Assembly (NCBI RefSeq): GCF_001654865.1
Contig: NZ_LXEO01000015.1
Span: forward strand, 62,001-126,000
Direction of reading: 5' to 3'
Origin: Buttiauxella noackiae ATCC 51607
Lineage (GTDB): Bacteria; Pseudomonadota; Gammaproteobacteria; Enterobacterales; Enterobacteriaceae
Length of the DNA stretch: 64,000 bases
Both the position numbers and the translations under genes were made by a program. The notes below the pieces were generated by a model that was not told the origin of the DNA, did not search any database, and worked only from the letters and a program-made list of their open reading frames with translations. Positions 1 to 64,000 of this stretch are shown here, in pieces (position 1 is the first letter of the stretch; the number at the start of each line of letters is the position of its first letter).

Positions 1-1
1 G

Positions 2-610
2 GTCGGCGTCTGGAAACCTTTATCCGGCAAGGTTCGCCTCGACGGCGCGGATATTTGCCAGTGGGATAAAGAGTTGCTTGGCCCCTCCATCGGTTATCTT
101 CCACAAGATGTTGAATTATTCGACGGCAGCATCGCACAAAACATTGCCCGTTTTGCCGAAAACGACAGCGAACTTATCGTCGCTGCCGCAACTTTGGCCG
201 GTGTGCATGACATGATTCTACGTCTCCCCCAGGGCTACGACACGCCTCTGGGTGCAGGTGGACACCAGTTATCCGGCGGGCAACGGCAACGTATTGGGCT
301 TGCGCGCGCGGTCTACAACAATCCGGCATTCGTCGTTCTGGATGAGCCAAATGCCAATCTGGATGATGCCGGTGAGTTTGCTCTCGTCAAAGCGATTAAT
401 ACGTTGCGCACACAAGGCCAAACCACCGTCATTATCTCCCATCGCCCGACGCTGCTCGGCGTGGTCAATAAAGTCTTATTACTTAATGACGGAGCCATGC
501 AAGAGTTCGGAACCCGCGACCAGGTTTTTGCCAATCTACGGCAGGCCAATATATTAAAACCGGTAGCGACCTCCTCTCCATCGAGTACTGAACAGCAACG
601 AGAAGCCTGA
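2..610 (+). CDS. Type I secretion ABC transporter ATPase, 3' part (PrtD/HlyB-like)
   Basis: Inner-membrane ABC exporter subunit that powers one-step secretion of a protein or peptide through a HlyD adaptor and an outer-membrane TolC-type channel. Only the last 202 codons are in the window, so the membrane domain and Walker A lie off the left edge. Visible nucleotide-binding elements in order are the Q-loop (YLPQDVELFDG), the ABC signature LSGGQ, Walker B (VVLDEPNANLD) and the switch histidine (IISHRP). The LDEPNANLD form is typical of PrtD-type ATPases. The stop overlaps the next start (TGATG), so it is translationally coupled to the HlyD gene. The substrate is not visible and no outer-membrane component follows. 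Confidence 0.9.
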   Translation, partial: VGVWKPLSGKVRLDGADICQWDKELLGPSIGYLPQDVELFDGSIAQNIARFAENDSELIVAAATLAGVHDMILRLPQGYDTPLGAGGHQLSGGQRQRIGLARAVYNNPAFVVLDEPNANLDDAGEFALVKAINTLRTQGQTTVIISHRPTLLGVVNKVLLLNDGAMQEFGTRDQVFANLRQANILKPVATSSPSSTEQQREA

Positions 611-1947
611 TGATGAAAAAGAATAATAAAGACACTGAAACCTCCGGTTCTGGCAGCGTTGATACCAATATCTGGCCACCAATACTGCGTGGAATCATCG
701 TTATAACAATTGGCGTTGGTGGTTTCTTATTATGGGCGGTGCAGGCACCTTTAGATGCCGGTGTAGTGGCTGACGGGACGGTGACGGTTTCAAGCCACCG
801 TAAAACTATTCAGCATTTAAGCGGCGGGCGAGTCACCGATATTTTTATTAAAGAAGGCGATTTAGTTAAAAAAAACCAGGTGTTAGTGCGGCTGGATAAA
901 ATGCAACTTGGCATGCGTTACAGCACGTTAAATGCACAATATATATCAGCAAAAAGTATTGAAGACCGTTTACTGGCAGAAAGAGATGGGCTGGAAGTTA
1001 TTGCCTTCGACAATACACTGACACAGCAATTTCCGGACAATAAACGCCTGGCAGCAGTCAGAAATTTGCAGGGAAAATTATTTGATACGCGTAGAAAAAA
1101 CATCCAGGATGAGTTGTCCATGATTCAGGAAACACTGGATGGCCTTGTTGGGCAAATCGAAAACCTGAATAAAATTAAAAGCTATCGGGATCACCAATCG
1201 ACTCTGATCAATCGAGAACTGGGTGCTATTCGAGCGCTCAGCGAAAAAAACTACTATCCAAAAGCACAATTGTTGGTACTTGAACGCGAAGCCGCTGAAA
1301 TATCCAGCAACGTTTCAGAAGATATTCTGAATATCGCCAAATTAAAGTCACAACAAAACGAACTGAAGATCAAAGCGTATCAGGTGCGCCATCAGTATCT
1401 GCGGGAAGTAGAATCAGAGCTTACGGAAAAGCAAAAAGAAGTCGCAATGCTTGAAGATGAATTAGTTTCGACTCGACATGAACTGGATAATACGGAAATT
1501 CGTTCACCTATTGATGGCATCGTTCTGGATGTAAAAGTCAGCACTGTGGGCGGTATTATTCAGCCAGGAGAACATTTAATGGATATTGTTGCCGCCGGGC
1601 AACCTCTGCAAATAGATGCAAAAATACCGGTGCATGCCATTGATAAACTGGTTCCGGGGTTGATGGTTGATGTGCTGTTCCCTGCCCTTAACCATGCTTT
1701 ATTACCGTCAGTTCCTGCGCATGTGTTAACTATTTCGGCTGACCGCTTAATCGATGAAGCCACGCAGCAGCCCTATTACCTGGCAGAAGTTCAGGTCTCT
1801 ACAGAAGGTGTGCGTTTGTTGGGGGATTACAAAATTAAGGCAGGCATGCCGGCGAGTGTGACAATTAAAACCGGAGAGCGAACATTCTTGAGCTATCTGT
1901 TCAAGCCATTAATCGCTCGCCTGGAACTGGCGTTTAAGGAGTACTGA
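610..1947 (+). CDS. HlyD-family type I secretion membrane-fusion adaptor (PrtE-like)
   Basis: Periplasmic adaptor bridging the ABC exporter encoded just upstream and a TolC-like channel. The 445-residue protein has a cytoplasmic tail of about 20 residues and one transmembrane segment at about residues 22-45. A lipoyl/barrel-sandwich half (GRVTDIFIKEGDLV) follows, then a long heptad-rich coiled coil at about residues 95-290. The second lipoyl half carries the family motif RSPIDGIV, and a beta-barrel region closes the protein. The length is usual for the PrtE/HlyD group. Two ATG codons stand in tandem at 610 and 613; the first overlaps the upstream stop. No TolC gene follows, so the pair probably uses the housekeeping TolC or a channel encoded upstream of the window. 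Confidence 0.9.
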   Translation: MMKKNNKDTETSGSGSVDTNIWPPILRGIIVITIGVGGFLLWAVQAPLDAGVVADGTVTVSSHRKTIQHLSGGRVTDIFIKEGDLVKKNQVLVRLDKMQLGMRYSTLNAQYISAKSIEDRLLAERDGLEVIAFDNTLTQQFPDNKRLAAVRNLQGKLFDTRRKNIQDELSMIQETLDGLVGQIENLNKIKSYRDHQSTLINRELGAIRALSEKNYYPKAQLLVLEREAAEISSNVSEDILNIAKLKSQQNELKIKAYQVRHQYLREVESELTEKQKEVAMLEDELVSTRHELDNTEIRSPIDGIVLDVKVSTVGGIIQPGEHLMDIVAAGQPLQIDAKIPVHAIDKLVPGLMVDVLFPALNHALLPSVPAHVLTISADRLIDEATQQPYYLAEVQVSTEGVRLLGDYKIKAGMPASVTIKTGERTFLSYLFKPLIARLELAFKEY

Positions 1948-1963
1948 TGCCATCCTGTCTAAG

Positions 1964-1987
1964 GCGAGTGGCCATAGTGCCACTCGC
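1964..1987. terminator. Hairpin after the type I secretion genes
   Basis: A perfect 9-bp inverted repeat (GCGAGTGGC/GCCACTCGC) with a 6-nt loop begins 17 bp after the HlyD stop codon. It has no T-run, so it may work as an mRNA 3'-end stabiliser or need Rho. Confidence 0.5.
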
Positions 1988-2042
1988 TACCCGTCATACT
2001 TAAAGCGGCAGGTGCGTTGGCAGCTCTCAGTCACCCGATGCC
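1988..2042. repeat. Truncated ERIC-like element (one half)
   Basis: The stretch reads like one terminal half of an enterobacterial ERIC element, from the TACCCGTCATACTT end through GCAGGTGCGTTGGC to TCACCCGATG. The central AAGTAAGTGA core and the other arm are missing. It is recognised from memory of the ERIC consensus and is diverged. A fuller ERIC copy lies at about 28.8 kb. Confidence 0.5.
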
Positions 2043-2156
2043 AATTAACATAATCTACATCATTGACTTAAATGCGAATCAGCAGAGAATATTCGTTCCT
2101 GACTATGTGCCGCAAAACTGGAGTCTACCATTAGCCGTTCTCGTAGCTTTCCGCTT

Positions 2157-3455
2157 ATGACAAGAAAAGTGAAAACGTCAGGCGCCTTTATTATCGCCGC
2201 TATTTTACTTGCCAGTTGTTCTTCAAAACCTCCGGTCTCGCTCGTGACCCCGGTGACTAAACCGGCGCATCCGGCATCGCCTTCGCAAAATCAAGAACCC
2301 GTGCGAGGCGTGTGGCTCGCAACGGTATCTCGTCTTGACTGGCCCCCTGTTGCATCAGTAAATCCGAACAATGCTTCCACTCGCGTTAGTCAGCAACAGC
2401 AAGCGTTAAAAAACAAATTAGATAACCTGAAAAGCCTTGGAATTAATACCGTATTTTTCCAGATCAAACCTGATGGCACCGCGCTTTGGCAATCAAAAAT
2501 TTTGCCATGGTCTGATGTAATGACGGGTAAAATTGGTGAAGACCCAGGTTACGACCCGCTGCAATTTATGCTCGACGAAGCACACAAGCGCGGTATAAAA
2601 GTTCACGCCTGGCTTAACCCTTACCGTGTTTCCACCAATACCAAACCGTCGACCGTTGCAGAACTCAACAACACTTTATCGGACCAACCACCGAGCGTGT
2701 TTGTGCTCCATCGTGACTGGATTCGTATCTCAGGCGATCGTTATGTCTTAGATCCTGGAATTCCAGAAGTTCGAGACTGGATTACCAGCGTCGTTGCTGA
2801 AGTCGTATCGCGTTATGACGTCGATGGCGTACAGTTTGATGACTACTTCTATACAGAGTCTCCAGGATCCCGCATCAACGACAACCCGACATTCCAAAAA
2901 TATGGTCAGGGATTTGATTCAAAAGCAGACTGGCGTCGGCACAACACGCAGCAACTTATTGAGCAAGTTTCCCGAACTATCAAGCAGTTAAAGCCGGGTG
3001 TTGAATTTGGTGTGAGTCCTGCTGGTGTATGGCGCAACCGTTCATTTGATCCTGCCGGTTCCGATACCCGAGGTGCAGCGGCATATGATGAATCTTTTGC
3101 TGATACACGAAAGTGGGTACAACAGGGCTTATTGGATTACATCGCTCCGCAGTTGTACTGGCCTTTTGCGCGTGATGCCGCCCGTTATGATGTACTCGCA
3201 AAATGGTGGGCCGATGTGGTGAAACCAACAAATACACGTCTGTATATTGGGGTTGCACTCTACAAAGTCGGTGAACCGTCCCGGAAAGAGCCGGATTGGA
3301 CGGTAAACGGTGGTGTGCCCGAGTTGAAAAAACAGCTCGATCTTAACGAATCATTGCCGCAAATCAGCGGTACGATCTTGTTCAGAGAGAACAATCTCAA
3401 CCAGCCGCAAACCAGAGAAGCCGTTAGCTATCTTAAAAACCGCTGGGGCAGTTAA
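2157..3455 (+). CDS. digH: Divisome-localised lipoprotein glycoside hydrolase DigH (YddW)
   Basis: Outer-membrane lipoprotein of the GHL10 (DUF187) family. E. coli DigH cleaves denuded peptidoglycan glycan strands at the division site. The 432-residue product matches E. coli DigH along its length, including RGVWLATVSRLDWPP, KVHAWLNPYR, DGVQFDDYFY and GVSPAGVWRN. A lipoprotein signal is clear: a positive N-terminus, a hydrophobic stretch and lipobox LASC, with the acylated Cys near residue 21. The FDDYFY segment carries the acidic residues expected in the TIM-barrel active site. The assigned ATG follows a 209-bp gap. The gene stands alone, with no partner in the same direction. Confidence 0.95.
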   Translation: MTRKVKTSGAFIIAAILLASCSSKPPVSLVTPVTKPAHPASPSQNQEPVRGVWLATVSRLDWPPVASVNPNNASTRVSQQQQALKNKLDNLKSLGINTVFFQIKPDGTALWQSKILPWSDVMTGKIGEDPGYDPLQFMLDEAHKRGIKVHAWLNPYRVSTNTKPSTVAELNNTLSDQPPSVFVLHRDWIRISGDRYVLDPGIPEVRDWITSVVAEVVSRYDVDGVQFDDYFYTESPGSRINDNPTFQKYGQGFDSKADWRRHNTQQLIEQVSRTIKQLKPGVEFGVSPAGVWRNRSFDPAGSDTRGAAAYDESFADTRKWVQQGLLDYIAPQLYWPFARDAARYDVLAKWWADVVKPTNTRLYIGVALYKVGEPSRKEPDWTVNGGVPELKKQLDLNESLPQISGTILFRENNLNQPQTREAVSYLKNRWGS

Positions 3456-3863
3456 CACCTGCCACATAAACAATTGAATAAAATGATTTTTCTTCAAAAT
3501 GGCGTCGCTACGTGAATTTTACTGTTCTGGCAGTACATCGGTGCAGCAGAATTCACGTAAAAGCATCTGGGAATTTGGGTTTCATTTTCAAAATCACTTC
3601 CCGACATAAATCATAATTGCTCATCTCTTTTTGTTTTCCCACGTTGGTTCCAAAAACCAATCGAAACGGTCGTTTTCTGTTCCTCGATTGGTGCATCAAT
3701 TCAGCTACTTTAATTATTTGTTATTTTTAATTATGCGATGAATATTAATTGAACAATATTGAGGAAAATGTGGAGGGGATAAAATTGAGTTTTATCTGGT
3801 TGTTCCAATTTTATATCAACCGATAATCACTGGTAATGTTAATAGTGAGAAACGGTATCAACC
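3456..3863. other. AT-rich intergenic stretch with inverted repeats
   Basis: No gene is supported here. It holds two inverted repeats. One has 10-bp arms TACGTGAATT at 3509-3518 and AATTCACGTA at 3550-3559. The other has arms CCAATCGA at 3657-3664 and TCGATTGG at 3684-3691. The 3' part is AT-rich and leads into the small lipoprotein gene. Confidence 0.5.
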
Positions 3864-3977
3864 ATGAAAAAATTTGCATTAATTATCAGTAGCATAGTAA
3901 TTGTTATGAGCCTATCTGGCTGTATTTACAGGGATGGTGGACATCACCACGGCTGGCATCATCACCATTATCGCTAA
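3864..3977 (+). CDS. Small His-rich lipoprotein (37 aa)
   Basis: A short ORF reading MKKFALIISSIVIVMSLSGC, then a 17-residue tail with eight histidines (GGHHHGWHHHHYR). The N-terminus is a textbook lipoprotein signal: two lysines, a hydrophobic core and lipobox LSGC at residues 17-20. The mature lipopeptide would be only about 18 residues. The His cluster suggests binding of Ni, Zn or Cu, but that is inference. A terminator-like hairpin follows within 40 bp. I do not recognise a named homologue. The coding call rests on the clear signal peptide and the composition rather than on ribosome-binding signals, which are weak. Confidence 0.7.
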   Translation: MKKFALIISSIVIVMSLSGCIYRDGGHHHGWHHHHYR

Positions 3978-3980
3978 TTA

Positions 3981-4018
3981 AAAATAAACCCCGGAATAAT
4001 CCGAGGCTATTTATTTAA
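3981..4018 (+). terminator. Imperfect hairpin after the His-rich lipoprotein
   Basis: An AT-flanked imperfect stem (AATAAACCCCGG against CCGAGGCTATTTATT) with an AATAAT loop starts just after the lipoprotein stop and ends in a T-rich arm. It is plausible as a rho-independent terminator. Confidence 0.5.
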
Positions 4019-4024
4019 CCGCCA

Positions 4025-4044
4025 GGGAAGTGACCACACTTCCC
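4025..4044. terminator. Perfect short hairpin between convergent genes
   Basis: GGGAAGTG and CACTTCCC form a perfect 8-bp stem with a 4-nt loop. It lies between the lipoprotein gene and the convergent carbonic anhydrase gene. Confidence 0.45.
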
Positions 4045-4048
4045 TATT

Positions 4049-4088
4049 GAAAACTTCCGCCAGGTTATTAGCCGTGGCGGAGGTTTTC
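4049..4088 (-). terminator. Terminator hairpin for the carbonic anhydrase gene
   Basis: The 14-bp arms GAAAACTTCCGCCA and TGGCGGAGGTTTTC pair with one G-U wobble. The stem begins about 12 bp downstream of the carbonic anhydrase stop on the minus strand and ends in a run of Ts on that strand. Confidence 0.65.
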
Positions 4089-4100
4089 ATAAATGGCTGA

Positions 4101-4736
4101 TTAAGACGCCGTTACACCCGGATTGTCTGATAACGAGATGAATTTCCCGCCTTTGCTATCAAATGCTTCAATACATCCCGATTCAATATCATAAACCCAG
4201 CCGTGAAGCGTAATGTTGCCCTTCGCAAGCGCTAATGCAACACAAGGGTGGGTACGTAAATTCCCCAGTTGTGCGATCACATTTTGGTGAACCATGCCGT
4301 CAACGCGAGATTGGGTTGAGCTATGCTCTTCCGCTTCGTTAATGGCTTTTGCAGCATCTGCATAACGTAACCAGTGAGCAACGGCTGGCATATGGTCAAG
4401 ACACTGGCAGTTGGCGACCGCGGTCATCGCCCCACAATCTGAATGCCCACAAACCACGATGTCACGAACGCCAAGTGCCATCACCGCATATTCAACCGAT
4501 GCTGAAACACCACCAGGCTCTGGCCCGAACGGTGGCACAATATTACCTGCGTTTCGAATGACAAACAGTTCACCCGGTTCACGCTGTGTAACTAATTCAG
4601 GAACTAGTCGGCTGTCGGAACAGGAAATAAAAAGTGTTTTAGGATTTTGATTTGATGCGAGTTTTTTGAATAGTTTGGAGCGTTGCGGAAAGGCTTCTTT
4701 CTGAAACCTCAAAAAACCGTCAATAACGTCTTTCAT
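4101..4736 (-). CDS. cynT: Beta-class carbonic anhydrase, CynT type
   Basis: Cytoplasmic zinc enzyme interconverting CO2 and bicarbonate. The 211-residue product matches E. coli CynT, including the zinc and active-site motifs CSDSR and the HSDCGAM segment, plus [14 protein letters not shown] and [10 protein letters not shown]. The start is placed at ATG 4736 (MKDVIDGF), which aligns with the CynT N-terminus and has an AGGG ribosome site. An in-frame ATG 13 codons upstream is less likely. In E. coli cynT precedes cyanase cynS and transporter cynX; neither is nearby. The next gene on the same strand is an unrelated LysR regulator, 173 bp upstream. It may therefore serve general bicarbonate supply rather than cyanate metabolism. 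Confidence 0.85.
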
Positions 4737-4909
4737 CGTAAGCCCTATATATTTTTTGTGCCGATATGATGCCACGCAGATAATGACAGATCAATTCACT
4801 GTCATACGATATATATATCCACATATTTATTGTTATTATATTTCCCCCTGTTTTTTATGCTGCTTTATATCCGCTTCATTCGAATAATCGCAGTGGTTCC
4901 AGGTCACTA

Positions 4910-5824
4910 TCATGCCTCCTCACCCAGCCGCGTTATCACTGTGCGCAAATAAGTCAGCACTGCTGTTGCCGTTTCGCTCAGGGAGGATTCAGCAAGCGTG
5001 ACCGCGCCAACATCCATGTAGGTGGTGCTGTCAGTAATGCTGCGGCGCATCACGCGCAATCCTTCGAGCGACCACGGGCGGTAAACCAGATCCGACAATA
5101 TCGTCACCCCCTTTCCTTTTGCCACCAGACTGCGCACCGTTTCGAACGAGGTGGTGATGAAACTGATATTTGGGCTACCGCCTCGGGCACGCCAGTGCTC
5201 TTTAATCACGTTGGGGTATTCGTCGGTATCCAGCAGCAAAAATGGATGGTTTTCAAGATCAGCCAAATGAATCACTGACTGGTTCAATAGCGGATGGCCC
5301 TGCGCGGCCCAAAGTCGGCGCGGTGAACGAATAAATATCTCTTTTTTCAGGGCATTGTCGTGAGCAATATTTGAGGTTAACAGCAGCGAGAAATCAATAT
5401 CCTGAGTCTTTAATGATTCGGTTAATTCCTGCGGGTCTGACTCAATAAAATTAATCGTCATTAATGGAAAATGCTGTTCAACTTCAAGAATAATCGCTGG
5501 CAGTAAATAAGCAGAAAGCGTTTTGGCGATGCCAATATTCACCGTGCCTTGTTCCAGTTGCGGTTGGTGCAGCAAATCGTCAATGGCAAGCTGGCTGTCA
5601 TTAATAATTTTACGGGCGTAATGCAGGAAGCGCTCACCTGCGGCGGTGAGTTCAATACCTTTTGGCTGGCGCAAAAACAGCTGGTTGTTTAACGAGGTTT
5701 CGAGATTGCGCATCGCGACCGTCATCGACGACTGCGAGATATTACAGCGTGAAGCCGCTTTGGAAATCTGCTGTGTTTGCGCAAGCGCGATGAAAAACTC
5801 TAACTGCCGTAGCGTGAACCTCAT
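4910..5824 (-). CDS. LysR-family transcriptional regulator
   Basis: A 304-residue LysR protein: an N-terminal winged HTH at about residues 1-60 (LRQLEFFIALAQTQQISKAA) followed by a two-lobed effector domain. It lies divergent to the DMT exporter gene across a 205-bp gap. By the usual LysR arrangement it probably controls that exporter and itself. It could also regulate the downstream carbonic anhydrase, as CynR does in E. coli, but no cyanate genes are present. The effector is unknown. Confidence 0.85.
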   Translation of the reverse strand: MRFTLRQLEFFIALAQTQQISKAASRCNISQSSMTVAMRNLETSLNNQLFLRQPKGIELTAAGERFLHYARKIINDSQLAIDDLLHQPQLEQGTVNIGIAKTLSAYLLPAIILEVEQHFPLMTINFIESDPQELTESLKTQDIDFSLLLTSNIAHDNALKKEIFIRSPRRLWAAQGHPLLNQSVIHLADLENHPFLLLDTDEYPNVIKEHWRARGGSPNISFITTSFETVRSLVAKGKGVTILSDLVYRPWSLEGLRVMRRSITDSTTYMDVGAVTLAESSLSETATAVLTYLRTVITRLGEEA

Positions 5825-6029
5825 AGTTTTAAACTATACCTTGCCATGAAAAAGATGAATTAGATTTGGTTGCCCCGCAACCCTACCATGGTCTTCAGCA
5901 AATCACTGATTCAAGCATTCGCAGGTATCTGGCCGCTGGGCTCACGTACTCTTCATCAGCTGCGTGATATCGCATGTATGCATTAAATCTATACCTGATT
6001 GTATTAAACCGTTTTCTGGAATTCAAATT

Positions 6030-6950
6030 ATGCCGTATTTACTGTTAAGTCTTGCCGCCTGTTTCTGGGGTGGAAACTATGTTGTGGGTCACGAACTGGT
6101 GGCGCAGGTTGACCCCATTGTGCTGTCGGAGGCGCGCTGGATGCTCACCGCCCTGGTGCTTATCAGCCTCTATTTCCGGCAAATAGGAGCGCAATGGCAG
6201 GCGATGGTTGAGGCGAAATACACGGTATTTTTCCTCGCTTTGTGCGGGCAAGTATTATTCCCGGTGACGCTATATATCGGCCTGCAATACACCTCCTCAT
6301 TAAATGCGGCAATATATTTATCCACCACGCCCGCATTAGTGTTGCTGATTAATAAGTTTATTTTCAAAGAGGCTATTTCACGGCGCAATATTTATGGCGT
6401 AGTGCTCAGTTCTTTGGGCGTGATCTACCTGGTGATGCAAGGCGACCTTTTGCATTTGGACACGCTTAAAAACCTTAACCGTGGCGACGTATGGACCATG
6501 GGTTCGGCTATTAGTTGGGCGCTGTACTGCGCGTTCTTGCGCCTCAAACCTAAACAGGTTGGCGGAAATGCGTTTGTTGCGGTCAGTGCCGCGATTGGCG
6601 CGATAGTGCTGCTGCCGGTGTTATCACTCTATTCGGCGGCCCATTATGCATCTGAGATGAAAGCCTACTTTAATTCAGGTTTTTTATTAGGGTTGGCTTA
6701 CCTGGTTATCTTACCGTCATGGTTGTCATATTTGCTGTGGAATAAAGGCATTCAGGCCATTGGTGCAACGCGCGGTGAAGTCTATTCGCACCTGATTCCG
6801 CTCAGCGGCGGCGTGTTTAGCGTGCTGTTTCTCAACGTGCCGCTACATGGTTTTCACCTCGTCAGCGCGTTGCTTATCGCACTGGGAATTGCACTTTGCT
6901 CGATGGCTCCAAAGCAGAAGCTTTTAGCTCCTGACCCATGCAGTCGATAA
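6030..6950 (+). CDS. EamA/DMT-family transporter
   Basis: Inner-membrane drug/metabolite transporter with ten predicted hydrophobic segments in 306 residues and two EamA repeats. The typical opening PYLLLSLAACFWGGNYVVG and the second-repeat start (WTMGSAISWALYC) are visible. The start at ATG 6030 (MPYLLL) puts the first membrane helix at the N-terminus. A longer frame from 5964 would add a non-hydrophobic leader. The last 77 bp overlap, in antisense, the 3' end of the next LysR gene. The substrate is not predictable; relatives export amino acids or metabolites. Confidence 0.85.
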   Translation: MPYLLLSLAACFWGGNYVVGHELVAQVDPIVLSEARWMLTALVLISLYFRQIGAQWQAMVEAKYTVFFLALCGQVLFPVTLYIGLQYTSSLNAAIYLSTTPALVLLINKFIFKEAISRRNIYGVVLSSLGVIYLVMQGDLLHLDTLKNLNRGDVWTMGSAISWALYCAFLRLKPKQVGGNAFVAVSAAIGAIVLLPVLSLYSAAHYASEMKAYFNSGFLLGLAYLVILPSWLSYLLWNKGIQAIGATRGEVYSHLIPLSGGVFSVLFLNVPLHGFHLVSALLIALGIALCSMAPKQKLLAPDPCSR

Positions 6951-7839
6951 AATATTCGCAAACTGGCGTCAGTACCTGGTCTTTTCGCAACATAAAGCCA
7001 AAGGTGATATCGGGTAATTGCGTCTGAATGTTTAGCGGTACTAATTCCTCTTGCCCAGGGCGGGCACGCAGCAAGAAATCCGGCCAGATGCTGACGGTGT
7101 TAGCATCCTGTGCCAGTGCTGAATAGAGCCCCCATGAAGTGCAGATATTCACCTGCGCGGGCTCCAGAACCTGTTGCTCCCCTGCCAACTGTTGCCAGAA
7201 CGGTTGCCAGCTTTCCCTGGTGTGGCTGCATAGCCACTGTGCCTCAGAGAGTTGGTTCAGATTGACGGCCTTGGCCAGCGGATCGCCTTTTGCCACCGCC
7301 AGAGTTTGCGGCCAGTGCTGCAAAGCAATCAGGCGAAACTCAGCAATCGGGTCGGTTTGTGCCACAAATGCCAGGCACAGGTCAAAGTCACCATTGCGTA
7401 ACCCATCAATGATTTGTCCCGGCATGCCTTCATGAACGTTAACGCGGGCCTGTGGGAAGCGTAAGCGAAAGCGACGTAGAGCCTCATAAACCGGAACAGT
7501 TGCTGAAAGCAAAGAGACACCAATATTCAAACTGGCATGGGATTGTGCTTTCATGGCAGCAATTTCATGCTCTGCGCGGTTAATTTCGGTTATCACGGTG
7601 CGGGCATAACGCAACAGCGTGTTGCCATAAGTGGTGAAACGCACGCCAGCGCCACTGCGCACCAGTAACTGCACACCTAGTCGAGATTCGAGTTCTTTGA
7701 TACTGCGCGTGACGCCCGGTTGAGATAACCCTAACTCGCCAGCCGCACCGATCAGCGTTCCATGTCGGGCTACTGCCACTAAGATCCGCAATTGAGATGT
7801 TTTGATAAACCCTCCGCTATAACTGTTTGTTATAGGCAT
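6874..7839 (-). CDS. LysR-family transcriptional regulator of the amidohydrolase/SBP pair
   Basis: A 321-residue LysR protein with an HTH at about residues 12-70 (TSQLRILVAVARHGTLIGAA) and a C-terminal effector-binding domain. ATG 7839 is preferred over a TTG at 7860. It is divergent from the M20 amidohydrolase gene across about 90 bp and is therefore its likely regulator. The inducer may be the amide or amino acid that pathway handles. Its 3' end runs 77 bp into the coding 3' end of the convergent DMT exporter, so the two transcripts are complementary over that stretch. Confidence 0.85.
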   Translation of the reverse strand: MPITNSYSGGFIKTSQLRILVAVARHGTLIGAAGELGLSQPGVTRSIKELESRLGVQLLVRSGAGVRFTTYGNTLLRYARTVITEINRAEHEIAAMKAQSHASLNIGVSLLSATVPVYEALRRFRLRFPQARVNVHEGMPGQIIDGLRNGDFDLCLAFVAQTDPIAEFRLIALQHWPQTLAVAKGDPLAKAVNLNQLSEAQWLCSHTRESWQPFWQQLAGEQQVLEPAQVNICTSWGLYSALAQDANTVSIWPDFLLRARPGQEELVPLNIQTQLPDITFGFMLRKDQVLTPVCEYFIDCMGQELKASALEPSSKVQFPVR

Positions 7840-7930
7840 AAGAAACTGGAAATTGACCAATGATTTCAGTCTCTTCTAGCATCATAAAACCGGACGTTTT
7901 GCGAAATCAGTATAATAGAGGGCTTTATAA

Positions 7931-9091
7931 GTGGTGAACAATAACCTTGATTTGACGGTAAATATTGCTGAGTTAGTGGCACTACGCCGTGATTTACATG
8001 CTCATCCCGAAATTGCTTTTGAAGAAACACGCACCAGTGATCGTGTCGCTAATTGCCTGCAACAATGGGGAGTCACCCATTGGCGCAATATCGGCGGAAC
8101 AGGTGTTGTTGGTGTGGTGGAAGGCGAACGCGGCCTTGGGCGCACTATCGCTCTGCGTGCGGATATGGATGCGCTGCCGATGGAAGAAGAAGGTACTCCG
8201 GAATATCGCTCCACTCATGCGGGCGCTTTTCACGGCTGCGGGCATGACGGGCACACCGCTATGTTGTTAGGTGCGGCGCATTGGTTTAGCCAAAACCGCG
8301 ATTTTGCCGGGAAAGTGGTGTTCTTGTTCCAGCCTGCCGAAGAAAACGGCGGTGGCGCACTGGCGATGCTGGAGGCCGGTGCTGAAACACAGTTTGACTG
8401 GGATGAAATTTACGGACTGCACAACGCTCCACATTTTGCGCCTGGGACATTTGGCGTGCTGGATGGCGCAATGCTGGCCTCATGTGACGATGTGTTGATA
8501 AGTATCGATGGCGTGGGTGGGCATGGTTCCGCACCAGAATTAACTCGCGACCCGGTGATTGCCGCAGCACAACTGGTCTGCGCATTACAAACGGTAGTCA
8601 GCCGTACCATCTCCCCCTCAGAAATGTCGGTGCTGAGCATCGGTAGCATGCATGCTGGCAGTACGCCGAACGTTATCCCTGCTCACGCCACACTTGCAGG
8701 CACATTGCGCACATTTAACGAAGCGGTACGCGCCCAGGCAAAGCGCCGTGTTGAGGCAATTTGCGAAGGGGTGGCAAAAACCTGCGAATGCGCGATTAGC
8801 GTTCGTTTTGCCAATGGTTCCCCGGCAACCGTCAACCACCCGGCTCAGGCCGAGGCCGCAGCAAAAAGTGCCGAAAAAGTGTTTGGCAAAGACAACGTGT
8901 TACGCAGTTTCCCACCGATGAACGGTTCAGAAGATTTCTCAGAGTTTTTATTACGCAGGCCCGGTGCTTATGTGCTGCTCGGCCAGGGAGGCGTTTTTTG
9001 CCATCACCCACAATACGATTTTAACGACGATGTACTGCCGCTGGGCGTGCGCTATTTCATTACCCTCGCCCTCGACCGCCTTTGTGCATAA
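7931..9091 (+). CDS. M20 amidohydrolase (hippurate/N-acyl amino acid hydrolase family)
   Basis: A cytoplasmic metallohydrolase of the M20D group, which cleaves N-acyl or N-benzoyl amino acids. The 386-residue product has the metal-binding motifs in order: HAHPEIAFEE, LRADMDALP, the HGCGHDGHTAML segment and FQPAEENGGGA. The dimerisation insert is at about residues 185-300. Translation appears to start at GTG 7931 or the adjacent GTG 7934, with an AGAGGG site upstream. It is followed after 31 bp by a periplasmic binding protein gene, and a LysR gene is divergent. This layout suggests uptake and hydrolysis of an acylated amino acid. The exact substrate, such as hippurate or acetyl-ornithine-like compounds, cannot be told. 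Confidence 0.88.
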   Translation: MVNNNLDLTVNIAELVALRRDLHAHPEIAFEETRTSDRVANCLQQWGVTHWRNIGGTGVVGVVEGERGLGRTIALRADMDALPMEEEGTPEYRSTHAGAFHGCGHDGHTAMLLGAAHWFSQNRDFAGKVVFLFQPAEENGGGALAMLEAGAETQFDWDEIYGLHNAPHFAPGTFGVLDGAMLASCDDVLISIDGVGGHGSAPELTRDPVIAAAQLVCALQTVVSRTISPSEMSVLSIGSMHAGSTPNVIPAHATLAGTLRTFNEAVRAQAKRRVEAICEGVAKTCECAISVRFANGSPATVNHPAQAEAAAKSAEKVFGKDNVLRSFPPMNGSEDFSEFLLRRPGAYVLLGQGGVFCHHPQYDFNDDVLPLGVRYFITLALDRLCA

Positions 9092-9122
9092 CAGCGCTAA
9101 CTGACTATCACCGGAGTGTAAG

Positions 9123-9881
9123 ATGAACAAATACGTTGCAGGGGTTTGTGGATTGCTGGCATTGACGGTCTGCCAGGCCGTTCAGGCGCAAACATTACGT
9201 TTTGGTACCGACCCCACTTATCCACCTTATGAATCGAAAAAGCCTGACGGAAGTTTGGTGGGACTGGACATTGCGATTGGCAATGAAATTTGCAAAACCG
9301 CAGGCGTCACCTGCCAGTGGGTTGAATCCGGTTTTGATGGTCTCATTCCGGGCCTGAATGCCAAAAAATTCGATGCGGTTATCTCCTCAATGGCCCCGAA
9401 TGCGCAGCGCCTGAAAGTCATCGACTTCAGCCAGACATTGTATGAAGACAACAGCCGCCTAATCTCTGCCAAAAATGCACCGTTGAAACCGGATGCCGCA
9501 TCGCTGAGCGGAAAAAATGTCGGCGTATTACAAGGCTCAGTACAGGCAAAATATGCGGATGCGAAATGGCGCTCGCAAGGTGCCAACGTCACGGAATATC
9601 CCGATCAACAGTCGATTTACGGCGACTTAGCCAATGGCCGACTGGATGCCACTTTTGTCGTTGCCACCTCCGGGCAATCAGCCTTTCTTGACCAACCGAT
9701 TGGCAAAGAGTACGCCTTCTCGGGTGAGCCGGTGAAAGACCCGATGTTATCCGCCAATAGCGCCATCGGTGTGCGCAAAGGTGATGAGCAGACGCTGAAA
9801 CTTATCAATGATGCACTCACAAAAATGACGCAGGACGGCACTGTGGCCAGGCTGGAAAAAGAGTATCTCGGCAAGCATTAA
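9123..9881 (+). CDS. Periplasmic amino-acid binding protein (SBP family 3, ArgT/HisJ-like)
   Basis: A 252-residue periplasmic solute receptor for a polar amino-acid ABC importer. It has a signal peptide (MNKYVAGV to VQAQ) cleaved near residue 22. The classical family-3 opening follows (LRFGTDPTYPPYES), then VGLDIAIGNEIC, the DGLIPGL loop and DFSQTLYE. It is co-directional with the amidohydrolase gene 31 bp upstream and has a good ribosome site (CCGGAGTG). No permease or ATPase gene follows, so it must dock onto a transporter encoded elsewhere. The permease/ATPase at 13.7-15.4 kb is one candidate. Confidence 0.88.
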   Translation: MNKYVAGVCGLLALTVCQAVQAQTLRFGTDPTYPPYESKKPDGSLVGLDIAIGNEICKTAGVTCQWVESGFDGLIPGLNAKKFDAVISSMAPNAQRLKVIDFSQTLYEDNSRLISAKNAPLKPDAASLSGKNVGVLQGSVQAKYADAKWRSQGANVTEYPDQQSIYGDLANGRLDATFVVATSGQSAFLDQPIGKEYAFSGEPVKDPMLSANSAIGVRKGDEQTLKLINDALTKMTQDGTVARLEKEYLGKH

Positions 9882-9887
9882 CCTTCG

Positions 9888-9913
9888 GCTGTCTCAGTCA
9901 GTGCTGAGACAGC
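9888..9913 (+). terminator. Hairpin after the binding-protein gene
   Basis: GCTGTCTCAG and CTGAGACAGC form a perfect 10-bp stem with a 6-nt loop, starting 6 bp after the stop codon. There is no long T-run. Confidence 0.55.
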
Positions 9914-9922
9914 ACAGCTTAT

Positions 9923-9986
9923 CGTAAACATAAAATTACACTTCATGTAACCCTCATTTGACGCAGTCACAACAATCCCTTACCCT
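9923..9986 (+). promoter_or_regulatory. tyrP promoter with two TyrR-box-like sites
   Basis: CGTAAA-N6-ATTACA (9923-9940) and TGTAAC-N6-TTGACG (9946-9963) both resemble the TyrR box TGTAAA-N6-TTTACA, and their starts are 23 bp apart. The second overlaps a possible -35 (TTGACG, 9958-9963) spaced 17 bp from a weak -10 (TACCCT, 9981-9986). Tandem TyrR boxes, one over the -35, are also the known arrangement at E. coli tyrP. Confidence 0.55.
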
Positions 9987-10031
9987 GCGCGGCATAATCT
10001 CGTTATTACAAGCGTAAATTCAGAGGGAAGC

Positions 10032-11243
10032 GTGAAGAATCGCACTCTTGGCAGTATCTTTATCGTGGCTGGCACCACAATTGGCGCAGGAATGTTGGCA
10101 ATGCCATTGGCTTCAGCAGGCGTTGGGTTTGGGGTGACTTTCCTGTTGCTCATCGGCCTGTGGGGGTTGATGTGTTACACAGCACTGCTTCTGGTCGAAG
10201 TTTATCAGCATGTTTCCGCCGACACAGGGCTTGGCACCCTTGCCCGCCGCTACCTTGGGCGTCCAGGACAATGGCTTACCGGTTTTAGCATGTTGTTCCT
10301 GATGTATGCGTTAACGGCGGCGTACATCAGCGGTGCAGGTGAACTGCTGGCCGCAAGTCTGAATCAATGGTTTGCATCCTCAATCTCCGTTACAACCGGG
10401 GTTTTACTGTTCACGATTGTTGCCGGTGGCATTGTCTGCATCGGCACTCATATGGTGGATATGTTTAACCGCGTACTGTTCAGCGCCAAGGTGATTATGT
10501 TGGTGGTGATGCTGGGGCTGATGATGCCGCACATCCATCACACTAATTTACTGACGTTGCCTCTGGAGAAAGGCCTGGCTCTTTCAGCGATTCCGGTGAT
10601 CTTCACCTCGTTTGGTTTCCACGGCAGCGTGCCGAGTATTGTCAGTTACCTTGACGGCAATCTGCGCAAACTGCGTTGGGTGTTTATCATCGGCAGCGCA
10701 ATTCCGTTAGTTGCCTATATCTTCTGGCAAGTTGCCACGCTGGGTGCGATTGATTCTGGTGTGTTCAGTGGGCTGTTAGCCAACCATTCAGGGCTGAATG
10801 GTTTGTTGCAGGCGGTTCGTGAAGTAGTGGCCTCGCCGCACGTTGAATTAGCGGTGCATCTGTTTGCGGATCTGGCACTGGCGACTTCATTCCTGGGTGT
10901 ATCGTTAGGGTTGTTTGATTACCTGAGCGACCTCTTTTCGCGTCCCCGTAATGCATCTGGCCGTGTGCAAACAGGGTTGATGACATTTGCGCCGCCGTTA
11001 GTTTTCGCTCTGTTTTACCCACAAGGGTTTGTGATGGCGCTGGGTTATGCCGGTGTTGCGCTGGCAATACTGGCGTTAATTATCCCGTCGCTTTTGGTCT
11101 GGAAAAGTCGCCAGACTCAAAAAGAGCCTGGCTACCGTGTTGCTGGCGGCAAACCGCTGCTGATTCTGGTGTTTGCCTGCGGTATCGCCGTGATTGTGAT
11201 TCAGGCGTTGATTGCGTCTGGCGCATTGCCGGAAGTGGGTTAA
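10032..11243 (+). CDS. tyrP: Tyrosine-specific transport protein TyrP
   Basis: Inner-membrane proton-coupled tyrosine importer of the aromatic amino acid permease (HAAAP) family. The 403-residue product has the same length as E. coli TyrP and is collinear with it. Conserved stretches include [15 protein letters not shown] at the N-terminus, the [14 protein letters not shown] loop, [12 protein letters not shown] and [12 protein letters not shown]. Eleven hydrophobic segments are visible. The gene is monocistronic, with a hairpin upstream and a convergent gene starting directly after its stop. Tandem TyrR-like boxes in the promoter imply the usual tyrosine/phenylalanine control. Confidence 0.95.
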
Positions 11244-12134
11244 TTACACCAGCCCTGTGTTGACGCGCTTGCCTATCTCTTTAAGCTGCGAGTACTTCTC
11301 AAGCAGAGATGGGCCGTCATCCAGGCTCATGGCAAACATCCACATGTAGGTCATGACAGAGTAAATATGCCCGGCGTTCCCGACACCTTTCACGGTCATA
11401 AGCCAAATGGTCATCGCGAAAAGGAACGCTGCGGCAATACCAATAGATAAATAGCCGTATGCCTCCCGGTCGGACAAGCGAATACGGACACGCGCCAAAA
11501 AGTTGTAATGCTTGTTCAGCGTGTTTTCACTGGCAGTGCCGACAAAACCCACCTCTTTTTCCAGCCTGTCGTTGAGCTTCTCATATAACATTTCATTCTT
11601 GCGTGTATAGCTCGGCAGGAACATCACGAAGAAAATCAACACACCCAGACAAGCGACACCTGCCCAGAACTCAATCGTCAACAACATAATGACTGCGCCG
11701 ATAATTGATGCCACGGAGGTAATCAGTAGCGGCAGGTGTGTTTCAAAGAAATTGACAAATTCACGTGACAACGTCACGCGAGCGGCAATGGTCGAATGGC
11801 TATGATCATCCTCGCGCTGTGCAAGGATCACCGGCACGGCAAGTCCGGCATAGATTCTGGCAAATGTCCGGGTATCCATGCTGCGGCGTGCAGCACCTAT
11901 CGCCCACATCACAAAGACCACCAGCGCATACAGCAATGCATGTAGCGGTTGCCCTTTAATGATGGCGTTGATGGCAAATCCGGCCATTAATGGATAAAGC
12001 AAATAGATGATGTTTTCAGCGACCACCAGCATCAGCGTAATCACTAATTTTTTACTGTGGAGTTTTGCGAGTTTTTTTAATGTATTCATTGCGCCGCGTG
12101 ATGGTTTAAGCTCCGCGGTTTGGGTCGTATGCAT
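11244..12134 (-). CDS. ABC-transporter six-TM domain protein without an ATPase domain
   Basis: A 296-residue integral membrane protein resembling the transmembrane half of ABC exporters (Pfam ABC_membrane_3-like). It has hydrophobic segments at about residues 30-50, 65-85, 140-160, 165-185 and 240-260. Coupling-helix-like cytoplasmic loops such as REFVNFFETHLP and NTLNKHYNFLARVRI lie between them. No Walker A, signature or Walker B motif is present, and no ATPase gene adjoins it, so it is either a stand-alone relative or uses a partner elsewhere. It is divergent from a TetR gene with two palindromes between them, which points to TetR control. The function is unknown. Confidence 0.8.
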   Translation of the reverse strand: MHTTQTAELKPSRGAMNTLKKLAKLHSKKLVITLMLVVAENIIYLLYPLMAGFAINAIIKGQPLHALLYALVVFVMWAIGAARRSMDTRTFARIYAGLAVPVILAQREDDHSHSTIAARVTLSREFVNFFETHLPLLITSVASIIGAVIMLLTIEFWAGVACLGVLIFFVMFLPSYTRKNEMLYEKLNDRLEKEVGFVGTASENTLNKHYNFLARVRIRLSDREAYGYLSIGIAAAFLFAMTIWLMTVKGVGNAGHIYSVMTYMWMFAMSLDDGPSLLEKYSQLKEIGKRVNTGLV

Positions 12135-12160
12135 GACTTTGTATTCTTAAATTGTTATTC

Positions 12161-12209
12161 TTGAGCGGTTGCTCAAGAGTGAAGGAAGTCTATTTGAGCA
12201 CTTGCTCAA
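12161..12209. promoter_or_regulatory. Twin TetR operator palindromes
   Basis: Two perfect-armed palindromes lie between the divergent start codons: TTGAGCGGTTGCTCAA (12161-12176) and TTGAGCACTTGCTCAA (12194-12209). Arms TTGAGC/GCTCAA flank a 4-bp centre, and the sites are 33 bp apart, about three helical turns. They are the obvious binding sites for the adjacent TetR protein. Confidence 0.8.
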
Positions 12210-12228
12210 AGTCAACGAAGGTGCCGTT

Positions 12229-12813
12229 ATGAAAGAGAAAGCGTCTGTTCTGAAAGAGAATATTCTTGATGCAGCGATCGCCCTGTTTACTGAAAAAGGA
12301 GTGGAAAAGGTCACCACTCGCGAATTAACAGAACAGGTTGGGATAGCCCGTAGCCACATTTACCACTATTTCCCGGACTGGCAGACGTTATGCATTGCAG
12401 CATTTTCGCGCTTTATGTACGCAGAACTGGACGCTTTTAGCCAAAAAACGCGTGCCTTGCCGCCGGAGCAAGGTTTGAATATTTTTGTTGAAGACTATTT
12501 ACCGGACCGTGCTGACGCGGTGTGGGAGCTGTATGGATCGTTGTGGCGCCTGGCCGTGCATAACAAGGTTTACGCCGATCTGGCGTTAACGTTGACCGAA
12601 AAGTGGGATGCTTTGCTGGCGAGTATTATTGAGTCGGGCATTGAAAGCGGCGTTTTCCGCCAGACCGATGTCTGGCGAACAACCCGTCAGCTTGGTGCAT
12701 TGCTTAACGGGTATTCGGATCAACTGATTATCGATAGCGCGCCACTTGCCCGCGATCAGGCTTTAGAAGATATCCAGGCATTTATCAGTCAGATTTTAAT
12801 TACGGATAAGTGA
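12229..12813 (+). CDS. TetR-family transcriptional regulator
   Basis: A 194-residue TetR repressor. The HTH domain is at about residues 8-55 (LKENILDAAIALFTEKG and the recognition region HIYHYFPDW). The remainder is an all-helical ligand-binding and dimerisation domain. ATG 12229 (MKEKASVL) is preferred, because the upstream in-frame start at 12169 would translate through one of the operator palindromes. It is divergent from the membrane-only ABC protein and probably represses both genes through the twin palindromes. Its 3' end overlaps the convergent binding-protein gene by 14 bp. The ligand is unknown. Confidence 0.88.
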   Translation: MKEKASVLKENILDAAIALFTEKGVEKVTTRELTEQVGIARSHIYHYFPDWQTLCIAAFSRFMYAELDAFSQKTRALPPEQGLNIFVEDYLPDRADAVWELYGSLWRLAVHNKVYADLALTLTEKWDALLASIIESGIESGVFRQTDVWRTTRQLGALLNGYSDQLIIDSAPLARDQALEDIQAFISQILITDK

Positions 12814-13696
12814 TCCCCGGGGGATTCACTTCAGACGAAGCGACTTCTTCACCCTTTTCACCCCATCTGTCGAGAACTTGCTGGTATTCGCCACGTTTCG
12901 CTGCACCATCGAGGGCTGCCTGTAATGCATAAACCAGCCCGTTCCCTTTTTTGGTAGTGGTCGCAACATAGGCTTTCTTAGGCCCAAGCCCTACAACACG
13001 CGTTTTCCCAGTCAGAGCCGCTTTATAGGCCGCCACACTCTGCGGGCCGAAGGTCGCATCAGCTCTTCCGGCCTGAATATAGAGGTTGCCGGAAGCGTCA
13101 TCCGTCAGGTAAATCGGCTGAGCCGGTTTGCGCCCTGCTTGTTCATTTTGGTCATTCCAGCCCAACAGAATTTTTTCCTGATTCGTACCGGAACCTAAAA
13201 TAATTCGTAACCCGCTAACATCTGCTGGCCCTTCAATTTTTTGAATCGGGCTGTCTGATTTCACCGAAAATGCCAGAGAATCTACGCGATAGGTCGCAAA
13301 ATCAAACTTAGTTTTACGCTGCTCGGTTACCGCAATATTCACTAATGCCACATCATAGCGACCGGATGTAATGCCAAGAGGCCAGTCTTCCCAGGCGGTA
13401 GGCACAAGTTTGAGTTTTAGCCCTAAGCTATCGGCCAGTAAACGTGCAATATCAGGATCGCTACCGATCCTTGTGCGGTTATCACTTGCAAGCATTGCAA
13501 GCGGTGGCGAATTTAGCGCTGAAATCGCCACAGTCAGGGTGCCCGGCTCAACAAATTTATAGCCTTGTGGAATTTTACTGATAGCCACAGGGTCTTTAGC
13601 CGTATGTATCGGCACTTCATTAGCTTTAAGATCAAGACTTCCCTGTGCAAAGCTCGCCGAGCTAACTATCAGCAGCGCCAGTGGGACAAATTTCAT
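12800..13696 (-). CDS. Amino-acid ABC importer binding protein, copy 2
   Basis: A 298-residue family-3 periplasmic binding protein with a signal peptide cleaved near residue 18 (FAQG). It is clearly paralogous to the binding protein at 15919-16854. Shared segments include ALNSPPL, the SWEDWPLG-type loop, KFDFATYR, SPIQKIE and LGSGTNQE. It is the last gene of an eight-gene minus-strand operon, 9 bp after the ATPase gene. The two receptors may widen substrate range, as TcyJ/TcyK do in the Bacillus ytm operon. Substrates in this family are cystine-like or S-substituted amino acids, but specificity here is inference. Confidence 0.85.
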   Translation of the reverse strand: MKFVPLALLIVSSASFAQGSLDLKANEVPIHTAKDPVAISKIPQGYKFVEPGTLTVAISALNSPPLAMLASDNRTRIGSDPDIARLLADSLGLKLKLVPTAWEDWPLGITSGRYDVALVNIAVTEQRKTKFDFATYRVDSLAFSVKSDSPIQKIEGPADVSGLRIILGSGTNQEKILLGWNDQNEQAGRKPAQPIYLTDDASGNLYIQAGRADATFGPQSVAAYKAALTGKTRVVGLGPKKAYVATTTKKGNGLVYALQAALDGAAKRGEYQQVLDRWGEKGEEVASSEVNPPGITYP

Positions 13697-13705
13697 AACT
13701 GCTCC

Positions 13706-14485
13706 TTAGAGAACTTTTGATAAAAACTGACGCGTTCGCGAATGTTGTGGATGGTTAAGCACTTCGTCGCTGCAGCCTTGCTCAACGATTTTCCCGTCGA
13801 CCATAAACACCACGTTATCCGCCACTTCACGGGCAAATCCTATCTCATGGGTGACGACCACAAGCGTTGTGCCAGATCGGGCCAGTTTTTTAATCACATC
13901 CAGCACTTCGCCCACCAGCTCCGGATCGAGTGCGGACGTAGGTTCATCAAACAGCATCACGCGTGGGCGCAATGCCAGCGCACGGGCTATGGCGATACGT
14001 TGCTGCTGACCGCCGGAAAGATGGCGCGACCAGGCATCCGCTTTATTACGCAGCCCCACCACATCAAGTAATTGATAGGCTTGTTCAATAGCCGCTTTTC
14101 GGCTCAGCTGTTTATGGGCAATCGGTGCTTCGATCAGGTTTTCCAGTACCGTGAGATGCGGGAACAAATTGAAGTTTTGAAATACATAGCCAACGTTGAT
14201 GCGCTGACGCAGGATCTCTTTTTCTTTCAGTTCATACAGCTTGTCGCCGGCCTGACGATAGCCAATGTAATCACCATCAATCTGGATGAAACCCTCATCT
14301 ACACGTTCAAGATGATTAATCGCGCGCAACAAGGTGGATTTACCGGAGCCTGACGGCCCAAGGATCACCGTCACAGAACCGGGCTCCAGTTCCAGTGAGA
14401 CGTTATCCAGCGCTTTATGACGGCCAAAATATTTACTCACGCCGGTAATCGAAATTTGGCCAGTCTGGTTATGGGAGTGGTACAT
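13706..14485 (-). CDS. Amino-acid ABC importer ATPase (GlnQ/TcyN/YxeO type)
   Basis: A 259-residue cytoplasmic ATPase of a polar amino-acid importer. The motifs are Walker A GPSGSGKST, the Q-loop YVFQNFNLFPH, signature LSGGQQQR, Walker B VMLFDEPTSALD and the switch HEIGFA. The start at ATG 14485 (MYHSHNQT) lies inside the permease 3' end, a 17-bp overlap that implies translational coupling. A longer frame to 14590 would read through permease coding sequence. It is the ATPase for the permease upstream and for one or both paralogous binding proteins. Confidence 0.9.
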   Translation of the reverse strand: MYHSHNQTGQISITGVSKYFGRHKALDNVSLELEPGSVTVILGPSGSGKSTLLRAINHLERVDEGFIQIDGDYIGYRQAGDKLYELKEKEILRQRINVGYVFQNFNLFPHLTVLENLIEAPIAHKQLSRKAAIEQAYQLLDVVGLRNKADAWSRHLSGGQQQRIAIARALALRPRVMLFDEPTSALDPELVGEVLDVIKKLARSGTTLVVVTHEIGFAREVADNVVFMVDGKIVEQGCSDEVLNHPQHSRTRQFLSKVL

Positions 14486-15395
14486 GGGCGGCCTCCTGGG
14501 TATGCAGCACAGGCTGATGTGACGGATGACGAGCTGGAGTTTGTTGATTAATCGCGGAGCGGCGTTCACTACGTGCCAGCCAGCGTTCAACCAGATGTTG
14601 AATCAGCGACAATACGCTTGTGATAACCAGATACCAGACCGCCCCCACCATTAGCAGTGGGATCACTTCCTGGGTGCGGTTGTAGATCATCTGAATGGTG
14701 TAGAACAGCTCAGGCATCGCCAACACGTAAACCATCGCCGTGCCTTTAGCGAGACTGATAATTTCATTAAAACCTGAAGGCAAAATAGTGCGCAGCGCCT
14801 GCGGCAGAATAATACGCAGCGTACGACGCCATGCGGGTAGCCCTAACGCTGCCGCCGCTTCATATTGCCCGTGATCCACGCCCAGGAAACCACCGCGAAT
14901 GATCTCGGCTGTATAGGCGCTTTGCACTAACGTCAGGCCAACCACGGCGGTAGAAAACTGCCCCAACACGTTTATCGTTTGGTAACTTCCCCACTGAATC
15001 TGGGTAAACGGAATACCAATCGAGAGCGTGTCGTACAGATAGGAGAAGTTATAGAGAATAATCAGCACGACAATCAGCGGCAGTGAACGAAACAGCCAGA
15101 TATAACTCCACGCAAGGCTATTTAGCAGCCACGAAGACGAAAGCCGTGCCAGCGCCAGCATTCCGCCAATCACTACACTCAGCACAGTCCCTATTAGCGT
15201 CAGCAGTAAAGTTTGCGCCAGTCCTTCAAGAATTACCGGATCGAAGAACCAGCGGGCAAATACGCTCCACTCCCAGCGGGGGTTAAATGCAACCGACTGG
15301 ATAACCACAGCCAGTACAAACAGAGCGATAATCGCACCGAGTGTTCTGAGCGGATAGCGCGCAGGCACCACTTTAATCGTTGATGGGGTATGCAT
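14469..15395 (-). CDS. Amino-acid ABC importer permease (HisMQ/YxeN type)
   Basis: A 308-residue inner-membrane permease with five main hydrophobic segments. The amino-acid-permease EAA loop (EAAAALGLPAWRRTLRIILP) is the site that docks the ATPase. A proline- and histidine-containing hydrophilic tail of about 30 residues overlaps the ATPase start. Only one permease gene is present, so it would form a homodimer, as in the Bacillus yxe system; the ytm system has two. The gene lies 9 bp downstream of the GNAT gene. Confidence 0.9.
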   Translation of the reverse strand: MHTPSTIKVVPARYPLRTLGAIIALFVLAVVIQSVAFNPRWEWSVFARWFFDPVILEGLAQTLLLTLIGTVLSVVIGGMLALARLSSSWLLNSLAWSYIWLFRSLPLIVVLIILYNFSYLYDTLSIGIPFTQIQWGSYQTINVLGQFSTAVVGLTLVQSAYTAEIIRGGFLGVDHGQYEAAAALGLPAWRRTLRIILPQALRTILPSGFNEIISLAKGTAMVYVLAMPELFYTIQMIYNRTQEVIPLLMVGAVWYLVITSVLSLIQHLVERWLARSERRSAINQQTPARHPSHQPVLHTQEAAHVPLP

Positions 15396-15404
15396 AAGTA
15401 CTCC

Positions 15405-15908
15405 TCAGGCCGTTTTGCTCAGACGAGCTAACTCTTTGGTAAAACGCAGGCGGCCGTCGAACGGAGCCACACTGTATTCTTCCCGGTTACGGTGAATATC
15501 AAACTGCGGTTGATAGCCAAGGCTCAGATAAAGCTTCACCGCTTCTGGCTGGCGAAAACCGGTAGTCAGATAGATATGGCGATAACCGGCAATCTGCGCG
15601 CGACTTTCCAGCTCACGCATCACACGCTGAGCAAGCCCTTGTTGGCGTAGTGCAGGATGCGTCCAGATCCGTTTCACTTCGGCTGTCTGCTCGTCGAATG
15701 GCTTATAAGCGCCAGTGGCAATAATTTCACCGTCACGCTCCAGAACAATAAACAGCCCCTGTGGTGTCAGATACCATTCGGTTAGTTCGACTTCAGCATC
15801 ACGGGAAAAATAGTCGCCGTAGCGCGCTTCATATTCTTGAAACAGCCCAGCAATAATCGGCTGTAGTTCTGGCGCCTCAGGTGAAACATCACGAAATTGT
15901 TCACGCAT
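15405..15908 (-). CDS. GNAT N-acetyltransferase (YxeL/SnaA-like by context)
   Basis: A 167-residue acetyltransferase with the GNAT acetyl-CoA loop in the form RQQGLAQRVM and a following YLTTGFRQPEAVKLYLSLGY segment. It sits between binding-protein and permease genes of the S-modified-cysteine-type operon. In the Bacillus yxe and ytm operons, the equivalent enzyme N-acetylates S-(2-succino)cysteine or related thioethers before a monooxygenase cleaves the C-S bond. That role is inferred from synteny. The general family call is firm. Confidence 0.85.
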   Translation of the reverse strand: MREQFRDVSPEAPELQPIIAGLFQEYEARYGDYFSRDAEVELTEWYLTPQGLFIVLERDGEIIATGAYKPFDEQTAEVKRIWTHPALRQQGLAQRVMRELESRAQIAGYRHIYLTTGFRQPEAVKLYLSLGYQPQFDIHRNREEYSVAPFDGRLRFTKELARLSKTA

Positions 15909-15918
15909 GTTCTGCTCC

Positions 15919-16854
15919 TTAATCGCCGAGTCCGGCTGGGTTAACTTCAGATGCCGGGATTTGCTCTACGCCTTCTCCCCAGCGATTCAGGACTTTGTGG
16001 TAATCCCCATTTTTGATGACACCATTGAGCGCAGTTTGTACTGGCTCCACGAGCCCACTGCCTTTCTTCAACGTGACGGCGATATGTGCAGCTTTAGGCC
16101 AGCCGCCATCCACCACGCCAACTAACTGGGTTTTCTGCGTGAGTGCGGCTTTCCAGGCACCCGTTACATTGGGGCCAAAGAACGCATCAGCGCGACCGGA
16201 CTGCAATGCCAGCGTTTGTGCCGCATCGTCTTTGGTATATACCGGGGTGAAGGGTTTAAGCCCTTTCTTCAGGTTCTCTTCATTCCATGCGAGCAAAATA
16301 GACTCCTGGTTGGTCCCGGAGCCGACAATAATGCGCAGCCCTGCAATGTCCTGTGCTTTCTCAATCTTCTTGATTGGGCTGTTAGATTTCACATAGAAAC
16401 CCAGTGAATCTTTACGGTAGGTGGCGAAGTCGAATTTCTGTTTGCGATCTTTGGTGACGGTAATATTGCTGATTGCCGCATCGTATTTCCCCGATGCCAC
16501 ACCCAATGGCCAGTCTTCCCAGGATGTGGGTACGACGTTGAGTTCAAGCCCTAAGCTGTCAGCCACCAGACGTGCAATATCGACTTCGCTGCCGAGCAAC
16601 GTTTTGTTGTCTTCAGCAAACACCGTCAAGGGTGGCGAGTTAAGTGCCGCAACGGCTACGGTGAATTTACCGGGCACCGCAAAATGATGATCTTTTGGCA
16701 GCTGTGCCACAGCCGATGGATTTACGGCCGTATTAATCGGCGTTTTATTGGCCTCGAGACTGACGCCAGTACCGTTAATGGTGACTTCTTGTGCCAGAGT
16801 TTGTGCCGACGAAAGTGCCAGAGCGATAGCAAGGATTAGCGATATTTTTTGCAT
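15919..16854 (-). CDS. Amino-acid ABC importer binding protein, copy 1
   Basis: A 311-residue periplasmic family-3 binding protein with a signal peptide cleaved near residue 21 (TLAQE). Its body aligns with the copy at 12800-13696, with the shared blocks VAALNSPPL, TSWEDWPLG, DFATYRKDSLGF and GSGTNQE. Both copies lack the YPPYE opening of ArgT-type receptors and form their own subgroup. It starts about 110 bp after the monooxygenase gene. A REP-type repeat lies in that gap, which may modulate expression of the transport half relative to the enzymes. Confidence 0.85.
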   Translation of the reverse strand: MQKISLILAIALALSSAQTLAQEVTINGTGVSLEANKTPINTAVNPSAVAQLPKDHHFAVPGKFTVAVAALNSPPLTVFAEDNKTLLGSEVDIARLVADSLGLELNVVPTSWEDWPLGVASGKYDAAISNITVTKDRKQKFDFATYRKDSLGFYVKSNSPIKKIEKAQDIAGLRIIVGSGTNQESILLAWNEENLKKGLKPFTPVYTKDDAAQTLALQSGRADAFFGPNVTGAWKAALTQKTQLVGVVDGGWPKAAHIAVTLKKGSGLVEPVQTALNGVIKNGDYHKVLNRWGEGVEQIPASEVNPAGLGD

Positions 16855-16881
16855 AGCAGGTTCTCTTTTTTATTTTGGTGT

Positions 16882-16957
16882 TTTGTCGGATGGCGCTTTG
16901 CTTATCCGACCTACGAAAGCGCCGTTGTAGGGGGGATAAGCGTTAGCGCCATCCACC
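16882..16957. repeat. REP-type repeat pair inside the sulfur operon
   Basis: Two inverted units, GTCGGATGGCGC...TTATCCGAC and GGGATAAGCG...CATCCACC, lie head to head. Both are versions of the enterobacterial intergenic unit that also occurs at 22.5 and 37.2 kb. It can form stable hairpins in the transcript between the enzyme and transporter genes. Confidence 0.7.
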
Positions 16958-16966
16958 ATTTTGCGC

Positions 16967-18277
16967 CTACGAAAATTGATTTACCGGATTGGCGAGCCCC
17001 AGGCTTTCGCGCAGCGTAGTACCGGGATACTCCTTGCGGAACAACCCACGGGCTTGCAGTACCGGGACAACTTCATCGACAAAGCGTGGGAAGGTATCAG
17101 GCGTACCGCCCTGAATAATAAAACCGTCGGCGCCATAGCTTTCAAACCACTGCTGCAGCCCATCTGCCACTTGCTGTGCGGTCCCGGAAAAACGCGGGCG
17201 CGGTGATGCTGCTTCAAGCGCGACCTGGCGCAGCGTCAGATTGCGTGTCTGAGCATTACGTTTGATTTCATCTGTGGTACTGCGGAAGCTGTTCTGCCCC
17301 AGGTCACCGATATCCGGGAAGGGTTCATCAAGCGGGTACTGGCTAAAATCGTGATGCTCAAAATAGCGGCCGAGGTAATTCAGGGCATCGTTAATTGAGA
17401 CCAGTGCGGCGGTCGTTTGATATTGGTTCTCCACATCATCAGCATCTTTCCCAACGATCACGCTGACACCCTGGAATATTTTTAAGTCATCGTCCTTACG
17501 GCCATGATTTTTCAGTTGACCTTTAACGTCACGATAGAAATGTTGCGCCTCTTCAAGAGTTTCATGATGGGTGAAAATAGCGTCGGCATGGTGGGCGGCT
17601 AATTTCTTGCCGTCGTCTGATGCACCTGCCTGGAATACAATCGGACGACCTTGCGGCGTGCGGGAAATATTCAGCGGGCCTGCTACCTGGAAGAAATCTC
17701 CGCGATGATCCAGCGTATGTAATTTATTAGGGTCAAAGAATTGCCCACTGGCTTTATCACGAATAAATGCATCTTCTTCCCAGGAGTCCCACAGTCCTTT
17801 CACTACATCCAGATATTCATCGGCAATGCGATAACGCAGCGCATGCTCAGGGTGTTTTTCACGGGAAAAGTTCTTCGCTGAACCCTCCAGCGGCGATGTC
17901 ACCACGTTCCAGCCCGCACGTCCTTTACTCAAATGGTCAAGGCTTGCAAACTGGCGAGCGACGGTAAAGGGTTCGCTATATGAGGTAGACAGTGTGCCAA
18001 CCAACCCCAAATTCGTAGTGACGCTGGCTAATGCTGACAACACCGTTAATGGCTCAAATCTATTCAGGAAGTGAGGAATCGACTTTTCGTTAATATATAA
18101 ACCGTCTGCGACAAATAAAAAATCCAGTTTGCCCGCTTCTGCTTTTAACGCCGTCTCTTTCACAAATTCAAAACTAATGCTGGCATCCGCAATTGCTGCC
18201 GGGTGCCGCCATGCCGACATATTTCCTGATGCGCCATGTAAGATTGTTCCAAGACGCAGTTGTCGATTATTTGACAT
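16967..18277 (-). CDS. FMN-dependent monooxygenase, NtaA/SnaA/DszA family (YxeK/CmoJ-like)
   Basis: A 436-residue flavin-dependent oxidoreductase of the bacterial luciferase superfamily. Visible family blocks are the N-terminal [46 protein letters not shown], the insert region [26 protein letters not shown], and [15 protein letters not shown]. These enzymes need FMNH2 from a separate reductase and oxidatively cleave C-N or C-S bonds. In Bacillus, YxeK and CmoJ act on N-acetylated S-(2-succino)cysteine-type thioethers. The neighbours here (GNAT, deacylase, importer) match that operon, so C-S cleavage is the best guess. No flavin reductase gene is adjacent. Confidence 0.85.
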
Positions 18278-18339
18278 ATTTACCTCTTTATTTTGGCCGC
18301 ACGCATCCTGGGGAGTTGACCCCTGCGTATTAGCTATTG

Positions 18340-19476
18340 TTAGTTTTGCAGTAGTGCTTTTTCAGCAAGCGTTGCGAAATATCGTGCCGCATTTTCAATT
18401 AATGTCTCATCCGGATTAAACGCCGAATGATGTAAACCATAAGGGCTGGCGCTACCAATACTGACAAATGCGCCGGGAATGGTTTGCAGATAAACAGCAA
18501 AGTCTTCGCCACCCATATGCAGTTCGGAGGTTTGTGTCTTATAACCCACACTTTCTGCAACCTGCATAGAAAACGCCGCCCATTTCTCATCGTTGATTAA
18601 CGTCACCGGCCCGTTAAACCACTCCACATCAATCTGTGCGCCAAAGGCACTGGCTAAGCCGGAAGCAATTTCGCGGATGCGTTTCTCGACCTGTTTTTGA
18701 ATATCACCACGATGAGTGCGCACGGTTCCTTCAAGCTCAACGTTTTCAGGCAGCACATTCCAGGTATTCCCCCCTTGTATGCGTGTCACACTCACGACCA
18801 CCGAATCGAGCGTATCAATATCGCGACTGGCAATAGTTTGCAGCGCGATAACCAGCTGGCTTGCCAATACAATGGGGTCGTGGCCCTCATGTGGGCGGGC
18901 GGCATGAGCGCCTTTTCCTTTCACCCGCAAAACAAAGCGATCAACATTGGCATAGAATGCGCCGCCTCTGGTGGCAAAGGTGCCGACCGGTAAACCGGGT
19001 TCGTTATGCATCCCAAAAATAGCTGAGACATTTTCCAGAGCCCCGGCCTTAATCAGTGCCTTTGCGCCGGTAAAATTTTCTTCCGCCGGTTGAAACAGCA
19101 AGCGCACGCGACCTGGCAATTGGTCTTCACGCTCCTTAAGTAACAGAGCTGCGCCGAGGATCACGCTGCTGTGAACATCATGCCCGCAGGCATGCATCAC
19201 GCCATCGTGTTGTGAACTAAAAGAGACACCGCTGGTTTCCTGAATCGGCAGTGCGTCAATATCCGCACGCAGCGCAATCACCTTATCGCCGTGCCCTACT
19301 TCAGCCACCACACCAGTGGCAAGTGAGTACGGCAACAGACGCAGCCCTGCGGACTCCAGCCAGTGACGTATGCGAGCGGTAGTTGCCACTTCCTTGCCGG
19401 ACAGTTCAGGGTTCTGGTGGAGTTCACGTCGCCAGTCGATAAGCTGTTGTTTGAATGTCTGTGGGGCGAATGTCAT
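18340..19476 (-). CDS. M20 amidohydrolase (N-acetylcysteine deacetylase-like, YxeP-type)
   Basis: A 378-residue metal-dependent amidohydrolase with the M20D motifs [35 protein letters not shown] and [11 protein letters not shown], and GGEDFAVYL near the C-terminus. The start is ATG 19476 (MTFAPQTF). Upstream in-frame codons lie in the preceding gene's 3' region. In the Bacillus yxe operon the equivalent YxeP removes the acetyl group from N-acetylcysteine to release free cysteine, and this gene sits in the matching set. A general N-acyl amino acid deacylase role is the alternative. It is a different paralogue from the enzyme at 7931-9091. Confidence 0.87.
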
Positions 19477-19486
19477 TGGCAACCCC

Positions 19487-20509
19487 TTACCAGGCTTCAT
19501 GCTGTGCAGCAAAATCGAGGTGCGATATTGCAGGCTGAGCGCCAGCCAACAAACGCAGCGACTGCAAACGTGCTGCCGGGTCGGCAATCGGGGTATCAAT
19601 GATAAATTCGTCGATACCAAACTGTTGGCTCAATGCCTCAAGTCCGGCATGTACTTGCTCTGCGGTACCTTTAAGCAGCGAGGGTTCGCGTCGTTCGATT
19701 TTTTTGATAGCGCTGCCTGCCTGGCGAGCAAATGCGTGAGCCTGCGCTTCACTGGCGACACTAACGCGTTGGCTGTTTTCAAGCTCAACGCTCCAGATTT
19801 CCACCAGGCTTGCCAGTTCATCGGCGGTATCTGTATCAGCCGCCACAATCACCTGCACCGCCACCTGCGTGTCGCGTTGGCTTTTACTACGCCACGCGTT
19901 AAGAACATCGCGCATCAGGGTTTTATCGCCATTCAGATGGGCGGCGTAGACGAAATTCCAGTTAAGATTTGCGGCAAGCTGTGCACTCTCAAGGCTTGCG
20001 CCCAGCAAGAAACGCTCGGCACTTTGTGCAGGAACCGGCGTTGCGCGTAAGGTTTCCTCGTCATCCTGTGCTGCTGGTAATGAGAGCCAGTTATCAAGTT
20101 GAGTGAGTTTTTCCGCGAACGACTCTTTATCTTGCCCGGCACGTTGCAATGCTTGTGTGGAAAGCGGTAACCCACCTGGCGCTTTACCCACACCGAGATC
20201 CACACGCCCTGGAGCAAGACTTGCTAATAAATTGAAGTTCTCCGCCACTTTATAAGGGCTGTAATGTTGCAACATCACCCCGCCGGAGCCGACACGAATG
20301 CGGTGGGTTTGCCCAACAATCCAGGCAATAAGCAACTCAGGAGACGGGCTTGCCAGGTGGGAAGTGTTATGGTGCTCGGCAATCCAGAAACGGTGATAAC
20401 CCCAGGCTTCGGCCTGTTGAGCCAGATGTAACGTGTGCTTGAGAGCGTCGCCAGGAGTGCCATCCTTTGCGACCGGACTTTTATCCAGCAGGCTAATTCG
20501 ATAAGACAT
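19487..20509 (-). CDS. Luciferase-like FMN oxidoreductase (CmoO/MsnO8-like)
   Basis: A 340-residue flavin-dependent oxidoreductase of the single-chain luciferase-like group. Blocks include SLLDKSPVA at the start, GYHRFWIAEHHN, RIRVGSGGVMLQHYSPYKVAENF, LAPGRVDLGVGKAPGG and the C-terminal GTAEQVHAGLEAL. It is the first gene of the operon. B. subtilis ytmO (cmoO), of similar length, occupies the ytm operon beside cmoJ. The present operon thus carries two flavin monooxygenases, which may act on different thioethers or in sequence. No reductase is encoded nearby. Confidence 0.85.
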   Translation of the reverse strand: MSYRISLLDKSPVAKDGTPGDALKHTLHLAQQAEAWGYHRFWIAEHHNTSHLASPSPELLIAWIVGQTHRIRVGSGGVMLQHYSPYKVAENFNLLASLAPGRVDLGVGKAPGGLPLSTQALQRAGQDKESFAEKLTQLDNWLSLPAAQDDEETLRATPVPAQSAERFLLGASLESAQLAANLNWNFVYAAHLNGDKTLMRDVLNAWRSKSQRDTQVAVQVIVAADTDTADELASLVEIWSVELENSQRVSVASEAQAHAFARQAGSAIKKIERREPSLLKGTAEQVHAGLEALSQQFGIDEFIIDTPIADPAARLQSLRLLAGAQPAISHLDFAAQHEAW

Positions 20510-20820
20510 GCGACCAACTCGTATTGTTTAACATGTCTTAATTAATAAGGTTTCCGTCAACGTGAGTGAAACAATTAATTTACATTTAGTTAGCCAAAAA
20601 CTGGATAAGCCCATCCATTGGGATCTAAAGTTTCATATATGGCCTATTGTAGTATTTATTAATTATAAATAGATCTTTTATGACCCTTTTGATTGACATT
20701 AGTCCATAAATGACCCATTTTTATTATTAATTTAATAAAAAGACCATTTATGACCCCTTTGATTAAAAGTGGCTCATAAAAAACCAATGTATTGTCAAAA
20801 AATGAATCTAAGGGTCATAT
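20510..20820. promoter_or_regulatory. Divergent promoter region with six phased hip operator-like repeats
   Basis: An AT-rich intergenic region between the flavin monooxygenase operon and hipB. It holds six copies of a degenerate palindrome GGTCAT-NN-ATGACC, beginning at 20631, 20672, 20702, 20742, 20772 and 20813. Spacings are 41, 30, 40, 30 and 41 bp, close to alternating four and three helical turns. Sites 2-3 and 4-5 also form a larger direct repeat of about 70 bp with CCTTTGATT-type spacers. The last copy covers the hipB start codon. The arrangement suggests cooperative autorepression by HipB. No equally clear promoter for the monooxygenase operon was found. Confidence 0.75.
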
Positions 20821-21144
20821 ATGAACTATGACAACGCAGACCTCGTCGCCAAGCTGCATACCATGAGTGAATTATTGAGTGACGTTAAAAAAGCGGTGGC
20901 ACTGAGAGCGCAAGAGTCAGATCTGGCGCTAACCGAACAGGTCATTACGGAATCTGTACAGTTGGGGCAACAATTAAACCAACGTCGCAAAGAACTGGAG
21001 ATCGACCTGGCAACCCTTGAGCTGCAAACGGGTGTTTCAGCATCAACGTTGAAACGGCTGTTTAAAGATCCCGATCAGGTCAAATTTGGTACCGTATTGA
21101 GTGTCGCTGACGCATTAGGAGTGAAACTGTGCGCCGCCGTGTAG
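20821..21144 (+). CDS. hipB: HipB: DNA-binding component of a HipBST toxin-antitoxin system
   Basis: A 107-residue protein with an acidic, helical N-terminal half and a C-terminal Xre-type HTH at about residues 55-107 (LATLELQTGVSASTLKRLF, then FGTVLSVADALGVKL). It is the DNA-binding and repressor component of the tripartite system. The last operator-like repeat overlaps its start codon, and an AAGGGT site precedes the ATG. The 3' end overlaps hipS by 16 bp. In the E. coli O127 HipBST system HipB binds DNA and enhances antitoxin action, while HipS is the main antitoxin. Confidence 0.88.
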   Translation: MNYDNADLVAKLHTMSELLSDVKKAVALRAQESDLALTEQVITESVQLGQQLNQRRKELEIDLATLELQTGVSASTLKRLFKDPDQVKFGTVLSVADALGVKLCAAV

Positions 21145-21443
21145 AAGTGTGGTTATACGGTGAAGCGGTGGGTGAATTGCGCCAGGATGATGATGGTTTT
21201 GCGTTTAGCTACCATGCCGACTATATCGGCCCGCCGCTCTCCTTAAGTTTACCGGTGCGTGTTGGCCACTTTCACAGCCGAACTCTACCGCCCTTTTTTG
21301 CATCATTAGCACCTGAAGGTTGGTTGAAAAGGCGTTACAGCCAACTGCAACAACGCGATGAGCATGATCTACTCGGTATGCTGATTGATAACGGCAAGAA
21401 CCTGATTGGCGCAGTTCAGCTGGTCAACATTCTGGAGGATTAA
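21129..21443 (+). CDS. hipS: HipS: small antitoxin equal to the HipA N-subdomain 1
   Basis: A 104-residue protein matching the Couple_hipA (N-subdomain 1) region of long HipA kinases: VEVWLYGEAVGELRQ, then LSLSLPV and FFASLAPEGW. Translation seems to begin at GTG 21129 within the hipB 3' end, which implies coupling. In HipBST systems this part of ancestral HipA became a separate gene whose product neutralises the kinase. The TAA is followed 2 bp later by hipT, and the GGAGG ribosome site for hipT sits inside the hipS 3' end. Confidence 0.88.
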   Translation: MRRRVEVWLYGEAVGELRQDDDGFAFSYHADYIGPPLSLSLPVRVGHFHSRTLPPFFASLAPEGWLKRRYSQLQQRDEHDLLGMLIDNGKNLIGAVQLVNILED

Positions 21444-21445
21444 CA

Positions 21446-22483
21446 ATGCGCTGCCACATTCTTTTGACTCCGCTGGTGCAGGCCAAAGAGCGGGAGTCTG
21501 GTTATTCAAACAAAGGCCTCAAGCACCTGACCAGCTCAGGTAAGGTCAACCCGCAGCTGAGTTTTACGCGCAGTGAATTTATTCACGAATTGCCAAAAGC
21601 CCAGCGAGGGATGAGTATTTCCGGGTATCAACCAAAACTGCAAATGGTGGTGCGCGATGGCGAGTTTGCGGTGGTAGAGCATCAGGGTGAATACATACTC
21701 AAACCCTCTCCGGCCGAATTTCCACATCTGGCAGAAAATGAACACGCGACAATGACGCTAATGGCGCGACTCGGATTTGACGTACCGCCACATGGATTAG
21801 TCAGTTTTGCGCCTGAAGGAAATGATACTGAACGTGAGTTGGCCTTTGTTATCCGCCGTTTTGACCGGGATATGATAACTGGCGCGGCCATTCACCAGGA
21901 ACAGCTTGATGCGGCGATGAATATTGGCGAGAAGTACGGCAAAACCGGCAGCGACGGTAAGCAGTATGTTAGCTATCAGCAATTGGCAGAGTTTCTGACC
22001 CAACATGTGAACAGCAACCTCGCCTTTAAAATCGACTTGTTCCGCCGTATCACCTATGCGTATTTGCTGGGTAATAACGATATGCATCTACGCAATTTCG
22101 GCTTGATGCATCCAAGAGTTGGCGAACCAACGCTATCCCCGATTTATGACTTTGTCTCCGTTGCCCCCTATCCCACCATTTTTAGCTCAGGATTTATGGC
22201 GCTGCCATTACTGAGTTGCGAGGAAGGCGACCGGGAGTTAGCGCCAGGTTTTAAAACCGCCTATGGTGAATATCTGGGTATGGATTTTCGGGAACTCGGC
22301 CTGGCGATAGGATTGACCGACAAACTTATCGTGAAGTTATTGAATGATTTGCAAAAAGAGAGCCGCATTGTGGAAGCGGTATATCGTGATTCGTTTATGC
22401 CACCCGAGGCGATTGCCGCCACGTTGCGTTGTTACCATCAGCGGCTGGACAGGTTGATGCGCCTGGATGAAGCGGAGTTGTGA
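21446..22483 (+). CDS. hipT: HipT: serine/threonine kinase toxin
   Basis: A 345-residue HipA-like kinase lacking N-subdomain 1, which is encoded by hipS. The Gly-rich loop reads GMSISGYQPK with Ser57 and Ser59; E. coli HipT autophosphorylates at S57 and S59. Other kinase parts are Lys86 (YILK), the catalytic loop GNNDMHLRN with Asp212, and the metal-binding YDF with Asp235. E. coli HipT phosphorylates tryptophanyl-tRNA synthetase and stops growth, and the same target is likely but unproven here. The gene is intact, with no missing kinase residue. An excellent GGAGG site lies 7 bp before the ATG. Confidence 0.9.
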   Translation: MRCHILLTPLVQAKERESGYSNKGLKHLTSSGKVNPQLSFTRSEFIHELPKAQRGMSISGYQPKLQMVVRDGEFAVVEHQGEYILKPSPAEFPHLAENEHATMTLMARLGFDVPPHGLVSFAPEGNDTERELAFVIRRFDRDMITGAAIHQEQLDAAMNIGEKYGKTGSDGKQYVSYQQLAEFLTQHVNSNLAFKIDLFRRITYAYLLGNNDMHLRNFGLMHPRVGEPTLSPIYDFVSVAPYPTIFSSGFMALPLLSCEEGDRELAPGFKTAYGEYLGMDFRELGLAIGLTDKLIVKLLNDLQKESRIVEAVYRDSFMPPEAIAATLRCYHQRLDRLMRLDEAEL

Positions 22484-22500
22484 AACTGAAGTGTGAAAAA

Positions 22501-22575
22501 GAGTCGGCTAACGCTACGCTTACCCGACCTACGATTTCAAATTCGTAGGGTGGATAAGCGCAAGCGTCATCCACC
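22501..22575. repeat. REP-type repeat pair after hipT
   Basis: Two inverted units (GCTACGCTTACCCGACCTACG and GTAGGGTGGATAAGCG...CATCCACC) lie between the convergent hipT and tsr genes. They are the same family as the repeats at 16.9 and 37.2 kb. Confidence 0.7.
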
Positions 22576-22597
22576 AATTACATTTACATCAAGAAAA

Positions 22598-24262
22598 TCA
22601 GAAGGTTTCCCAGTTTTCGTTTGAGTCGCTGACGGCGGCTTTACGATTCATTACCGGGGTGATAGTCAGTTTTGGCTCAACCTGACGAGGCTCCTTTTTG
22701 GCTTCCTGGCCAATACGGAACACGGCAACAGCCTGAGTCAGACGGCTTGCCTGATCTTCAAGTGCTGAAGCAGCAGCGGCAGATTCCTCCACCAGGGCGG
22801 CGTTTTGCTGGGTCACACGGTCCATTTCAGAAACCGCCAGCCCAACCTGGTCGATACCACGGCTTTGCTCATCAGACGCCGAGGCAATTTCACCCATAAT
22901 ATCCGTCACACGCGTTACCGCATTGACGATTTCGCCCATGGTTTCACCGGCACTTTCAACCAAAGTTGAACCGGTATCCACTTTATTAACGGAATCTTCA
23001 ATTAGCCCTTTAATCTCTTTCGCCGCCTGTGCACTACGCTGTGCCAGGTTACGCACTTCACCGGCTACAACCGCAAATCCTCGCCCTTGCTCACCGGCAC
23101 GTGCCGCTTCAACTGCGGCGTTCAGCGCCAGAATATTGGTCTGGAAAGCGATACCGTCAATCACACTGGTGATGTCGGCAATTTTTTTCGAGCTACCGGC
23201 GATGTCGTTCATGGTGCGCACCACGTTATCCACCACTTTGCCGCCCTTCTGCGCGGTTTCTGACGCGCTCAATGCCAGCTGGCTTGCCTGACGGGCGTTT
23301 TCCGCATTCTGTTTCACGGTTGCAGTTAACTGTTCCATGCTGGCAGCAGTCTCTTCAAGCGAAGCGGCTTGTTGTTCGGTACGGGAAGAAAGGTCGTTGT
23401 TACCGATAGATATTTCGCTGGCACCGCTATAAATCGCATGCGCGCCGTTACGAACTTCGTTCACTGTGCTCACCAGCTCCGACTGCATATGTCGCAGGCT
23501 TGCCGCCAGTTGGCCCATTTCATTGGTCCCATCCACATCGATGGAGTGCACCAGGTCACCGTCCGCGATATGGCGAATGTTATCAATCAAGCGGTGAAGC
23601 GGCTCGATAAGGGTTTTCTTGATACCCAGCCAAACGACAATAATCGCCGCGACAACCAGCGCCAGAATCACAACCAGGATCCAGATGGCCTGAGAGTATG
23701 ACTGGTTATTGTCGTCTACTGCTTGTTGATACAGGCTATCGTTTTGTTGTAGATAGTTGACGTACTCTTTCTCGAAACCATCCTGATATTTCTGTGTTGG
23801 CTGGTCGAAGAACTCATTAATTTTACCCGCCCCCAGCAATTGAATCAGCTCGGCAAGCGCACCGTGGTAAATATCATAGTTACGTTTGATTTCGTTGATT
23901 GATGCTTCGCTCTGACGCGGGTCGCGTGGCAAGGCTTCATACGCGGCCCACTCTTTTTCGGCCTGCTTTAACGACTGGCTGGCAATAAGCATTAACTCAT
24001 TTACTGTCGAACCGCTGCCGATATTGTTGGTATCCATCATATGACGGATACCAGCACGGTTTAGAGTGTTGCGGGTTTGAAGCAAGGCAACCCAGCTACC
24101 GTTGAGCGTGGACTGCTGCTGACGAATCGTTTGCAGTACAGTGAAGTTTTCTTTGTCGTTTTTCAGTGCATTGAAGAACAATCCACCGGAAGTAATTTGC
24201 AAAATACCAAATAAACCCAGCACAAGTAGAAGGCTGGTTACAACTTTTATGCGATTTAACAT
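22598..24262 (-). CDS. tsr: Methyl-accepting chemotaxis protein Tsr (serine receptor)
   Basis: A 554-residue inner-membrane chemoreceptor, nearly collinear with E. coli Tsr (551 aa). TM1 is at about residues 6-32, the periplasmic four-helix ligand domain at about 33-190 ([14 protein letters not shown]), TM2 at about 190-213, and a HAMP domain at about 214-267. The signalling hairpin tip is [19 protein letters not shown] with the hyperconserved [15 protein letters not shown] region. The C-terminal NWETF pentapeptide tethers CheR and CheB, marking a high-abundance receptor. Conserved ligand-pocket residues point to serine. A sigma-28 promoter lies just upstream. Confidence 0.95.
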
Positions 24263-24288
24263 GCTTTTTTGTTCTCATGGCAACAGAA

Positions 24289-24325
24289 GCATAAAGTTTC
24301 GGCAGTTGGCGCTAAAACTTTATGC
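24289..24325 (-). promoter_or_regulatory. Sigma-28 (FliA) promoter for tsr, embedded in a dyad
   Basis: On the minus strand TAAAGTTT (24315-24322) is followed after 11 bp by GCCGAAAC (24296-24303). This fits the flagellar consensus TAAAGTTT-N11-GCCGATAA closely. The same segment forms an inverted repeat, GCATAAAGTTT (24289-24299) with AAACTTTATGC (24315-24325). The chemoreceptor is thus expressed with the flagellar regulon. Confidence 0.8.
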
Positions 24326-24348
24326 TTATTGTCTGAGAAAAGCTGAGA

Positions 24349-24936
24349 TCAGCTGCGCTCAATATCTTTAGCGGCCTGATCTAAGGTGTCGATGATTTTG
24401 TAGAGCGTCTCTTTGGGTAAATTGCTTTGCCCAAGTTTGGTATTGAGCGCCATTTTAAAGTTATGGATCGCTCGCTGTATTTCAGGTAAACGGCGATTAT
24501 CGCCTAACACGCCCAGCGACTCGAGCTTAGCGATGATATGACCGAGATGCTCTTGCTGCTGAGCAAGTTCCGCATGCCCTTCTTCGGTGAGCATCCACGC
24601 CTTTTTGCTGCTGTCGCTTTGCACTGCGGCGATAAACCCCATCTCCTCAAGCAAAGAGAGGTTCGGATAGATAATTCCAGGGCTTGGGACATACTCGCCC
24701 TTCGCCGTCGCCTCAATAGATTTGATCAGTTCATAGCCATGCGCGGTATTGGCTGAGAGGAAGTGCAAGATCAGCAGACGAATATCATTGGCATCAAACA
24801 GGCGCTCTCGACGCATCCGCGCTTTGCCTTCCATTCCCCCGTGTTCGTGATGACCATGATGGCCACCGTGTAAACCATGCTGTTCATGACGCTCATGTTT
24901 TGCGCAAAAACGATGATGAATATGTTTGATTCTCAT
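24349..24936 (-). CDS. yqjI: PadR-family metal-responsive repressor YqjI
   Basis: A 195-residue PadR-type winged-helix repressor with a His-rich N-terminus (more than a dozen His in residues 5-33), as in E. coli YqjI, where this segment binds nickel or iron. The PadR domain covers about residues 45-125 (LLILHFLSANTAHGYELIKSIE, then SPGIIYPNLSLLEEMG), and the helical C-terminus is for dimerisation. The start is ATG 24936 (MRIKHIHH). It lies 10 bp downstream of yqjH on the same strand. In E. coli the two genes are, to my knowledge, divergent, so an operon would be a rearranged layout. YqjI represses yqjH and itself and is relieved by excess nickel. Confidence 0.9.
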   Translation of the reverse strand: MRIKHIHHRFCAKHERHEQHGLHGGHHGHHEHGGMEGKARMRRERLFDANDIRLLILHFLSANTAHGYELIKSIEATAKGEYVPSPGIIYPNLSLLEEMGFIAAVQSDSSKKAWMLTEEGHAELAQQQEHLGHIIAKLESLGVLGDNRRLPEIQRAIHNFKMALNTKLGQSNLPKETLYKIIDTLDQAAKDIERS

Positions 24937-24946
24937 GTTCGTTTCC

Positions 24947-25726
24947 TTATTTGTTATGCCAGTAAGCGACAGCGCGTACGTAATCGGCGTCCAGACCACG
25001 GTTTTCCAGCAGTTCATCACTGAGTTGTTTAACATCGTGCCCTTCGCCGGTAATCCAGACGAAATAGTCATTCTCCGGGAATTCAATGGTACTGACGTTA
25101 CGTGCGATAGATTCGATATCAAGCCACTCAACGCGCGCATGTTCAAACTCGCTGAGATACTCATGAGTTTGTGCATGGTGGCAATTGACCAGCACGACAG
25201 GTGAAATATGTTCGGGTAGTGAGAGCAAGCGGCGACGGACTGCAGGTAAACCGCTTTCATCGCAAATATAGAGTTGGAACGTGTAATCGGTTGGGATGAC
25301 GAGCGATCCTCTTGGCCCACCGATAAGGAGCGTATCACCCACTGCGGCTTTATCAGCCCACATGCTTGCCACACCGCCATCGTGAATATAGAAATCCAGC
25401 GTCAATTCGTTACGTGCGGCATCAAAAGACAAAGGGGTGTAATCGCGAGAAACAGGGCGCAGCCCTTCGCCCCAGACAATGCCATCATCGGTAACGGATG
25501 GTCGCACAAAATCACCGTTTTCAGGTGGGAAGAAGACTTTTACATGGTCATCAAACCCTTGTGAAGAAAAACCAACCAGTTCGGGGCTGGTAAAAACAAT
25601 ACGGTGGAAACAGCCTGCGACCGTTTGTTTGCTTTTAACAGTTAACTCACGGAATTTAAGCTCATTTTTTACGCGTTCAGGAAGTTTAGGTTTGGTTTGT
25701 ATGGTCATCGGGTTCTCATTATTCAT
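24947..25726 (-). CDS. yqjH: NADPH-dependent ferric-siderophore reductase YqjH
   Basis: A 259-residue flavoprotein of the siderophore-interacting family, which releases iron from ferric chelates in the cytoplasm. Family blocks are the FAD-binding RDYTPLSFD, the FIHDGGVASMWADKA segment, GPRGSLVIP and the NAD(P)-domain end YFVWITGEG. The start is ATG 25726 (MNNENP), aligned with the E. coli protein. The yqjI gene follows after 10 bp. An ATATC-ATA-GATAT palindrome sits 10 bp upstream of the start. Confidence 0.92.
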   Translation of the reverse strand: MNNENPMTIQTKPKLPERVKNELKFRELTVKSKQTVAGCFHRIVFTSPELVGFSSQGFDDHVKVFFPPENGDFVRPSVTDDGIVWGEGLRPVSRDYTPLSFDAARNELTLDFYIHDGGVASMWADKAAVGDTLLIGGPRGSLVIPTDYTFQLYICDESGLPAVRRRLLSLPEHISPVVLVNCHHAQTHEYLSEFEHARVEWLDIESIARNVSTIEFPENDYFVWITGEGHDVKQLSDELLENRGLDADYVRAVAYWHNK

Positions 25727-25736
25727 CGTGTAAGAT

Positions 25737-25749
25737 ATATCATAGATAT
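25737..25749 (-). promoter_or_regulatory. Candidate YqjI operator
   Basis: A perfect ATATC-ATA-GATAT palindrome lies directly upstream of the yqjH start in an AT-rich promoter region. It is assigned to YqjI by position only. Confidence 0.4.
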
Positions 25750-25973
25750 GTTTTAGCACATGAATGTGAGATTGTCGTTATCAATTTTTGCGATTATACA
25801 AGCCTCGCCTCGCTGAAAATTTAATCAATTTAATTAACTCGTCTCACGGGTCGCAAATTGACAAACCCTTACCAAGCGGGGCTTTCAATTTGCTTTAAGT
25901 GGTGCCTACACTGAGGTTGGCAGCTACTGCCAGGTAAAACTCCATTCACCCACCAAAGTCCAGGAGGTTTGTA

Positions 25974-26189
25974 ATGTTTCCTGAGTACCGTGAATTGATC
26001 AACGAACTAAAATCCGCGAACCCGCGCTTCCTCAGCTTGTATGACAAGCATAATCAACTCGACGATGAGATTTTACGCAGAGGGGGGCCGCAAGGGACGG
26101 GATACAATGAAAAGGTCGTGCAGATGAAAAAAGAGAAGCTGCGGCTAAAAGATGAGTTGTATCAGATGTTGAAGAAAGCCAGTCATTAG
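25974..26189 (+). CDS. ydcH: DUF465 small protein YdcH
   Basis: A 71-residue cytoplasmic protein matching E. coli YdcH: MFPEYRELIN, NPRFLSLYDKHNQLDDEI and GYNEKVVQMKKEKLRLKDEL. It is predicted to be an alpha-helical hairpin with heptad repeats. An AGGAGG ribosome site lies 7 bp upstream. It is monocistronic and ends in a strong bidirectional terminator. The function is unknown in all species. Confidence 0.9.
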   Translation: MFPEYRELINELKSANPRFLSLYDKHNQLDDEILRRGGPQGTGYNEKVVQMKKEKLRLKDELYQMLKKASH

Positions 26190-26198
26190 GTTCGTTGT

Positions 26199-26227
26199 CA
26201 GGAAGGGGAAACCCCCTTCCTGTTTTT
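26199..26227. terminator. Bidirectional terminator between ydcH and yqfB
   Basis: CAGGAAGGGG and CCCCTTCCTG form a perfect 10-bp stem with an AAAC loop, followed by TTTTTG on the plus strand. It sits between the convergent ydcH and yqfB genes. Confidence 0.85.
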
Positions 26228-26232
26228 GTACA

Positions 26233-26547
26233 TCAGGCTTTGGTGACACGCGTAAAAACAATCGCGTAAAGTTCATTCAAGCCCGGATATATTTCAGCAA
26301 TCACTTCCTTGAGCTCTGGCAGCGTCATATTTTCCTGCCGTGCATGCTCATCAGTCAGTTGGTCAAGAGCCACCGGCGTCACACTGACCACTTCAATAGT
26401 GCAAAAATAAACATCATCTTCATAACGCCCGACGCGCAGTTGTTGGCCCGGGGTAAAGTGTGATTCAGAGGCATCACGCAATGTAATCGTTTTGCGCCCG
26501 GCGACAATATCGTTCTCGAAACGCTGGAAAAAGGTTATGTCGTTCAT
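26233..26547 (-). CDS. yqfB: N4-acetylcytidine amidohydrolase YqfB (ASCH domain)
   Basis: A 104-residue ASCH-domain enzyme matching E. coli YqfB, a small monomeric hydrolase that converts N4-acetylcytidine to cytidine. Conserved blocks are [22 protein letters not shown] (holding the catalytic Lys/Thr), [15 protein letters not shown] and [14 protein letters not shown]. The start has an AGGA site. The gene stands between the ydcH terminator and ortT. Confidence 0.9.
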
Positions 26548-26575
26548 GGAATTCCTGCTCGAAGTATGAAGGGTT

Positions 26576-26749
26576 TTAAAACAGAGAAAACATCAATGCG
26601 ACTGGAAAGCTCATCGGCCAGGTCGCTCCCACCAGCACAGAGCTTAATAGTTTAATTCGTTTGGTATCGCGAGCCAAAAACCAGGTGACCAAAGCAGTGA
26701 TTAACGACATTACAGCGTAAAAAATCAGCATATCTTGATAAAGAGTCAT
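26576..26749 (-). CDS. ortT: OrtT/GhoT-family membrane toxin (57 aa)
   Basis: A 57-residue protein with two hydrophobic helices and the GhoT/OrtT end-motif [20 protein letters not shown]. coli OrtT (YdcX) is also 57 residues and begins with the same pattern as [14 protein letters not shown] here, so ortT is preferred over ghoT. These proteins insert in the inner membrane, damage it and lower ATP. OrtT responds to amino-acid and folate stress and has no cognate antitoxin. No ghoS-like antitoxin gene is adjacent. The start is ATG 26749; a longer frame would add a charged leader. In E. coli ortT follows ydcW; here it lies about 4 kb from it. Confidence 0.88.
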
Positions 26750-27278
26750 TTTTATAATGGGGTGTTTGGAAAAATTCCCGCAAAATATGCTCTTTTTTAT
26801 GATGCAGATCAAGTTTTCACGTTAGTTGAGCAAATGGGTGTATGTGATTTTTAACCATCGCTTTAGCATTTATGCGGTCCAGTCTCATTTGGAAAGACAA
26901 CTGCTCTCAAATTTCATAGCTTGCTTATAATACCTGGTCTCAATTTTATTATCGGAAGGATTGATAAAAATATTAACCTAATTACACTACCAAATATTCA
27001 CAACATAAAAACAACTATTGGAAATGAAATTTCCATATACCCCTAAATGGTTAAGCGCCTCTAATGTATTTAGATTAAATAAAAAACATATTTATTGTAT
27101 TTGTGCTCTTATCATTATGATGAATTTTCTTAGCGTTAGATTATCTAAACAATAGTGTTTCCTATAACTGTCGTAAAATTTAATTTTCTTGCTATTCGTT
27201 AAGGATATTATGATAATGAGTGTATACATCCGTACAAAATTTCTTCTACGCTATCTTGTATAAATAAGAATATTCATA
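26750..27278. other. AT-rich intergenic region upstream of the diguanylate cyclase
   Basis: More than 500 bp without a convincing gene. It is strongly AT-rich with long A/T runs and probably includes the promoters of ortT (leftward) and of the cyclase (rightward). Silencing by H-NS would be expected from composition, but no specific site is claimed. Confidence 0.5.
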
Positions 27279-28805
27279 ATGTTCAAATTAACCTCTAGAA
27301 AAGCATTGATATTGACTGTTTTTGTTCTTATTGCTCCTTTTGTTCTAATTGCTACATATTCATTTTTCTACATTAAAGTGGGAATGGAAAATAATTTTAA
27401 CGAAACAATGTTTAGATTTACCAAAAATACTGCCTATGCCAGCATAGAAACCCCCGTAAGAAAAATTAATGCAAAACTTAATGCTATGGCTGGCATGATT
27501 AGCAAAGAAGATATTTCTCAATACATCTCTCCTGATCACTCTGAATTAAATTCATTGCTACCTTCATTAATTATCTCTAATGAGATGTTTTCCAGTGTAC
27601 TGCTATCTGATAGCCAGGACCGGTACAGGGTTTACCCGCATAAAGAATATCAAGGGTTTAAACCATCCGAACGTCCCTGGTTTCCGACAGATGGCGTTAA
27701 AAATACAATTTACTACTCTGATCCTTATGTGGGTATCAGTAAGAGCCCCATTACCAATAAGCACGTGCTCGATGTCACGGTAAGCATGAATCTCTTTGAC
27801 AGAAAATCGGATTTCGTTGGCAATATTGCCCTGGATCTGGATCTGGATGCATTAAGCAACATTCTGAAGGGCCTTACCATACCTTATAATGGCCGATTTA
27901 AGGTTGCAGCAATGGATGGCTCAATCATTATGTACGCGAACACCAAGGAAATTTTCGTCCAAAAGATACCAGAATCTTGGTTAAAGGAGATAAAAGAGAC
28001 ATCAGGCTCATTTAACGATAACGACAATAAGCAGATTGTTTTCTATCAGGCATATCAAAACCCTGACTGGGTTGCATTATCCACTGTCAGCTATGAAAAT
28101 TATAATAAATTGCTGAATAATGCTTATCTTGCATTAACCTACATCATACTCGGCTGTTTAATTTGTTATCTCATTGTGGCTATAATTATCAGGGTGTATT
28201 TTAAACAATGGGTCGATGTACTTTATCTCAGTGTTAATGAAAATATATCCAACGAAACTCCACGTAATTTGGAAAATCTTTGTAAGGGAATAGCCAAAAA
28301 AAATGAAACGCTGAAAGAAGCAGTAGAGGCCGCCACCACCGATCCGCTGACGAAAATTGGTTCACGCCGAAAATTCGAACAAGATGTGCTGAACCTGTTT
28401 AATTCCCGTGTTCCGTTCCATCTGGCAATGATCGACCTTGATAACTTTAAAAAAATAAATGATACATGGGGCCATCAAACCGGTGACTGTGTCCTGCAAA
28501 ATGTGAGTAAAGCAGGCGTTGAGAGATTTGGTGGGAAACATGACATTTATCGATTTGGCGGTGAAGAATTAGTCGCATTAATTTATGATTTACCATTCAA
28601 TGAATGCTATGAACTTATTGATAGCTGGCGCTATACCGTGACAAAAAGAAAGTGGCGTGAACAAGGCATGTTGGTTTCGTTTAGCTGCGGAATTGCCAGT
28701 TCGGTTGAGTGCAGCTCGATAGATGAATTGGTCGCAACGGCCGATAAATTGTTGTACCAGGCAAAAGAGTCAGGGAAAAATTGTATTTACCCGCCTATAT
28801 CCTAA
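27279..28805 (+). CDS. dCache-GGDEF diguanylate cyclase
   Basis: A 508-residue inner-membrane sensor that makes cyclic di-GMP. TM1 is at about residues 10-30. A periplasmic double-Cache domain covers about 35-285, with the PWFP motif and KHVLDVTVSM strand. TM2 is at about 288-310, and a cytoplasmic GGDEF domain at about 350-505. The active site reads RFGGEEL, a functional GGEEF variant, with DPLTKIGSRR and DLDNFKKINDTWGH in place. The usual inhibitory RxxD before the active site is GKHD, so product inhibition is probably lost. The gene is AT-rich compared with its neighbours, which hints at transfer. The ligand is unknown. Confidence 0.9.
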   Translation: MFKLTSRKALILTVFVLIAPFVLIATYSFFYIKVGMENNFNETMFRFTKNTAYASIETPVRKINAKLNAMAGMISKEDISQYISPDHSELNSLLPSLIISNEMFSSVLLSDSQDRYRVYPHKEYQGFKPSERPWFPTDGVKNTIYYSDPYVGISKSPITNKHVLDVTVSMNLFDRKSDFVGNIALDLDLDALSNILKGLTIPYNGRFKVAAMDGSIIMYANTKEIFVQKIPESWLKEIKETSGSFNDNDNKQIVFYQAYQNPDWVALSTVSYENYNKLLNNAYLALTYIILGCLICYLIVAIIIRVYFKQWVDVLYLSVNENISNETPRNLENLCKGIAKKNETLKEAVEAATTDPLTKIGSRRKFEQDVLNLFNSRVPFHLAMIDLDNFKKINDTWGHQTGDCVLQNVSKAGVERFGGKHDIYRFGGEELVALIYDLPFNECYELIDSWRYTVTKRKWREQGMLVSFSCGIASSVECSSIDELVATADKLLYQAKESGKNCIYPPIS

Positions 28806-28808
28806 AAA

Positions 28809-28914
28809 ATTCGAGTTGCATCGCAGCGGCAAGAGAGCGCATCCCGATGAGCTTACATAAGTAAGTGATTCGGGTAAGCGAACGCAGCCAATAAAGTAGT
28901 AACTTGAAGTTTTA
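28809..28914. repeat. ERIC element
   Basis: An enterobacterial repetitive intergenic consensus element. The core GAGCTTACATAAGTAAGTGA is exact, flanked by CATCCCGAT and TTCGGGTAAGCGAACGCAGCC and ended by TCGAGTTGCA and AACTTGAAGT arms. It begins just after the cyclase stop codon and forms a long hairpin. Confidence 0.85.
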
Positions 28915-29066
28915 CCGCTCACTATGGGTCGGTAGGCGCAAGATGCTCCTCTTGCGCTCTCAAAATTGATCATTAATCAATATGGGTGAATTTTGCATAC
29001 GTAATGACCTCTCGAACCCGATAACGACTATCTTTAATAAACAGTGTTATCCCCATCGAGGTCATT

Positions 29067-29393
29067 ATGTTCCTCAACTACTTCGCTCTCGGCGTCCTGA
29101 TCGTTGTCTTCCTCATTATTTTCTACGGGATTATTATTCTCCATGATATCCCCTACCTGATAGCCAAAGCCCGCAACCACCCGCACGCCGATGCCATTCA
29201 TGTCGCAGGCTGGGTCAGCTTGTTTACACTCCATGTTATATGGCCGTTCTTATGGATCTGGGCAACGCTCTACCGCCCTGAACGGGGCTGGGGTATGCAA
29301 CAAAATGCCGACGCAACACTGGCTTCGTTACAGCAACGCGTAAGCGAACTGGAACAGAAACTGGATAACAACAAAATAACTCCATCGGAGTAA
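29067..29393 (+). CDS. yiaW: DUF3302 inner-membrane protein YiaW
   Basis: A 108-residue membrane protein matching E. coli YiaW. TM1 is at about residues 4-27 ([16 protein letters not shown]), TM2 at about 45-66 ([18 protein letters not shown]), and a coiled-coil tail follows ([17 protein letters not shown]). It is 4 bp upstream of yiaV and co-translated with it. Small DUF3302 subunits pair with EmrA/HlyD-like YiaV proteins; the substrate is unknown. Confidence 0.92.
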
Positions 29394-29397
29394 TATC

Positions 29398-30534
29398 ATG
29401 GATCTGCTCATTATCCTGACATATGTGGCATTTGCGTGGGCCGTATTTAAGATTTTTAAAATACCGGTAAATAAATGGACAGTGCCAACCGCTGCTTTGG
29501 GCGGAGTATTTTTAATTGGCGCACTTATTTTATTAATGAACTACAACCATCCTTATACTTATTTAGCGCAAAAAGCGGTTATTTCTATTCCTCTTACTCC
29601 ACAAGTAACGGGAATTGTCAGTGAAGTTACCGATAAACAAAACATGATGATTAAAAAAGGTGAAGTGCTATTTAAAATAGACCCTACGCGCTACCAGGCT
29701 CGTGTCGACAGGCTGCAAGCTGATTTAATGACGGCAATTCACAGCACGCAGTCACTCAAGTCACAACTTGATGCCGCCGTGGCCAACACAACTCGTGTCA
29801 CCGCCGAACGCGACAGACTATATAAAGATTACCAACGTTACCTTCAGGGCAGCAAAGCGCGAGTAAACCCCTTCTCTGAAAGTGATATTGATAACGCACG
29901 ACAGAACTTTCTCGCGCAAGATGCGCTGGTAAAAGGTTCAGTTGCCGAACAGTCACAGATCAAAAGCCAGTTAGACAGCATGGTGAATGGCGAACAATCA
30001 CAGATTGTCAGCCTGCGCGCCCAGCTTGCCGAAGCCAAATATAATCTCAACCAAACCGTTATTCGTGCGCCCAGCGATGGTTATGTCACGCAAGTTCTGA
30101 TTCGCCCCGGAACCTATGCCGCTGCCCTGCCGTTACGCCCGGTGATGGTGTTTATTCCGCAACAAAAACGCCAGATTATTGCCCAGTTCAGGCAGAACTC
30201 TTTGTTACGTCTGGAAGCGGGTGACGAAGCCGAAGTTGTATTCAATGCGCTACCTGGGCAGGTTTTCCAGGGTAAGTTGACCACGGTTCTGCCTGTTGTC
30301 CCTGGCGGTTCTTATCAGGCTCAAGGTACGTTGCAATCTCTGACGTTAACTCCAGGAAGTGACGGTGTATTAGCAGTGATTGAACTCGCACCCGATGCGC
30401 AAGTGGATGCCTTACCCGATGGGATCTTTGCCCAGGTGGCCGTCTATTCTGACCACTTTACCCATGTATCTGTGATGCGTAAGGTGTTATTGCGGATGAC
30501 CAGTTGGATGCACTATTTATATCTGGATCATTAA
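29398..30534 (+). CDS. yiaV: HlyD-type membrane fusion protein YiaV
   Basis: A 378-residue inner-membrane-anchored adaptor, the same length as E. coli YiaV and collinear with it. Two N-terminal hydrophobic segments at about residues 5-20 and 30-47 are followed by a lipoyl half ([16 protein letters not shown]) and a coiled coil at about 90-210. Then come the second lipoyl half ([17 protein letters not shown]) and a beta-barrel domain ending in [14 protein letters not shown]. The set lacks an obvious pump gene. YiaVW may work with a transporter elsewhere. Confidence 0.93.
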
Positions 30535-30544
30535 GTTGCAAAAA

Positions 30545-30571
30545 CTCACCACCTCTTTGGGAGGTGGTGAG
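30545..30571. terminator. Terminator between convergent yiaV and ydcW
   Basis: CTCACCACCTC and GAGGTGGTGAG form a perfect 11-bp stem with a 5-nt loop. It sits 10 bp after yiaV and 6 bp from the ydcW stop and can serve both genes. Confidence 0.75.
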
Positions 30572-30577
30572 ATAACG

Positions 30578-32002
30578 CTAGTGCTTAATCATTACATGAC
30601 GAATGACGGTGTAATCCTCAAGCCCGAATAACGACATGTCTTTGCCATAACCCGAGAGTTTTTGTCCACCGTGCGGCATTTCACTGACCAGCATGAAATG
30701 GGTATTCACCCATGTACAGCCGTACTGCAAACGAGCACTCAGGCGATGTGCGCGGCCGACATCTTGTGTCCAGACTGAAGACGCCAGCCCGTAGCTGGAG
30801 TCGTTCGCCCAGCCAAGCACCTGCTCTTCATCATCAAAGGTCGTGATGCTAACCACCGGGCCAAACACCTCTTTTTGCACAATGTCATCTTCCTGCTTTG
30901 CACCCGCAAGTAGCGTTGGCTGGAAGTAATATCCCGGCCCTTCTACTTTCGCCCCTCCCGTCACCACTTTGACGTGTGGGAGTGCTTTAGCAGCATTCAC
31001 CGCATTGCTTACCCGCTCAAGATGAGCGGCAGAACTTAGCGGCCCGAGTTCTGTGGATTCATCGTCTGGTGCACCATATTTCAGGCTGCTGACCGCATCC
31101 CCCAGTTTTTCCACCAGTTTGTCGTAAATGCCCTTCTGGGCGTAAATTCGGCACGCCGCGGTACAGTCTTGCCCGGCGTTGTAATATCCGAATGTGCGCA
31201 CACCTTCGACGACCGCATCTAAATCCGCATCATCAAAAACAATCACTGGCGCTTTGCCGCCCAGTTCCATATGGGTACGCTTAATCGAAGGTGCGGTATG
31301 GCTGATGATATGCTCACCAGTGGCAATCGATCCGGTTAAAGAAACCATGCGCACTTTCGGATGACCGGTCAGCACATCACCTACCGTTTGCCCGCGCCCG
31401 AACAGCACATTCAGTACGCCAGCCGGGAAAATATCTTTCGCCAGCTCAGCGAGTTTAAACGCGGTAAGCGGAGTGATTTCGGAGGGTTTGATCACTACAC
31501 AGTTACCCGCAGCGAGCGCCGGGCCTAGTTTCCATGCTGCCATCATTAGTGGGTAGTTCCACGGCGCGATAGACGCCACCACGCCCACAGGGTCACGGCG
31601 AACCATCGACGTATGACCACTGAGATATTCCCCTGCGGCTAGTCCGTTCAGACAGCGGCTTGCACCAGCAAAGAAGCGGAACACATCCACCACCGCAGGA
31701 ATTTCATCGTTCAACACACAGTGATAAGGTTTACCGCAGTTTTGCGATTCCAGACGGGCAAACACTTCGCCATTTTGCTCAATAACATCCGCCAGTTTTA
31801 GCAGATGTTCCGCACGTTCTTTTGGGGTGGTTTGCCCCCAGGTAGCAAAAGCAATATCTGCAGCCAGTACCGCATCGTTTACCTGATCCGCAGTGGCTTC
31901 CGCGATCTCCAGCAGAACCTCTCCCGTTGCCGGGTTGTATACCGGCAACTTTTCCCCAATGCCTTGCACTAACTGGCCGTTTATTAATAGCTGGCTTTGC
32001 AT
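30578..32002 (-). CDS. patD: Gamma-aminobutyraldehyde dehydrogenase YdcW (PatD)
   Basis: A 474-residue NAD-dependent aldehyde dehydrogenase matching E. coli YdcW/PatD, which oxidises 4-aminobutanal to GABA in putrescine catabolism. Motifs are the catalytic Glu in MELGGKAP, the catalytic Cys in GQDCTAACR, the cofactor site [10 protein letters not shown] and EVFGPVVSI. The start is ATG 32002 ([10 protein letters not shown]), aligned with E. coli. It is the last gene of ydcSTUVW, 19 bp after ydcV. Confidence 0.94.
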
Positions 32003-32021
32003 AGTGATACCCTTTTCAACA

Positions 32022-32828
32022 TTATTTACCGCTGCCCGCGACTTCATCTCCACCGCGACTCAGCCAGTACGCCCCTAAAATCGGTATGGTTGTCATCAAC
32101 ATCACCATTAGCGCCACCACATTCGTGACCGGCACTTCGCGCGGGCGTCCCAATTGATTGAGCAGCCACAGTGGCAATGTGCGTTCATGCCCGGCGGTAA
32201 AGGTCGTGACGATAATTTCATCAAACGACAGCGCGAACGCCAGCATGCCTCCGGCGAGCAATGCAGACCCCAGGTTAGGCAAAATGACATAGCGAAAGGT
32301 CTGCCAGCCATCGGCACCCAGATCCATCGACGCCTCAATCAAGCTATAAGAGGTGCGCCGGAAACGAGCGATGACGTTGTTAAACACAATAACGACGCAA
32401 AACGTTGCGTGCCCCACCACAATGGTGAAAAAGCCCGGTTCAAAATTCATCATTTTGAAGGCGGTTAGCAGTGCAAGGCCCGTGATGATTCCCGGCAGCG
32501 CAATTGGCAACAACAGCAACAAGGAGATGGCATTTTTGCCAAAAAACTCTCGCCGCCAGAGTGCAGCGGCAGCGAGTGTGCCCAGGATCAACGCAAGTAT
32601 AGTTGCCAGTGCGGCAATTTTGAGTGACAACGTCACGGCGTCAAGGATGTCACTGCGCGATGCCGCCACGCTGAACCAGTGCAACGTCAATCCTTTTGGT
32701 GGAAAGCTAAATGCCGCCTCTTCGGTGTTAAACGCATAAAGCGCGATGATCAACAGCGGGAAATGCAGAAAAATCACCCCACCCCAGGCAGCAATTTTTA
32801 GCAGTAACGGTGCGCGTTCAGAGTGCAT
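32022..32828 (-). CDS. ydcV: Spermidine/putrescine-type ABC permease YdcV
   Basis: A 268-residue inner-membrane permease of the PotC type, with six hydrophobic segments and the EAA loop [19 protein letters not shown]. It pairs with YdcU. Its start overlaps the ydcU 3' end by 11 bp. The C-terminus adds a short polar tail compared with E. coli YdcV. Confidence 0.92.
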
Positions 32829-33762
32829 CGAAGGCCCCCAGTCGTTTCACCAGTGAAAGATAAATGGCGATCAGTACAATCGGCACCAGCGTAAATGCCG
32901 CCGCCATCGGCATATTGCCTATCGCGCCCTGCTGGGAATAGACCATGTTGCCGATGAAATACCCCGGTGGCCCCACCAACTGCGGCACAATAAAGTCACC
33001 CAGCGTCAGTGAAAATGTGAATACCGAACCGGCCGCTACACCAGGAATGGCAAGGGGCAAAATCACATGGCGGAAGGTTTGAGTTGGGCGTGCGCCCAAA
33101 TCAGCCGATGCCTGTAACAATGAAGGCGGCAAGCGCTCAAGTGCCGCCTGAATCGGCAGGATCATAAATGGCAGCCAGATGTAGAGAAACACCAGAAAAC
33201 GCCCAAAACCGGATGTAGAGAGCGTATTTCCGCCTACCGCCGGAATGGTCAGCATCAGGTTTAATAGTGGTTCTAGCCCCATGTGTTCAAGAAACCATTG
33301 CGCTACGCCATCACGGGAAAGTAACAGTGTCCAGGCATAAGCCTTAACGATGTAACTGGCCCACATTGGCAGCATCACGGCAATATAGAAAAACGCCTTC
33401 AGTTTGCCGCTGGTATAGCGCGCCATAAAGTAGGCCATCGGAAACGCCAGCACTGCGCTGGCGAGGGTCACCGCAATGGCCATCGTCAATGTGCGCAGAA
33501 TAATGTCGTAATTAGCGGGGTTAAACAGGGCTGTAATGTTGGCGAATGTCAGATCGGGCGTGACCGACATGGTGAAGTCATCAAAGGTATAAAACCCCTG
33601 CCATAACAGTGTGAGTAATGAACCAAGATAAACAACGCCGAACCATAACAGCGGTGGCAGCAGCAGTAAGGCCAACCAGAATCCTGGGCGCTGCCACAAA
33701 AAAGTAGCAATGCGCCGCATCAGGCGGTTGTCAGGGTGCGATGTGGGGAGACTCATATCCAT
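32818..33762 (-). CDS. ydcU: Spermidine/putrescine-type ABC permease YdcU
   Basis: A 314-residue PotB-type permease. Six hydrophobic segments and the loop [19 protein letters not shown] are visible. ATG 33762 is chosen for its GGAAGG site and for its match to the E. coli length (313). A longer frame reads back into ydcT. Only 1 bp separates it from the ydcT stop. Confidence 0.92.
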
Positions 33763-33763
33763 T

Positions 33764-34789
33764 TCATCCTTCCCCCAGCAGCGGGACCATCGCCGCGCGA
33801 GGCCAGACAGCGGTGACCTGCTGACCAATTTGATAGCGCTCTTCGCTGACGATACGTTGCGGGTTCGCTTCACTGACCAGCAGTTTCTCACCGTCGGCAA
33901 GGCGCAGTTCGAGGCGCGTCGCCGCCCCCTGATAGTGGATCTCCTGAATCATGCCGCTAACGCTGATTCCGCCGCTCTGGCCGGAATGATCGTTGAGAAC
34001 AATATGCTCAGGGCGCAGGGAAAATAGGCCCTCCTCACCGCACACTTTCCCGGCAAGAGCGGGTTGCAACACATTTGATGTACCGACAAAACTGGCCACA
34101 AAAGCTGTGCGCGGCTGCATATACAACTGGCGTGGCGTATCGACCTGTTCAATGCGTCCGTTGTTAAAAACCGCCACGCGGTCGGACATCGACAGCGCTT
34201 CACTTTGATCGTGGGTGACAAAAATAAAAGTGATGCCCAGTTCACGCTGGAGTTTCTTTAGCTCGCCCTGCATCTGTTCACGCAGTTTAAGATCCAGTGC
34301 CCCCAGCGGCTCATCCAGTAACAACACTCGCGGACGATTCACTAACGCTCGTGCCAGTGCCACACGCTGACGTTGACCGCCGGAAAGCTGTGAGGGTTTA
34401 CGTGCATGAACAAAGCCAAGCGCTACGCGTTCCAGTGCTTCCTGCGCTTTACCAAGTCGCGTTTTTTTATCAACACCTTTCACCATCAGTCCATAAGCGA
34501 CGTTTTCCAGCACTGTCATATGGGGGAATAATGCGTAATCCTGGAAGACGGTATTCACATCGCGTTGATAAGGCGGCACGTCTTGTGCCGGTTTGCCAAA
34601 AATCGCGATCTCGCCTGAAGTCACCTGCTCAAAACCGGCAATCAGCCTTAAACAGGTGGTTTTGCCCGAGCCAGAAGGCCCGAGCATAGAGAAAAACTCC
34701 CCGTCATCAATATCAATTGAGACGTTATCGACAGCTCGCACATCACCATAAAGGCGCGAGACGTTTCTGAACTGCACAGCGTACGACAT
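33764..34789 (-). CDS. ydcT: Spermidine/putrescine-type ABC ATPase YdcT
   Basis: A 341-residue PotA-type ATPase. It has Walker A GPSGSGKT, the Q-loop VFQDYALFPH, signature LSGGQRQR, Walker B VLLLDEPLGALD, the switch VTHDQSEA and a C-terminal TOBE domain at about residues 270-335. The start is ATG 34789 (MSYAVQF) with a GGAGGAG site; the longer frame overlaps ydcS. It is the third partner of YdcU/YdcV. Confidence 0.93.
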   Translation of the reverse strand: MSYAVQFRNVSRLYGDVRAVDNVSIDIDDGEFFSMLGPSGSGKTTCLRLIAGFEQVTSGEIAIFGKPAQDVPPYQRDVNTVFQDYALFPHMTVLENVAYGLMVKGVDKKTRLGKAQEALERVALGFVHARKPSQLSGGQRQRVALARALVNRPRVLLLDEPLGALDLKLREQMQGELKKLQRELGITFIFVTHDQSEALSMSDRVAVFNNGRIEQVDTPRQLYMQPRTAFVASFVGTSNVLQPALAGKVCGEEGLFSLRPEHIVLNDHSGQSGGISVSGMIQEIHYQGAATRLELRLADGEKLLVSEANPQRIVSEERYQIGQQVTAVWPRAAMVPLLGEG

Positions 34790-34802
34790 AACTCCTCCAG
34801 GC

Positions 34803-35948
34803 TTAGCGGCCACCCATAATGGCGATATAATCCTGGGTCCAGCGACTGTACGGCACGAATTTACCGCCTTCAGCGATCGGAGTTTTCCAGAACACAATCT
34901 TATCGAAGTAGTTATAACCGTTGGTTTCGCAGCCTTTGTCGCCCAGAAGCGTACTGGCTTTACAACCTTCAGCCACCGCTGGCAGTGAACCAAACCATGC
35001 AGCAACGTCACCCTGCACTTTCGGGGTCAGCGAGTGGTTCATCCATTTGTAGGCACAGTTCATATGTTTTGCATCAGCATGCAGCATGGTGGTATCCGCC
35101 CACCCGGTGACGCCTTCTTTCGGGAATACTGTGGCAATCGGCTGGCCTTCGCCTTTCAGGGCGTTTGCCTGATACGGCCAGGCACTTGAAGCAACCACGC
35201 CTTCATTTTTGAAGTCACTCATCTGCACGGTCGTGTCGTGCCAGTAGCGGTGAATCAACCCATGTTGATCACGCAGTACTTTTAGCACTGCGGCATATTG
35301 TTCTTCGGTCAGCTGGTATGGGTCGGTAATACCCAGTTGCGGTTGGGTGGCTTTGACAAACAGCGCGGCATCGGCAATGTAAATCGGTCCGTCATAAGCC
35401 TGCACACGGCCCTGGTTGGTTTTGCCGTCAGGCAAATCCTGTTTGACGAACACCACGCCCCAGCTGTCAGGTGGTGTCGGGAAGGTTTTGGTGTTGTACA
35501 TCAGCAGGTTCGGCCCCCACTGATATGGCGTGCCGTAAACTTTATCGCCCACGTTAAACCACGATCCTTTCACCAGACGCGGATCGACGTTTTTCCAGTT
35601 TGGGATGAGTGCCGTATTAATCGGCTGTACGCGTTTGCCCATAATCAGGCGTAGAGATGCATCGCCTGACGCGGTAACCAGGTCATAACCGCCCTTCGCC
35701 ATTAAACTGACCATTTCGTCTGAGGTGGCGGCCGTTTTCACGTTCACCTTACAACCGGTCTCTTTTTCGAAATCCGTCACCCAGTTGTACGCTTTATCGG
35801 TATCGCCGCGTTCGATATAACCCGGCCAGGCGATAATATCGAGCTGCCCTTCACCGGGGCCAATTTTGTCTGGAAGCCCTGCCGCCTGTGCAGAAAGCAC
35901 GGTCAAACAGAGGGTGGATAAAGTCCATATAGCCTGTTTTGTACGCAT
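34803..35948 (-). CDS. ydcS: Putrescine/polyamine-binding protein YdcS
   Basis: A 381-residue periplasmic PotD-like receptor with a signal peptide cleaved near residue 22 (SAQA). Conserved stretches are IAWPGYIERGDTDKAYNWV, SGDASLRLIMGKRV, the PYQWGPNLLMYN segment and WTQDYIAIMGGR at the C-terminus. E. coli YdcS binds putrescine and also has polyhydroxybutyrate synthase activity. It is the first gene of ydcSTUVW. In E. coli it directly follows ydcR; here about 9 kb of other genes intervene. Confidence 0.93.
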   Translation of the reverse strand: MRTKQAIWTLSTLCLTVLSAQAAGLPDKIGPGEGQLDIIAWPGYIERGDTDKAYNWVTDFEKETGCKVNVKTAATSDEMVSLMAKGGYDLVTASGDASLRLIMGKRVQPINTALIPNWKNVDPRLVKGSWFNVGDKVYGTPYQWGPNLLMYNTKTFPTPPDSWGVVFVKQDLPDGKTNQGRVQAYDGPIYIADAALFVKATQPQLGITDPYQLTEEQYAAVLKVLRDQHGLIHRYWHDTTVQMSDFKNEGVVASSAWPYQANALKGEGQPIATVFPKEGVTGWADTTMLHADAKHMNCAYKWMNHSLTPKVQGDVAAWFGSLPAVAEGCKASTLLGDKGCETNGYNYFDKIVFWKTPIAEGGKFVPYSRWTQDYIAIMGGR

Positions 35949-36237
35949 TGCTGCTTCTCCTGTCGGAAAGATAAAGGCGGCACCTGATTGGGTTTAGTGC
36001 CGAAAGAGCAAAAAAATCCCCGTACAAAAACAATAGTCTGCGCCAATATAGCCAGCATGCTGGCTTGGGGAAATTTCACCAGGATGTGATATAGGGCGCA
36101 GTAAAGTACACCGCAGAAATTTTCGCCGAGGTAAGATAACTGGATGATTTTTAAAGTGTAGATAGATGTAAGCGAGACGGTGACTCCGCGCTACCGTTTT
36201 TCTCAATTATCGAAATTTCATATGGATGGAGATGAAA

Positions 36238-36624
36238 ATGCAGGTTGCTCATATCGCTGTGTGGACCAATAACCTTGAAGATGCTTGCGCATTCTGGCGT
36301 CAACACTTCAACGCAAAAATTGGTGAGGCATACCATTCGAAGCGCCGCGAAGGGTTTATCTCCCATTTTGTGACGCTGGAAAATGGCCCCGCGCTGGAAT
36401 TGATGACATTACCAGGGCTGGTAGCGAAACCGCCACGCGAAGATAACCGCACCGGCTGGGCACATATTGCCATTAGCCTGGGGTCTGTTGAAGCGGTCGA
36501 TAAGTTGGTGGCAAGTCTTAAACCACTGGGGGCTTTGGTTCACGAAGCTCGCTGGACGGGTGATGGTTTCTACGAGGCGGTGATAGCCGACCCGGATGGC
36601 AATCTGATTGAGATAACGTCTTGA
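36238..36624 (+). CDS. VOC-family protein (glyoxalase/bleomycin resistance fold)
   Basis: A 128-residue vicinal-oxygen-chelate protein. The N-terminal half starts VAHIAVWTNNLEDACAFW, with the first metal His in that strand. The end EAVIADPDGNLIEI holds the usual metal Glu. ATG 36238 is chosen because GGAG lies 6 bp upstream; ATGs at 36226 and 36232 are in frame. Substrates of this family range from methylglyoxal-glutathione to antibiotics, and nothing here narrows it. Confidence 0.8.
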   Translation: MQVAHIAVWTNNLEDACAFWRQHFNAKIGEAYHSKRREGFISHFVTLENGPALELMTLPGLVAKPPREDNRTGWAHIAISLGSVEAVDKLVASLKPLGALVHEARWTGDGFYEAVIADPDGNLIEITS

Positions 36625-36668
36625 TGCTCTATGCTTAGTGCATCTGCGAATCATTAAAAGGAGAAAAA

Positions 36669-37097
36669 ATGACTATTTCCGCACGTAACCAACTCACTGG
36701 AACGGTGAGCCATATTGCTGATGGCGCGGTGAATGACGAAGTTGAACTGACGCTTAACAGTGGCGGTAAGCTGGTGGCGGTTGTGACGCGCTCCAGCAAA
36801 GAAGCGTTAGGGTTAAAACCGGGTAAAGAAGCCATCGCGCTGATTAAAGCCCCTTGGGTCATGCTGGCCACCGAAGATTGCGGTTTACAGTTTTCGGCCC
36901 GCAATCAATTCCCAGGGAAAGTACGCTCCCTTGCGCGCGGTGCGGTGAATACCACAGTAAGTATTGCCACTGATGGCGGCGCTGAATTAACTGCGATTGT
37001 GACCAACGAAGCCGCCGATGACATGGCGCTGAAAGACGGCAGCCGTTTGATCGCCTTAGTCAAAGCCTCATCCGTGCTGCTGGCAGTGAAAAAGTAA
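36669..37097 (+). CDS. Di-Mop molybdate-binding protein (ModG/MopII-like)
   Basis: A 142-residue cytoplasmic protein made of two tandem Mop (TOBE) domains, residues 3-67 and 72-138. Each starts SARNQ(L/F)xGxV and ends (I/V)KA(P/S)xVxLA. Such proteins (ModG, Mop) assemble into oligomers that store or buffer molybdate or tungstate oxyanions. An AAAGGAG site precedes the ATG. It is not linked to modABC or a molybdoenzyme gene in this window. A duplicated hairpin terminator follows. Confidence 0.88.
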   Translation: MTISARNQLTGTVSHIADGAVNDEVELTLNSGGKLVAVVTRSSKEALGLKPGKEAIALIKAPWVMLATEDCGLQFSARNQFPGKVRSLARGAVNTTVSIATDGGAELTAIVTNEAADDMALKDGSRLIALVKASSVLLAVKK

Positions 37098-37102
37098 TAA
37101 AC

Positions 37103-37122
37103 CAGGGCCGATAACGGCCCTG
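37103..37122 (+). terminator. Terminator hairpin, copy 1
   Basis: The perfect palindromic hairpin CAGGGCCG-ATAA-CGGCCCTG begins 5 bp after the di-Mop gene. An identical 20-bp copy lies at 37256-37275, beyond a REP element. Confidence 0.6.
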
Positions 37123-37155
37123 CCAGATTGCTGAAAAAGAGTGATGACCGGGTTT

Positions 37156-37233
37156 TGTAGGGTGGATAAGCATTAGCGTCATCCACCGTTTTGGCCCGTT
37201 TTGTCGGATGACGCTACGCTTATCCGACCTACG
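37156..37233. repeat. REP-type repeat pair
   Basis: A GTAGGGTGGATAAGC...CATCCACC unit is followed by a GTCGGATGACGC...TTATCCGACCTACG unit. It is the same family as the copies at 16.9 and 22.5 kb, with the order of units reversed compared with 16.9 kb. Confidence 0.7.
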
Positions 37234-37255
37234 AAAAGGTTTGTCATTAGTCTCC

Positions 37256-37275
37256 CAGGGCCGATAACGGCCCTG
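37256..37275. terminator. Terminator hairpin, copy 2
   Basis: An exact second copy of CAGGGCCG-ATAA-CGGCCCTG, followed by GTTTTC. It may end benD transcripts on the opposite strand or be the original terminator of the di-Mop gene. Confidence 0.6.
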
Positions 37276-37287
37276 GTTTTCACGCTC

Positions 37288-38061
37288 TTATCCCAAATCC
37301 CCACCACCTACCGGAAGAATAGTCCCGGTGATATAGCTTGCCTCGTCACTTGCCAGAAATAAAATGGCATTAGCCTGTTCAGCGAGCGTGCCATAACGAT
37401 GCATCAGGCTGCTCTCTTTGGTTTGATCGACCACCTGCTGATACCACTCCTGTTCCTGCGGGCCTGGCTGCTCCTGGTTACGAGGTGTCAGGCGCGCAGG
37501 CGCGTCGGTACCGCCCGGTGCCGTGGCATTAATACGGATGCCACTTCCCGTATACTCCATCGCCAACGATTGTGTTAACGCATTTACCCCACCTTTGGCG
37601 GCGGAATATGGCACACGGTTAACCCCACGCGTAGCCACAGAAGAAACATTCACAATCGCGCCGCGTTGTTGGGTGAGCATGTAAGGCAAAACGGCGCGGC
37701 ATCCCCACAACGTGGGAAATAACGAGCGTCGGATTTCCGCTTCAATTTGCTCCGCCTGATACTCAGCAAAAGGGCGAGCCCAAATAGTCCCGCCGACGTT
37801 ATTAACCAGCACGTCAATCACGCCAAAATGCAAATGAGCCTCACTCATGGCCTGTTCAGTGCTTTGCCATTGTTCAAGGTCGGCCTCAATAGCCAACACA
37901 TCTCCACCTTGTTGACGCAAGTTGTGCGCAAGTTCGTGAACGTAGCGAGCACGGTCAATCAGCACCAGTCGCGCCCCTTCTTTAACGGCTTGTTCAGCAA
38001 CCTGGCGGCCAATGCCCTGAGCCGCTCCGGTAATAACCATCACTTTATTATGAAATCGCAT
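37288..38061 (-). CDS. benD: Benzoate cis-diol dehydrogenase BenD
   Basis: A 257-residue short-chain dehydrogenase that oxidises and decarboxylates benzoate 1,2-cis-dihydrodiol to catechol. It has the NAD motif TGAAQGIGRQ, NNVGG, the catalytic Ser in NVSSVA and the catalytic YSAAKGG. The end YITGTILPVGGG is typical of SDRs. It is the last gene of the cat-ben operon, 9 bp after benC, with an AAGGAG site. Confidence 0.92.
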   Translation of the reverse strand: MRFHNKVMVITGAAQGIGRQVAEQAVKEGARLVLIDRARYVHELAHNLRQQGGDVLAIEADLEQWQSTEQAMSEAHLHFGVIDVLVNNVGGTIWARPFAEYQAEQIEAEIRRSLFPTLWGCRAVLPYMLTQQRGAIVNVSSVATRGVNRVPYSAAKGGVNALTQSLAMEYTGSGIRINATAPGGTDAPARLTPRNQEQPGPQEQEWYQQVVDQTKESSLMHRYGTLAEQANAILFLASDEASYITGTILPVGGGDLG

Positions 38062-38070
38062 TATGGCTCC

Positions 38071-39099
38071 TTAGGCTGCCGCGTTATCCGTTGCATTCTG
38101 GCTGGGCGTGAATTTTTCGTAATGGAAATTCGCCGGAGTGATTTGACGCTCACGGAAGCTGCGTAAAACCGCATCAACCATTGGAGGTGGGCCGCACAGA
38201 TACACATCCACCTCACCCTGATTAAGCAACTCCTCACTGAAGTGATCGGTGACATAGCCTTTTTGTGGGCAGGTGGAAGCCTCATCGGTCACTACCGGTA
38301 GCCAGGTCAAATTTGGCAAACGAGCGGCCAGTTCGTTAAGCGCCTCAACCATCACCAGGTCGGTATCTTTCGTCACACCATAAAGCAGCGTAATCGGCTG
38401 TTCAGCGGGCGTTTTCGCCAATTGCCTGAGCATGGCGAGAAACGGAGCCAGCCCTGTACCACCGGCCAGCATCAAAATAGGTCGTAACGCCGGGCGCAGA
38501 TAAAAACTGCCCATTGGACCTGTGAGCGTTAATACATCTCCGGCTTTCGCATGCTGCCCAAGCCAGGTACTCATCATGCCGCCGGGAACATTGCGAATGA
38601 GAAAACTGGCCTGCGTATCACCGGGTAGTGAACTAAATGAATAGGCGCGCACCTGCGTCCCTCCGGGGATCTGGATATTGACGTACTGCCCCGGCAGGAA
38701 ATCGACTCCCTTATCCAGGGCAATGACCAGCTCTATCGCGCTGGGCGTCAGTGCTTCACTGCGTATTACCGTCCCCTCGAAACTGCCGATACCTGTTTTG
38801 CAGGCAGCTGCGGGCACTGGCACATCAATCACACAATCAGAATCAGGCACCATCTGACAGGTTAGAACCAGTCGCTGTTGTGCTTCATCTTCGGAGAGCG
38901 CATCTTCAAGAAAATCGTCACCGAGATTGTACTCTCCGCTCGCACAGTGGCATTTACAGGTGCCACATACGCCATCAGAGCAATCCATCGGTAAATTCAC
39001 TTTCTGGCGATAGGCCGCATCCAGCACCTTTTCACCCACATTGCAGGAAATAAAACGCGTGACCCCATCTTCAAAGTTGAGGGCGATGTTAAAGCTCAT
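38071..39099 (-). CDS. benC: Benzoate 1,2-dioxygenase reductase BenC
   Basis: A 342-residue electron-transfer flavoprotein. An N-terminal plant-type 2Fe-2S ferredoxin domain has Cys clusters at CSDGVCGTCKC and LTCQM. The FAD domain (RAYSFSS) and NAD domain (LAGGTGLAPFLAML, then YLCGPPPMVDAV) follow. It passes electrons from NADH to the BenAB oxygenase. The gene lies 14 bp after benB. Confidence 0.94.
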   Translation of the reverse strand: MSFNIALNFEDGVTRFISCNVGEKVLDAAYRQKVNLPMDCSDGVCGTCKCHCASGEYNLGDDFLEDALSEDEAQQRLVLTCQMVPDSDCVIDVPVPAAACKTGIGSFEGTVIRSEALTPSAIELVIALDKGVDFLPGQYVNIQIPGGTQVRAYSFSSLPGDTQASFLIRNVPGGMMSTWLGQHAKAGDVLTLTGPMGSFYLRPALRPILMLAGGTGLAPFLAMLRQLAKTPAEQPITLLYGVTKDTDLVMVEALNELAARLPNLTWLPVVTDEASTCPQKGYVTDHFSEELLNQGEVDVYLCGPPPMVDAVLRSFRERQITPANFHYEKFTPSQNATDNAAA

Positions 39100-39113
39100 G
39101 GCATTACCTCTTC

Positions 39114-39602
39114 TCAGACGTGATAGATGTCGATCACCTGACGAATGTAATCGTTATTCAGATGAATGGTTTTGCGTGTGATTTGCGGACGACTTTCGCT
39201 CAAATCCAGGGTGCAATATGTGGTGCCAAAGAAATAACCACTCTGCTGATAGCGGTGGCTATGAGTCACCCAGTTGTAGCGCACATCTACGCAGTTACCG
39301 TTTTGGCTTACAATGGCGATATTTGACAGCATATGCGTAGTCCGTGGCTCGGGTGTACTGGCACCGGAGCGCTCCGTTTTAATGCGATATACACGGTCTT
39401 CCAGCCCCTGGCGGTTTGGGTAAAAAATCAGTGAAATCTGGCTATAGGGGTCGGTGGTGAGTTGGTCGTCATCACCCCAGGCTGGCATCCAGTACACCAC
39501 TTTCGGGCTGTAGCAGCTTATCCATTCATCCCACTGACGATCGTCTAACAAACTCGCTTCATAATAGAGAAACTGGCTGATGGCATTGATATCCAGGCTC
39601 AT
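39114..39602 (-). CDS. benB: Benzoate 1,2-dioxygenase small subunit BenB
   Basis: A 162-residue beta subunit of an aromatic-ring-hydroxylating dioxygenase: [18 protein letters not shown] at the N-terminus, [15 protein letters not shown] and the C-terminal end [20 protein letters not shown]. It is structural in the alpha3-beta3 oxygenase. It overlaps benA by 4 bp (ATGA). Confidence 0.93.
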
Positions 39603-40984
39603 GGCATCACCTCCACGCGTTGGGTAATGGAGGCGTCGTAACTGCGTTGCTCTTTTTCAATCGCGGCCAACATGGTTTGTTGCCAGTGATGGTGGTGCGC
39701 GATATACAACGCTTCGTCTTCGGAACGTATGCCGCTCATTTGCGGCACAAACCCTGCTTTCTGGGCATGTTCATCAGGTCCATAAACCCAATGTTGCGCC
39801 CCACGACTCAGATCGCTCCACTCCAGGTTTTGCCCCAGATAACCGTTCTGGCAGGCGCGGAACTCTTCCAAATCATCCGGCGTACCCATCCCACTGACAT
39901 TAAAGAAATCTTCGTATTGGCGAATACGTGTGGCACGAGTTTCAGGGGCTTCCCCTTTGGGCGCAAAACAATAGATGGTCACTTCGGTTTTATCCACCGC
40001 CAGAGGGCGGATGACACGGATCTGCGTGGAGAACTGATCCATCAGGTAAACATTGGGATACAGGCATAGATTGCGCGTTTCATTCACCATTTGGTCGGCT
40101 CGTAACTCACCAAACTGGGCAGTCAGACGGTCACGCTCGGCAAATACCGGACGTACCTGCGGGTTAAGTGCCCGCGTCCAGAGCAGCATGTGTCCGTGTT
40201 CAAAACCGTAGCCACCGCCAATGCTTTTCGACCAGCCATTGGCGTCTACCGCCTGCGTCCCCTCTTCTTCATAATTGCGGCGCGACATGGTCGAGGCGTA
40301 ATTCCAGTGGACGACACTGACGTGATAGCCATCGGCGCCATTTTCAGCACCCAGTTTCCAGTTACCCTCATAAATGTAACTCGATGCACCTTGCAGAACT
40401 TCGAGTCCATCAGGTGCCTGATCGACTATCAGATCGATGATTTTTAGCGTTTCACCGAGATAATCATTAAGCGGCATCACATCTTCTGAAAGGCTGCCAA
40501 ACAGGAACCCGCGATATGACTCAAAGCGCGGGAGCTTTTTAAGGTCGTGGGAACCGTGTTGTTTAAAGTTTCCCGGATAGCCACCCACGCTTTCATCTTT
40601 GGCTTTTAGTAATTTACCGTTATTGCTAAACGTCCAACCGTGGAATGGGCAGGTAAATGAGCTTTTATTACCTGCTTTACGGCGGCATAACATGGCACCA
40701 CGGTGTGCACAGCTATTAATTAAACCGTGTAATTCACTCTTTTTATCACGCGTAATAATGACAGGTTGTCTACCAAGCGTTAACGTAAAATAATCACCAG
40801 GCTCAGGAATTTGGCTTTCGTGTGCCAGATAGACCCACCCTCCTTCAAATATATGTTTCATTTCGAGCTCAAACAGTTGCTCATCAATAAAAATATTCCT
40901 GTTGTAGCGATAAATATCATTTTCACGATCAACAATTAACGCATTGCCGATTTTTTTCTTTAATAAATCCAGTTTGTTTTGCAT
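39599..40984 (-). CDS. benA: Benzoate 1,2-dioxygenase large subunit BenA
   Basis: A 461-residue catalytic alpha subunit. The Rieske cluster is at about residues 93-116 (CAHRGAMLC, then CPFHGW). The mononuclear iron region is at about 215-235 ([13 protein letters not shown]). The length and blocks match BenA rather than toluate XylX, but substituted benzoates cannot be excluded. It hydroxylates benzoate to the 1,2-cis-diol. A GGGAGA site precedes the ATG. It follows catA after about 90 bp. Confidence 0.94.
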
Positions 40985-41072
40985 AGCTTAATCTCCCGTT
41001 GGGGATCTTTTATTTCGCGATGTAATGTATGGCCTGAGGTGAAAGCGGTGCCAGCTTATGCTGGCACTCTTA

Positions 41073-41999
41073 TTATTCTTTGGCGCGCAGGCGAGTGATG
41101 CGGGACTCTTCTTCTGGTGAATGAGAAACGCAAAGCGTGAAGTCAAAATTCACTTCGGTATGCGGGCCATTCAAGCCTCGCGTTTTAATAATCTGTGTAT
41201 CATTCACTTCTACCGGATCGGCAATTAATCCGTCACGGGTTGCAAAGGCAAAATCATCCCATAGATATTTATCACCACTGAGATTGATCTGGCTGGTGAG
41301 ATGTTTATGACCTGGAGCGGAAACAAAGAAATGAATATGCGCGGGACGATTTCCGTGACGTCCTAAACCATTCAATAGGTGCTGTGTCGGACCATTCGGT
41401 GGGCAACCGTAGCCTGACGGTACAATACTTTGCACACTGTAACGCCCATCACTACCGGTTTTAATGCGGCGACGCAGATTGTATTCGCTCTGGCTTTGGT
41501 CGAAGAAGGAGTAGTTACCCAGCGTATTGGCGTGCCAGATATCAACCACAGCATTTGCCACCGGGTTGCCTTTCGTGTCACGCACAGTTCCGAACAGCCA
41601 CATGGTTTTACCCTGGTCCTTCCCATCATCCATACGATCATGGCCCTGAGAAAGTGGCGCATTAGCAACATACAGCGGCCCTTCAATGGTACGTGGTGTG
41701 CCGGTTTCAATCTCAGCTGCGGCATCCAGAGCATCCTGACGTAAATCCAGATAGTGCTCAATGCCAAGGCCTGCGGCTAATAATGCCGCCTCTTTGCTGC
41801 CACCCAACTCGTGCAGGTAATTAACTGCGTGCCAGAACTCTTCTTCGGTAACATTAAAATCATCAATCAACGCACAGATATTTTCTAACATGCGATGGAT
41901 AATATTTTTAAAACGCTCATCGCCCTCCGCACTATTTAAACCGGCGCTCTCTCTTAATAATGCTTGCACTTCTGGTTGGTTAATGAAGTTCTTTGTCAT
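41073..41999 (-). CDS. catA: Catechol 1,2-dioxygenase CatA
   Basis: A 308-residue intradiol non-haem Fe(III) dioxygenase that opens catechol to cis,cis-muconate. The N-terminal helical dimerisation domain (about residues 1-110) is followed by the catalytic sandwich with GPLYVANAP, VDIWHANTLGNYSFFD, the RRRIKTGSDGRYSVQSIVPSGYG region and RPAHIHFFVSAPGHKHLTSQ. These hold the two Tyr and two His iron ligands. It sits between catC and benA. Confidence 0.94.
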   Translation of the reverse strand: MTKNFINQPEVQALLRESAGLNSAEGDERFKNIIHRMLENICALIDDFNVTEEEFWHAVNYLHELGGSKEAALLAAGLGIEHYLDLRQDALDAAAEIETGTPRTIEGPLYVANAPLSQGHDRMDDGKDQGKTMWLFGTVRDTKGNPVANAVVDIWHANTLGNYSFFDQSQSEYNLRRRIKTGSDGRYSVQSIVPSGYGCPPNGPTQHLLNGLGRHGNRPAHIHFFVSAPGHKHLTSQINLSGDKYLWDDFAFATRDGLIADPVEVNDTQIIKTRGLNGPHTEVNFDFTLCVSHSPEEESRITRLRAKE

Positions 42000-42077
42000 A
42001 ATAATTGTCTCATTGCTTATTTGTAGGGAGCCATGCCCTAAAAAAAGAGCACGACTAAGATAGATTATTATTGTTAT

Positions 42078-42368
42078 TTACTTATCGTCGTTACGAATTG
42101 ATGATGGATGGCGACACAAAGCATCCACTTGAATATCCATATAAGGATAAAGTGGTAGTCCCATTAATATTTCGTGCAATTCATCGGCATCTTTAACATC
42201 AAAAATGCTAACATTTGAATACAGACCAGCAACGCGCCAGATATGCCGCCATTTACCTTCTTGCTGTAAAGCTTGTGAATAGGCTTTTTCTTTCGCTTTA
42301 ATTTCTGTCGCCGTTGTTACCGGCATATCTGGCGGAATATTTACCGTCATTTCAACTTTAAATAACAT
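42078..42368 (-). CDS. catC: Muconolactone delta-isomerase CatC
   Basis: A 96-residue enzyme, the usual CatC length, converting muconolactone to 3-oxoadipate enol-lactone. It begins MLFKVEMTVNIPPDMP, with EKAYSQALQQEGKWRHIWRVAG and LPLYPYMDIQVDALCRHPSS. ATG 42368 has a GAGGAGAA site; the longer frame overlaps catB coding sequence. The downstream steps (catD, pcaIJF) are not in the window. Confidence 0.94.
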   Translation of the reverse strand: MLFKVEMTVNIPPDMPVTTATEIKAKEKAYSQALQQEGKWRHIWRVAGLYSNVSIFDVKDADELHEILMGLPLYPYMDIQVDALCRHPSSIRNDDK

Positions 42369-42378
42369 CTCATTCTCC

Positions 42379-43497
42379 TCATTCCTTGCGGCGATAATAG
42401 TTGAGCTTATCTTCATCAATGGTTACGCCAAGCCCTGGAGTCTGAGGCAATTCGACGGAACTATTGGAAAAATGCAGCGGGTTCTCAACAATGTCATCTT
42501 TCAATAATAGAGGGCCGAACATTTCAGTCCCCCACTGCAATGGCAGCGTTGACCAGGCATGTAAAGAGGCAACTGTACCGACAGTGCCTTCCAGCATCGT
42601 CCCGCCATACAAACCGATTCCCGCAGCCTGAGCCACATGGGCCAGCCTCAACACGCTAGCCGGGCCACCTGATTTAGCAATTTTCAACGCGTATGCGCCA
42701 ATAAAACCACGGCGGGCAATATCAAAACCGTCATCACTGCTGGCAACCGCTTCGTCGGCAAGGATAGCAGCTCGGCAATGCTGGCTAAGATGCACCAGTG
42801 CTTCCCGGTTTTGCGCCGCCACCGGCTGTTCAATAAGATCAATACCCATTGCATCAAGCTCAGCGCAACCGCGCACGGCGGTGCTGGTGTCCCACGCCTG
42901 ATTCACATCAACGCGAATGCTGGCACGATCGCCAAGTGCATCCACAATGGCACGGGTGTGTTGCATATCGGTGTGATAATCCCGCGCTCCAATTTTAAGT
43001 TTGAAGGCGTTATGCCGCCCTTCTGCCAGCAGCTTTTCACCTTCTGCAATGTCTTTACTGGTGTCGCCGCTGGCCAGCGTCCATAAAACCGGAAGTTTCG
43101 TGGTCAGAGCACCACCCAACAGCGAACTTATCGGCAGACCCAACGCTTTTCCCTGCGCATCGAGCAGTGCGGTTTCAATGGCGGATTTAGCGAAGGTATT
43201 GCCACGCACGCACTTGTTCATCAGCGCCACAAGGGCATTCACATTACCTGCTGCCTGCCCGATGAGCAGTGGCGCAAGATAGGTATCAATTGCCGATTTG
43301 ATAGCTTCCGGACTTTCCACGCCGTAACTCAGGCCGCCAATGGTTGTCGCTTCGCCAATCCCGACAATACCGTCTGAGCGAGTCAGACGCAGGATAACCA
43401 AAGTCTGGCATCCCATAGTGGTCATGGAGAGTTTATGTGGCCGGATGGTCGGCAGGTCAACAATCACGGTGTCGAGTTGTTCGATAGTGGCGCTCAT
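42379..43497 (-). CDS. catB: Muconate cycloisomerase CatB
   Basis: A 372-residue enolase-superfamily enzyme turning cis,cis-muconate to muconolactone. The catalytic KxK motif appears as FKLKIG. Metal ligands are in IRVDVNQAW, LIEQPV and ILADEAVAS, with the second Lys in ALKIAKSGG. The start is ATG 43497 with a GGGAAGAG site. It is the first gene of catBCA-benABCD and is divergent from an IclR regulator. Confidence 0.94.
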   Translation of the reverse strand: MSATIEQLDTVIVDLPTIRPHKLSMTTMGCQTLVILRLTRSDGIVGIGEATTIGGLSYGVESPEAIKSAIDTYLAPLLIGQAAGNVNALVALMNKCVRGNTFAKSAIETALLDAQGKALGLPISSLLGGALTTKLPVLWTLASGDTSKDIAEGEKLLAEGRHNAFKLKIGARDYHTDMQHTRAIVDALGDRASIRVDVNQAWDTSTAVRGCAELDAMGIDLIEQPVAAQNREALVHLSQHCRAAILADEAVASSDDGFDIARRGFIGAYALKIAKSGGPASVLRLAHVAQAAGIGLYGGTMLEGTVGTVASLHAWSTLPLQWGTEMFGPLLLKDDIVENPLHFSNSSVELPQTPGLGVTIDEDKLNYYRRKE

Positions 43498-43619
43498 ATC
43501 TCTTCCCTTGGGCACTTTTATAATCAGATAGTTATCACCCTTCGTTGCGGGTAAATTACCCCTGCAACCTTAGCGGTGTTTTCTGACAATAGGAGTTCAC
43601 TCGACCCGGCGTCAACGGC

Positions 43620-43648
43620 GGTAATCGAATTTATGTGCGATTATCGAC
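43620..43648 (-). promoter_or_regulatory. Candidate IclR (PcaR/PcaU-type) operator
   Basis: On the minus strand GTCGATAATCGCAC (43635-43648) nearly equals the motif GTTCGATAATCGCAC known for PcaR/PcaU/PobR-type IclR regulators. A weaker direct repeat, ATTCGATTACCGC, follows. Both sit in the 281-bp divergent region between catB and the IclR gene. Confidence 0.6.
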
Positions 43649-43778
43649 GCGTTTCGGTTATTCACCGTTAATTTGTGATCCCAGTGGAATATTCTTCATA
43701 TTGATTGATTCACGATTGTCGCTACGCAGTAGTTAGCGCATTCTGGAGAACATTCTGACGCGACCGTGGGACATTTAA

Positions 43779-44603
43779 ATGGCAGGCAGCAATCCTGATA
43801 ACATTGAAGTTATGGCGAGCGAAAACGAAGAAATTCAATCTGTTGCAAAACGCGATCCTAATTTTATGCTCTCTCTGGCTCGTGGCCTGGAAGTGCTTAA
43901 TGCTTTTACCCCTCAGCGCCAGCGTTTGACTATTTCTCAACTGAGCCAGAAAACGCATATTTCACGGGCGGCTGTTCGCCGTTGCCTGTATACCCTTGCG
44001 ACACTGGGTATGGTGCATAGCCCTGATGGGCGCAGTTATGAATTGCTGCCACGAGTACTGACCGTCGGCCATGCTTATCTGGCGGGTACGCCGTTGGCGA
44101 AAGCTGCGCAAATATCGCTCGATAACCTGAGTAAAAGCCTGAGCCAATCATGCTCAGTCGCCACTCTGGATGGGGATGATGTACTGTATATCGCACGCAC
44201 CGCAGTCAATAACCTGGTGAGCATCGATATAGGCCGGGGCAGCCGCCTGCCAGCCTGGGCCACATCCATGGGCCGCGTGTTATTAAGCGCATTGCCGGAG
44301 GCTGAACTTGAAGCATGGCTGGAACGGGTAAAACTTATCCGCTACACCCAATACTCCATCACGACAGTTACACAATTGCGCGAAGAGATTGCGCTAGTGC
44401 GCCGCCAGGGGTATGCCATTAACGATCAGCAACTTGAAATTGGCCTGCGGTCTGTGGCAGTGCCCATGCTGGCTCGCGGTGGGAAAGTCGTTGCGGCGAT
44501 GAATGTAGGTGTCCCTGCCGCAGAACTTACCGTGGCCGATCTTCGTGCGCAGATATTACCGCCGTTGCGTCGTGCTGCCGCAGAGTTATCGATGTCACTT
44601 TAG
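43779..44603 (+). CDS. IclR-family regulator of the cat-ben operon (PcaR/PcaU/CatR-like)
   Basis: A 274-residue IclR protein. The N-terminal winged HTH is at about residues 28-90 (FMLSLARGLEVLNAF and ISRAAVRRCLYTL). The effector domain is at about 100-270, with the conserved GRGSRLPAWATSMGRVLLS and YAINDQQLEIGLRSVAVPM. This is the PcaR/PcaU/PobR subgroup, which answers to beta-ketoadipate, protocatechuate or 4-hydroxybenzoate. Divergence from catB implies it activates or represses the whole catBCA-benABCD run. Pseudomonas and Acinetobacter use LysR regulators (CatR, CatM, BenM) or AraC-type BenR for these genes, so this is a different control scheme. ATG 43812 (residue 12) is an alternative start. 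Confidence 0.88.
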   Translation: MAGSNPDNIEVMASENEEIQSVAKRDPNFMLSLARGLEVLNAFTPQRQRLTISQLSQKTHISRAAVRRCLYTLATLGMVHSPDGRSYELLPRVLTVGHAYLAGTPLAKAAQISLDNLSKSLSQSCSVATLDGDDVLYIARTAVNNLVSIDIGRGSRLPAWATSMGRVLLSALPEAELEAWLERVKLIRYTQYSITTVTQLREEIALVRRQGYAINDQQLEIGLRSVAVPMLARGGKVVAAMNVGVPAAELTVADLRAQILPPLRRAAAELSMSL

Positions 44604-45125
44604 GTTGGCAATCCGGTAAACAATATGTCGCCGTAAGGGGTGCCCTTCATCCAGGAGAGGATGATCAAACTCCTCACCGCGCTGCATACCGATTTTTTCC
44701 ATCACGCGCTGTGAAGGGATATTATCCAGCGCGGTAAAGGCCACAATTTCTTTCATTGCAAACTGCTCAAAACCAATTTCCAATGCTTTATGCGCTGCTT
44801 CTGGCGCATAACCTTTGCCCCAGAACGCGTTATCAAGCCGCCAGCCAATTTCAATAACTGGTGAAAAAGGCAATTCATAGCCAGGAATATTTAGCCCAAC
44901 AAAACCGATAAATGCTCCGCTGCTTTTCTCCTCCACGGCCCAAAAACCCCAGCCGTTTTCCGCTATTCGTTGTTCGATAGTCTTGACCATTTCGTCACTT
45001 TCTTCACGCGTACGTATCTTCGGAAAGTAGCGCATCACTTCAGGATTCGCGTTTAACGCAGCAAACGGTTCGAGGTCGCTCTGTTTCCATTGTCGTAGGA
45101 TCAGGCGTTCGGTGTGATATTCCAT
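44595..45125 (-). CDS. GNAT acetyltransferase (RimJ/RimL-like)
   Basis: A 176-residue GNAT enzyme of the RimJ/RimL type: ERLILRQWKQSDLEPFAALNANPEVMRYFP at the N-terminus, then EIGWRLDNAFWGKGYAPEAA with the acetyl-CoA loop. The closing block is IPSQRVMEKIGM. ATG 45125 (MEYHTERL) is used; the longer frame runs into ydcR. It lies 2 bp after the ydcR stop and overlaps the IclR 3' end by 9 bp. The substrate (protein N-terminus or small molecule) is unknown. Confidence 0.85.
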   Translation of the reverse strand: MEYHTERLILRQWKQSDLEPFAALNANPEVMRYFPKIRTREESDEMVKTIEQRIAENGWGFWAVEEKSSGAFIGFVGLNIPGYELPFSPVIEIGWRLDNAFWGKGYAPEAAHKALEIGFEQFAMKEIVAFTALDNIPSQRVMEKIGMQRGEEFDHPLLDEGHPLRRHIVYRIANLK

Positions 45126-45127
45126 GG

Positions 45128-46540
45128 CTACTCCTTCATTTGATTTTTGATGAGATTCGCTAATGTCTCCACCGCGTGCTGCTCTCGCTCGCCTAAAGCC
45201 CATGAGGCATTCAGACGAAAATAGTTATGCCAGGCGCCTCCGGTGGTAAACATTTTACCCGGAGCGATACTGATTTTATGAGCAATAGCCTGTTCACTTA
45301 GCACGCTGGCATCCATATATTCCGGCAGTTCAACCCAGACGAAATAGCCGCTTTCACTGTGATGGATTTTTACTTCTGCGGGGAAAAGTTGATGTAGCGC
45401 TTGCAAGGTTTGCTGTTTGCGCTCAGCAAGAATGCGCCGCAGCTTACGTAAGTGAGTGTCGTAACGTTTGGTCGCCAGATAATCCACCAGCGCCAGCTGC
45501 ATTGGCGAACTGGCGGAAAGTGTGCTCATTAACTGAAGCTGCTGAATACGACGTGCATGTTTCCCTGCCGCCACCCAGCCAATACGAAACCCAGCTACCA
45601 GGCATTTCGAAAATGACGAGCAATGCAGCGTAATACCCTGCGCATCATATGCCCGTGCTGGTAGCGGACGTTCGCGGCCGTAATACAACTCGCTATACAC
45701 GTCATCTTCGATGAGCGTCACATTATGTTGTTGTAGCAATTCAACAAGTTGCTGCTTCTTTTGTTGTGACAACGTCACACCAAGTGGATTCTGAGCGTTG
45801 GTCATTAACCAACAGGCTTTGACTGGATAATCGTTAAGCGCCTGTTTCAGTGCCACCAGATCGATGCCATTTTGTGGATCGGTCGCCACTGACAGCGCCT
45901 TTAATCGCAAGCGTTCCAGAGCCTGTAACGCACCGTAAAAACAGGGGTTTTCCACAATCACCCAATCGCCCGGCTCAGTCACCGCTTGCAGGCTGAGATT
46001 TAACGCTTCCAGCGCACCGGCGGTTATGACAATTTCATCCGGCGAAACTTGCATTCCATGTTGGGCGTAACGTCGAGCAATGGCATGGCGTAGCGCTTCG
46101 TTACCCGGCGGCAGGTTTTCAATCACGCTCATTGCTGTTGCCGTTTTACTGACGGTGGCAAGTGAGCGGTTGAGTTGCTGAAGCGGGAATAAACGCGGGT
46201 CGGGGAAAGCGGATCCGAATGGCACCACAGTTGAGTCAGCACTGGCCTGCAACACATCAAAAATATAGGTATTAATATCTACCGCTTCATCACGCGTCAC
46301 TTTTACAGGAGCTATCGCACTGCGCGTTGCCGGGCGAGAAGCCACGTAATAGCCAGATTGAGGCCGGGCGACAATCACCCCCTGACTTTCGAGCATCTGA
46401 TAGGCATGGCTGACAGTCATAAAACTCATGCCGCTTAGCGCGACTTGTTCGCGCAACGACGGCAACTTATCCCCTGCCAGCCAGGCACCGAGGGCAATTT
46501 GATCGATAATCTGCTGTGCAAGTTGCTGGTATTTTTTCAT
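45128..46540 (-). CDS. ydcR: MocR-type GntR/aminotransferase-fold regulator YdcR
   Basis: A 470-residue fusion of a GntR winged HTH (about residues 1-70, KYQQLAQQIIDQIALGAWLAGDKLPS) to a fold-type-I aminotransferase domain. The PLP lysine is in HCSSFSKCLVAGFRIGW, preceded by WLMTNAQNPLG and LIEDDVYSELYYG. It closely matches E. coli YdcR. MocR regulators sense PLP adducts of amines, and the E. coli neighbour ydcSTUVW suggests a polyamine or GABA signal. Here ydcR is separated from ydcS by the VOC, di-Mop and cat-ben genes, but it keeps the same orientation. Confidence 0.92.
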   Translation of the reverse strand: MKKYQQLAQQIIDQIALGAWLAGDKLPSLREQVALSGMSFMTVSHAYQMLESQGVIVARPQSGYYVASRPATRSAIAPVKVTRDEAVDINTYIFDVLQASADSTVVPFGSAFPDPRLFPLQQLNRSLATVSKTATAMSVIENLPPGNEALRHAIARRYAQHGMQVSPDEIVITAGALEALNLSLQAVTEPGDWVIVENPCFYGALQALERLRLKALSVATDPQNGIDLVALKQALNDYPVKACWLMTNAQNPLGVTLSQQKKQQLVELLQQHNVTLIEDDVYSELYYGRERPLPARAYDAQGITLHCSSFSKCLVAGFRIGWVAAGKHARRIQQLQLMSTLSASSPMQLALVDYLATKRYDTHLRKLRRILAERKQQTLQALHQLFPAEVKIHHSESGYFVWVELPEYMDASVLSEQAIAHKISIAPGKMFTTGGAWHNYFRLNASWALGEREQHAVETLANLIKNQMKE

Positions 46541-47213
46541 TTTGTGGCCGTACCGTTTCTATATCAGTTAACTAAAAATACGCCAATTTAATCAACTGTT
46601 ATAGACAAATAAGGCTTTTCCTTCGCACCAGCCATGTCACTACAGACTATCTATGGAAATCAGTGATTGCCAAATTGTTGGCGCTAAGCACAAAACCAAA
46701 CCGTACCATTCACAATGCTACGGCGCGCAAAAACTTAAAATAAACTTAACAATGAAAGAGTATTCAATTGTGGATTTTCTGTTTCTGAATTACACATAAA
46801 TGGTGTGTACATAAAAAAGATATTTACTGCTGTGTTTGAATTCATCCCGGTAATTGCGGAGTCGCATGGCCGGGATTTTTTTATTGTTAACGCTCACATC
46901 CATGAGGGCTGGGATGTCAGCCAATTTGGCAGCAGCAAGTAGCAGGGTTAAAGACTCAGCCGAATATCGAAGAACCTTAAGCATCGATAATGTCTGCATT
47001 TAATTAAGCCATCGACTGCCTTGATACTTCATTTGTACCAGGCTGAACGAAACAAAAACCGGATGTTCATTGATGTATAAATCTTGTGCCGTTTTGGGGA
47101 AGAGTCCGGAGAGGGTCTAAACTGTTATAGGTTTATGTCAGCAGTCTGTTTCTACAAGCCAGATGTGGCGCGGCTTACAATCGTATCGAAATAATTATTA
47201 TGCGGAGTCCTGC
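46541..47213. other. Intergenic region upstream of the bd oxidase
   Basis: Over 670 bp with no well-supported protein gene. It holds an ACACATAAATGGTGTGT inverted repeat at about 46.79 kb and a rho-independent terminator at 46844-46885 on the plus strand. A short untranslated RNA or leader upstream of that terminator is possible. The rest must contain the cioA-like promoter and the ydcR promoter. Confidence 0.5.
46844..46885 (+). terminator. Rho-independent terminator with no obvious upstream gene
   Basis: ATCCCGG (46844-46850) pairs with CCGGGAT (46870-46876) and is followed by a run of Ts and TATTG. No plus-strand coding gene ends here, so it may terminate a small RNA or act as a leader terminator for the bd oxidase operon. 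Confidence 0.6.
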
Positions 47214-48614
47214 ATGTTTGGTTTAGATGCGTTTCATCTGGCGAGGATTCAGTTTGCTTTTACTGTTTCTTTCCACATTATTTTCCCTGCCATCACCATC
47301 GGGCTTGCCAGCTATCTGGCTGTGCTTGAAGGGCTATGGCTGAAATCTAAAAATCCGACTTATCGTTCGCTATACGATTTCTGGTCAAAGATCTTCGCTG
47401 TTAACTTCGGCATGGGCGTGGTGTCCGGGCTGGTGATGGCCTATCAGTTCGGCACTAACTGGAGCGGCTTTTCGCAATTCGCGGGTAGCATAACCGGACC
47501 GCTTTTGACCTATGAAGTACTGACGGCATTTTTCCTCGAAGCTGGATTCCTGGGCGTGATGCTGTTTGGCTGGAAGCGTGTCGGGCCTGGGCTGCATTTC
47601 TTTGCCACTTGTATGGTGGCACTCGGCACACTTATCTCAACATTCTGGATTCTGGCCTCTAATAGCTGGATGCAAACGCCACAAGGGTTTGAAATCCACA
47701 ACGGCCAGGTTGTGCCGGTAGACTGGTTCGCGGTGGTGTTTAACCCCTCCTTCCCTTACCGCCTGTTGCATATGTCGGTGGCAGCATTCCTGAGTAGTGC
47801 CTTCTTTGTGGGAGCATCGGCAGCCTGGCATTTACTCCGTGGCAACAAAAGCCCAGCCATTAAAACCATGTTTTCAATGGCGCTTTGGATGGCGTTAATT
47901 GTTGCTCCACTACAAGCCATGATTGGCGATATGCACGGACTCAATACCCTGAAACACCAGCCTGCCAAAATTGCAGCCATCGAAGGCCATTGGGAAAATG
48001 TGCCAGGTGAGCCCACGCCGTTACTGCTGTTTGGCTGGCCTGATATGGAGCAAGAACGCACGCGCTTTGGCCTTGAAATCCCGGCACTTGGCAGTCTCAT
48101 TCTCACCCATAGCCTGGATAAACAAGTTCCGGCGCTAAAAGAGTTCCCAAAAGAAGACCGACCGAACTCAACGATAGTGTTCTGGTCGTTCCGTATTATG
48201 GCGGGCCTGGGCATGTTGATGATTCTGGCGGGCGTGATGAGTTTGTGGCTGCGCTATCGCCATCGTTTATACGAGAACCGCACCTTCCTGCGCTTTATGT
48301 TATGGATGGGTCCATCCGGGCTTATCGCAATTCTGGCCGGTTGGGTGACGACAGAAGTGGGACGCCAACCGTGGGTTGTGTACGGCCTGTTGCGCACTAA
48401 AGATGCTGTTTCAGCACATGGCAACTTGCAGATGAGCATAAGCCTGCTGACTTTCTTTGTGGTGTATATGTCGGTATTTGGCGTGGGATATAGCTATATG
48501 ATTCGTCAGATTAAGAAAGGGCCGCAACCGTTTAACGACGACACACCTCCTTCGCACGGCACACCTTCTCGCCCGCTCTCTGCGGCAACAGAATCACTAG
48601 AGGAGCTACGCTAA
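47214..48614 (+). CDS. cioA: Cytochrome bd ubiquinol oxidase subunit I (CioA-like)
   Basis: A 466-residue haem-carrying subunit I with nine or so membrane helices. Typical blocks are RIQFAFTVSFHIIFPA (with a haem His), the GTNWSGFSQFAGSI loop, the GDMHGLNTLKHQPAKIAAIEGHW start of the quinol-oxidising Q-loop, and GWVTTEVGRQPW. The short Q-loop and overall length match the CioA (cyanide-insensitive) group rather than the longer CydA. ATG 47214 (MFGLDAF) has a GGAG site. It is followed by subunit II and a 40-residue third gene with 1-bp overlaps. Confidence 0.9.
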   Translation: MFGLDAFHLARIQFAFTVSFHIIFPAITIGLASYLAVLEGLWLKSKNPTYRSLYDFWSKIFAVNFGMGVVSGLVMAYQFGTNWSGFSQFAGSITGPLLTYEVLTAFFLEAGFLGVMLFGWKRVGPGLHFFATCMVALGTLISTFWILASNSWMQTPQGFEIHNGQVVPVDWFAVVFNPSFPYRLLHMSVAAFLSSAFFVGASAAWHLLRGNKSPAIKTMFSMALWMALIVAPLQAMIGDMHGLNTLKHQPAKIAAIEGHWENVPGEPTPLLLFGWPDMEQERTRFGLEIPALGSLILTHSLDKQVPALKEFPKEDRPNSTIVFWSFRIMAGLGMLMILAGVMSLWLRYRHRLYENRTFLRFMLWMGPSGLIAILAGWVTTEVGRQPWVVYGLLRTKDAVSAHGNLQMSISLLTFFVVYMSVFGVGYSYMIRQIKKGPQPFNDDTPPSHGTPSRPLSAATESLEELR

Positions 48615-49627
48615 TGGGCGTCGATCTGTCAGTTATTTGGTTCGTGATTATTGTCTTCGCAACATTGATGTACATCGTGATGGATGGCTTTGATCTCGGC
48701 ATTGGCATTCTGTTCCCGTTTGTTCGTGACGCAGAGGATCGCGATGTGATGGTGAACAGTGTGGCTCCCGTTTGGGACGGTAACGAAACCTGGTTGGTTC
48801 TCGGGGGCGCGGCGTTATTTGGCGCATTCCCTCTTGCATACGCCGTTATTATTGATGCTCTCACCATTCCGTTAACGCTAATGCTCATTGGTTTGATATT
48901 TCGTGGAGTGGCATTTGAGTTCCGCTTTAAAGCAACGCCTGCACATCGGCCTTTCTGGGATAAAGCATTTATTGGCGGCTCGATAGTGGCGACGTTTTGC
49001 CAGGGGGTTGTGGTAGGAGCGGTGATTTCCGGCTTCCCGGTCACCGGGCGTACTTTCGGCGGTTCGCAACTGGACTGGATTACTCCGTTTAATCTGTTCT
49101 GTGGCGTTGGTCTGGTAGTGGCATATGCACTGCTGGGTGCCAGTTGGCTGGTAATGAAAAGTGAAGATCCTTTGCTGAAAACCATGCGTAAAGCCGTGAA
49201 GCCATTACTGGCGATGATGTTGGCCATTATCGCGGTAATCAGTGTCTGGACACCCCTTGCACATCCACAAATTTCTGACCGCTGGTTTAGCCTGCCGAAT
49301 CTGTACTTCCTGTTGCCAGTACCACTTCTGGTGGTGTTGTGCAGCATCTGGTTATGGAAAGCGGTTGGTTCCGGGAAAAGCTGGCACAGCACACCGTTTT
49401 TGCTGACGTTGGGGCTGATTTTCTTAGGTTTTAGCGGCCTGGGTATTAGTATCTGGCCCTATCTCATCCCGCCATCAATTACGCTTTGGCAGGCTGCGGC
49501 TCCGCCGCAAAGTCAGGGCTTTATGCTGGTCGGCGCGCTGTTTATTATCCCCATTATTTTGGTTTACACCTTCTGGAGCTATTACGTTTTTCGCGGAAAA
49601 GTACAACATGGTGAGGGGTATCACTGA
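48614..49627 (+). CDS. cioB: Cytochrome bd ubiquinol oxidase subunit II (CioB-like)
   Basis: A 337-residue subunit II with about eight hydrophobic segments. It opens with MGVDLSVIWFVIIVFATLMY and DGFDLGIGILFPF, and contains WDGNETWLVLGGAALFGAFP, the classical subunit II block. It ends in a YTFWSYYVFRGKV segment. The start overlaps the subunit I stop (TAATG), and the stop overlaps the next small gene (TGATG). Confidence 0.92.
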   Translation: MGVDLSVIWFVIIVFATLMYIVMDGFDLGIGILFPFVRDAEDRDVMVNSVAPVWDGNETWLVLGGAALFGAFPLAYAVIIDALTIPLTLMLIGLIFRGVAFEFRFKATPAHRPFWDKAFIGGSIVATFCQGVVVGAVISGFPVTGRTFGGSQLDWITPFNLFCGVGLVVAYALLGASWLVMKSEDPLLKTMRKAVKPLLAMMLAIIAVISVWTPLAHPQISDRWFSLPNLYFLLPVPLLVVLCSIWLWKAVGSGKSWHSTPFLLTLGLIFLGFSGLGISIWPYLIPPSITLWQAAAPPQSQGFMLVGALFIIPIILVYTFWSYYVFRGKVQHGEGYH

Positions 49628-49749
49628 TGAAACAGACCGGAGTCCGTTTGTTGTGGATGGTCGCGTTATGGGGCGCGAGTGTTTTAGCTTTAACCGCTGT
49701 GGGGATGGGATTCCGGCTGCTGATGACAGCGGCCGGGTTTAAGTCCTGA
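49627..49749 (+). CDS. DUF2474-like small bd-oxidase-associated membrane protein (40 aa)
   Basis: A 40-residue single-span membrane protein (LLWMVALWGASVLALTAVGMGF) overlapping the subunit II stop (TGATG). It resembles DUF2474 proteins, which sit after CioAB genes as CydX does after CydAB in E. coli. CydX is needed for stability and activity of the oxidase, so a similar role is likely. The stop directly abuts the stop of the convergent ybcH gene, with no gap. Confidence 0.82.
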   Translation: MKQTGVRLLWMVALWGASVLALTAVGMGFRLLMTAAGFKS

Positions 49750-50613
49750 TCAAATGGCTAACACACCACTTGCCGCACTCATATAGCGCAATGAAAAGTA
49801 GACTCTGTCCTGCCCCGGCGGGACAGGTGTCGCAAGCCATTTTTGCTGATATGCCGCAGGTGCAGGTGTTGCTTTAAACGTTTTGGCCTGTTTATCCTGA
49901 CGGAACAGTTCGATTACGTTGCCCGCAGACGGGACTTTCAGATACAACGCCCGTTCAGCATCAGTCAACATTTGCGTTCCCGCGCCATCCTGCACCCAAA
50001 CTTTTACGCCACTATGGCTAATGGTTGTCACCCATTTACGATAAGAGTCGGGCGTCATATTTCCGGCAAAGAAACTACTTACCGCAACGGGCTTATCAGC
50101 AACCCCCGCCAATGACAGACGGGTTTTACTCAGCCAGCTCAGCGCTGCCTGCTGCATTTTTGGGTCGCGCCAGCGCAGGTCATCGAGTTCGCTACTGATA
50201 TACCAACCCGCAATCGACTTCTCTCCCAGTACATCTACCCAACGTTTTGCGACCGCAACATCATTCGCTCGCAGGCGGTTGAGATAATTTTCAAGCGCCG
50301 GAAGCGGCTGTTTTTGTCGCTCAAAAAATCGACCATCGGCAGCAAGGCCGATGACCAGTTTCATATCGTTGGCAGCGGTGAGTTGTGCTTTCTGTTCAAG
50401 CCAGGCGCGAGATTTCCCATCGCGAAACGCATCATCGTAGCGGCTCCACTGCAATACCAGCGTATCAATTCCCTGCCCTTTGAGTTTACTCAACACACTC
50501 TGCCACTGGGCATCAGTCACTGTAATATCGCGCAATTGCGGCTGATACATCACCGCATTCATGGCATTGGCAAAAGGGGCAACCAGCAGTAACGCGGTTA
50601 ATAAGATTTTCAT
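49750..50613 (-). CDS. ybcH: DUF4434 protein YbcH
   Basis: A 287-residue exported protein with a signal peptide cleaved near residue 18 (FANA). It has a TIM-barrel-like DUF4434 pattern (GIDTLVLQWSRYDDAF, KLVIGLAADGRFF, GWYISSELDDLRW) that is hydrolase-like. E. coli ybcH lies next to nfrA, and here the start overlaps the nfrA stop (TAATG). It probably acts on, or helps export, the surface glycan made by NfrB. Confidence 0.88.
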   Translation of the reverse strand: MKILLTALLLVAPFANAMNAVMYQPQLRDITVTDAQWQSVLSKLKGQGIDTLVLQWSRYDDAFRDGKSRAWLEQKAQLTAANDMKLVIGLAADGRFFERQKQPLPALENYLNRLRANDVAVAKRWVDVLGEKSIAGWYISSELDDLRWRDPKMQQAALSWLSKTRLSLAGVADKPVAVSSFFAGNMTPDSYRKWVTTISHSGVKVWVQDGAGTQMLTDAERALYLKVPSAGNVIELFRQDKQAKTFKATPAPAAYQQKWLATPVPPGQDRVYFSLRYMSAASGVLAI

Positions 50614-53393
50614 TACCAGCGTGCTCCCAGAGTCAGGAAAAGATTATTTTTGGAGTCGGTATCGCGGTTGTGCCCGGAGAATGCACGCTGATACTCTAGC
50701 CCAACACTGACTTTGTGTGGGAAGGCACTGTAGTGCGTCTCTCCAAACCAGGTATTCAGCCTCACACCAACCCCACCCAGGGTATTGTCGCGATACGGAG
50801 TGTCTGTACTGGCGTTGTACTGGGCATGCCAGTAAGGCTCAATAGTTTGTTTACTATTGATTTTTTGATGCCAACTCATGCGGTAATCGGCGGTATAAAG
50901 CTGATAATCCGCTTTCACAAAATGCGCCGCATCAAGATAGAGATTTTGTGCCATCCATCCATTTCCTGTCGGATGCCAATCATCACTATATTTACCGCCA
51001 TTAAAGAACGAGGCACTGGCACGCAGCATAACGTCAGCCTGGCCGTGATGATGATCCAGCGGAATTTGTTGTTCAGCCGCCAGATAAATAACCTGCTCAC
51101 GAAGCGGTTTCCAGCGCACACCAACTCCCAACATTGGCTCATAAACCGGCATAAAGCTCTGCTGGCCGTTACTGTCACTACCAGCAAACACACGGCTGTA
51201 AACAGAAAGCTGATCGCCGTCGATAAGCTGGTTTTTACCAATGCGGTACTCGGCCTCAAATTGCTGATAGCTACGGTAACTTTTCCCCTGCTGAACCCCG
51301 TTATTACTGCCTCCACTATTCAATGAATTTGACGTTAAACCGAATGAACCATCGTAGGTGAAAGTCCAGCGACGTTGGCTATCCTCATGAATTCGGCGGA
51401 ACTCAAAACGGTCTTCTTGCTGTTTGTCACTCAACTGTTGTTGCGGCGTGATGCTGTTATCAATGTCATCCACAACTTGCTCGCTGTACTGCTTAGTTTT
51501 CGGCTTATCGTCCAGCCGTTCATTGAGATAAACCAGTTGGCGCAAGATCTCGGGGGAATCCGTGTGGGTTTCAAGGGCTTTTTCCAGTGCATCACGGGCT
51601 TCGTAATGCTTACCTTGCGTTAATAGCGCGAAACCACGCACGGCATCATCCATCATGGGAGTCGATTCCAGTTTCAGATCCGACATTCCCCGTTGTGAGG
51701 CAATATTCTGCCAATGAGCAAAGGCCTTCTCATCTCCGGCAAGTTTTGCGCTGCGCGCCGCAGCCTGTACATCGATATCCACCATTTCTGTGGCAGGAAT
51801 CTGTGCCCAACTCGTATTGGCTAGTGCGTAATCTTCTGCGGCATAAGCCAGATAAGCCACCTGACGTTGATAAAACGGCGAAGGGTCGCGCGCTACCGCT
51901 TGTTCAGCTGCATACAGAGCCAAACCAGGCTGCCCCGGATAGCATTGCGCCAGATGCGACCAGGTTTCAGCGTCATACTGCGCAGATAAATCACCTACCA
52001 GGTTGCGCACAATGTGGCAGTTTTCCTGTCCCTGGAACAGTCGTGCCTGCGCCATACGTTGTGTGGCAGTTGGCAAAGGTTTGGCCAGTCGCGCTTTATT
52101 CTCGGCAGTCAACCAATCCGGGTGTGCTGCAAGCTGGCTATATAAGCGTGCACTCAGTGAATGCTGTAACTTACCGGCCTGATTAAATGGCCAGTAACGC
52201 AATAGCAGTTTGGTAGCCACCTTCCCCTGGCCCATCGAAACCAGTTGATAGCTTGCAGTTTCCAGTTCTTGCGCGGATAAACCGCGAGTTTGCGAGATTT
52301 TATTAATGATCTGCATGCTGGACTGTGTGTCTTTCTGCGCCAGACTTAACGCTAAACGCTGATCGAGAGCCTGCATTTGCGGGAAGGTACTGAGCAGTTC
52401 GCGCGCCCCTGTCCAGTCACCTTTTTGGATGCGGATGGGCACTAAAGTCGATAACACATACTTTTTGTTTTCTGGATATTTAACGCTCCATCCCGCAACG
52501 GTGTGCCCTGGTTGCTGGCTATAGGTTGCCAATAATCGCATCCAATTACGTTCTTCTATGGCTGAAGCAAATACGGGTTTACGGCTTGCGAGATAACGGC
52601 GCAATTGAGTCAGTGCATTACGATCAGCCAATGACTGCGCATAAGCCAGTTGCATTCCGGCACTGTTCATCACGCCCTGGCTTTGCAAATCCAGGATTCG
52701 CTGATCGCGGTGCATATGCAACAAAATGGCAAACCATTGCTGATACTGCGCCTCACTCAACGTCGCCTCGCTATCTAACAGGGCGAAACCCTGATCGGCT
52801 GCCGCCCACTGGTGCAAGAAAATTGCACGTTGCGTGTAGTTGTCCGTCAGTTGTTGCCCCTCTTTTGAGTGACGGAACTGCGGGTCAGATAACTGCGCTC
52901 GGGCTATATCCAGGTTATTGAGTTTGAGAGCATAGTTGCCCACTTCGCTACGACACTGAATGCCCGGCGCGGCATCACAGTTTTTCTGGAAAGCTAACAA
53001 TTGCTCATGTGTTTTGACTTCTGGAGCAGGCACAGGAATCGCCACCAGAGCGCGCTGTAAATCAGGGTTTTGTGGCCTTTTCGCAAGCTCAGTTTCCAGT
53101 AATTCCCGTGCTTTCTTATCGTAGCCAAAGTGTCGATAAGCCTCAGCCAGCCATAACGACAGGCGAACACTTTCGGGTGCCATTGCATGTGCATGCTCAA
53201 AACTGCGCAACGCGCGAGTTTCATCATTAGCTTTCAGGGCTTTATGTGCCCGTTCAATATGCGGGTAAACCTTGAAATAAAGGTAATCACTGATTTCAGG
53301 ATCTTGTTTAGACCCTTCCTGCGCAGCCAAAGCGGGTACGGCAAGTAAAACACCACAAACCAGAGTCGCCAGCGGAGTTAGTCGTATTTTCAT
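50613..53393 (-). CDS. nfrA: Outer-membrane N4 receptor/glycan export protein NfrA
   Basis: A 926-residue outer-membrane protein. It has a signal peptide cleaved near residue 23 (ALAAQ), a long TPR-rich periplasmic region at about residues 30-650, and a C-terminal beta-barrel (NfrA_C) at about 680-926 ending in an aromatic residue (TLGARW). E. coli NfrA is the adsorption protein for phage N4 and exports the NGR glycan made by NfrB. It overlaps nfrB by 4 bp (ATGA). Confidence 0.92.
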   Translation of the reverse strand: MKIRLTPLATLVCGVLLAVPALAAQEGSKQDPEISDYLYFKVYPHIERAHKALKANDETRALRSFEHAHAMAPESVRLSLWLAEAYRHFGYDKKARELLETELAKRPQNPDLQRALVAIPVPAPEVKTHEQLLAFQKNCDAAPGIQCRSEVGNYALKLNNLDIARAQLSDPQFRHSKEGQQLTDNYTQRAIFLHQWAAADQGFALLDSEATLSEAQYQQWFAILLHMHRDQRILDLQSQGVMNSAGMQLAYAQSLADRNALTQLRRYLASRKPVFASAIEERNWMRLLATYSQQPGHTVAGWSVKYPENKKYVLSTLVPIRIQKGDWTGARELLSTFPQMQALDQRLALSLAQKDTQSSMQIINKISQTRGLSAQELETASYQLVSMGQGKVATKLLLRYWPFNQAGKLQHSLSARLYSQLAAHPDWLTAENKARLAKPLPTATQRMAQARLFQGQENCHIVRNLVGDLSAQYDAETWSHLAQCYPGQPGLALYAAEQAVARDPSPFYQRQVAYLAYAAEDYALANTSWAQIPATEMVDIDVQAAARSAKLAGDEKAFAHWQNIASQRGMSDLKLESTPMMDDAVRGFALLTQGKHYEARDALEKALETHTDSPEILRQLVYLNERLDDKPKTKQYSEQVVDDIDNSITPQQQLSDKQQEDRFEFRRIHEDSQRRWTFTYDGSFGLTSNSLNSGGSNNGVQQGKSYRSYQQFEAEYRIGKNQLIDGDQLSVYSRVFAGSDSNGQQSFMPVYEPMLGVGVRWKPLREQVIYLAAEQQIPLDHHHGQADVMLRASASFFNGGKYSDDWHPTGNGWMAQNLYLDAAHFVKADYQLYTADYRMSWHQKINSKQTIEPYWHAQYNASTDTPYRDNTLGGVGVRLNTWFGETHYSAFPHKVSVGLEYQRAFSGHNRDTDSKNNLFLTLGARW

Positions 53394-55615
53394 ACTCTCT
53401 CTCCGGCGAGCTGTATCTGTTGCAATCCGCTGATACCTGCTTTTTTCAGCAGACCTTTCAACGAAGGTTGCAATCTCTTTTGCTGTGCCAGCGCGTGATC
53501 AACAACATGTTGGCTCACTACACCTTCTTGCACCAGAAACTCGCCGAACATCAAATCGCTGCGTTCATAACGTAATAGCACAGCACGCAGAACAGCTTCA
53601 TTAAGGTGAGACTCATTGCTCAACACTTCAGCAAACAGAAGTTGTCCGGAGACATATTTGTCCCAAATCTCATCAGCCTGCGCTTTTGTGAGAAGGTTTT
53701 CTTTTACAGCACTGTCGAGCAATTGCTTTTCTTTTGTCGATTGTTCTTCGCCATACCAGTGACGCAGGCCAATCACCACCTGGCCTCGCGGCACAATAAC
53801 GTAGCTGACATTGCGTTCGAGTTTGCGGCCCAGCGCTGATAAAGAAACGGGATCAATTGAGTTTTCACAAGCCAGAATCAGGGTGTCACCTTCCATGCGC
53901 AATGGCAGAACCGCATGGTGCAGCACTACTTTTGCAGGAACGCTCTTAATCAGTGATTCATCGAGCGCGAGAGGATCAATCGACTCCATTGGCACTTCAG
54001 CCTGTTTTGCCAGGGCAACTGCAAGCTGATATGCAGTGATATAGCCCAGTTGTACGAGGCTTCCGCCCAGTTTTAGTCCTGGAATGCGCTTTTGCAGCGC
54101 TTCTTCAAGTTCAGCCTGGGTAATCACACCAGAATCCACGAGGATATAACCTAATGGTTGAGCTGAGCGCTGAGCACTAACGCTCGGGAAATCGTGAGTC
54201 GTTTTATCCCATGCCACGCGGCGAGGGTCGCCATGTTGGATAACCTGCTTAATCGCCCGCCAGTTCGCCATAAAGTTAATGAGGTTGCCCCAGAACAGCC
54301 GTGGAATAACCAACAAACCTTGCGCCAGCCCGTAATAACCTGTCACGAAAATCATGCGTTGAATGATGCGGTTAGACATCAGCAGAAAGTTAATCCACAG
54401 CAACATCGTCAACCATGAACCGCCGACAAATATTGATAAGAACTGCCATGCTCCATCGACGTTGCGCTGATAAATGATGATGGCAACCAGTTGCAACATG
54501 ACTAGCATCGCCGCAAAACTCAGGAAGTTTGCGATCGCCCCTTTACGGTCACGCCACAGGAAATAGTTGAGAACCGGGCTCGAACTCCAGCGGTGAGTTT
54601 TAAAACCCTGGAATACGATGCCGATTATCCAACGTGATTTTTGCCGCACGGCTGTGGCAAAGGTGTCAGGGAAATATTCGCGCACACAGATAACATTGGC
54701 AGTTCGAGCGCGTTGGCCAAAGGGTTTGGCTGATTTATCTTTTGCGTCAACAACCGGGAAGCGACAGAAAATCTCTTCCATTCCTTTTTGACGCAGACGG
54801 AAACCAATATCGTAATCTTCCGTCAGGCTCTGCACATCAAACGCAATGCCGTCACCATCGGCTAATAACGCCAGAACCGCACGGCGGCTAAAACATGTAC
54901 CCACACCTGCGCTGGGAACCTGCCCGGCTAATGCCTCGCGTACCGGTACATCTTTACCATGCAGCTCTGAAAACTCATCCAGATAGCTAAGGCTTGTGAA
55001 GTGCGTCCATTTGCGTTCAAAGGGATACACAGGGATCTGAATTAAGTCTTTTCTATCAACCAGATAATTGAAAAGGCGCAATTCGAGGGGAGAAATAACA
55101 TCTTCTGCATCGTGAAGAATAAAACCGGAGAAGTTAAAACGCGCGCTGTTTTCAAACTGTAAAATCGCATCCAGAATGTTGTTCAGGCAGTCTGCTTTGC
55201 TGGTGGGGCCTGGCCGTGCGCATACCACTTTATGAACGTTTGGAAAACGTGCGCAGACTTCATCTACATCACGTTGCGTATCCGGGTCATTAGGGTAAGT
55301 ACCTACAAATATATGGTAGTTTTCGTAGTCCAGTGAACTGGCAGCCAGACGCGCCATATTCCCGATAACCCCGGTTTCATTCCATGCGGGAACCATAATA
55401 GCCAATGCTTTTTCTTGTGGCTCATACAGGGCTTTATAGTCGAGATAATCATTGTTGCGATATACCGTCACTGCGCGCCATCCCCGGCGAACCCAGTAAA
55501 CAATATCAATAAATAGGTCATCAATTCCGCTAATTAACATCAATATCGCCAGCGTAATAGCGATGAATTTCAAACCGTAGAGATACGTTGAAAAGTAATC
55601 AACAAACCAGTCCAT
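53390..55615 (-). CDS. nfrB: Inner-membrane glycosyltransferase NfrB with MshEN domain
   Basis: A 741-residue synthase-like GT2 protein. The N-terminal membrane helix is followed by a GT2 domain at about residues 60-330, with LVPAWNE-like opening MVPAWNE, the acidic motif HDAEDV and the acceptor-side QKSRW. More membrane helices lie at about 350-450. Tandem MshEN repeats at about 490-720 (LGYILVDSGVITQAELEEAL and LGGSLVQLGYIT) bind cyclic di-GMP in related proteins. E. coli NfrB makes the NGR polysaccharide, activated by cyclic di-GMP. It is the first gene of nfrB-nfrA-ybcH, with a GAGG site before the ATG. Confidence 0.92.
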   Translation of the reverse strand: MDWFVDYFSTYLYGLKFIAITLAILMLISGIDDLFIDIVYWVRRGWRAVTVYRNNDYLDYKALYEPQEKALAIMVPAWNETGVIGNMARLAASSLDYENYHIFVGTYPNDPDTQRDVDEVCARFPNVHKVVCARPGPTSKADCLNNILDAILQFENSARFNFSGFILHDAEDVISPLELRLFNYLVDRKDLIQIPVYPFERKWTHFTSLSYLDEFSELHGKDVPVREALAGQVPSAGVGTCFSRRAVLALLADGDGIAFDVQSLTEDYDIGFRLRQKGMEEIFCRFPVVDAKDKSAKPFGQRARTANVICVREYFPDTFATAVRQKSRWIIGIVFQGFKTHRWSSSPVLNYFLWRDRKGAIANFLSFAAMLVMLQLVAIIIYQRNVDGAWQFLSIFVGGSWLTMLLWINFLLMSNRIIQRMIFVTGYYGLAQGLLVIPRLFWGNLINFMANWRAIKQVIQHGDPRRVAWDKTTHDFPSVSAQRSAQPLGYILVDSGVITQAELEEALQKRIPGLKLGGSLVQLGYITAYQLAVALAKQAEVPMESIDPLALDESLIKSVPAKVVLHHAVLPLRMEGDTLILACENSIDPVSLSALGRKLERNVSYVIVPRGQVVIGLRHWYGEEQSTKEKQLLDSAVKENLLTKAQADEIWDKYVSGQLLFAEVLSNESHLNEAVLRAVLLRYERSDLMFGEFLVQEGVVSQHVVDHALAQQKRLQPSLKGLLKKAGISGLQQIQLAGERV

Positions 55616-55939
55616 TTTTTACCTCAAAGGTCATGTGAAGCCTAGTGCTGCGATCCACAGAGGTCAGATGCATCGACAACAAGGCCTCATATGTTACCCG
55701 TATCATAAAATAATAAGATGAATCCTGGAAGGTTATAAACCTGCAATTAATGCTTTTTACAATCAATAAAATCGCATTATCAGCATAAAAACCAGTGTTT
55801 TCAACTAGTATCCAAATGAAACACAGAGCATTAGAAAGGCATGGAAAATGAGAGTTTCTACGATGGTGAGGGAGCATTTCTTGCCAGCAATGGCTTTGAT
55901 CTTTACATTGACGGCCTGAATAGTGAGGGAGAAACGAAC

Positions 55940-56269
55940 ATGACTTATATCTGGCTGATTGTGGCAATTATTGCAGAAGTGATTGCGACCACATCCCTGA
56001 AACTCTCGGAGGGATTTAGCCGTTTATGGCCAAGCGTGGTCACTATTGTGTTCTACGGCGTGGCGTTTTATTGCTTGTCGGTAACCATGCGCACCATCCC
56101 TACCGGTATAATTTATGCCATTTGGTCTGGTGCTGGAATCGTGTTAATCGGTGCTGTGGGCTGGATTTTTTTGGGTCAGAAACTTGATTGGCCGGCGATC
56201 GCGGGTATGGCGTTGATCATTATTGGCGTGTTAGTCATTAACTTATTTTCAAAGTCGGTTGCGCATTAA
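55940..56269 (+). CDS. emrE: Small multidrug resistance transporter EmrE
   Basis: A 109-residue SMR exporter with four helices. It begins YIWLIVAIIAEVIATTSLKLSEGF, with the proton/drug-binding Glu14 equivalent in AEV. IPTGIIYAIWSGAGIVLI and LDWPAIAGMALIIIGVLVINL follow. It is closer to EmrE than to the guanidinium exporter Gdx/SugE. It expels quaternary cations against protons. ATG 55940 is used; the longer frame adds a non-homologous leader. Confidence 0.9.
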   Translation: MTYIWLIVAIIAEVIATTSLKLSEGFSRLWPSVVTIVFYGVAFYCLSVTMRTIPTGIIYAIWSGAGIVLIGAVGWIFLGQKLDWPAIAGMALIIIGVLVINLFSKSVAH

Positions 56270-56478
56270 TCCCTCTTTTTATCGCCATGTTTGCGGGCTT
56301 TTCTATAGCGAAAGCTTGGCAGCATGGCATATCAATTATTAACCAATCATCAACCAAAACTTAACTGTTGAACCTTTTACACTGCTGACAATTCTTTTGC
56401 TTTTTTTCTAAAAGTTGAATAGTAACCAGGCGGAATTATCTATACAGTGTGCCCGTCACGTTAATGAGGTTGATGGTA

Positions 56479-56724
56479 ATGGTTAAACAATTGAGATCAA
56501 AATTAGGGATGATTTTGTTGCTTATAGGCACGGTGCTGTTCTCTGGTCAGACTACAGCACAAACACATGGTCATTTTTATTTGGTCGTCAAAAGTGCTGA
56601 CATGTTGCTACGCCATCAGGCTGATAGTGACGAAATTCGTCAGGCTGCCGAGGATTCCGCCGCCGATTTTCGTGAACAGCATTTTCACGTAAAAGAGCGC
56701 CGTCCGGGGATTCATCAACTCTAA
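56479..56724 (+). CDS. Small exported protein of unknown function (81 aa)
   Basis: An 81-residue predicted periplasmic protein: a positively charged start, a hydrophobic core (LGMILLLIGTVLFSG) and a likely cleavage after TTAQT. The mature part of about 55 residues is rich in His and Glu (HGHFYLV, DFREQHFHVKERRPGIHQL). ATG 56479 has GAGG 9 bp upstream; in-frame ATGs at 56464 and 56473 are alternatives. It resembles no family I can name. A long perfect hairpin follows. Confidence 0.6.
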   Translation: MVKQLRSKLGMILLLIGTVLFSGQTTAQTHGHFYLVVKSADMLLRHQADSDEIRQAAEDSAADFREQHFHVKERRPGIHQL

Positions 56725-56734
56725 GGCCGTATAA

Positions 56735-56780
56735 CTCAGTTCGATTTAAACGAATATCTCTTCTGGTAAATCGAACTGAG
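56735..56780. terminator. Long hairpin between convergent genes
   Basis: The 13-bp perfect arms CTCAGTTCGATTT (56735-56747) and AAATCGAACTGAG (56768-56780) flank a 20-nt loop. It lies between the small exported protein gene and the convergent SDR gene and can terminate either. Confidence 0.6.
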
Positions 56781-56794
56781 CTCTTCAATCGTTA

Positions 56795-57538
56795 TTACAA
56801 ATTGCCTACTCCACCATCTATTAATAATTCGCTGCCGACCATAAAAGCAGATTCATCAGATGCGAGAAAGACGGCGGCTTTTGCCAATTCAAGAGCCGTG
56901 CCCAAACGACCGATTGGCACGAGCGCACGAATCTCTTCGTGTAGTGCTTCTTGCGACGCACCATTGCCAAGTTTACCCAAAGCCGGCGTTTCTGTTGGGC
57001 CAGGACTTAATCCATTCACCCGAATACCTCGCGAGTGCAACTCGCCAGAAAGTGTTCGTGCCAGTGAAAGAATTGCGGCTTTGCTGGCAGCGTAAACATT
57101 GCTTTGTGGCAAACCAATATGCGCACTCACAGAACCACAAACAATTAGCGAGGCTGGGTTAGCCAGCAGTGGCAATAGCGCCTGAATCAAAAAGAACGGC
57201 CCTTTAAGATTGGTATTCATCAGTCGGTCATAACTGCTTTCGTCCCAGTCTTGTAGTGGATGATGCGTTACATCACCGGCATTCACATACAACACGTCCA
57301 GGCGCGGCCAGCGTTGCGCAATCTGTTTAGCCACATCACGTTGTTGACCGATATCACCCGCTTCGCTGCGAATAATATGTACTTTTCCCAGTTGTTCTTT
57401 GGCAGCCAATAATCCTGATTCGCTACGCCCGGTGATCGCAACTGTTGCCCCCTCGGCAATAAACTGCCGCGCGGTTTCAAACCCAATACCGCTGGTTCCA
57501 CCGGTGATTAATGCGTATTTACCTTGAAGTCTGCCCAT
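56795..57538 (-). CDS. Short-chain dehydrogenase/reductase
   Basis: A 247-residue classical SDR. It has the NAD(P) motif TGGTSGIGFE, YVNAG, the active-site Ser in CGSVSAHIG, YAASKAA, and the C-terminal GSELLIDGGVG. It is divergent from an HxlR regulator with repeats in the 122-bp gap, so it is probably induced by a reactive carbonyl or quinone sensed by that regulator. The substrate is unknown. Confidence 0.87.
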   Translation of the reverse strand: MGRLQGKYALITGGTSGIGFETARQFIAEGATVAITGRSESGLLAAKEQLGKVHIIRSEAGDIGQQRDVAKQIAQRWPRLDVLYVNAGDVTHHPLQDWDESSYDRLMNTNLKGPFFLIQALLPLLANPASLIVCGSVSAHIGLPQSNVYAASKAAILSLARTLSGELHSRGIRVNGLSPGPTETPALGKLGNGASQEALHEEIRALVPIGRLGTALELAKAAVFLASDESAFMVGSELLIDGGVGNL

Positions 57539-57582
57539 TGCTGTTACTCCATGATTGACTAGTCAGCGCATTATTTACGCTA

Positions 57583-57625
57583 TAGTATCTTTTGGATAGT
57601 AGGCACCATTTGGATACTAAGGCAC
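57583..57625. promoter_or_regulatory. Candidate HxlR operator repeats
   Basis: Two direct repeats of TTTGGATA(G/C)TA followed by GGCAC start at 57591 and 57609, 18 bp apart. TAGTATC at 57583-57589 and GGATACTA at 57612-57619 also form an inverted pair. The position between divergent SDR and HxlR genes suggests autoregulation. Confidence 0.6.
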
Positions 57626-57660
57626 TTGATGGGATGCATTGACTATTCACAGGAGGAGGC

Positions 57661-58011
57661 ATGATAAATAATTTTTCGACCTTGCCAACAGCGGATCAAA
57701 ACTGTCCGATGGTCAGTTTTGTGAATTTGATTTCTGGAAAATGGGCGATCCCAATTCTTTACCGCTTGATAATCATTGATGAACCGGTGCGCTTTAGCGA
57801 TCTACAGCGTGCGGTTTACCCGATTACTCAAAAAGAGTTGACGCGCCAGCTACGGCAATTTGAAACAAGACGGCTGGTGACCCGGCAGGTCTTCGCGGAA
57901 GTGCCACCGAGAGTGGAGTATCAGATAACGGAATTAGGGAAGTCGCTACGGCCTACGCTTGATTCGTTAGCGGACTGGATGCGGGAAAATAGTGAGCAGT
58001 TGAGAGAGTAG
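57661..58011 (+). CDS. HxlR-family transcriptional regulator
   Basis: A 116-residue winged-HTH protein of the HxlR group. The redox-type Cys at about residue 15 (DQNCPMVSFVNLISGKW) is the usual sensor position. Then come ITQKELTRQLRQFETRRLVTRQVF and the wing VPPRVEYQITELGKSL. An AGGAGG site lies 5 bp upstream of the ATG. It is divergent from the SDR gene it probably controls, responding to electrophiles or oxidants like YodB/QorR relatives. Confidence 0.88.
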   Translation: MINNFSTLPTADQNCPMVSFVNLISGKWAIPILYRLIIIDEPVRFSDLQRAVYPITQKELTRQLRQFETRRLVTRQVFAEVPPRVEYQITELGKSLRPTLDSLADWMRENSEQLRE

Positions 58012-58013
58012 AA

Positions 58014-58050
58014 CCCTCACTGATGTGCTAATAAATGCAACCAGTGAGGG
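58014..58050. terminator. Terminator between HxlR and frmA
   Basis: CCCTCACTG (58014-58022) and CAGTGAGGG (58042-58050) form a perfect 9-bp stem with a 19-nt loop between convergent genes. Confidence 0.55.
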
Positions 58051-58061
58051 GCCTTTATCGG

Positions 58062-59195
<1,134 letters not shown>

Positions 59196-59211
59196 TCAGG
59201 TGGGAGTGATT

Positions 59212-59487
59212 TTATTTTAGATAAGAGCGAATTAAATTACCGACTTCTGCCATACGCACAGCACGCTGGTCCTCAGAGGTGTCCCCCGCGACCAGCTCGT
59301 CTTTTAGATGGATCTCCATCATTTCGCCCATCAGGCCGTTCGCCGCTCCGCGAACCGCTGCGATTTGTTGCAAGATGGCGATGCAAGGATCACCATTTTC
59401 CAGGGCGCGTTCTATTGCTTCAGTCTGGCCACGTATGCGTCGCACGCGAGTCAGAATGCGTTTTTTGTCTTCAGGTGAATGTGGCAT
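59212..59487 (-). CDS. frmR: Formaldehyde-responsive repressor FrmR
   Basis: A 91-residue CsoR/RcnR-family four-helix repressor. Pro2 and Cys35, the two residues crosslinked by formaldehyde in E. coli FrmR, are both present, as is a His after GEMMEIH. The core RVRRIRGQTEAIERALE binds DNA. It is first in the operon, with a GC-tract operator in its promoter. Formaldehyde release would derepress frmA. Confidence 0.94.
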   Translation of the reverse strand: MPHSPEDKKRILTRVRRIRGQTEAIERALENGDPCIAILQQIAAVRGAANGLMGEMMEIHLKDELVAGDTSEDQRAVRMAEVGNLIRSYLK

Positions 59488-59499
59488 TTTGACCTCTTG

Positions 59500-59520
59500 A
59501 TACTATAGGGGGGTATGGTA
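59500..59520 (-). promoter_or_regulatory. FrmR operator
   Basis: ATACTATAGGGGGGTATGGTA begins 12 bp upstream of the frmR start. It has the AT-flanked G-tract (six Gs between inverted TACTATA/TATGGTA arms) bound by CsoR/RcnR-family repressors. Confidence 0.8.
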
Positions 59521-59661
59521 CACCATTTCACACTTAATTGATAAATTTGATTTTATTATATTATTCAATAAGATAATAATTTCACCCAAAAGACACGTGG
59601 GGATATATACAGTTATTTAGTTACCCCTAAAACTGCACCAAAACCAGATTCAGGTATAAAA

Positions 59662-59681
59662 AAACCGCCCGTAGGCGGTTT
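59662..59681 (-). terminator. Terminator of the 42-aa Pro-rich protein gene
   Basis: AAACCGCC and GGCGGTTT form a perfect 8-bp stem with a 4-nt loop. On the minus strand the stem is followed by a run of seven Ts, the classic rho-independent form, starting about 12 bp after the small gene's stop. Confidence 0.8.
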
Positions 59682-59692
59682 CATCTCACTCA

Positions 59693-59821
59693 TCATCTTA
59701 TCGGATCCCGGGGTAAGCCAGGATCAAGCGGTTCAATGGGATCGGGAACATCAGGAACCGTATCTCCGGGCAGCGGTTCATCGACAGGAACTGGATCGAC
59801 TAAGATTGGATGGTTAGACAT
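59693..59821 (-). CDS. Small Pro/Asp-rich protein (42 aa)
   Basis: A 42-residue acidic protein with strings of DP, VP, PD and PL (such as LVDPVPVDEPLPGD and PDPIEPLDPGLP). It contains 14 prolines and no hydrophobic segment. A perfect GGAGG lies 5 bp before the ATG, and a strong terminator follows the stop, which supports real expression. It is preceded on the same strand by another tiny ORF. I know no named family. It is probably intrinsically disordered. Confidence 0.7.
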   Translation of the reverse strand: MSNHPILVDPVPVDEPLPGDTVPDVPDPIEPLDPGLPRDPIR

Positions 59822-59869
59822 AAGAACCTCCAACGTAAGGGCAGTTAAAAACTACAAATGGAACAAAGC

Positions 59870-59968
59870 TTATTTTTGATTTTGCTTTGGCTTTTTCTCG
59901 TCGTTCTTAGGTGCTTTATCTGGATTTTTAGGCTGCTCTTTGGAAACGTTCGTATTTAAGTTTTTCAT
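59870..59968 (-). CDS. Small Lys/Pro/Asn-rich protein (32 aa)
   Basis: A 32-residue, highly charged protein (SKEQPKNPDKAPKNDEKKPK) with no hydrophobic segment. GAGG lies about 10 bp before the ATG, and a CTATACT box sits about 40 bp upstream. It is 48 bp upstream of the 42-residue gene on the same strand, and one transcript could carry both to the terminator at 59662-59681. It is probably disordered, with unknown function. It is reminiscent in composition of stress-induced small proteins. Confidence 0.6.
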   Translation of the reverse strand: MKNLNTNVSKEQPKNPDKAPKNDEKKPKQNQK

Positions 59969-60008
59969 AACTCAGTCCTCAGTGGTTGCAGCATTTTACT
60001 GCAAACAA

Positions 60009-60015
60009 AGTATAG
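60009..60015 (-). promoter_or_regulatory. Candidate sigma-S-type -10 box
   Basis: CTATACT on the minus strand equals the sigma-S -10 core. It lies about 40 bp upstream of the 32-residue ORF. No clear -35 element is seen, which is common for sigma-S promoters. Confidence 0.45.
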
Positions 60016-60196
60016 TTTCAGGTTCATAAAATCGCTAGCGAAGCGGTTTGCGATATATCTATCTATACTTTTTGTGGGGATAAAATCCTAACCCTGGCAT
60101 CATCCGCTTTATTGCTGGGGAATAATTTACGAGCAAAAAGCAGCCGTTGGTGTTGTGGATGTCCGGTGCCATAACACCAACAGGATTTGTGTTCTG

Positions 60197-60466
60197 CTAC
60201 TTTTTGCGAAAAAGTTTAATAGCGACTGCCGTCAGAATCCCTATCAGAGGCATGGCTATAGCGCCCGCTAAAAAGTTATGCTGGTCTATTCGCTTTTCGC
60301 GGCGGATATCAGCAAAGCGGGCCAGCGCGTGGTTTTCATCAATGGCACTGACTTCTTCGAATTGTTTTTCGTAACCCTGTTCAGTCAATCGAGCGGCTGC
60401 GTCCGTGTCAGGCCTTTCTAATACAACGGTTTGTTTATCTTTTTTAAAAAAACAGTAATCCGGCAT
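60197..60466 (-). CDS. Hypothetical C-tail membrane protein (89 aa)
   Basis: An 89-residue protein: a polar N-terminal part (DYCFFKKDKQTVVLERPDTDAAARL) and a charged helical middle. One C-terminal membrane span with a basic end follows (FLAGAIAMPLIGILTAVAIKLFRKK), suggesting a tail anchor. The start is ATG 60466, with GGAG 7 bp upstream. A longer frame reaches 60562. No family was recognised. Confidence 0.65.
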   Translation of the reverse strand: MPDYCFFKKDKQTVVLERPDTDAAARLTEQGYEKQFEEVSAIDENHALARFADIRREKRIDQHNFLAGAIAMPLIGILTAVAIKLFRKK

Positions 60467-60879
60467 TTGGTGCTCCACATTTAGGAATTCGCGCTTAAAC
60501 AACATACATACCTGTATTAATTCCGTACATATCTGCCTGTGGTTTCGCATCCAACTGCACACTTATTTGCATTTTAGTTGATCGAACCCAGCAAAATCAT
60601 TGGTAAGACTGGGATGGTTAACTGCAAGATTCACCTCTTTTCACCCTGATTCATTTGAACCATCTGTTGGCAACACATCTTTTAGCGTTGTTCACTTTTA
60701 AACTCTTGAAAAATGAAGGTCAGAAATAACAATTTATGTTGCTAACTGGTCAACATGGAAATCTTACGGGCGATTTTCAATTGCAAACAATAACTCGTCG
60801 TTAAGATGCGGCACAAACAAATAAGTGTTAAAATGCTGCACTATTTTAAAAAACCCAAAAAACGAGCTTCGATACATTG
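60467..60879. other. AT-rich intergenic region
   Basis: About 410 bp between the tail-anchored protein and the glycosyltransferase gene. It is AT-rich, with no convincing ORF, RNA gene or repeat. Confidence 0.5.
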
Positions 60880-61890
60880 ATGAAACTAAGTATTATCATC
60901 CCATGCTACAACTCTGCTGAGTTTATTGAAGAGTGTCTTGAATCAGTCCTCCCTAATATCCAAAGTGATATGGAGGTCATTGTTGTCAATGATGGGTCAA
61001 CGGATAATAGCAACGATATAATAATAAAAATCGCGCACCGTTATCCTGATAAAAATCTGATAATTATTAACCAGGACAATGCAGGGTTATCTGCTGCCAG
61101 AAACAAAGGGTTAAGCATTGCTTCCGGAGAGTATATTTCACTTCTGGATTCTGATGATCTTTTTGATCAAAAATTTTGGTCTGAAGTCCCTCATCTTCTT
61201 AATGATTCATCGATTGATATCATCGAGTTTAATGCTGAACAGTTTGAAAACGAGCTGTCCAATATAGTCGAACACATTGATTGTGCGGTTTTTTCTGGCA
61301 AAAAATCTATTTATTCAATCGAACAATTGAAGCCCGCATTTCAGCGATGCAAATGGTACCCATGGGCGAGAGTTTACAAAAAATCGTTATTTCTGGATAA
61401 CAATATTGAATTCCCGGATGGCAGATTGTACGAAGATATGAGTACTATCCCTGCTTTGTATTTAAAATATAAATGCATTTTTGGAATTAACAAATCACTT
61501 GTCTGGTACCGTTTTCACAAAAAAAGCATTACACAAACCTTCAGGCAAAAAGATATTTCTGATTTGGTTTATGTTGCAACCAAACTATCCTCTCTTTCAA
61601 AAGAGAATTCTGAAGCAATAAAAATAATTTTCCCTACCATACAGCGAATATTTAATTTTATAAAGTACAATTTAGTTAAAAATAAGCACGCGAAATTCTC
61701 GCTGTCAGAGCAAAGAACTCTGCAAAAGGCGTTAATGTCTTTTATAAGCGAATTTAAGCTCTCTCGTAAAATTCAAATACTTATTCTTCCTGTTTATCTG
61801 AATACTCTCGTACGGATAAGAAAAAATAATTTATACGAGTTGGCCATTCCAACCATTCTGGTTTTTCAGGGCCAACTCGGTTTAATTTAA
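60880..61890 (+). CDS. Family 2 glycosyltransferase
   Basis: A 336-residue GT-A enzyme. The N-terminal GT2 domain at about residues 1-220 starts LSIIIPCYNSAEFI, with VIVVNDGSTDNS, the QDNAGLSAARNKGL block and the metal motif LLDSDDLFD. The C-terminal third is helical, basic and AT-rich in codons. It stands alone, with no polysaccharide or LPS genes beside it. The start is ATG 60880. Lower GC than its flanks suggests horizontal origin. The last 4 bp overlap the convergent cybB stop. Confidence 0.88.
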   Translation: MKLSIIIPCYNSAEFIEECLESVLPNIQSDMEVIVVNDGSTDNSNDIIIKIAHRYPDKNLIIINQDNAGLSAARNKGLSIASGEYISLLDSDDLFDQKFWSEVPHLLNDSSIDIIEFNAEQFENELSNIVEHIDCAVFSGKKSIYSIEQLKPAFQRCKWYPWARVYKKSLFLDNNIEFPDGRLYEDMSTIPALYLKYKCIFGINKSLVWYRFHKKSITQTFRQKDISDLVYVATKLSSLSKENSEAIKIIFPTIQRIFNFIKYNLVKNKHAKFSLSEQRTLQKALMSFISEFKLSRKIQILILPVYLNTLVRIRKNNLYELAIPTILVFQGQLGLI

Positions 61891-62417
61891 TCCTTTTTGC
61901 CGGGCATCATGCGCAGCAATGTATTGTCTTTCCAAACATAATGGTGGAACAGCGCGGCAAATGCATGAATGCCAATCACGAAGTAGCCGATGTTAGCAAT
62001 AAGCTCGTGGTAGCTCTTGATGGTGAATTCCATATCCTCATCGGGTTCAATCGCATGCGGCATCGGAATACCAAATACCGACCAGTCACTGCCTTTAAAG
62101 TACACCGTTGTAAAGCCGAGAATCGGTAACACAATAAACATCAGGTAGATTATCGTGTGCACCAAATGGGACATTCCCGTAATAGCGGGATGCGGTTTCG
62201 GCGTAATTGCTGGTGCGCGATATTTAATGCGTACCAGCAAGCGGGCAATCATCAAAAAGAACACGCTGATCCCACATGTCACATGAGTCGCGTTGAAGAC
62301 AGGCCGATATGATCGCGGTGCAAAACCTTTCAGTTCCATCGCGCAATATGCTCCCACTATCAATAAAAAAACCAGCCAATGAAGTGTTATCTGTAACGAG
62401 GTGTATTTGCTGCGCAT
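61887..62417 (-). CDS. cybB: Cytochrome b561 CybB
   Basis: A 176-residue, four-helix di-haem inner-membrane cytochrome, the same length as E. coli CybB. Haem-ligand His residues lie in LQITLHWLVF, VFNATHVTCG, SYHELIANIGYFVIGIHAFAALFHHY. It ends in KDNTLLRMMPGKKD, as CybB does. ATG 62417 has AGGA 8 bp upstream; the GTG at 62438 is less likely. E. coli CybB is a superoxide:ubiquinone oxidoreductase. It is next to gapC, as in E. coli. Confidence 0.92.
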   Translation of the reverse strand: MRSKYTSLQITLHWLVFLLIVGAYCAMELKGFAPRSYRPVFNATHVTCGISVFFLMIARLLVRIKYRAPAITPKPHPAITGMSHLVHTIIYLMFIVLPILGFTTVYFKGSDWSVFGIPMPHAIEPDEDMEFTIKSYHELIANIGYFVIGIHAFAALFHHYVWKDNTLLRMMPGKKD

Positions 62418-62607
62418 TAGGGTGTCCTGCTTGGTCACTATGATTTTTCCAGGATAGCGGCTAATTCTTAGAAAATCATTAACATCTGGTGAAATTATCT
62501 AACATCCCTCCTCACAAAACCTGTTTGCGGCACCTCGGTTTATGGACTATCACTAGAGTTGATTAAGGATTGAGCAACTTCTGATGGTTAAAAGTGGGGT
62601 TCATATC

Positions 62608-63609
62608 ATGAAAAAAATCGGTATCAATGGCTTTGGTCGCATTGGTCGTCTGGTATTACGCCGTGTTCTTGAAACCAAAAGCGAAGTTGAGATTGTCGCT
62701 ATCAACGATCTTACCTCGCCAAAAGTGCTGGCCTACTTGCTTAAGCATGACTCCAGCTATCATAACTTTGACGGAACAGTGGATTACACTGACGATGCGT
62801 TAGTCGTCAACGGTAAGAAAATTGCGGTGTATGCCGAAAAAGAGGCAAAAAATATCCCGTGGGGAAAACTGGGCGTTGAGATCGTTATTGAGTGTACTGG
62901 TTTCTATACTTCGGAAGACAAAGCCAGCGCACATCTGGACGCAGGTGCGAAGAAAGTGCTGATTTCTGCTCCCGCTGGCGATATGAAAACAATCGTCTTC
63001 AACGTTAACTGCAACACTATTACGCCGGAAGATAAAATCCTCTCTGTTGCCTCCTGTACAACTAACTGTCTCGCGCCAATGGCGAAAGCGTTGCACGACA
63101 ACTTTGGTATTAAAGTTGGCACCATGACCACCATCCATGCTTATACCGGTACGCAATCACTGGTGGATGGCCCGCGAGGTAAAGATCTACGTGCCTCTCG
63201 TGCTGCAGCACAAAATATCATTCCGCACACCACTGGTGCGGCGAAAGCTATTGGTCTGGTGATCCCCGAGCTGCAAGGTAAACTCAAGGGTCACGCGCAA
63301 CGCGTACCGACGCTTACCGGTTCAGTAACAGAACTGGTGTCGATTCTTGAGAAAAAGGTGACGGTCGAGGAAATTAACGCAGCGCTGAAAAAAGCAACTG
63401 AGGGCAATGAATCGTTTGGCTATACCGATGAGGAGATTGTTTCCTCCGATATAGTCGGCACAAATTTTGGTTCGGTGTTTGATGCGACACAGACGGAAGT
63501 GACCGAAGTTGGCGATTTGCAATTGGTTAAAACCGTCGCCTGGTACGATAACGAATATGGTTTCGTTACGCAGTTGGTACGGGTATTGGACGCAGTTGCG
63601 AAGGAATAA
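62608..63609 (+). CDS. gapC: Glyceraldehyde-3-phosphate dehydrogenase GapC (intact)
   Basis: A 333-residue NAD-dependent GAPDH. It has the NAD motif [11 protein letters not shown], the catalytic Cys in [28 protein letters not shown] and the C-terminal [14 protein letters not shown]. The start is ATG 62608 (MKKIGING). Linkage to cybB marks it as gapC rather than gapA. In E. coli K-12 gapC is a pseudogene, but the frame is uninterrupted here. Confidence 0.92.
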
Positions 63610-63615
63610 CAGATC

Positions 63616-63643
63616 CCTCTCCCTGCTGATTCGCAGGGAGAGG
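63616..63643. terminator. Terminator between gapC and dbpA
   Basis: CCTCTCCCTGC and GCAGGGAGAGG form a perfect 11-bp stem with a 6-nt loop, followed by TTTTAAG. It is between convergent genes and starts 7 bp after gapC. Confidence 0.8.
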
Positions 63644-63652
63644 TTTTAAGAC

Positions 63653-64000
63653 TTACTTCAGCAAACGCACTTTAACTGATTTGCCTTTGATCTTGCCCTG
63701 TTGCAACTGTTTCCACGCATGGCGTGCAACAGACTCGCGAACAGCAACATAAACATGCATTGGGTGCACATCGATTTTACCGATATCCGCGCCATCGAGC
63801 CCCATGTCACCCGTCAATGCACCAAGAATATCGCCCGGGCGCATTTTCGCTTTCTTGCCACCATCAATACACAACGTTGCCATTGCCGCTTCAAGTGGTT
63901 TGATGCTGCCACCGGTTGGTGCAGGCTGCCAGCTCAGGGACAAGTTCAGCATGTCGGCCAACACGCTGGCACGCTGTGCTTCTTCCGGTGCACACAGGCT
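63653..64000 (-). CDS. dbpA: ATP-dependent RNA helicase DbpA, 3' part
   Basis: The C-terminal 115 residues of a DEAD-box helicase that binds hairpin 92 of 23S rRNA during 50S assembly. The RNA-binding (RRM-like) domain is visible: MATLCIDGGKKAKMRPGDILGALTGD, GADIGKIDVHPMHVYVAV and KIKGKSVKVRLL. The helicase core lies beyond the right edge, and the reading frame stays open to the last base. It is convergent with gapC. Confidence 0.92.
   Translation of the reverse strand, partial: SLCAPEEAQRASVLADMLNLSLSWQPAPTGGSIKPLEAAMATLCIDGGKKAKMRPGDILGALTGDMGLDGADIGKIDVHPMHVYVAVRESVARHAWKQLQQGKIKGKSVKVRLLK

Follow-up and report, generated by a model that had tools for sequence, protein, structure and literature searches.

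Which sulfur compound is handled by a run of eight tightly spaced genes in the enteric bacterium Buttiauxella noackiae ATCC 51607, and by which flavin-dependent reaction? The window analyzed here is a stretch of 64,000 nt from contig NZ_LXEO01000015.1, and the run lies on its minus strand. A first-pass annotation had proposed an operon for the import and breakdown of S-modified cysteines that combines parts of two Bacillus operons, yxe and ytm, with S-(2-succino)cysteine as a candidate substrate. We asked which of the two Bacillus systems the enteric genes resemble and what this would mean for the substrate.

Results

Organization and conservation of the operon

Eight same-strand open frames were listed between positions 12800 and 20509 (minus strand), where the first-pass annotation had also placed them. 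In the direction of transcription they are separated by 10, 62, 112, 10, 9, -17 and 9 nt, the first gap being computed with the ATG of the M20 gene at position 19476. Across the eight proteins, Pfam returned Bac_luciferase twice, Peptidase_M20 with M20_dimer, SBP_bac_3 twice, Acetyltransf_1, BPD_transp_1 and ABC_tran, and the eight-gene run was borne out by coordinates, spacing, Pfam and NCBIfam.

The complete set was present in 10 of 11 sampled genomes of the same genus; one same-genus genome (G001) gave no CmoJ match. Gene set, order and strand were identical in each of the 10 regions inspected from the same genus, and likewise in a single genome of another genus. Since the same eight genes recur in this order and on one strand, the operon is not a chance arrangement of a single genome. 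Within the family, the CmoJ-like large monooxygenase was found in 63 of 295 sampled genomes, the own genome counted. With the operon DNA as query, a near-mode search of the E. coli genomes gave no match. Pantoea sp. MT58 carries at least the permease, the GNAT and the binding protein, and transposon-fitness data reportedly exist for this strain.

The two flavin monooxygenases

The gene at 16967..18277 (minus strand) encodes a CmoJ/YtnJ-like flavin monooxygenase of the NtaA/DmoA family (436 aa), for which TIGR03860, the identity to YtnJ and the tree suggest a role as sulfoxide C-S monooxygenase. The NCBIfam model TIGR03860 (NtaA/DmoA family) was matched with 549 bits at a cut-off of 280, and identity was 55.8% to Bacillus YtnJ (CmoJ) versus 48.9% to YxeK of B. 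inaquosorum. In the tree, which held one YxeK row and in which the program flagged long branches, the window enzyme and YtnJ shared a 23-row clade with support of 100/99, and the YxeK row fell outside. At 63 diagnostic positions, each invariant among four YtnJ-group sequences and among two YxeK sequences but different between the two groups, the window enzyme agreed with YtnJ at 46, with YxeK at 6 and with neither at 11. Identity, tree and diagnostic positions do not support an assignment to YxeK, and by these sequence comparisons the large monooxygenase is of the YtnJ/CmoJ type. Accordingly, the CmoJ half of the original label 'YxeK/CmoJ-like' stood, whereas the YxeK half had to be given up. 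A solved protein closely related to the NtaA/DmoA-type monooxygenase would indicate its fold but leave the choice of substrate undecided.

The second monooxygenase (19487..20509, minus strand; 340 aa) is a CmoO-like member of the MsnO8 family, proposed to act as N-acetyl-S-alkylcysteine S-oxygenase on the basis of TIGR03558, YtmO identity and linkage. It matched the NCBIfam model TIGR03558 (MsnO8 family) with 341 bits at a cut-off of 167. Among five Bacillus paralogues compared, YtmO was the nearest by identity (40%), followed by one at 38%. The joint branch with YtmO received a support of 88/97, short of firm, in a tree of 21 rows that included the genus loci in part; it did not include the Klebsiella copy, which is broken in the record concerned, or the Bacillus paralogue L074, whose alignment fell below the length limit. 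Linkage was counted in 36 relatives picked from the 63 family genomes with a CmoJ-like match. In 29 of them a CmoO-like gene shared the strand of the CmoJ-like gene and lay no more than 4 kb away, in three it was on the opposite strand, and in four no CmoO-like gene was present at this distance from the main CmoJ copy; two matches carried an in-frame stop. The GNAT gene, scored in the same way, was found in 31 of the 36.

These data bear on the possibility that the operon degrades S-(2-succino)cysteine via YxeK (ScmK), that is, by acetylation, direct oxygenation of N-acetyl-S-(2-succino)cysteine and deacetylation. The acetyltransferase, monooxygenase, deacetylase and importer belong to the families described for this route in PMC9706529 and PMC12757645, the M20 protein is 48% identical to YxeP, and the permease is single as in yxe. 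However, the monooxygenase is 48.9% identical to B. inaquosorum YxeK and sits in a clade without YxeK, and PMC9706529 sets more than 50% identity to the B. subtilis enzyme as the criterion for close YxeK homologues. Moreover, the YxeK route has no CmoO-type monooxygenase, whereas 29 of 36 relatives have such a second enzyme in linkage, and Pfam revealed no class I lyase among the eight proteins. Because the large monooxygenase is of the YtnJ/CmoJ type, we do not favour S-(2-succino)cysteine, one of the candidates named before, as the substrate, and we consider breakdown via YxeK improbable.

Predicted acetyltransferase and deacetylase, and flavin supply

The gene at 18340..19476 (minus strand) encodes an M20-family amidohydrolase of 378 aa, counted from the ATG, that is proposed to be an N-acetylcysteine deacetylase on the basis of its identity to YxeP (48%) and YtnL (47%) and its motifs. 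It keeps HACGHDxH, PAEE, GMHN and HH, which we take to be the metal ligands. At 47-48% identity to relatives of demonstrated N-acetylcysteine deacetylases, this activity is a predicted one. The GNAT N-acetyltransferase (15405..15908, minus strand; 167 aa; PF00583), which may acetylate the imported S-alkylcysteine, is more loosely related to its Bacillus counterparts, matching the GNAT of ytm at 24% identity and that of yxe at 28% across 86 aa.

No member of a flavin reductase family was detected by Pfam among the eight operon proteins, as had been pointed out before. Homologues of Fre (83% identical to that of E. coli) and SsuE (79%) are encoded elsewhere in the genome, so the lack of an own reductase in the operon is unremarkable.

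The importer

Two periplasmic binding proteins of the amino acid type (SBP_bac_3, PF00497) are encoded on the minus strand at 15919..16854 (311 aa) and 12800..13696 (298 aa); they are paralogues, 54.8% identical to each other and 21-25% identical to the ytm/yxe ones of Bacillus. The single ABC permease of the polar amino acid type (14469..15395, minus strand; 308 aa; PF00528, TIGR01726) is 50% identical to a Brachybacterium permease and 29-30% to the Bacillus ytm/yxe permeases. Its gene overlaps by 17 nt with that of the ABC ATPase (13706..14485, minus strand; 259 aa; PF00005), which is 47% identical to the ytm ATPase. For the binding proteins, the permease and the ATPase alike, the best NCBIfam match was a cystine-transporter model (TcyN, a cystine ABC ATPase, for the ATPase), and each score was under the cut-off of its model.

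In two Brachybacterium loci inspected (L038, L045), related importer genes adjoin quite different NtaA-type monooxygenases, and the NtaA/DmoA-family proteins with solved structures act on many different substrates. Both observations would suit an operon for other organosulfur compounds, e.g. sulfones or sulfides, not derived from cysteine, the GNAT and the M20 enzyme then acting on an acylated amine intermediate. The membership of the large monooxygenase in the CmoJ clade, its CmoO-like partner, the similarity of the M20 protein to N-acetylcysteine deacetylases and the cystine-transporter models as best, though sub-threshold, matches of the importer proteins argue against such substrates, to which we give little credence.

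Comparison with the Bacillus operons

The ytm region of B. inaquosorum contains a GNAT, two binding proteins, two permeases, an ATPase and CmoO-, CmoJ- and M20-type genes. Like Bacillus ytm/ytn, the enteric operon unites a CmoJ-type enzyme (55.8% identical), a CmoO-like enzyme (40%), a predicted M20 deacetylase (47%) and an ATPase (47%) with a GNAT and an ABC importer of the amino acid type that has two binding proteins. It differs in having one permease instead of two, in gene order, in the distant relationship of binding proteins, permease and GNAT (21-30%), and in lacking counterparts, among its eight genes, of the Bacillus frames of 93 aa (glutaredoxin-like), 233 aa and 300 aa. Judged by sequence, closeness to ytm is confined to the CmoJ-like enzyme, the M20 enzyme and, probably, the CmoO-like enzyme. 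With yxe/scm, the Bacillus system for S-(2-succino)cysteine breakdown, it has an acetyltransferase, an NtaA-type monooxygenase, an M20 deacetylase, one permease and one ATPase in common; unlike that system, it possesses a YtnJ-clade monooxygenase, an additional CmoO-type monooxygenase and a second binding protein. The 2SL variant of the yxe cluster in Enterococcus italicus and Dickeya dadantii, as described in PMC9706529, follows the same scheme of acetylation, breakdown and deacetylation, but no lyase is present among the eight enteric proteins.

The statement that the gene set is the same as in yxe and ytm therefore holds by family and not by closeness, considering that identity to either Bacillus set is 24-28% for the GNAT, 21-25% for the binding proteins and 29-30% for the permease. 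A hybrid of the two Bacillus operons is unneeded as an explanation, because the ytm region alone holds every kind of component.

The upstream region

In an alignment of 11 upstream regions, the promoter-side region (20510..20600, minus strand) was conserved across these 11 genus members; it includes a block, AAATGTAAATTAATTGTTTCACTC, and is a candidate control site. A related block is visible by eye in genome G012 and in a Klebsiella record. A whole-genome search with the block gave eight matches, the operon's own with one mismatch and the other seven with three, and the reversed-pattern control gave four; a shared regulator site or regulon is therefore not supported. Scans for promoters (3 sites versus a shuffle mean of 8.2) and terminators (6 versus 9.3) returned fewer sites than the shuffles and were disregarded.

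Discussion

Since a CmoJ-type enzyme is encoded with a CmoO-like gene beside it, the CmoO/CmoJ route appears the most likely one, and the operon probably serves S-alkylcysteine salvage of the Bacillus ytm type. The general reading of the first-pass annotation, with import of S-modified cysteines, acetylation, flavin-dependent C-S cleavage and deacetylation, fits best. The chemistry has been demonstrated with the Bacillus enzymes, and the pathway is laid out in PMC10863075. By analogy, the ABC importer with its two binding proteins would take up S-substituted cysteines, and the GNAT would acetylate their amino group. The CmoO-like enzyme would convert the thioether to the sulfoxide, and the CmoJ-like enzyme, with reduced flavin and oxygen, would cleave the sulfoxide C-S bond to an aldehyde and N-acetylcysteine sulfenic acid. 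Cell thiols could reduce the sulfenic acid, upon which the M20 enzyme would free cysteine; Fre or SsuE, encoded outside the operon, may supply the reduced flavin.

Several observations weigh against S-alkylcysteine salvage. For the GNAT and most of the importer, the relationship to the Bacillus proteins is only distant, and none of the eight genes corresponds to the glutaredoxin-like gene of the Bacillus operon. The branch joining the CmoO-like protein with YtmO is supported at 88/97, which is short of firm, and another paralogue comes close to YtmO in identity (38% versus 40%). Linkage of the CmoO-like gene is missing in 4 of 36 relatives and reversed in strand in 3 of 36, and two matches carry an in-frame stop.

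As a speculation that we hold to be rather unlikely, the natural substrates might be S-alk(en)ylcysteine sulfoxides from plants (methiin, alliin and related compounds), taken up by a dedicated enteric importer, acetylated and passed straight to CmoJ, with CmoO needed only for reduced thioethers; the operon would then help Pantoea, Klebsiella and their relatives to scavenge sulfur when living on plants and plant food. The portion of PMC12174637, on plant sulfur acquisition, that was consulted contained no treatment of the enteric operon. Nor was a paper on it found among the matches listed from the open-access literature, and an earlier mention is possible, subscription papers lying outside this search.

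The CmoO/CmoJ pathway itself is known from Bacillus, where S-alkylcysteine degradation was reportedly treated in a study from 2014, and the enteric operon is probably a further instance; it looks like a common enteric version of that pathway. If so, the tempting assignment to S-(2-succino)cysteine would be corrected, and a recently described flavin chemistry, the oxidative cleavage of cysteine sulfoxides, would be present in about a fifth of the sampled genomes (63 of 295) of a family with members from the gut and from plants. The operon would then predict which enteric bacteria are able to draw their sulfur from S-alkylcysteines.

Organization and conservation of the proposed salvage operon

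All eight open frames of the probable salvage operon (12800-20509) lie on the minus strand and are separated, in transcription order, by 10, 62, 112, 10, 9, -17 and 9 nt, the first gap being counted from the M20 ATG at 19476. With 112 nt as the largest gap, this agrees with the single, tightly spaced minus-strand run of the first-pass annotation. The gene for LLM_O, an MsnO8-family monooxygenase of 340 aa, is transcribed first and is followed by those for the M20 amidohydrolase (378 aa), the NtaA/DmoA-family monooxygenase LLM_J (436 aa), binding protein 1, the GNAT (167 aa), the permease, the ATPase and, finally, binding protein 2. An AGGAG-like stretch lies shortly 5' of the ATG in each of the last four genes. 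The two binding proteins are 54.8% identical to each other, and both N-termini resemble a signal peptide by eye. A search of the window's own genome yielded no second full-length LLM_J match.

The NtaA/DmoA model scored above cut-off in 16 of the 40 genomes searched, namely the window's own, 10 of 11 from the same genus (G002-G011) and five from other genera; the same-genus genome G001 gave weak matches only. The same gene order, sought in relatives as the first-pass annotation had suggested, was found in 10/10 same-genus regions, with all eight genes in identical order and strand, and on the one Pantoea plasmid examined, where the order of all eight was likewise unchanged. Among the five positives from other genera only G012 was shown to carry the operon; all eight genes are present in its region, and the flanking genes are unmatched. 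These flanking genes (11244-12813), one ABC-transporter-like and the other encoding a divergent TetR-type regulator, border the operon end in 10/10 genus regions, and in the window the TetR-type frame overlaps the last operon gene tail to tail by 14 nt. A Klebsiella record also matches all eight genes; there LLM_O and binding protein 2 each match as two fragments that differ in frame, and the match to the ATPase starts only at residue 35.

Probable assignment to the CmoO/CmoJ pathway

The B. inaquosorum ytm region contains, in order, a GNAT, two binding proteins, two permeases, an ATPase, an LLM_O homologue, a 93-aa frame that looks glutaredoxin-like by eye, an LLM_J homologue, a 233-aa frame, an M20 and a 300-aa frame. 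The yxe region of this species consists of an LLM_J homologue, GNAT, binding protein, permease, ATPase and M20. YtnJ and YxeP were named here by identity to the solved YtnJ and YxeP chains; the remaining ytm and yxe gene names are presumed.

LLM_J is 55.8% identical to YtnJ versus 48.9% to YxeK. In a 48-row tree it falls into a 23-row clade with YtnJ-type proteins of Bacillus, Psychrobacillus and Paenibacillus (support 100/99), whereas the single YxeK row lies outside. At 63 positions separating the YtnJ-group from YxeK, defined from four and two sequences, respectively, LLM_J agrees with YtnJ at 46 and with YxeK at 6; at the remaining 11 it matches neither. Thus, of the initial description of this enzyme as YxeK/CmoJ-like, the CmoJ (YtnJ) part is retained and the YxeK part is not. 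LLM_O shares 40% identity with YtmO, and for the four remaining Bacillus paralogues the values are 38, 33, 30 (over 275 aa) and 27%; since the next paralogue is that close and the joint branch with YtmO has a support of 88/97, orthology to YtmO is likely but not firm. M20 is nearly equally similar to YxeP (48%) and YtnL (47%) and cannot separate the two pathways. According to PMC12757645, YxeP and YtnL of B. subtilis are demonstrated N-acetylcysteine deacetylases.

Linkage across the family

At E <= 1e-150, LLM_J was found in 63 of 295 family genomes (29 of 154 genera), the 295 being a sample of a larger group and the 63 including the window's own genome as well as G219, whose copy has an in-frame stop. 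Linkage was analyzed in 36 of these 63 genomes (28 genera) with a neighbour limit of 4 kb. LLM_O was encoded on the same strand as LLM_J in 29/36 and on the opposite strand in 3/36; four had no LLM_O match within 4 kb of the main LLM_J copy, two of them without any match at E <= 1e-70. GNAT was linked on the same strand in 31/36, and both genes were linked in 26/36. Two LLM_O matches contain an in-frame stop (G179, and G249, where it lies away from the main LLM_J copy), and that of G236 is truncated. Seven of the 29 same-strand cases, G236 among them, have 48-609 nt between LLM_O and LLM_J, too little for an M20 gene.

A second LLM_J homologue (57-60% identity) occurs in eleven family genomes (G279, G196, G246, G052, G281, G200, G063, G249, G317, G143, G147). 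In G052, G063, G143, G246 and G249, five of the 36 checked, the sole GNAT match is a neighbour (within 4 kb) of this second copy, which points to a sister pathway.

Importer and GNAT

GNAT (24% to ytm; 28% over 86 aa to yxe), the binding proteins (21-25%) and the single permease (29-30%) are distant from their Bacillus counterparts; the ATPase reaches 47-49%. Permease (50%) and ATPase (58%) are closer to genes of the Brachybacterium locus L038. Judged by these identities, the importer seems to have joined the CmoO/CmoJ core independently. At both Brachybacterium loci inspected, L038 and L045, relatives of the importer genes stand beside two adjacent NtaA-type monooxygenases of another branch, which suggests an importer type common to several organosulfur pathways.

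Upstream region and hip module

LLM_O is separated by 311 nt from divergent hip-type genes. Two zones of this spacer are conserved. One is a promoter-side block close to the operon; the other is an array of six near-palindromes (20631-20826; consensus like GGTCATWWATGRCC, <=3 mismatches) spaced by 41, 30, 40, 30 and 41 nt, the last of which overlaps the beginning of the hip-type gene. With 3 mismatches, GGTCATWWATGRCC matches 38 times in the whole window versus 26.2 on average after shuffling; the array accounts for 12 of these 38 matches (six sites, both strands). In the alignment of 11 genus members the positions seem, by eye, to be maintained with some drift; a strict pattern is present in 6/11. 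The array probably acts as operator for the HipB-like regulator, and these sites may also touch the control region of the salvage operon. The hip module (20821-22483, plus strand), which we take to be hipBST-like, comprises three separate frames: a HipB-like antitoxin, a short frame matching the HipA N-terminal domain and a weakly matching 345-aa HipA-like frame. In one relative from the genus (L064) the HipB-like gene is retained, and the large frame is represented by a short fragment only.

Proposed mechanism and substrates

As outlined in PMC10863075, the Bacillus pathway begins with N-acetylation of S-alkylcysteine, and CmoO then converts the product to its sulfoxide; CmoJ, using flavin and oxygen, splits this sulfoxide into an aldehyde and N-acetylcysteine sulfenic acid, and cysteine is obtained once the latter has been reduced and deacetylated. 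We propose the same sequence of steps for the salvage operon. Domains and context suggest that the ABC genes would mediate import and that GNAT would carry out the acetylation; S-oxidation would fall to LLM_O by family and linkage, C-S cleavage to LLM_J by orthology, and deacetylation to M20 by similarity. The sulfenic acid would be reduced by general cell thiols. Homologues of Fre and SsuE are present in this genome at loci outside the operon.

As to the substrate, S-(2-succino)cysteine, which had been considered alongside other S-alkyl cysteines, is not favoured, and the latter remain. Candidates are S-methyl-, S-allyl- and S-benzylcysteine and plant cysteine sulfoxides; because the genes occur in Pantoea and Klebsiella, plant compounds are a fair bet, no more.
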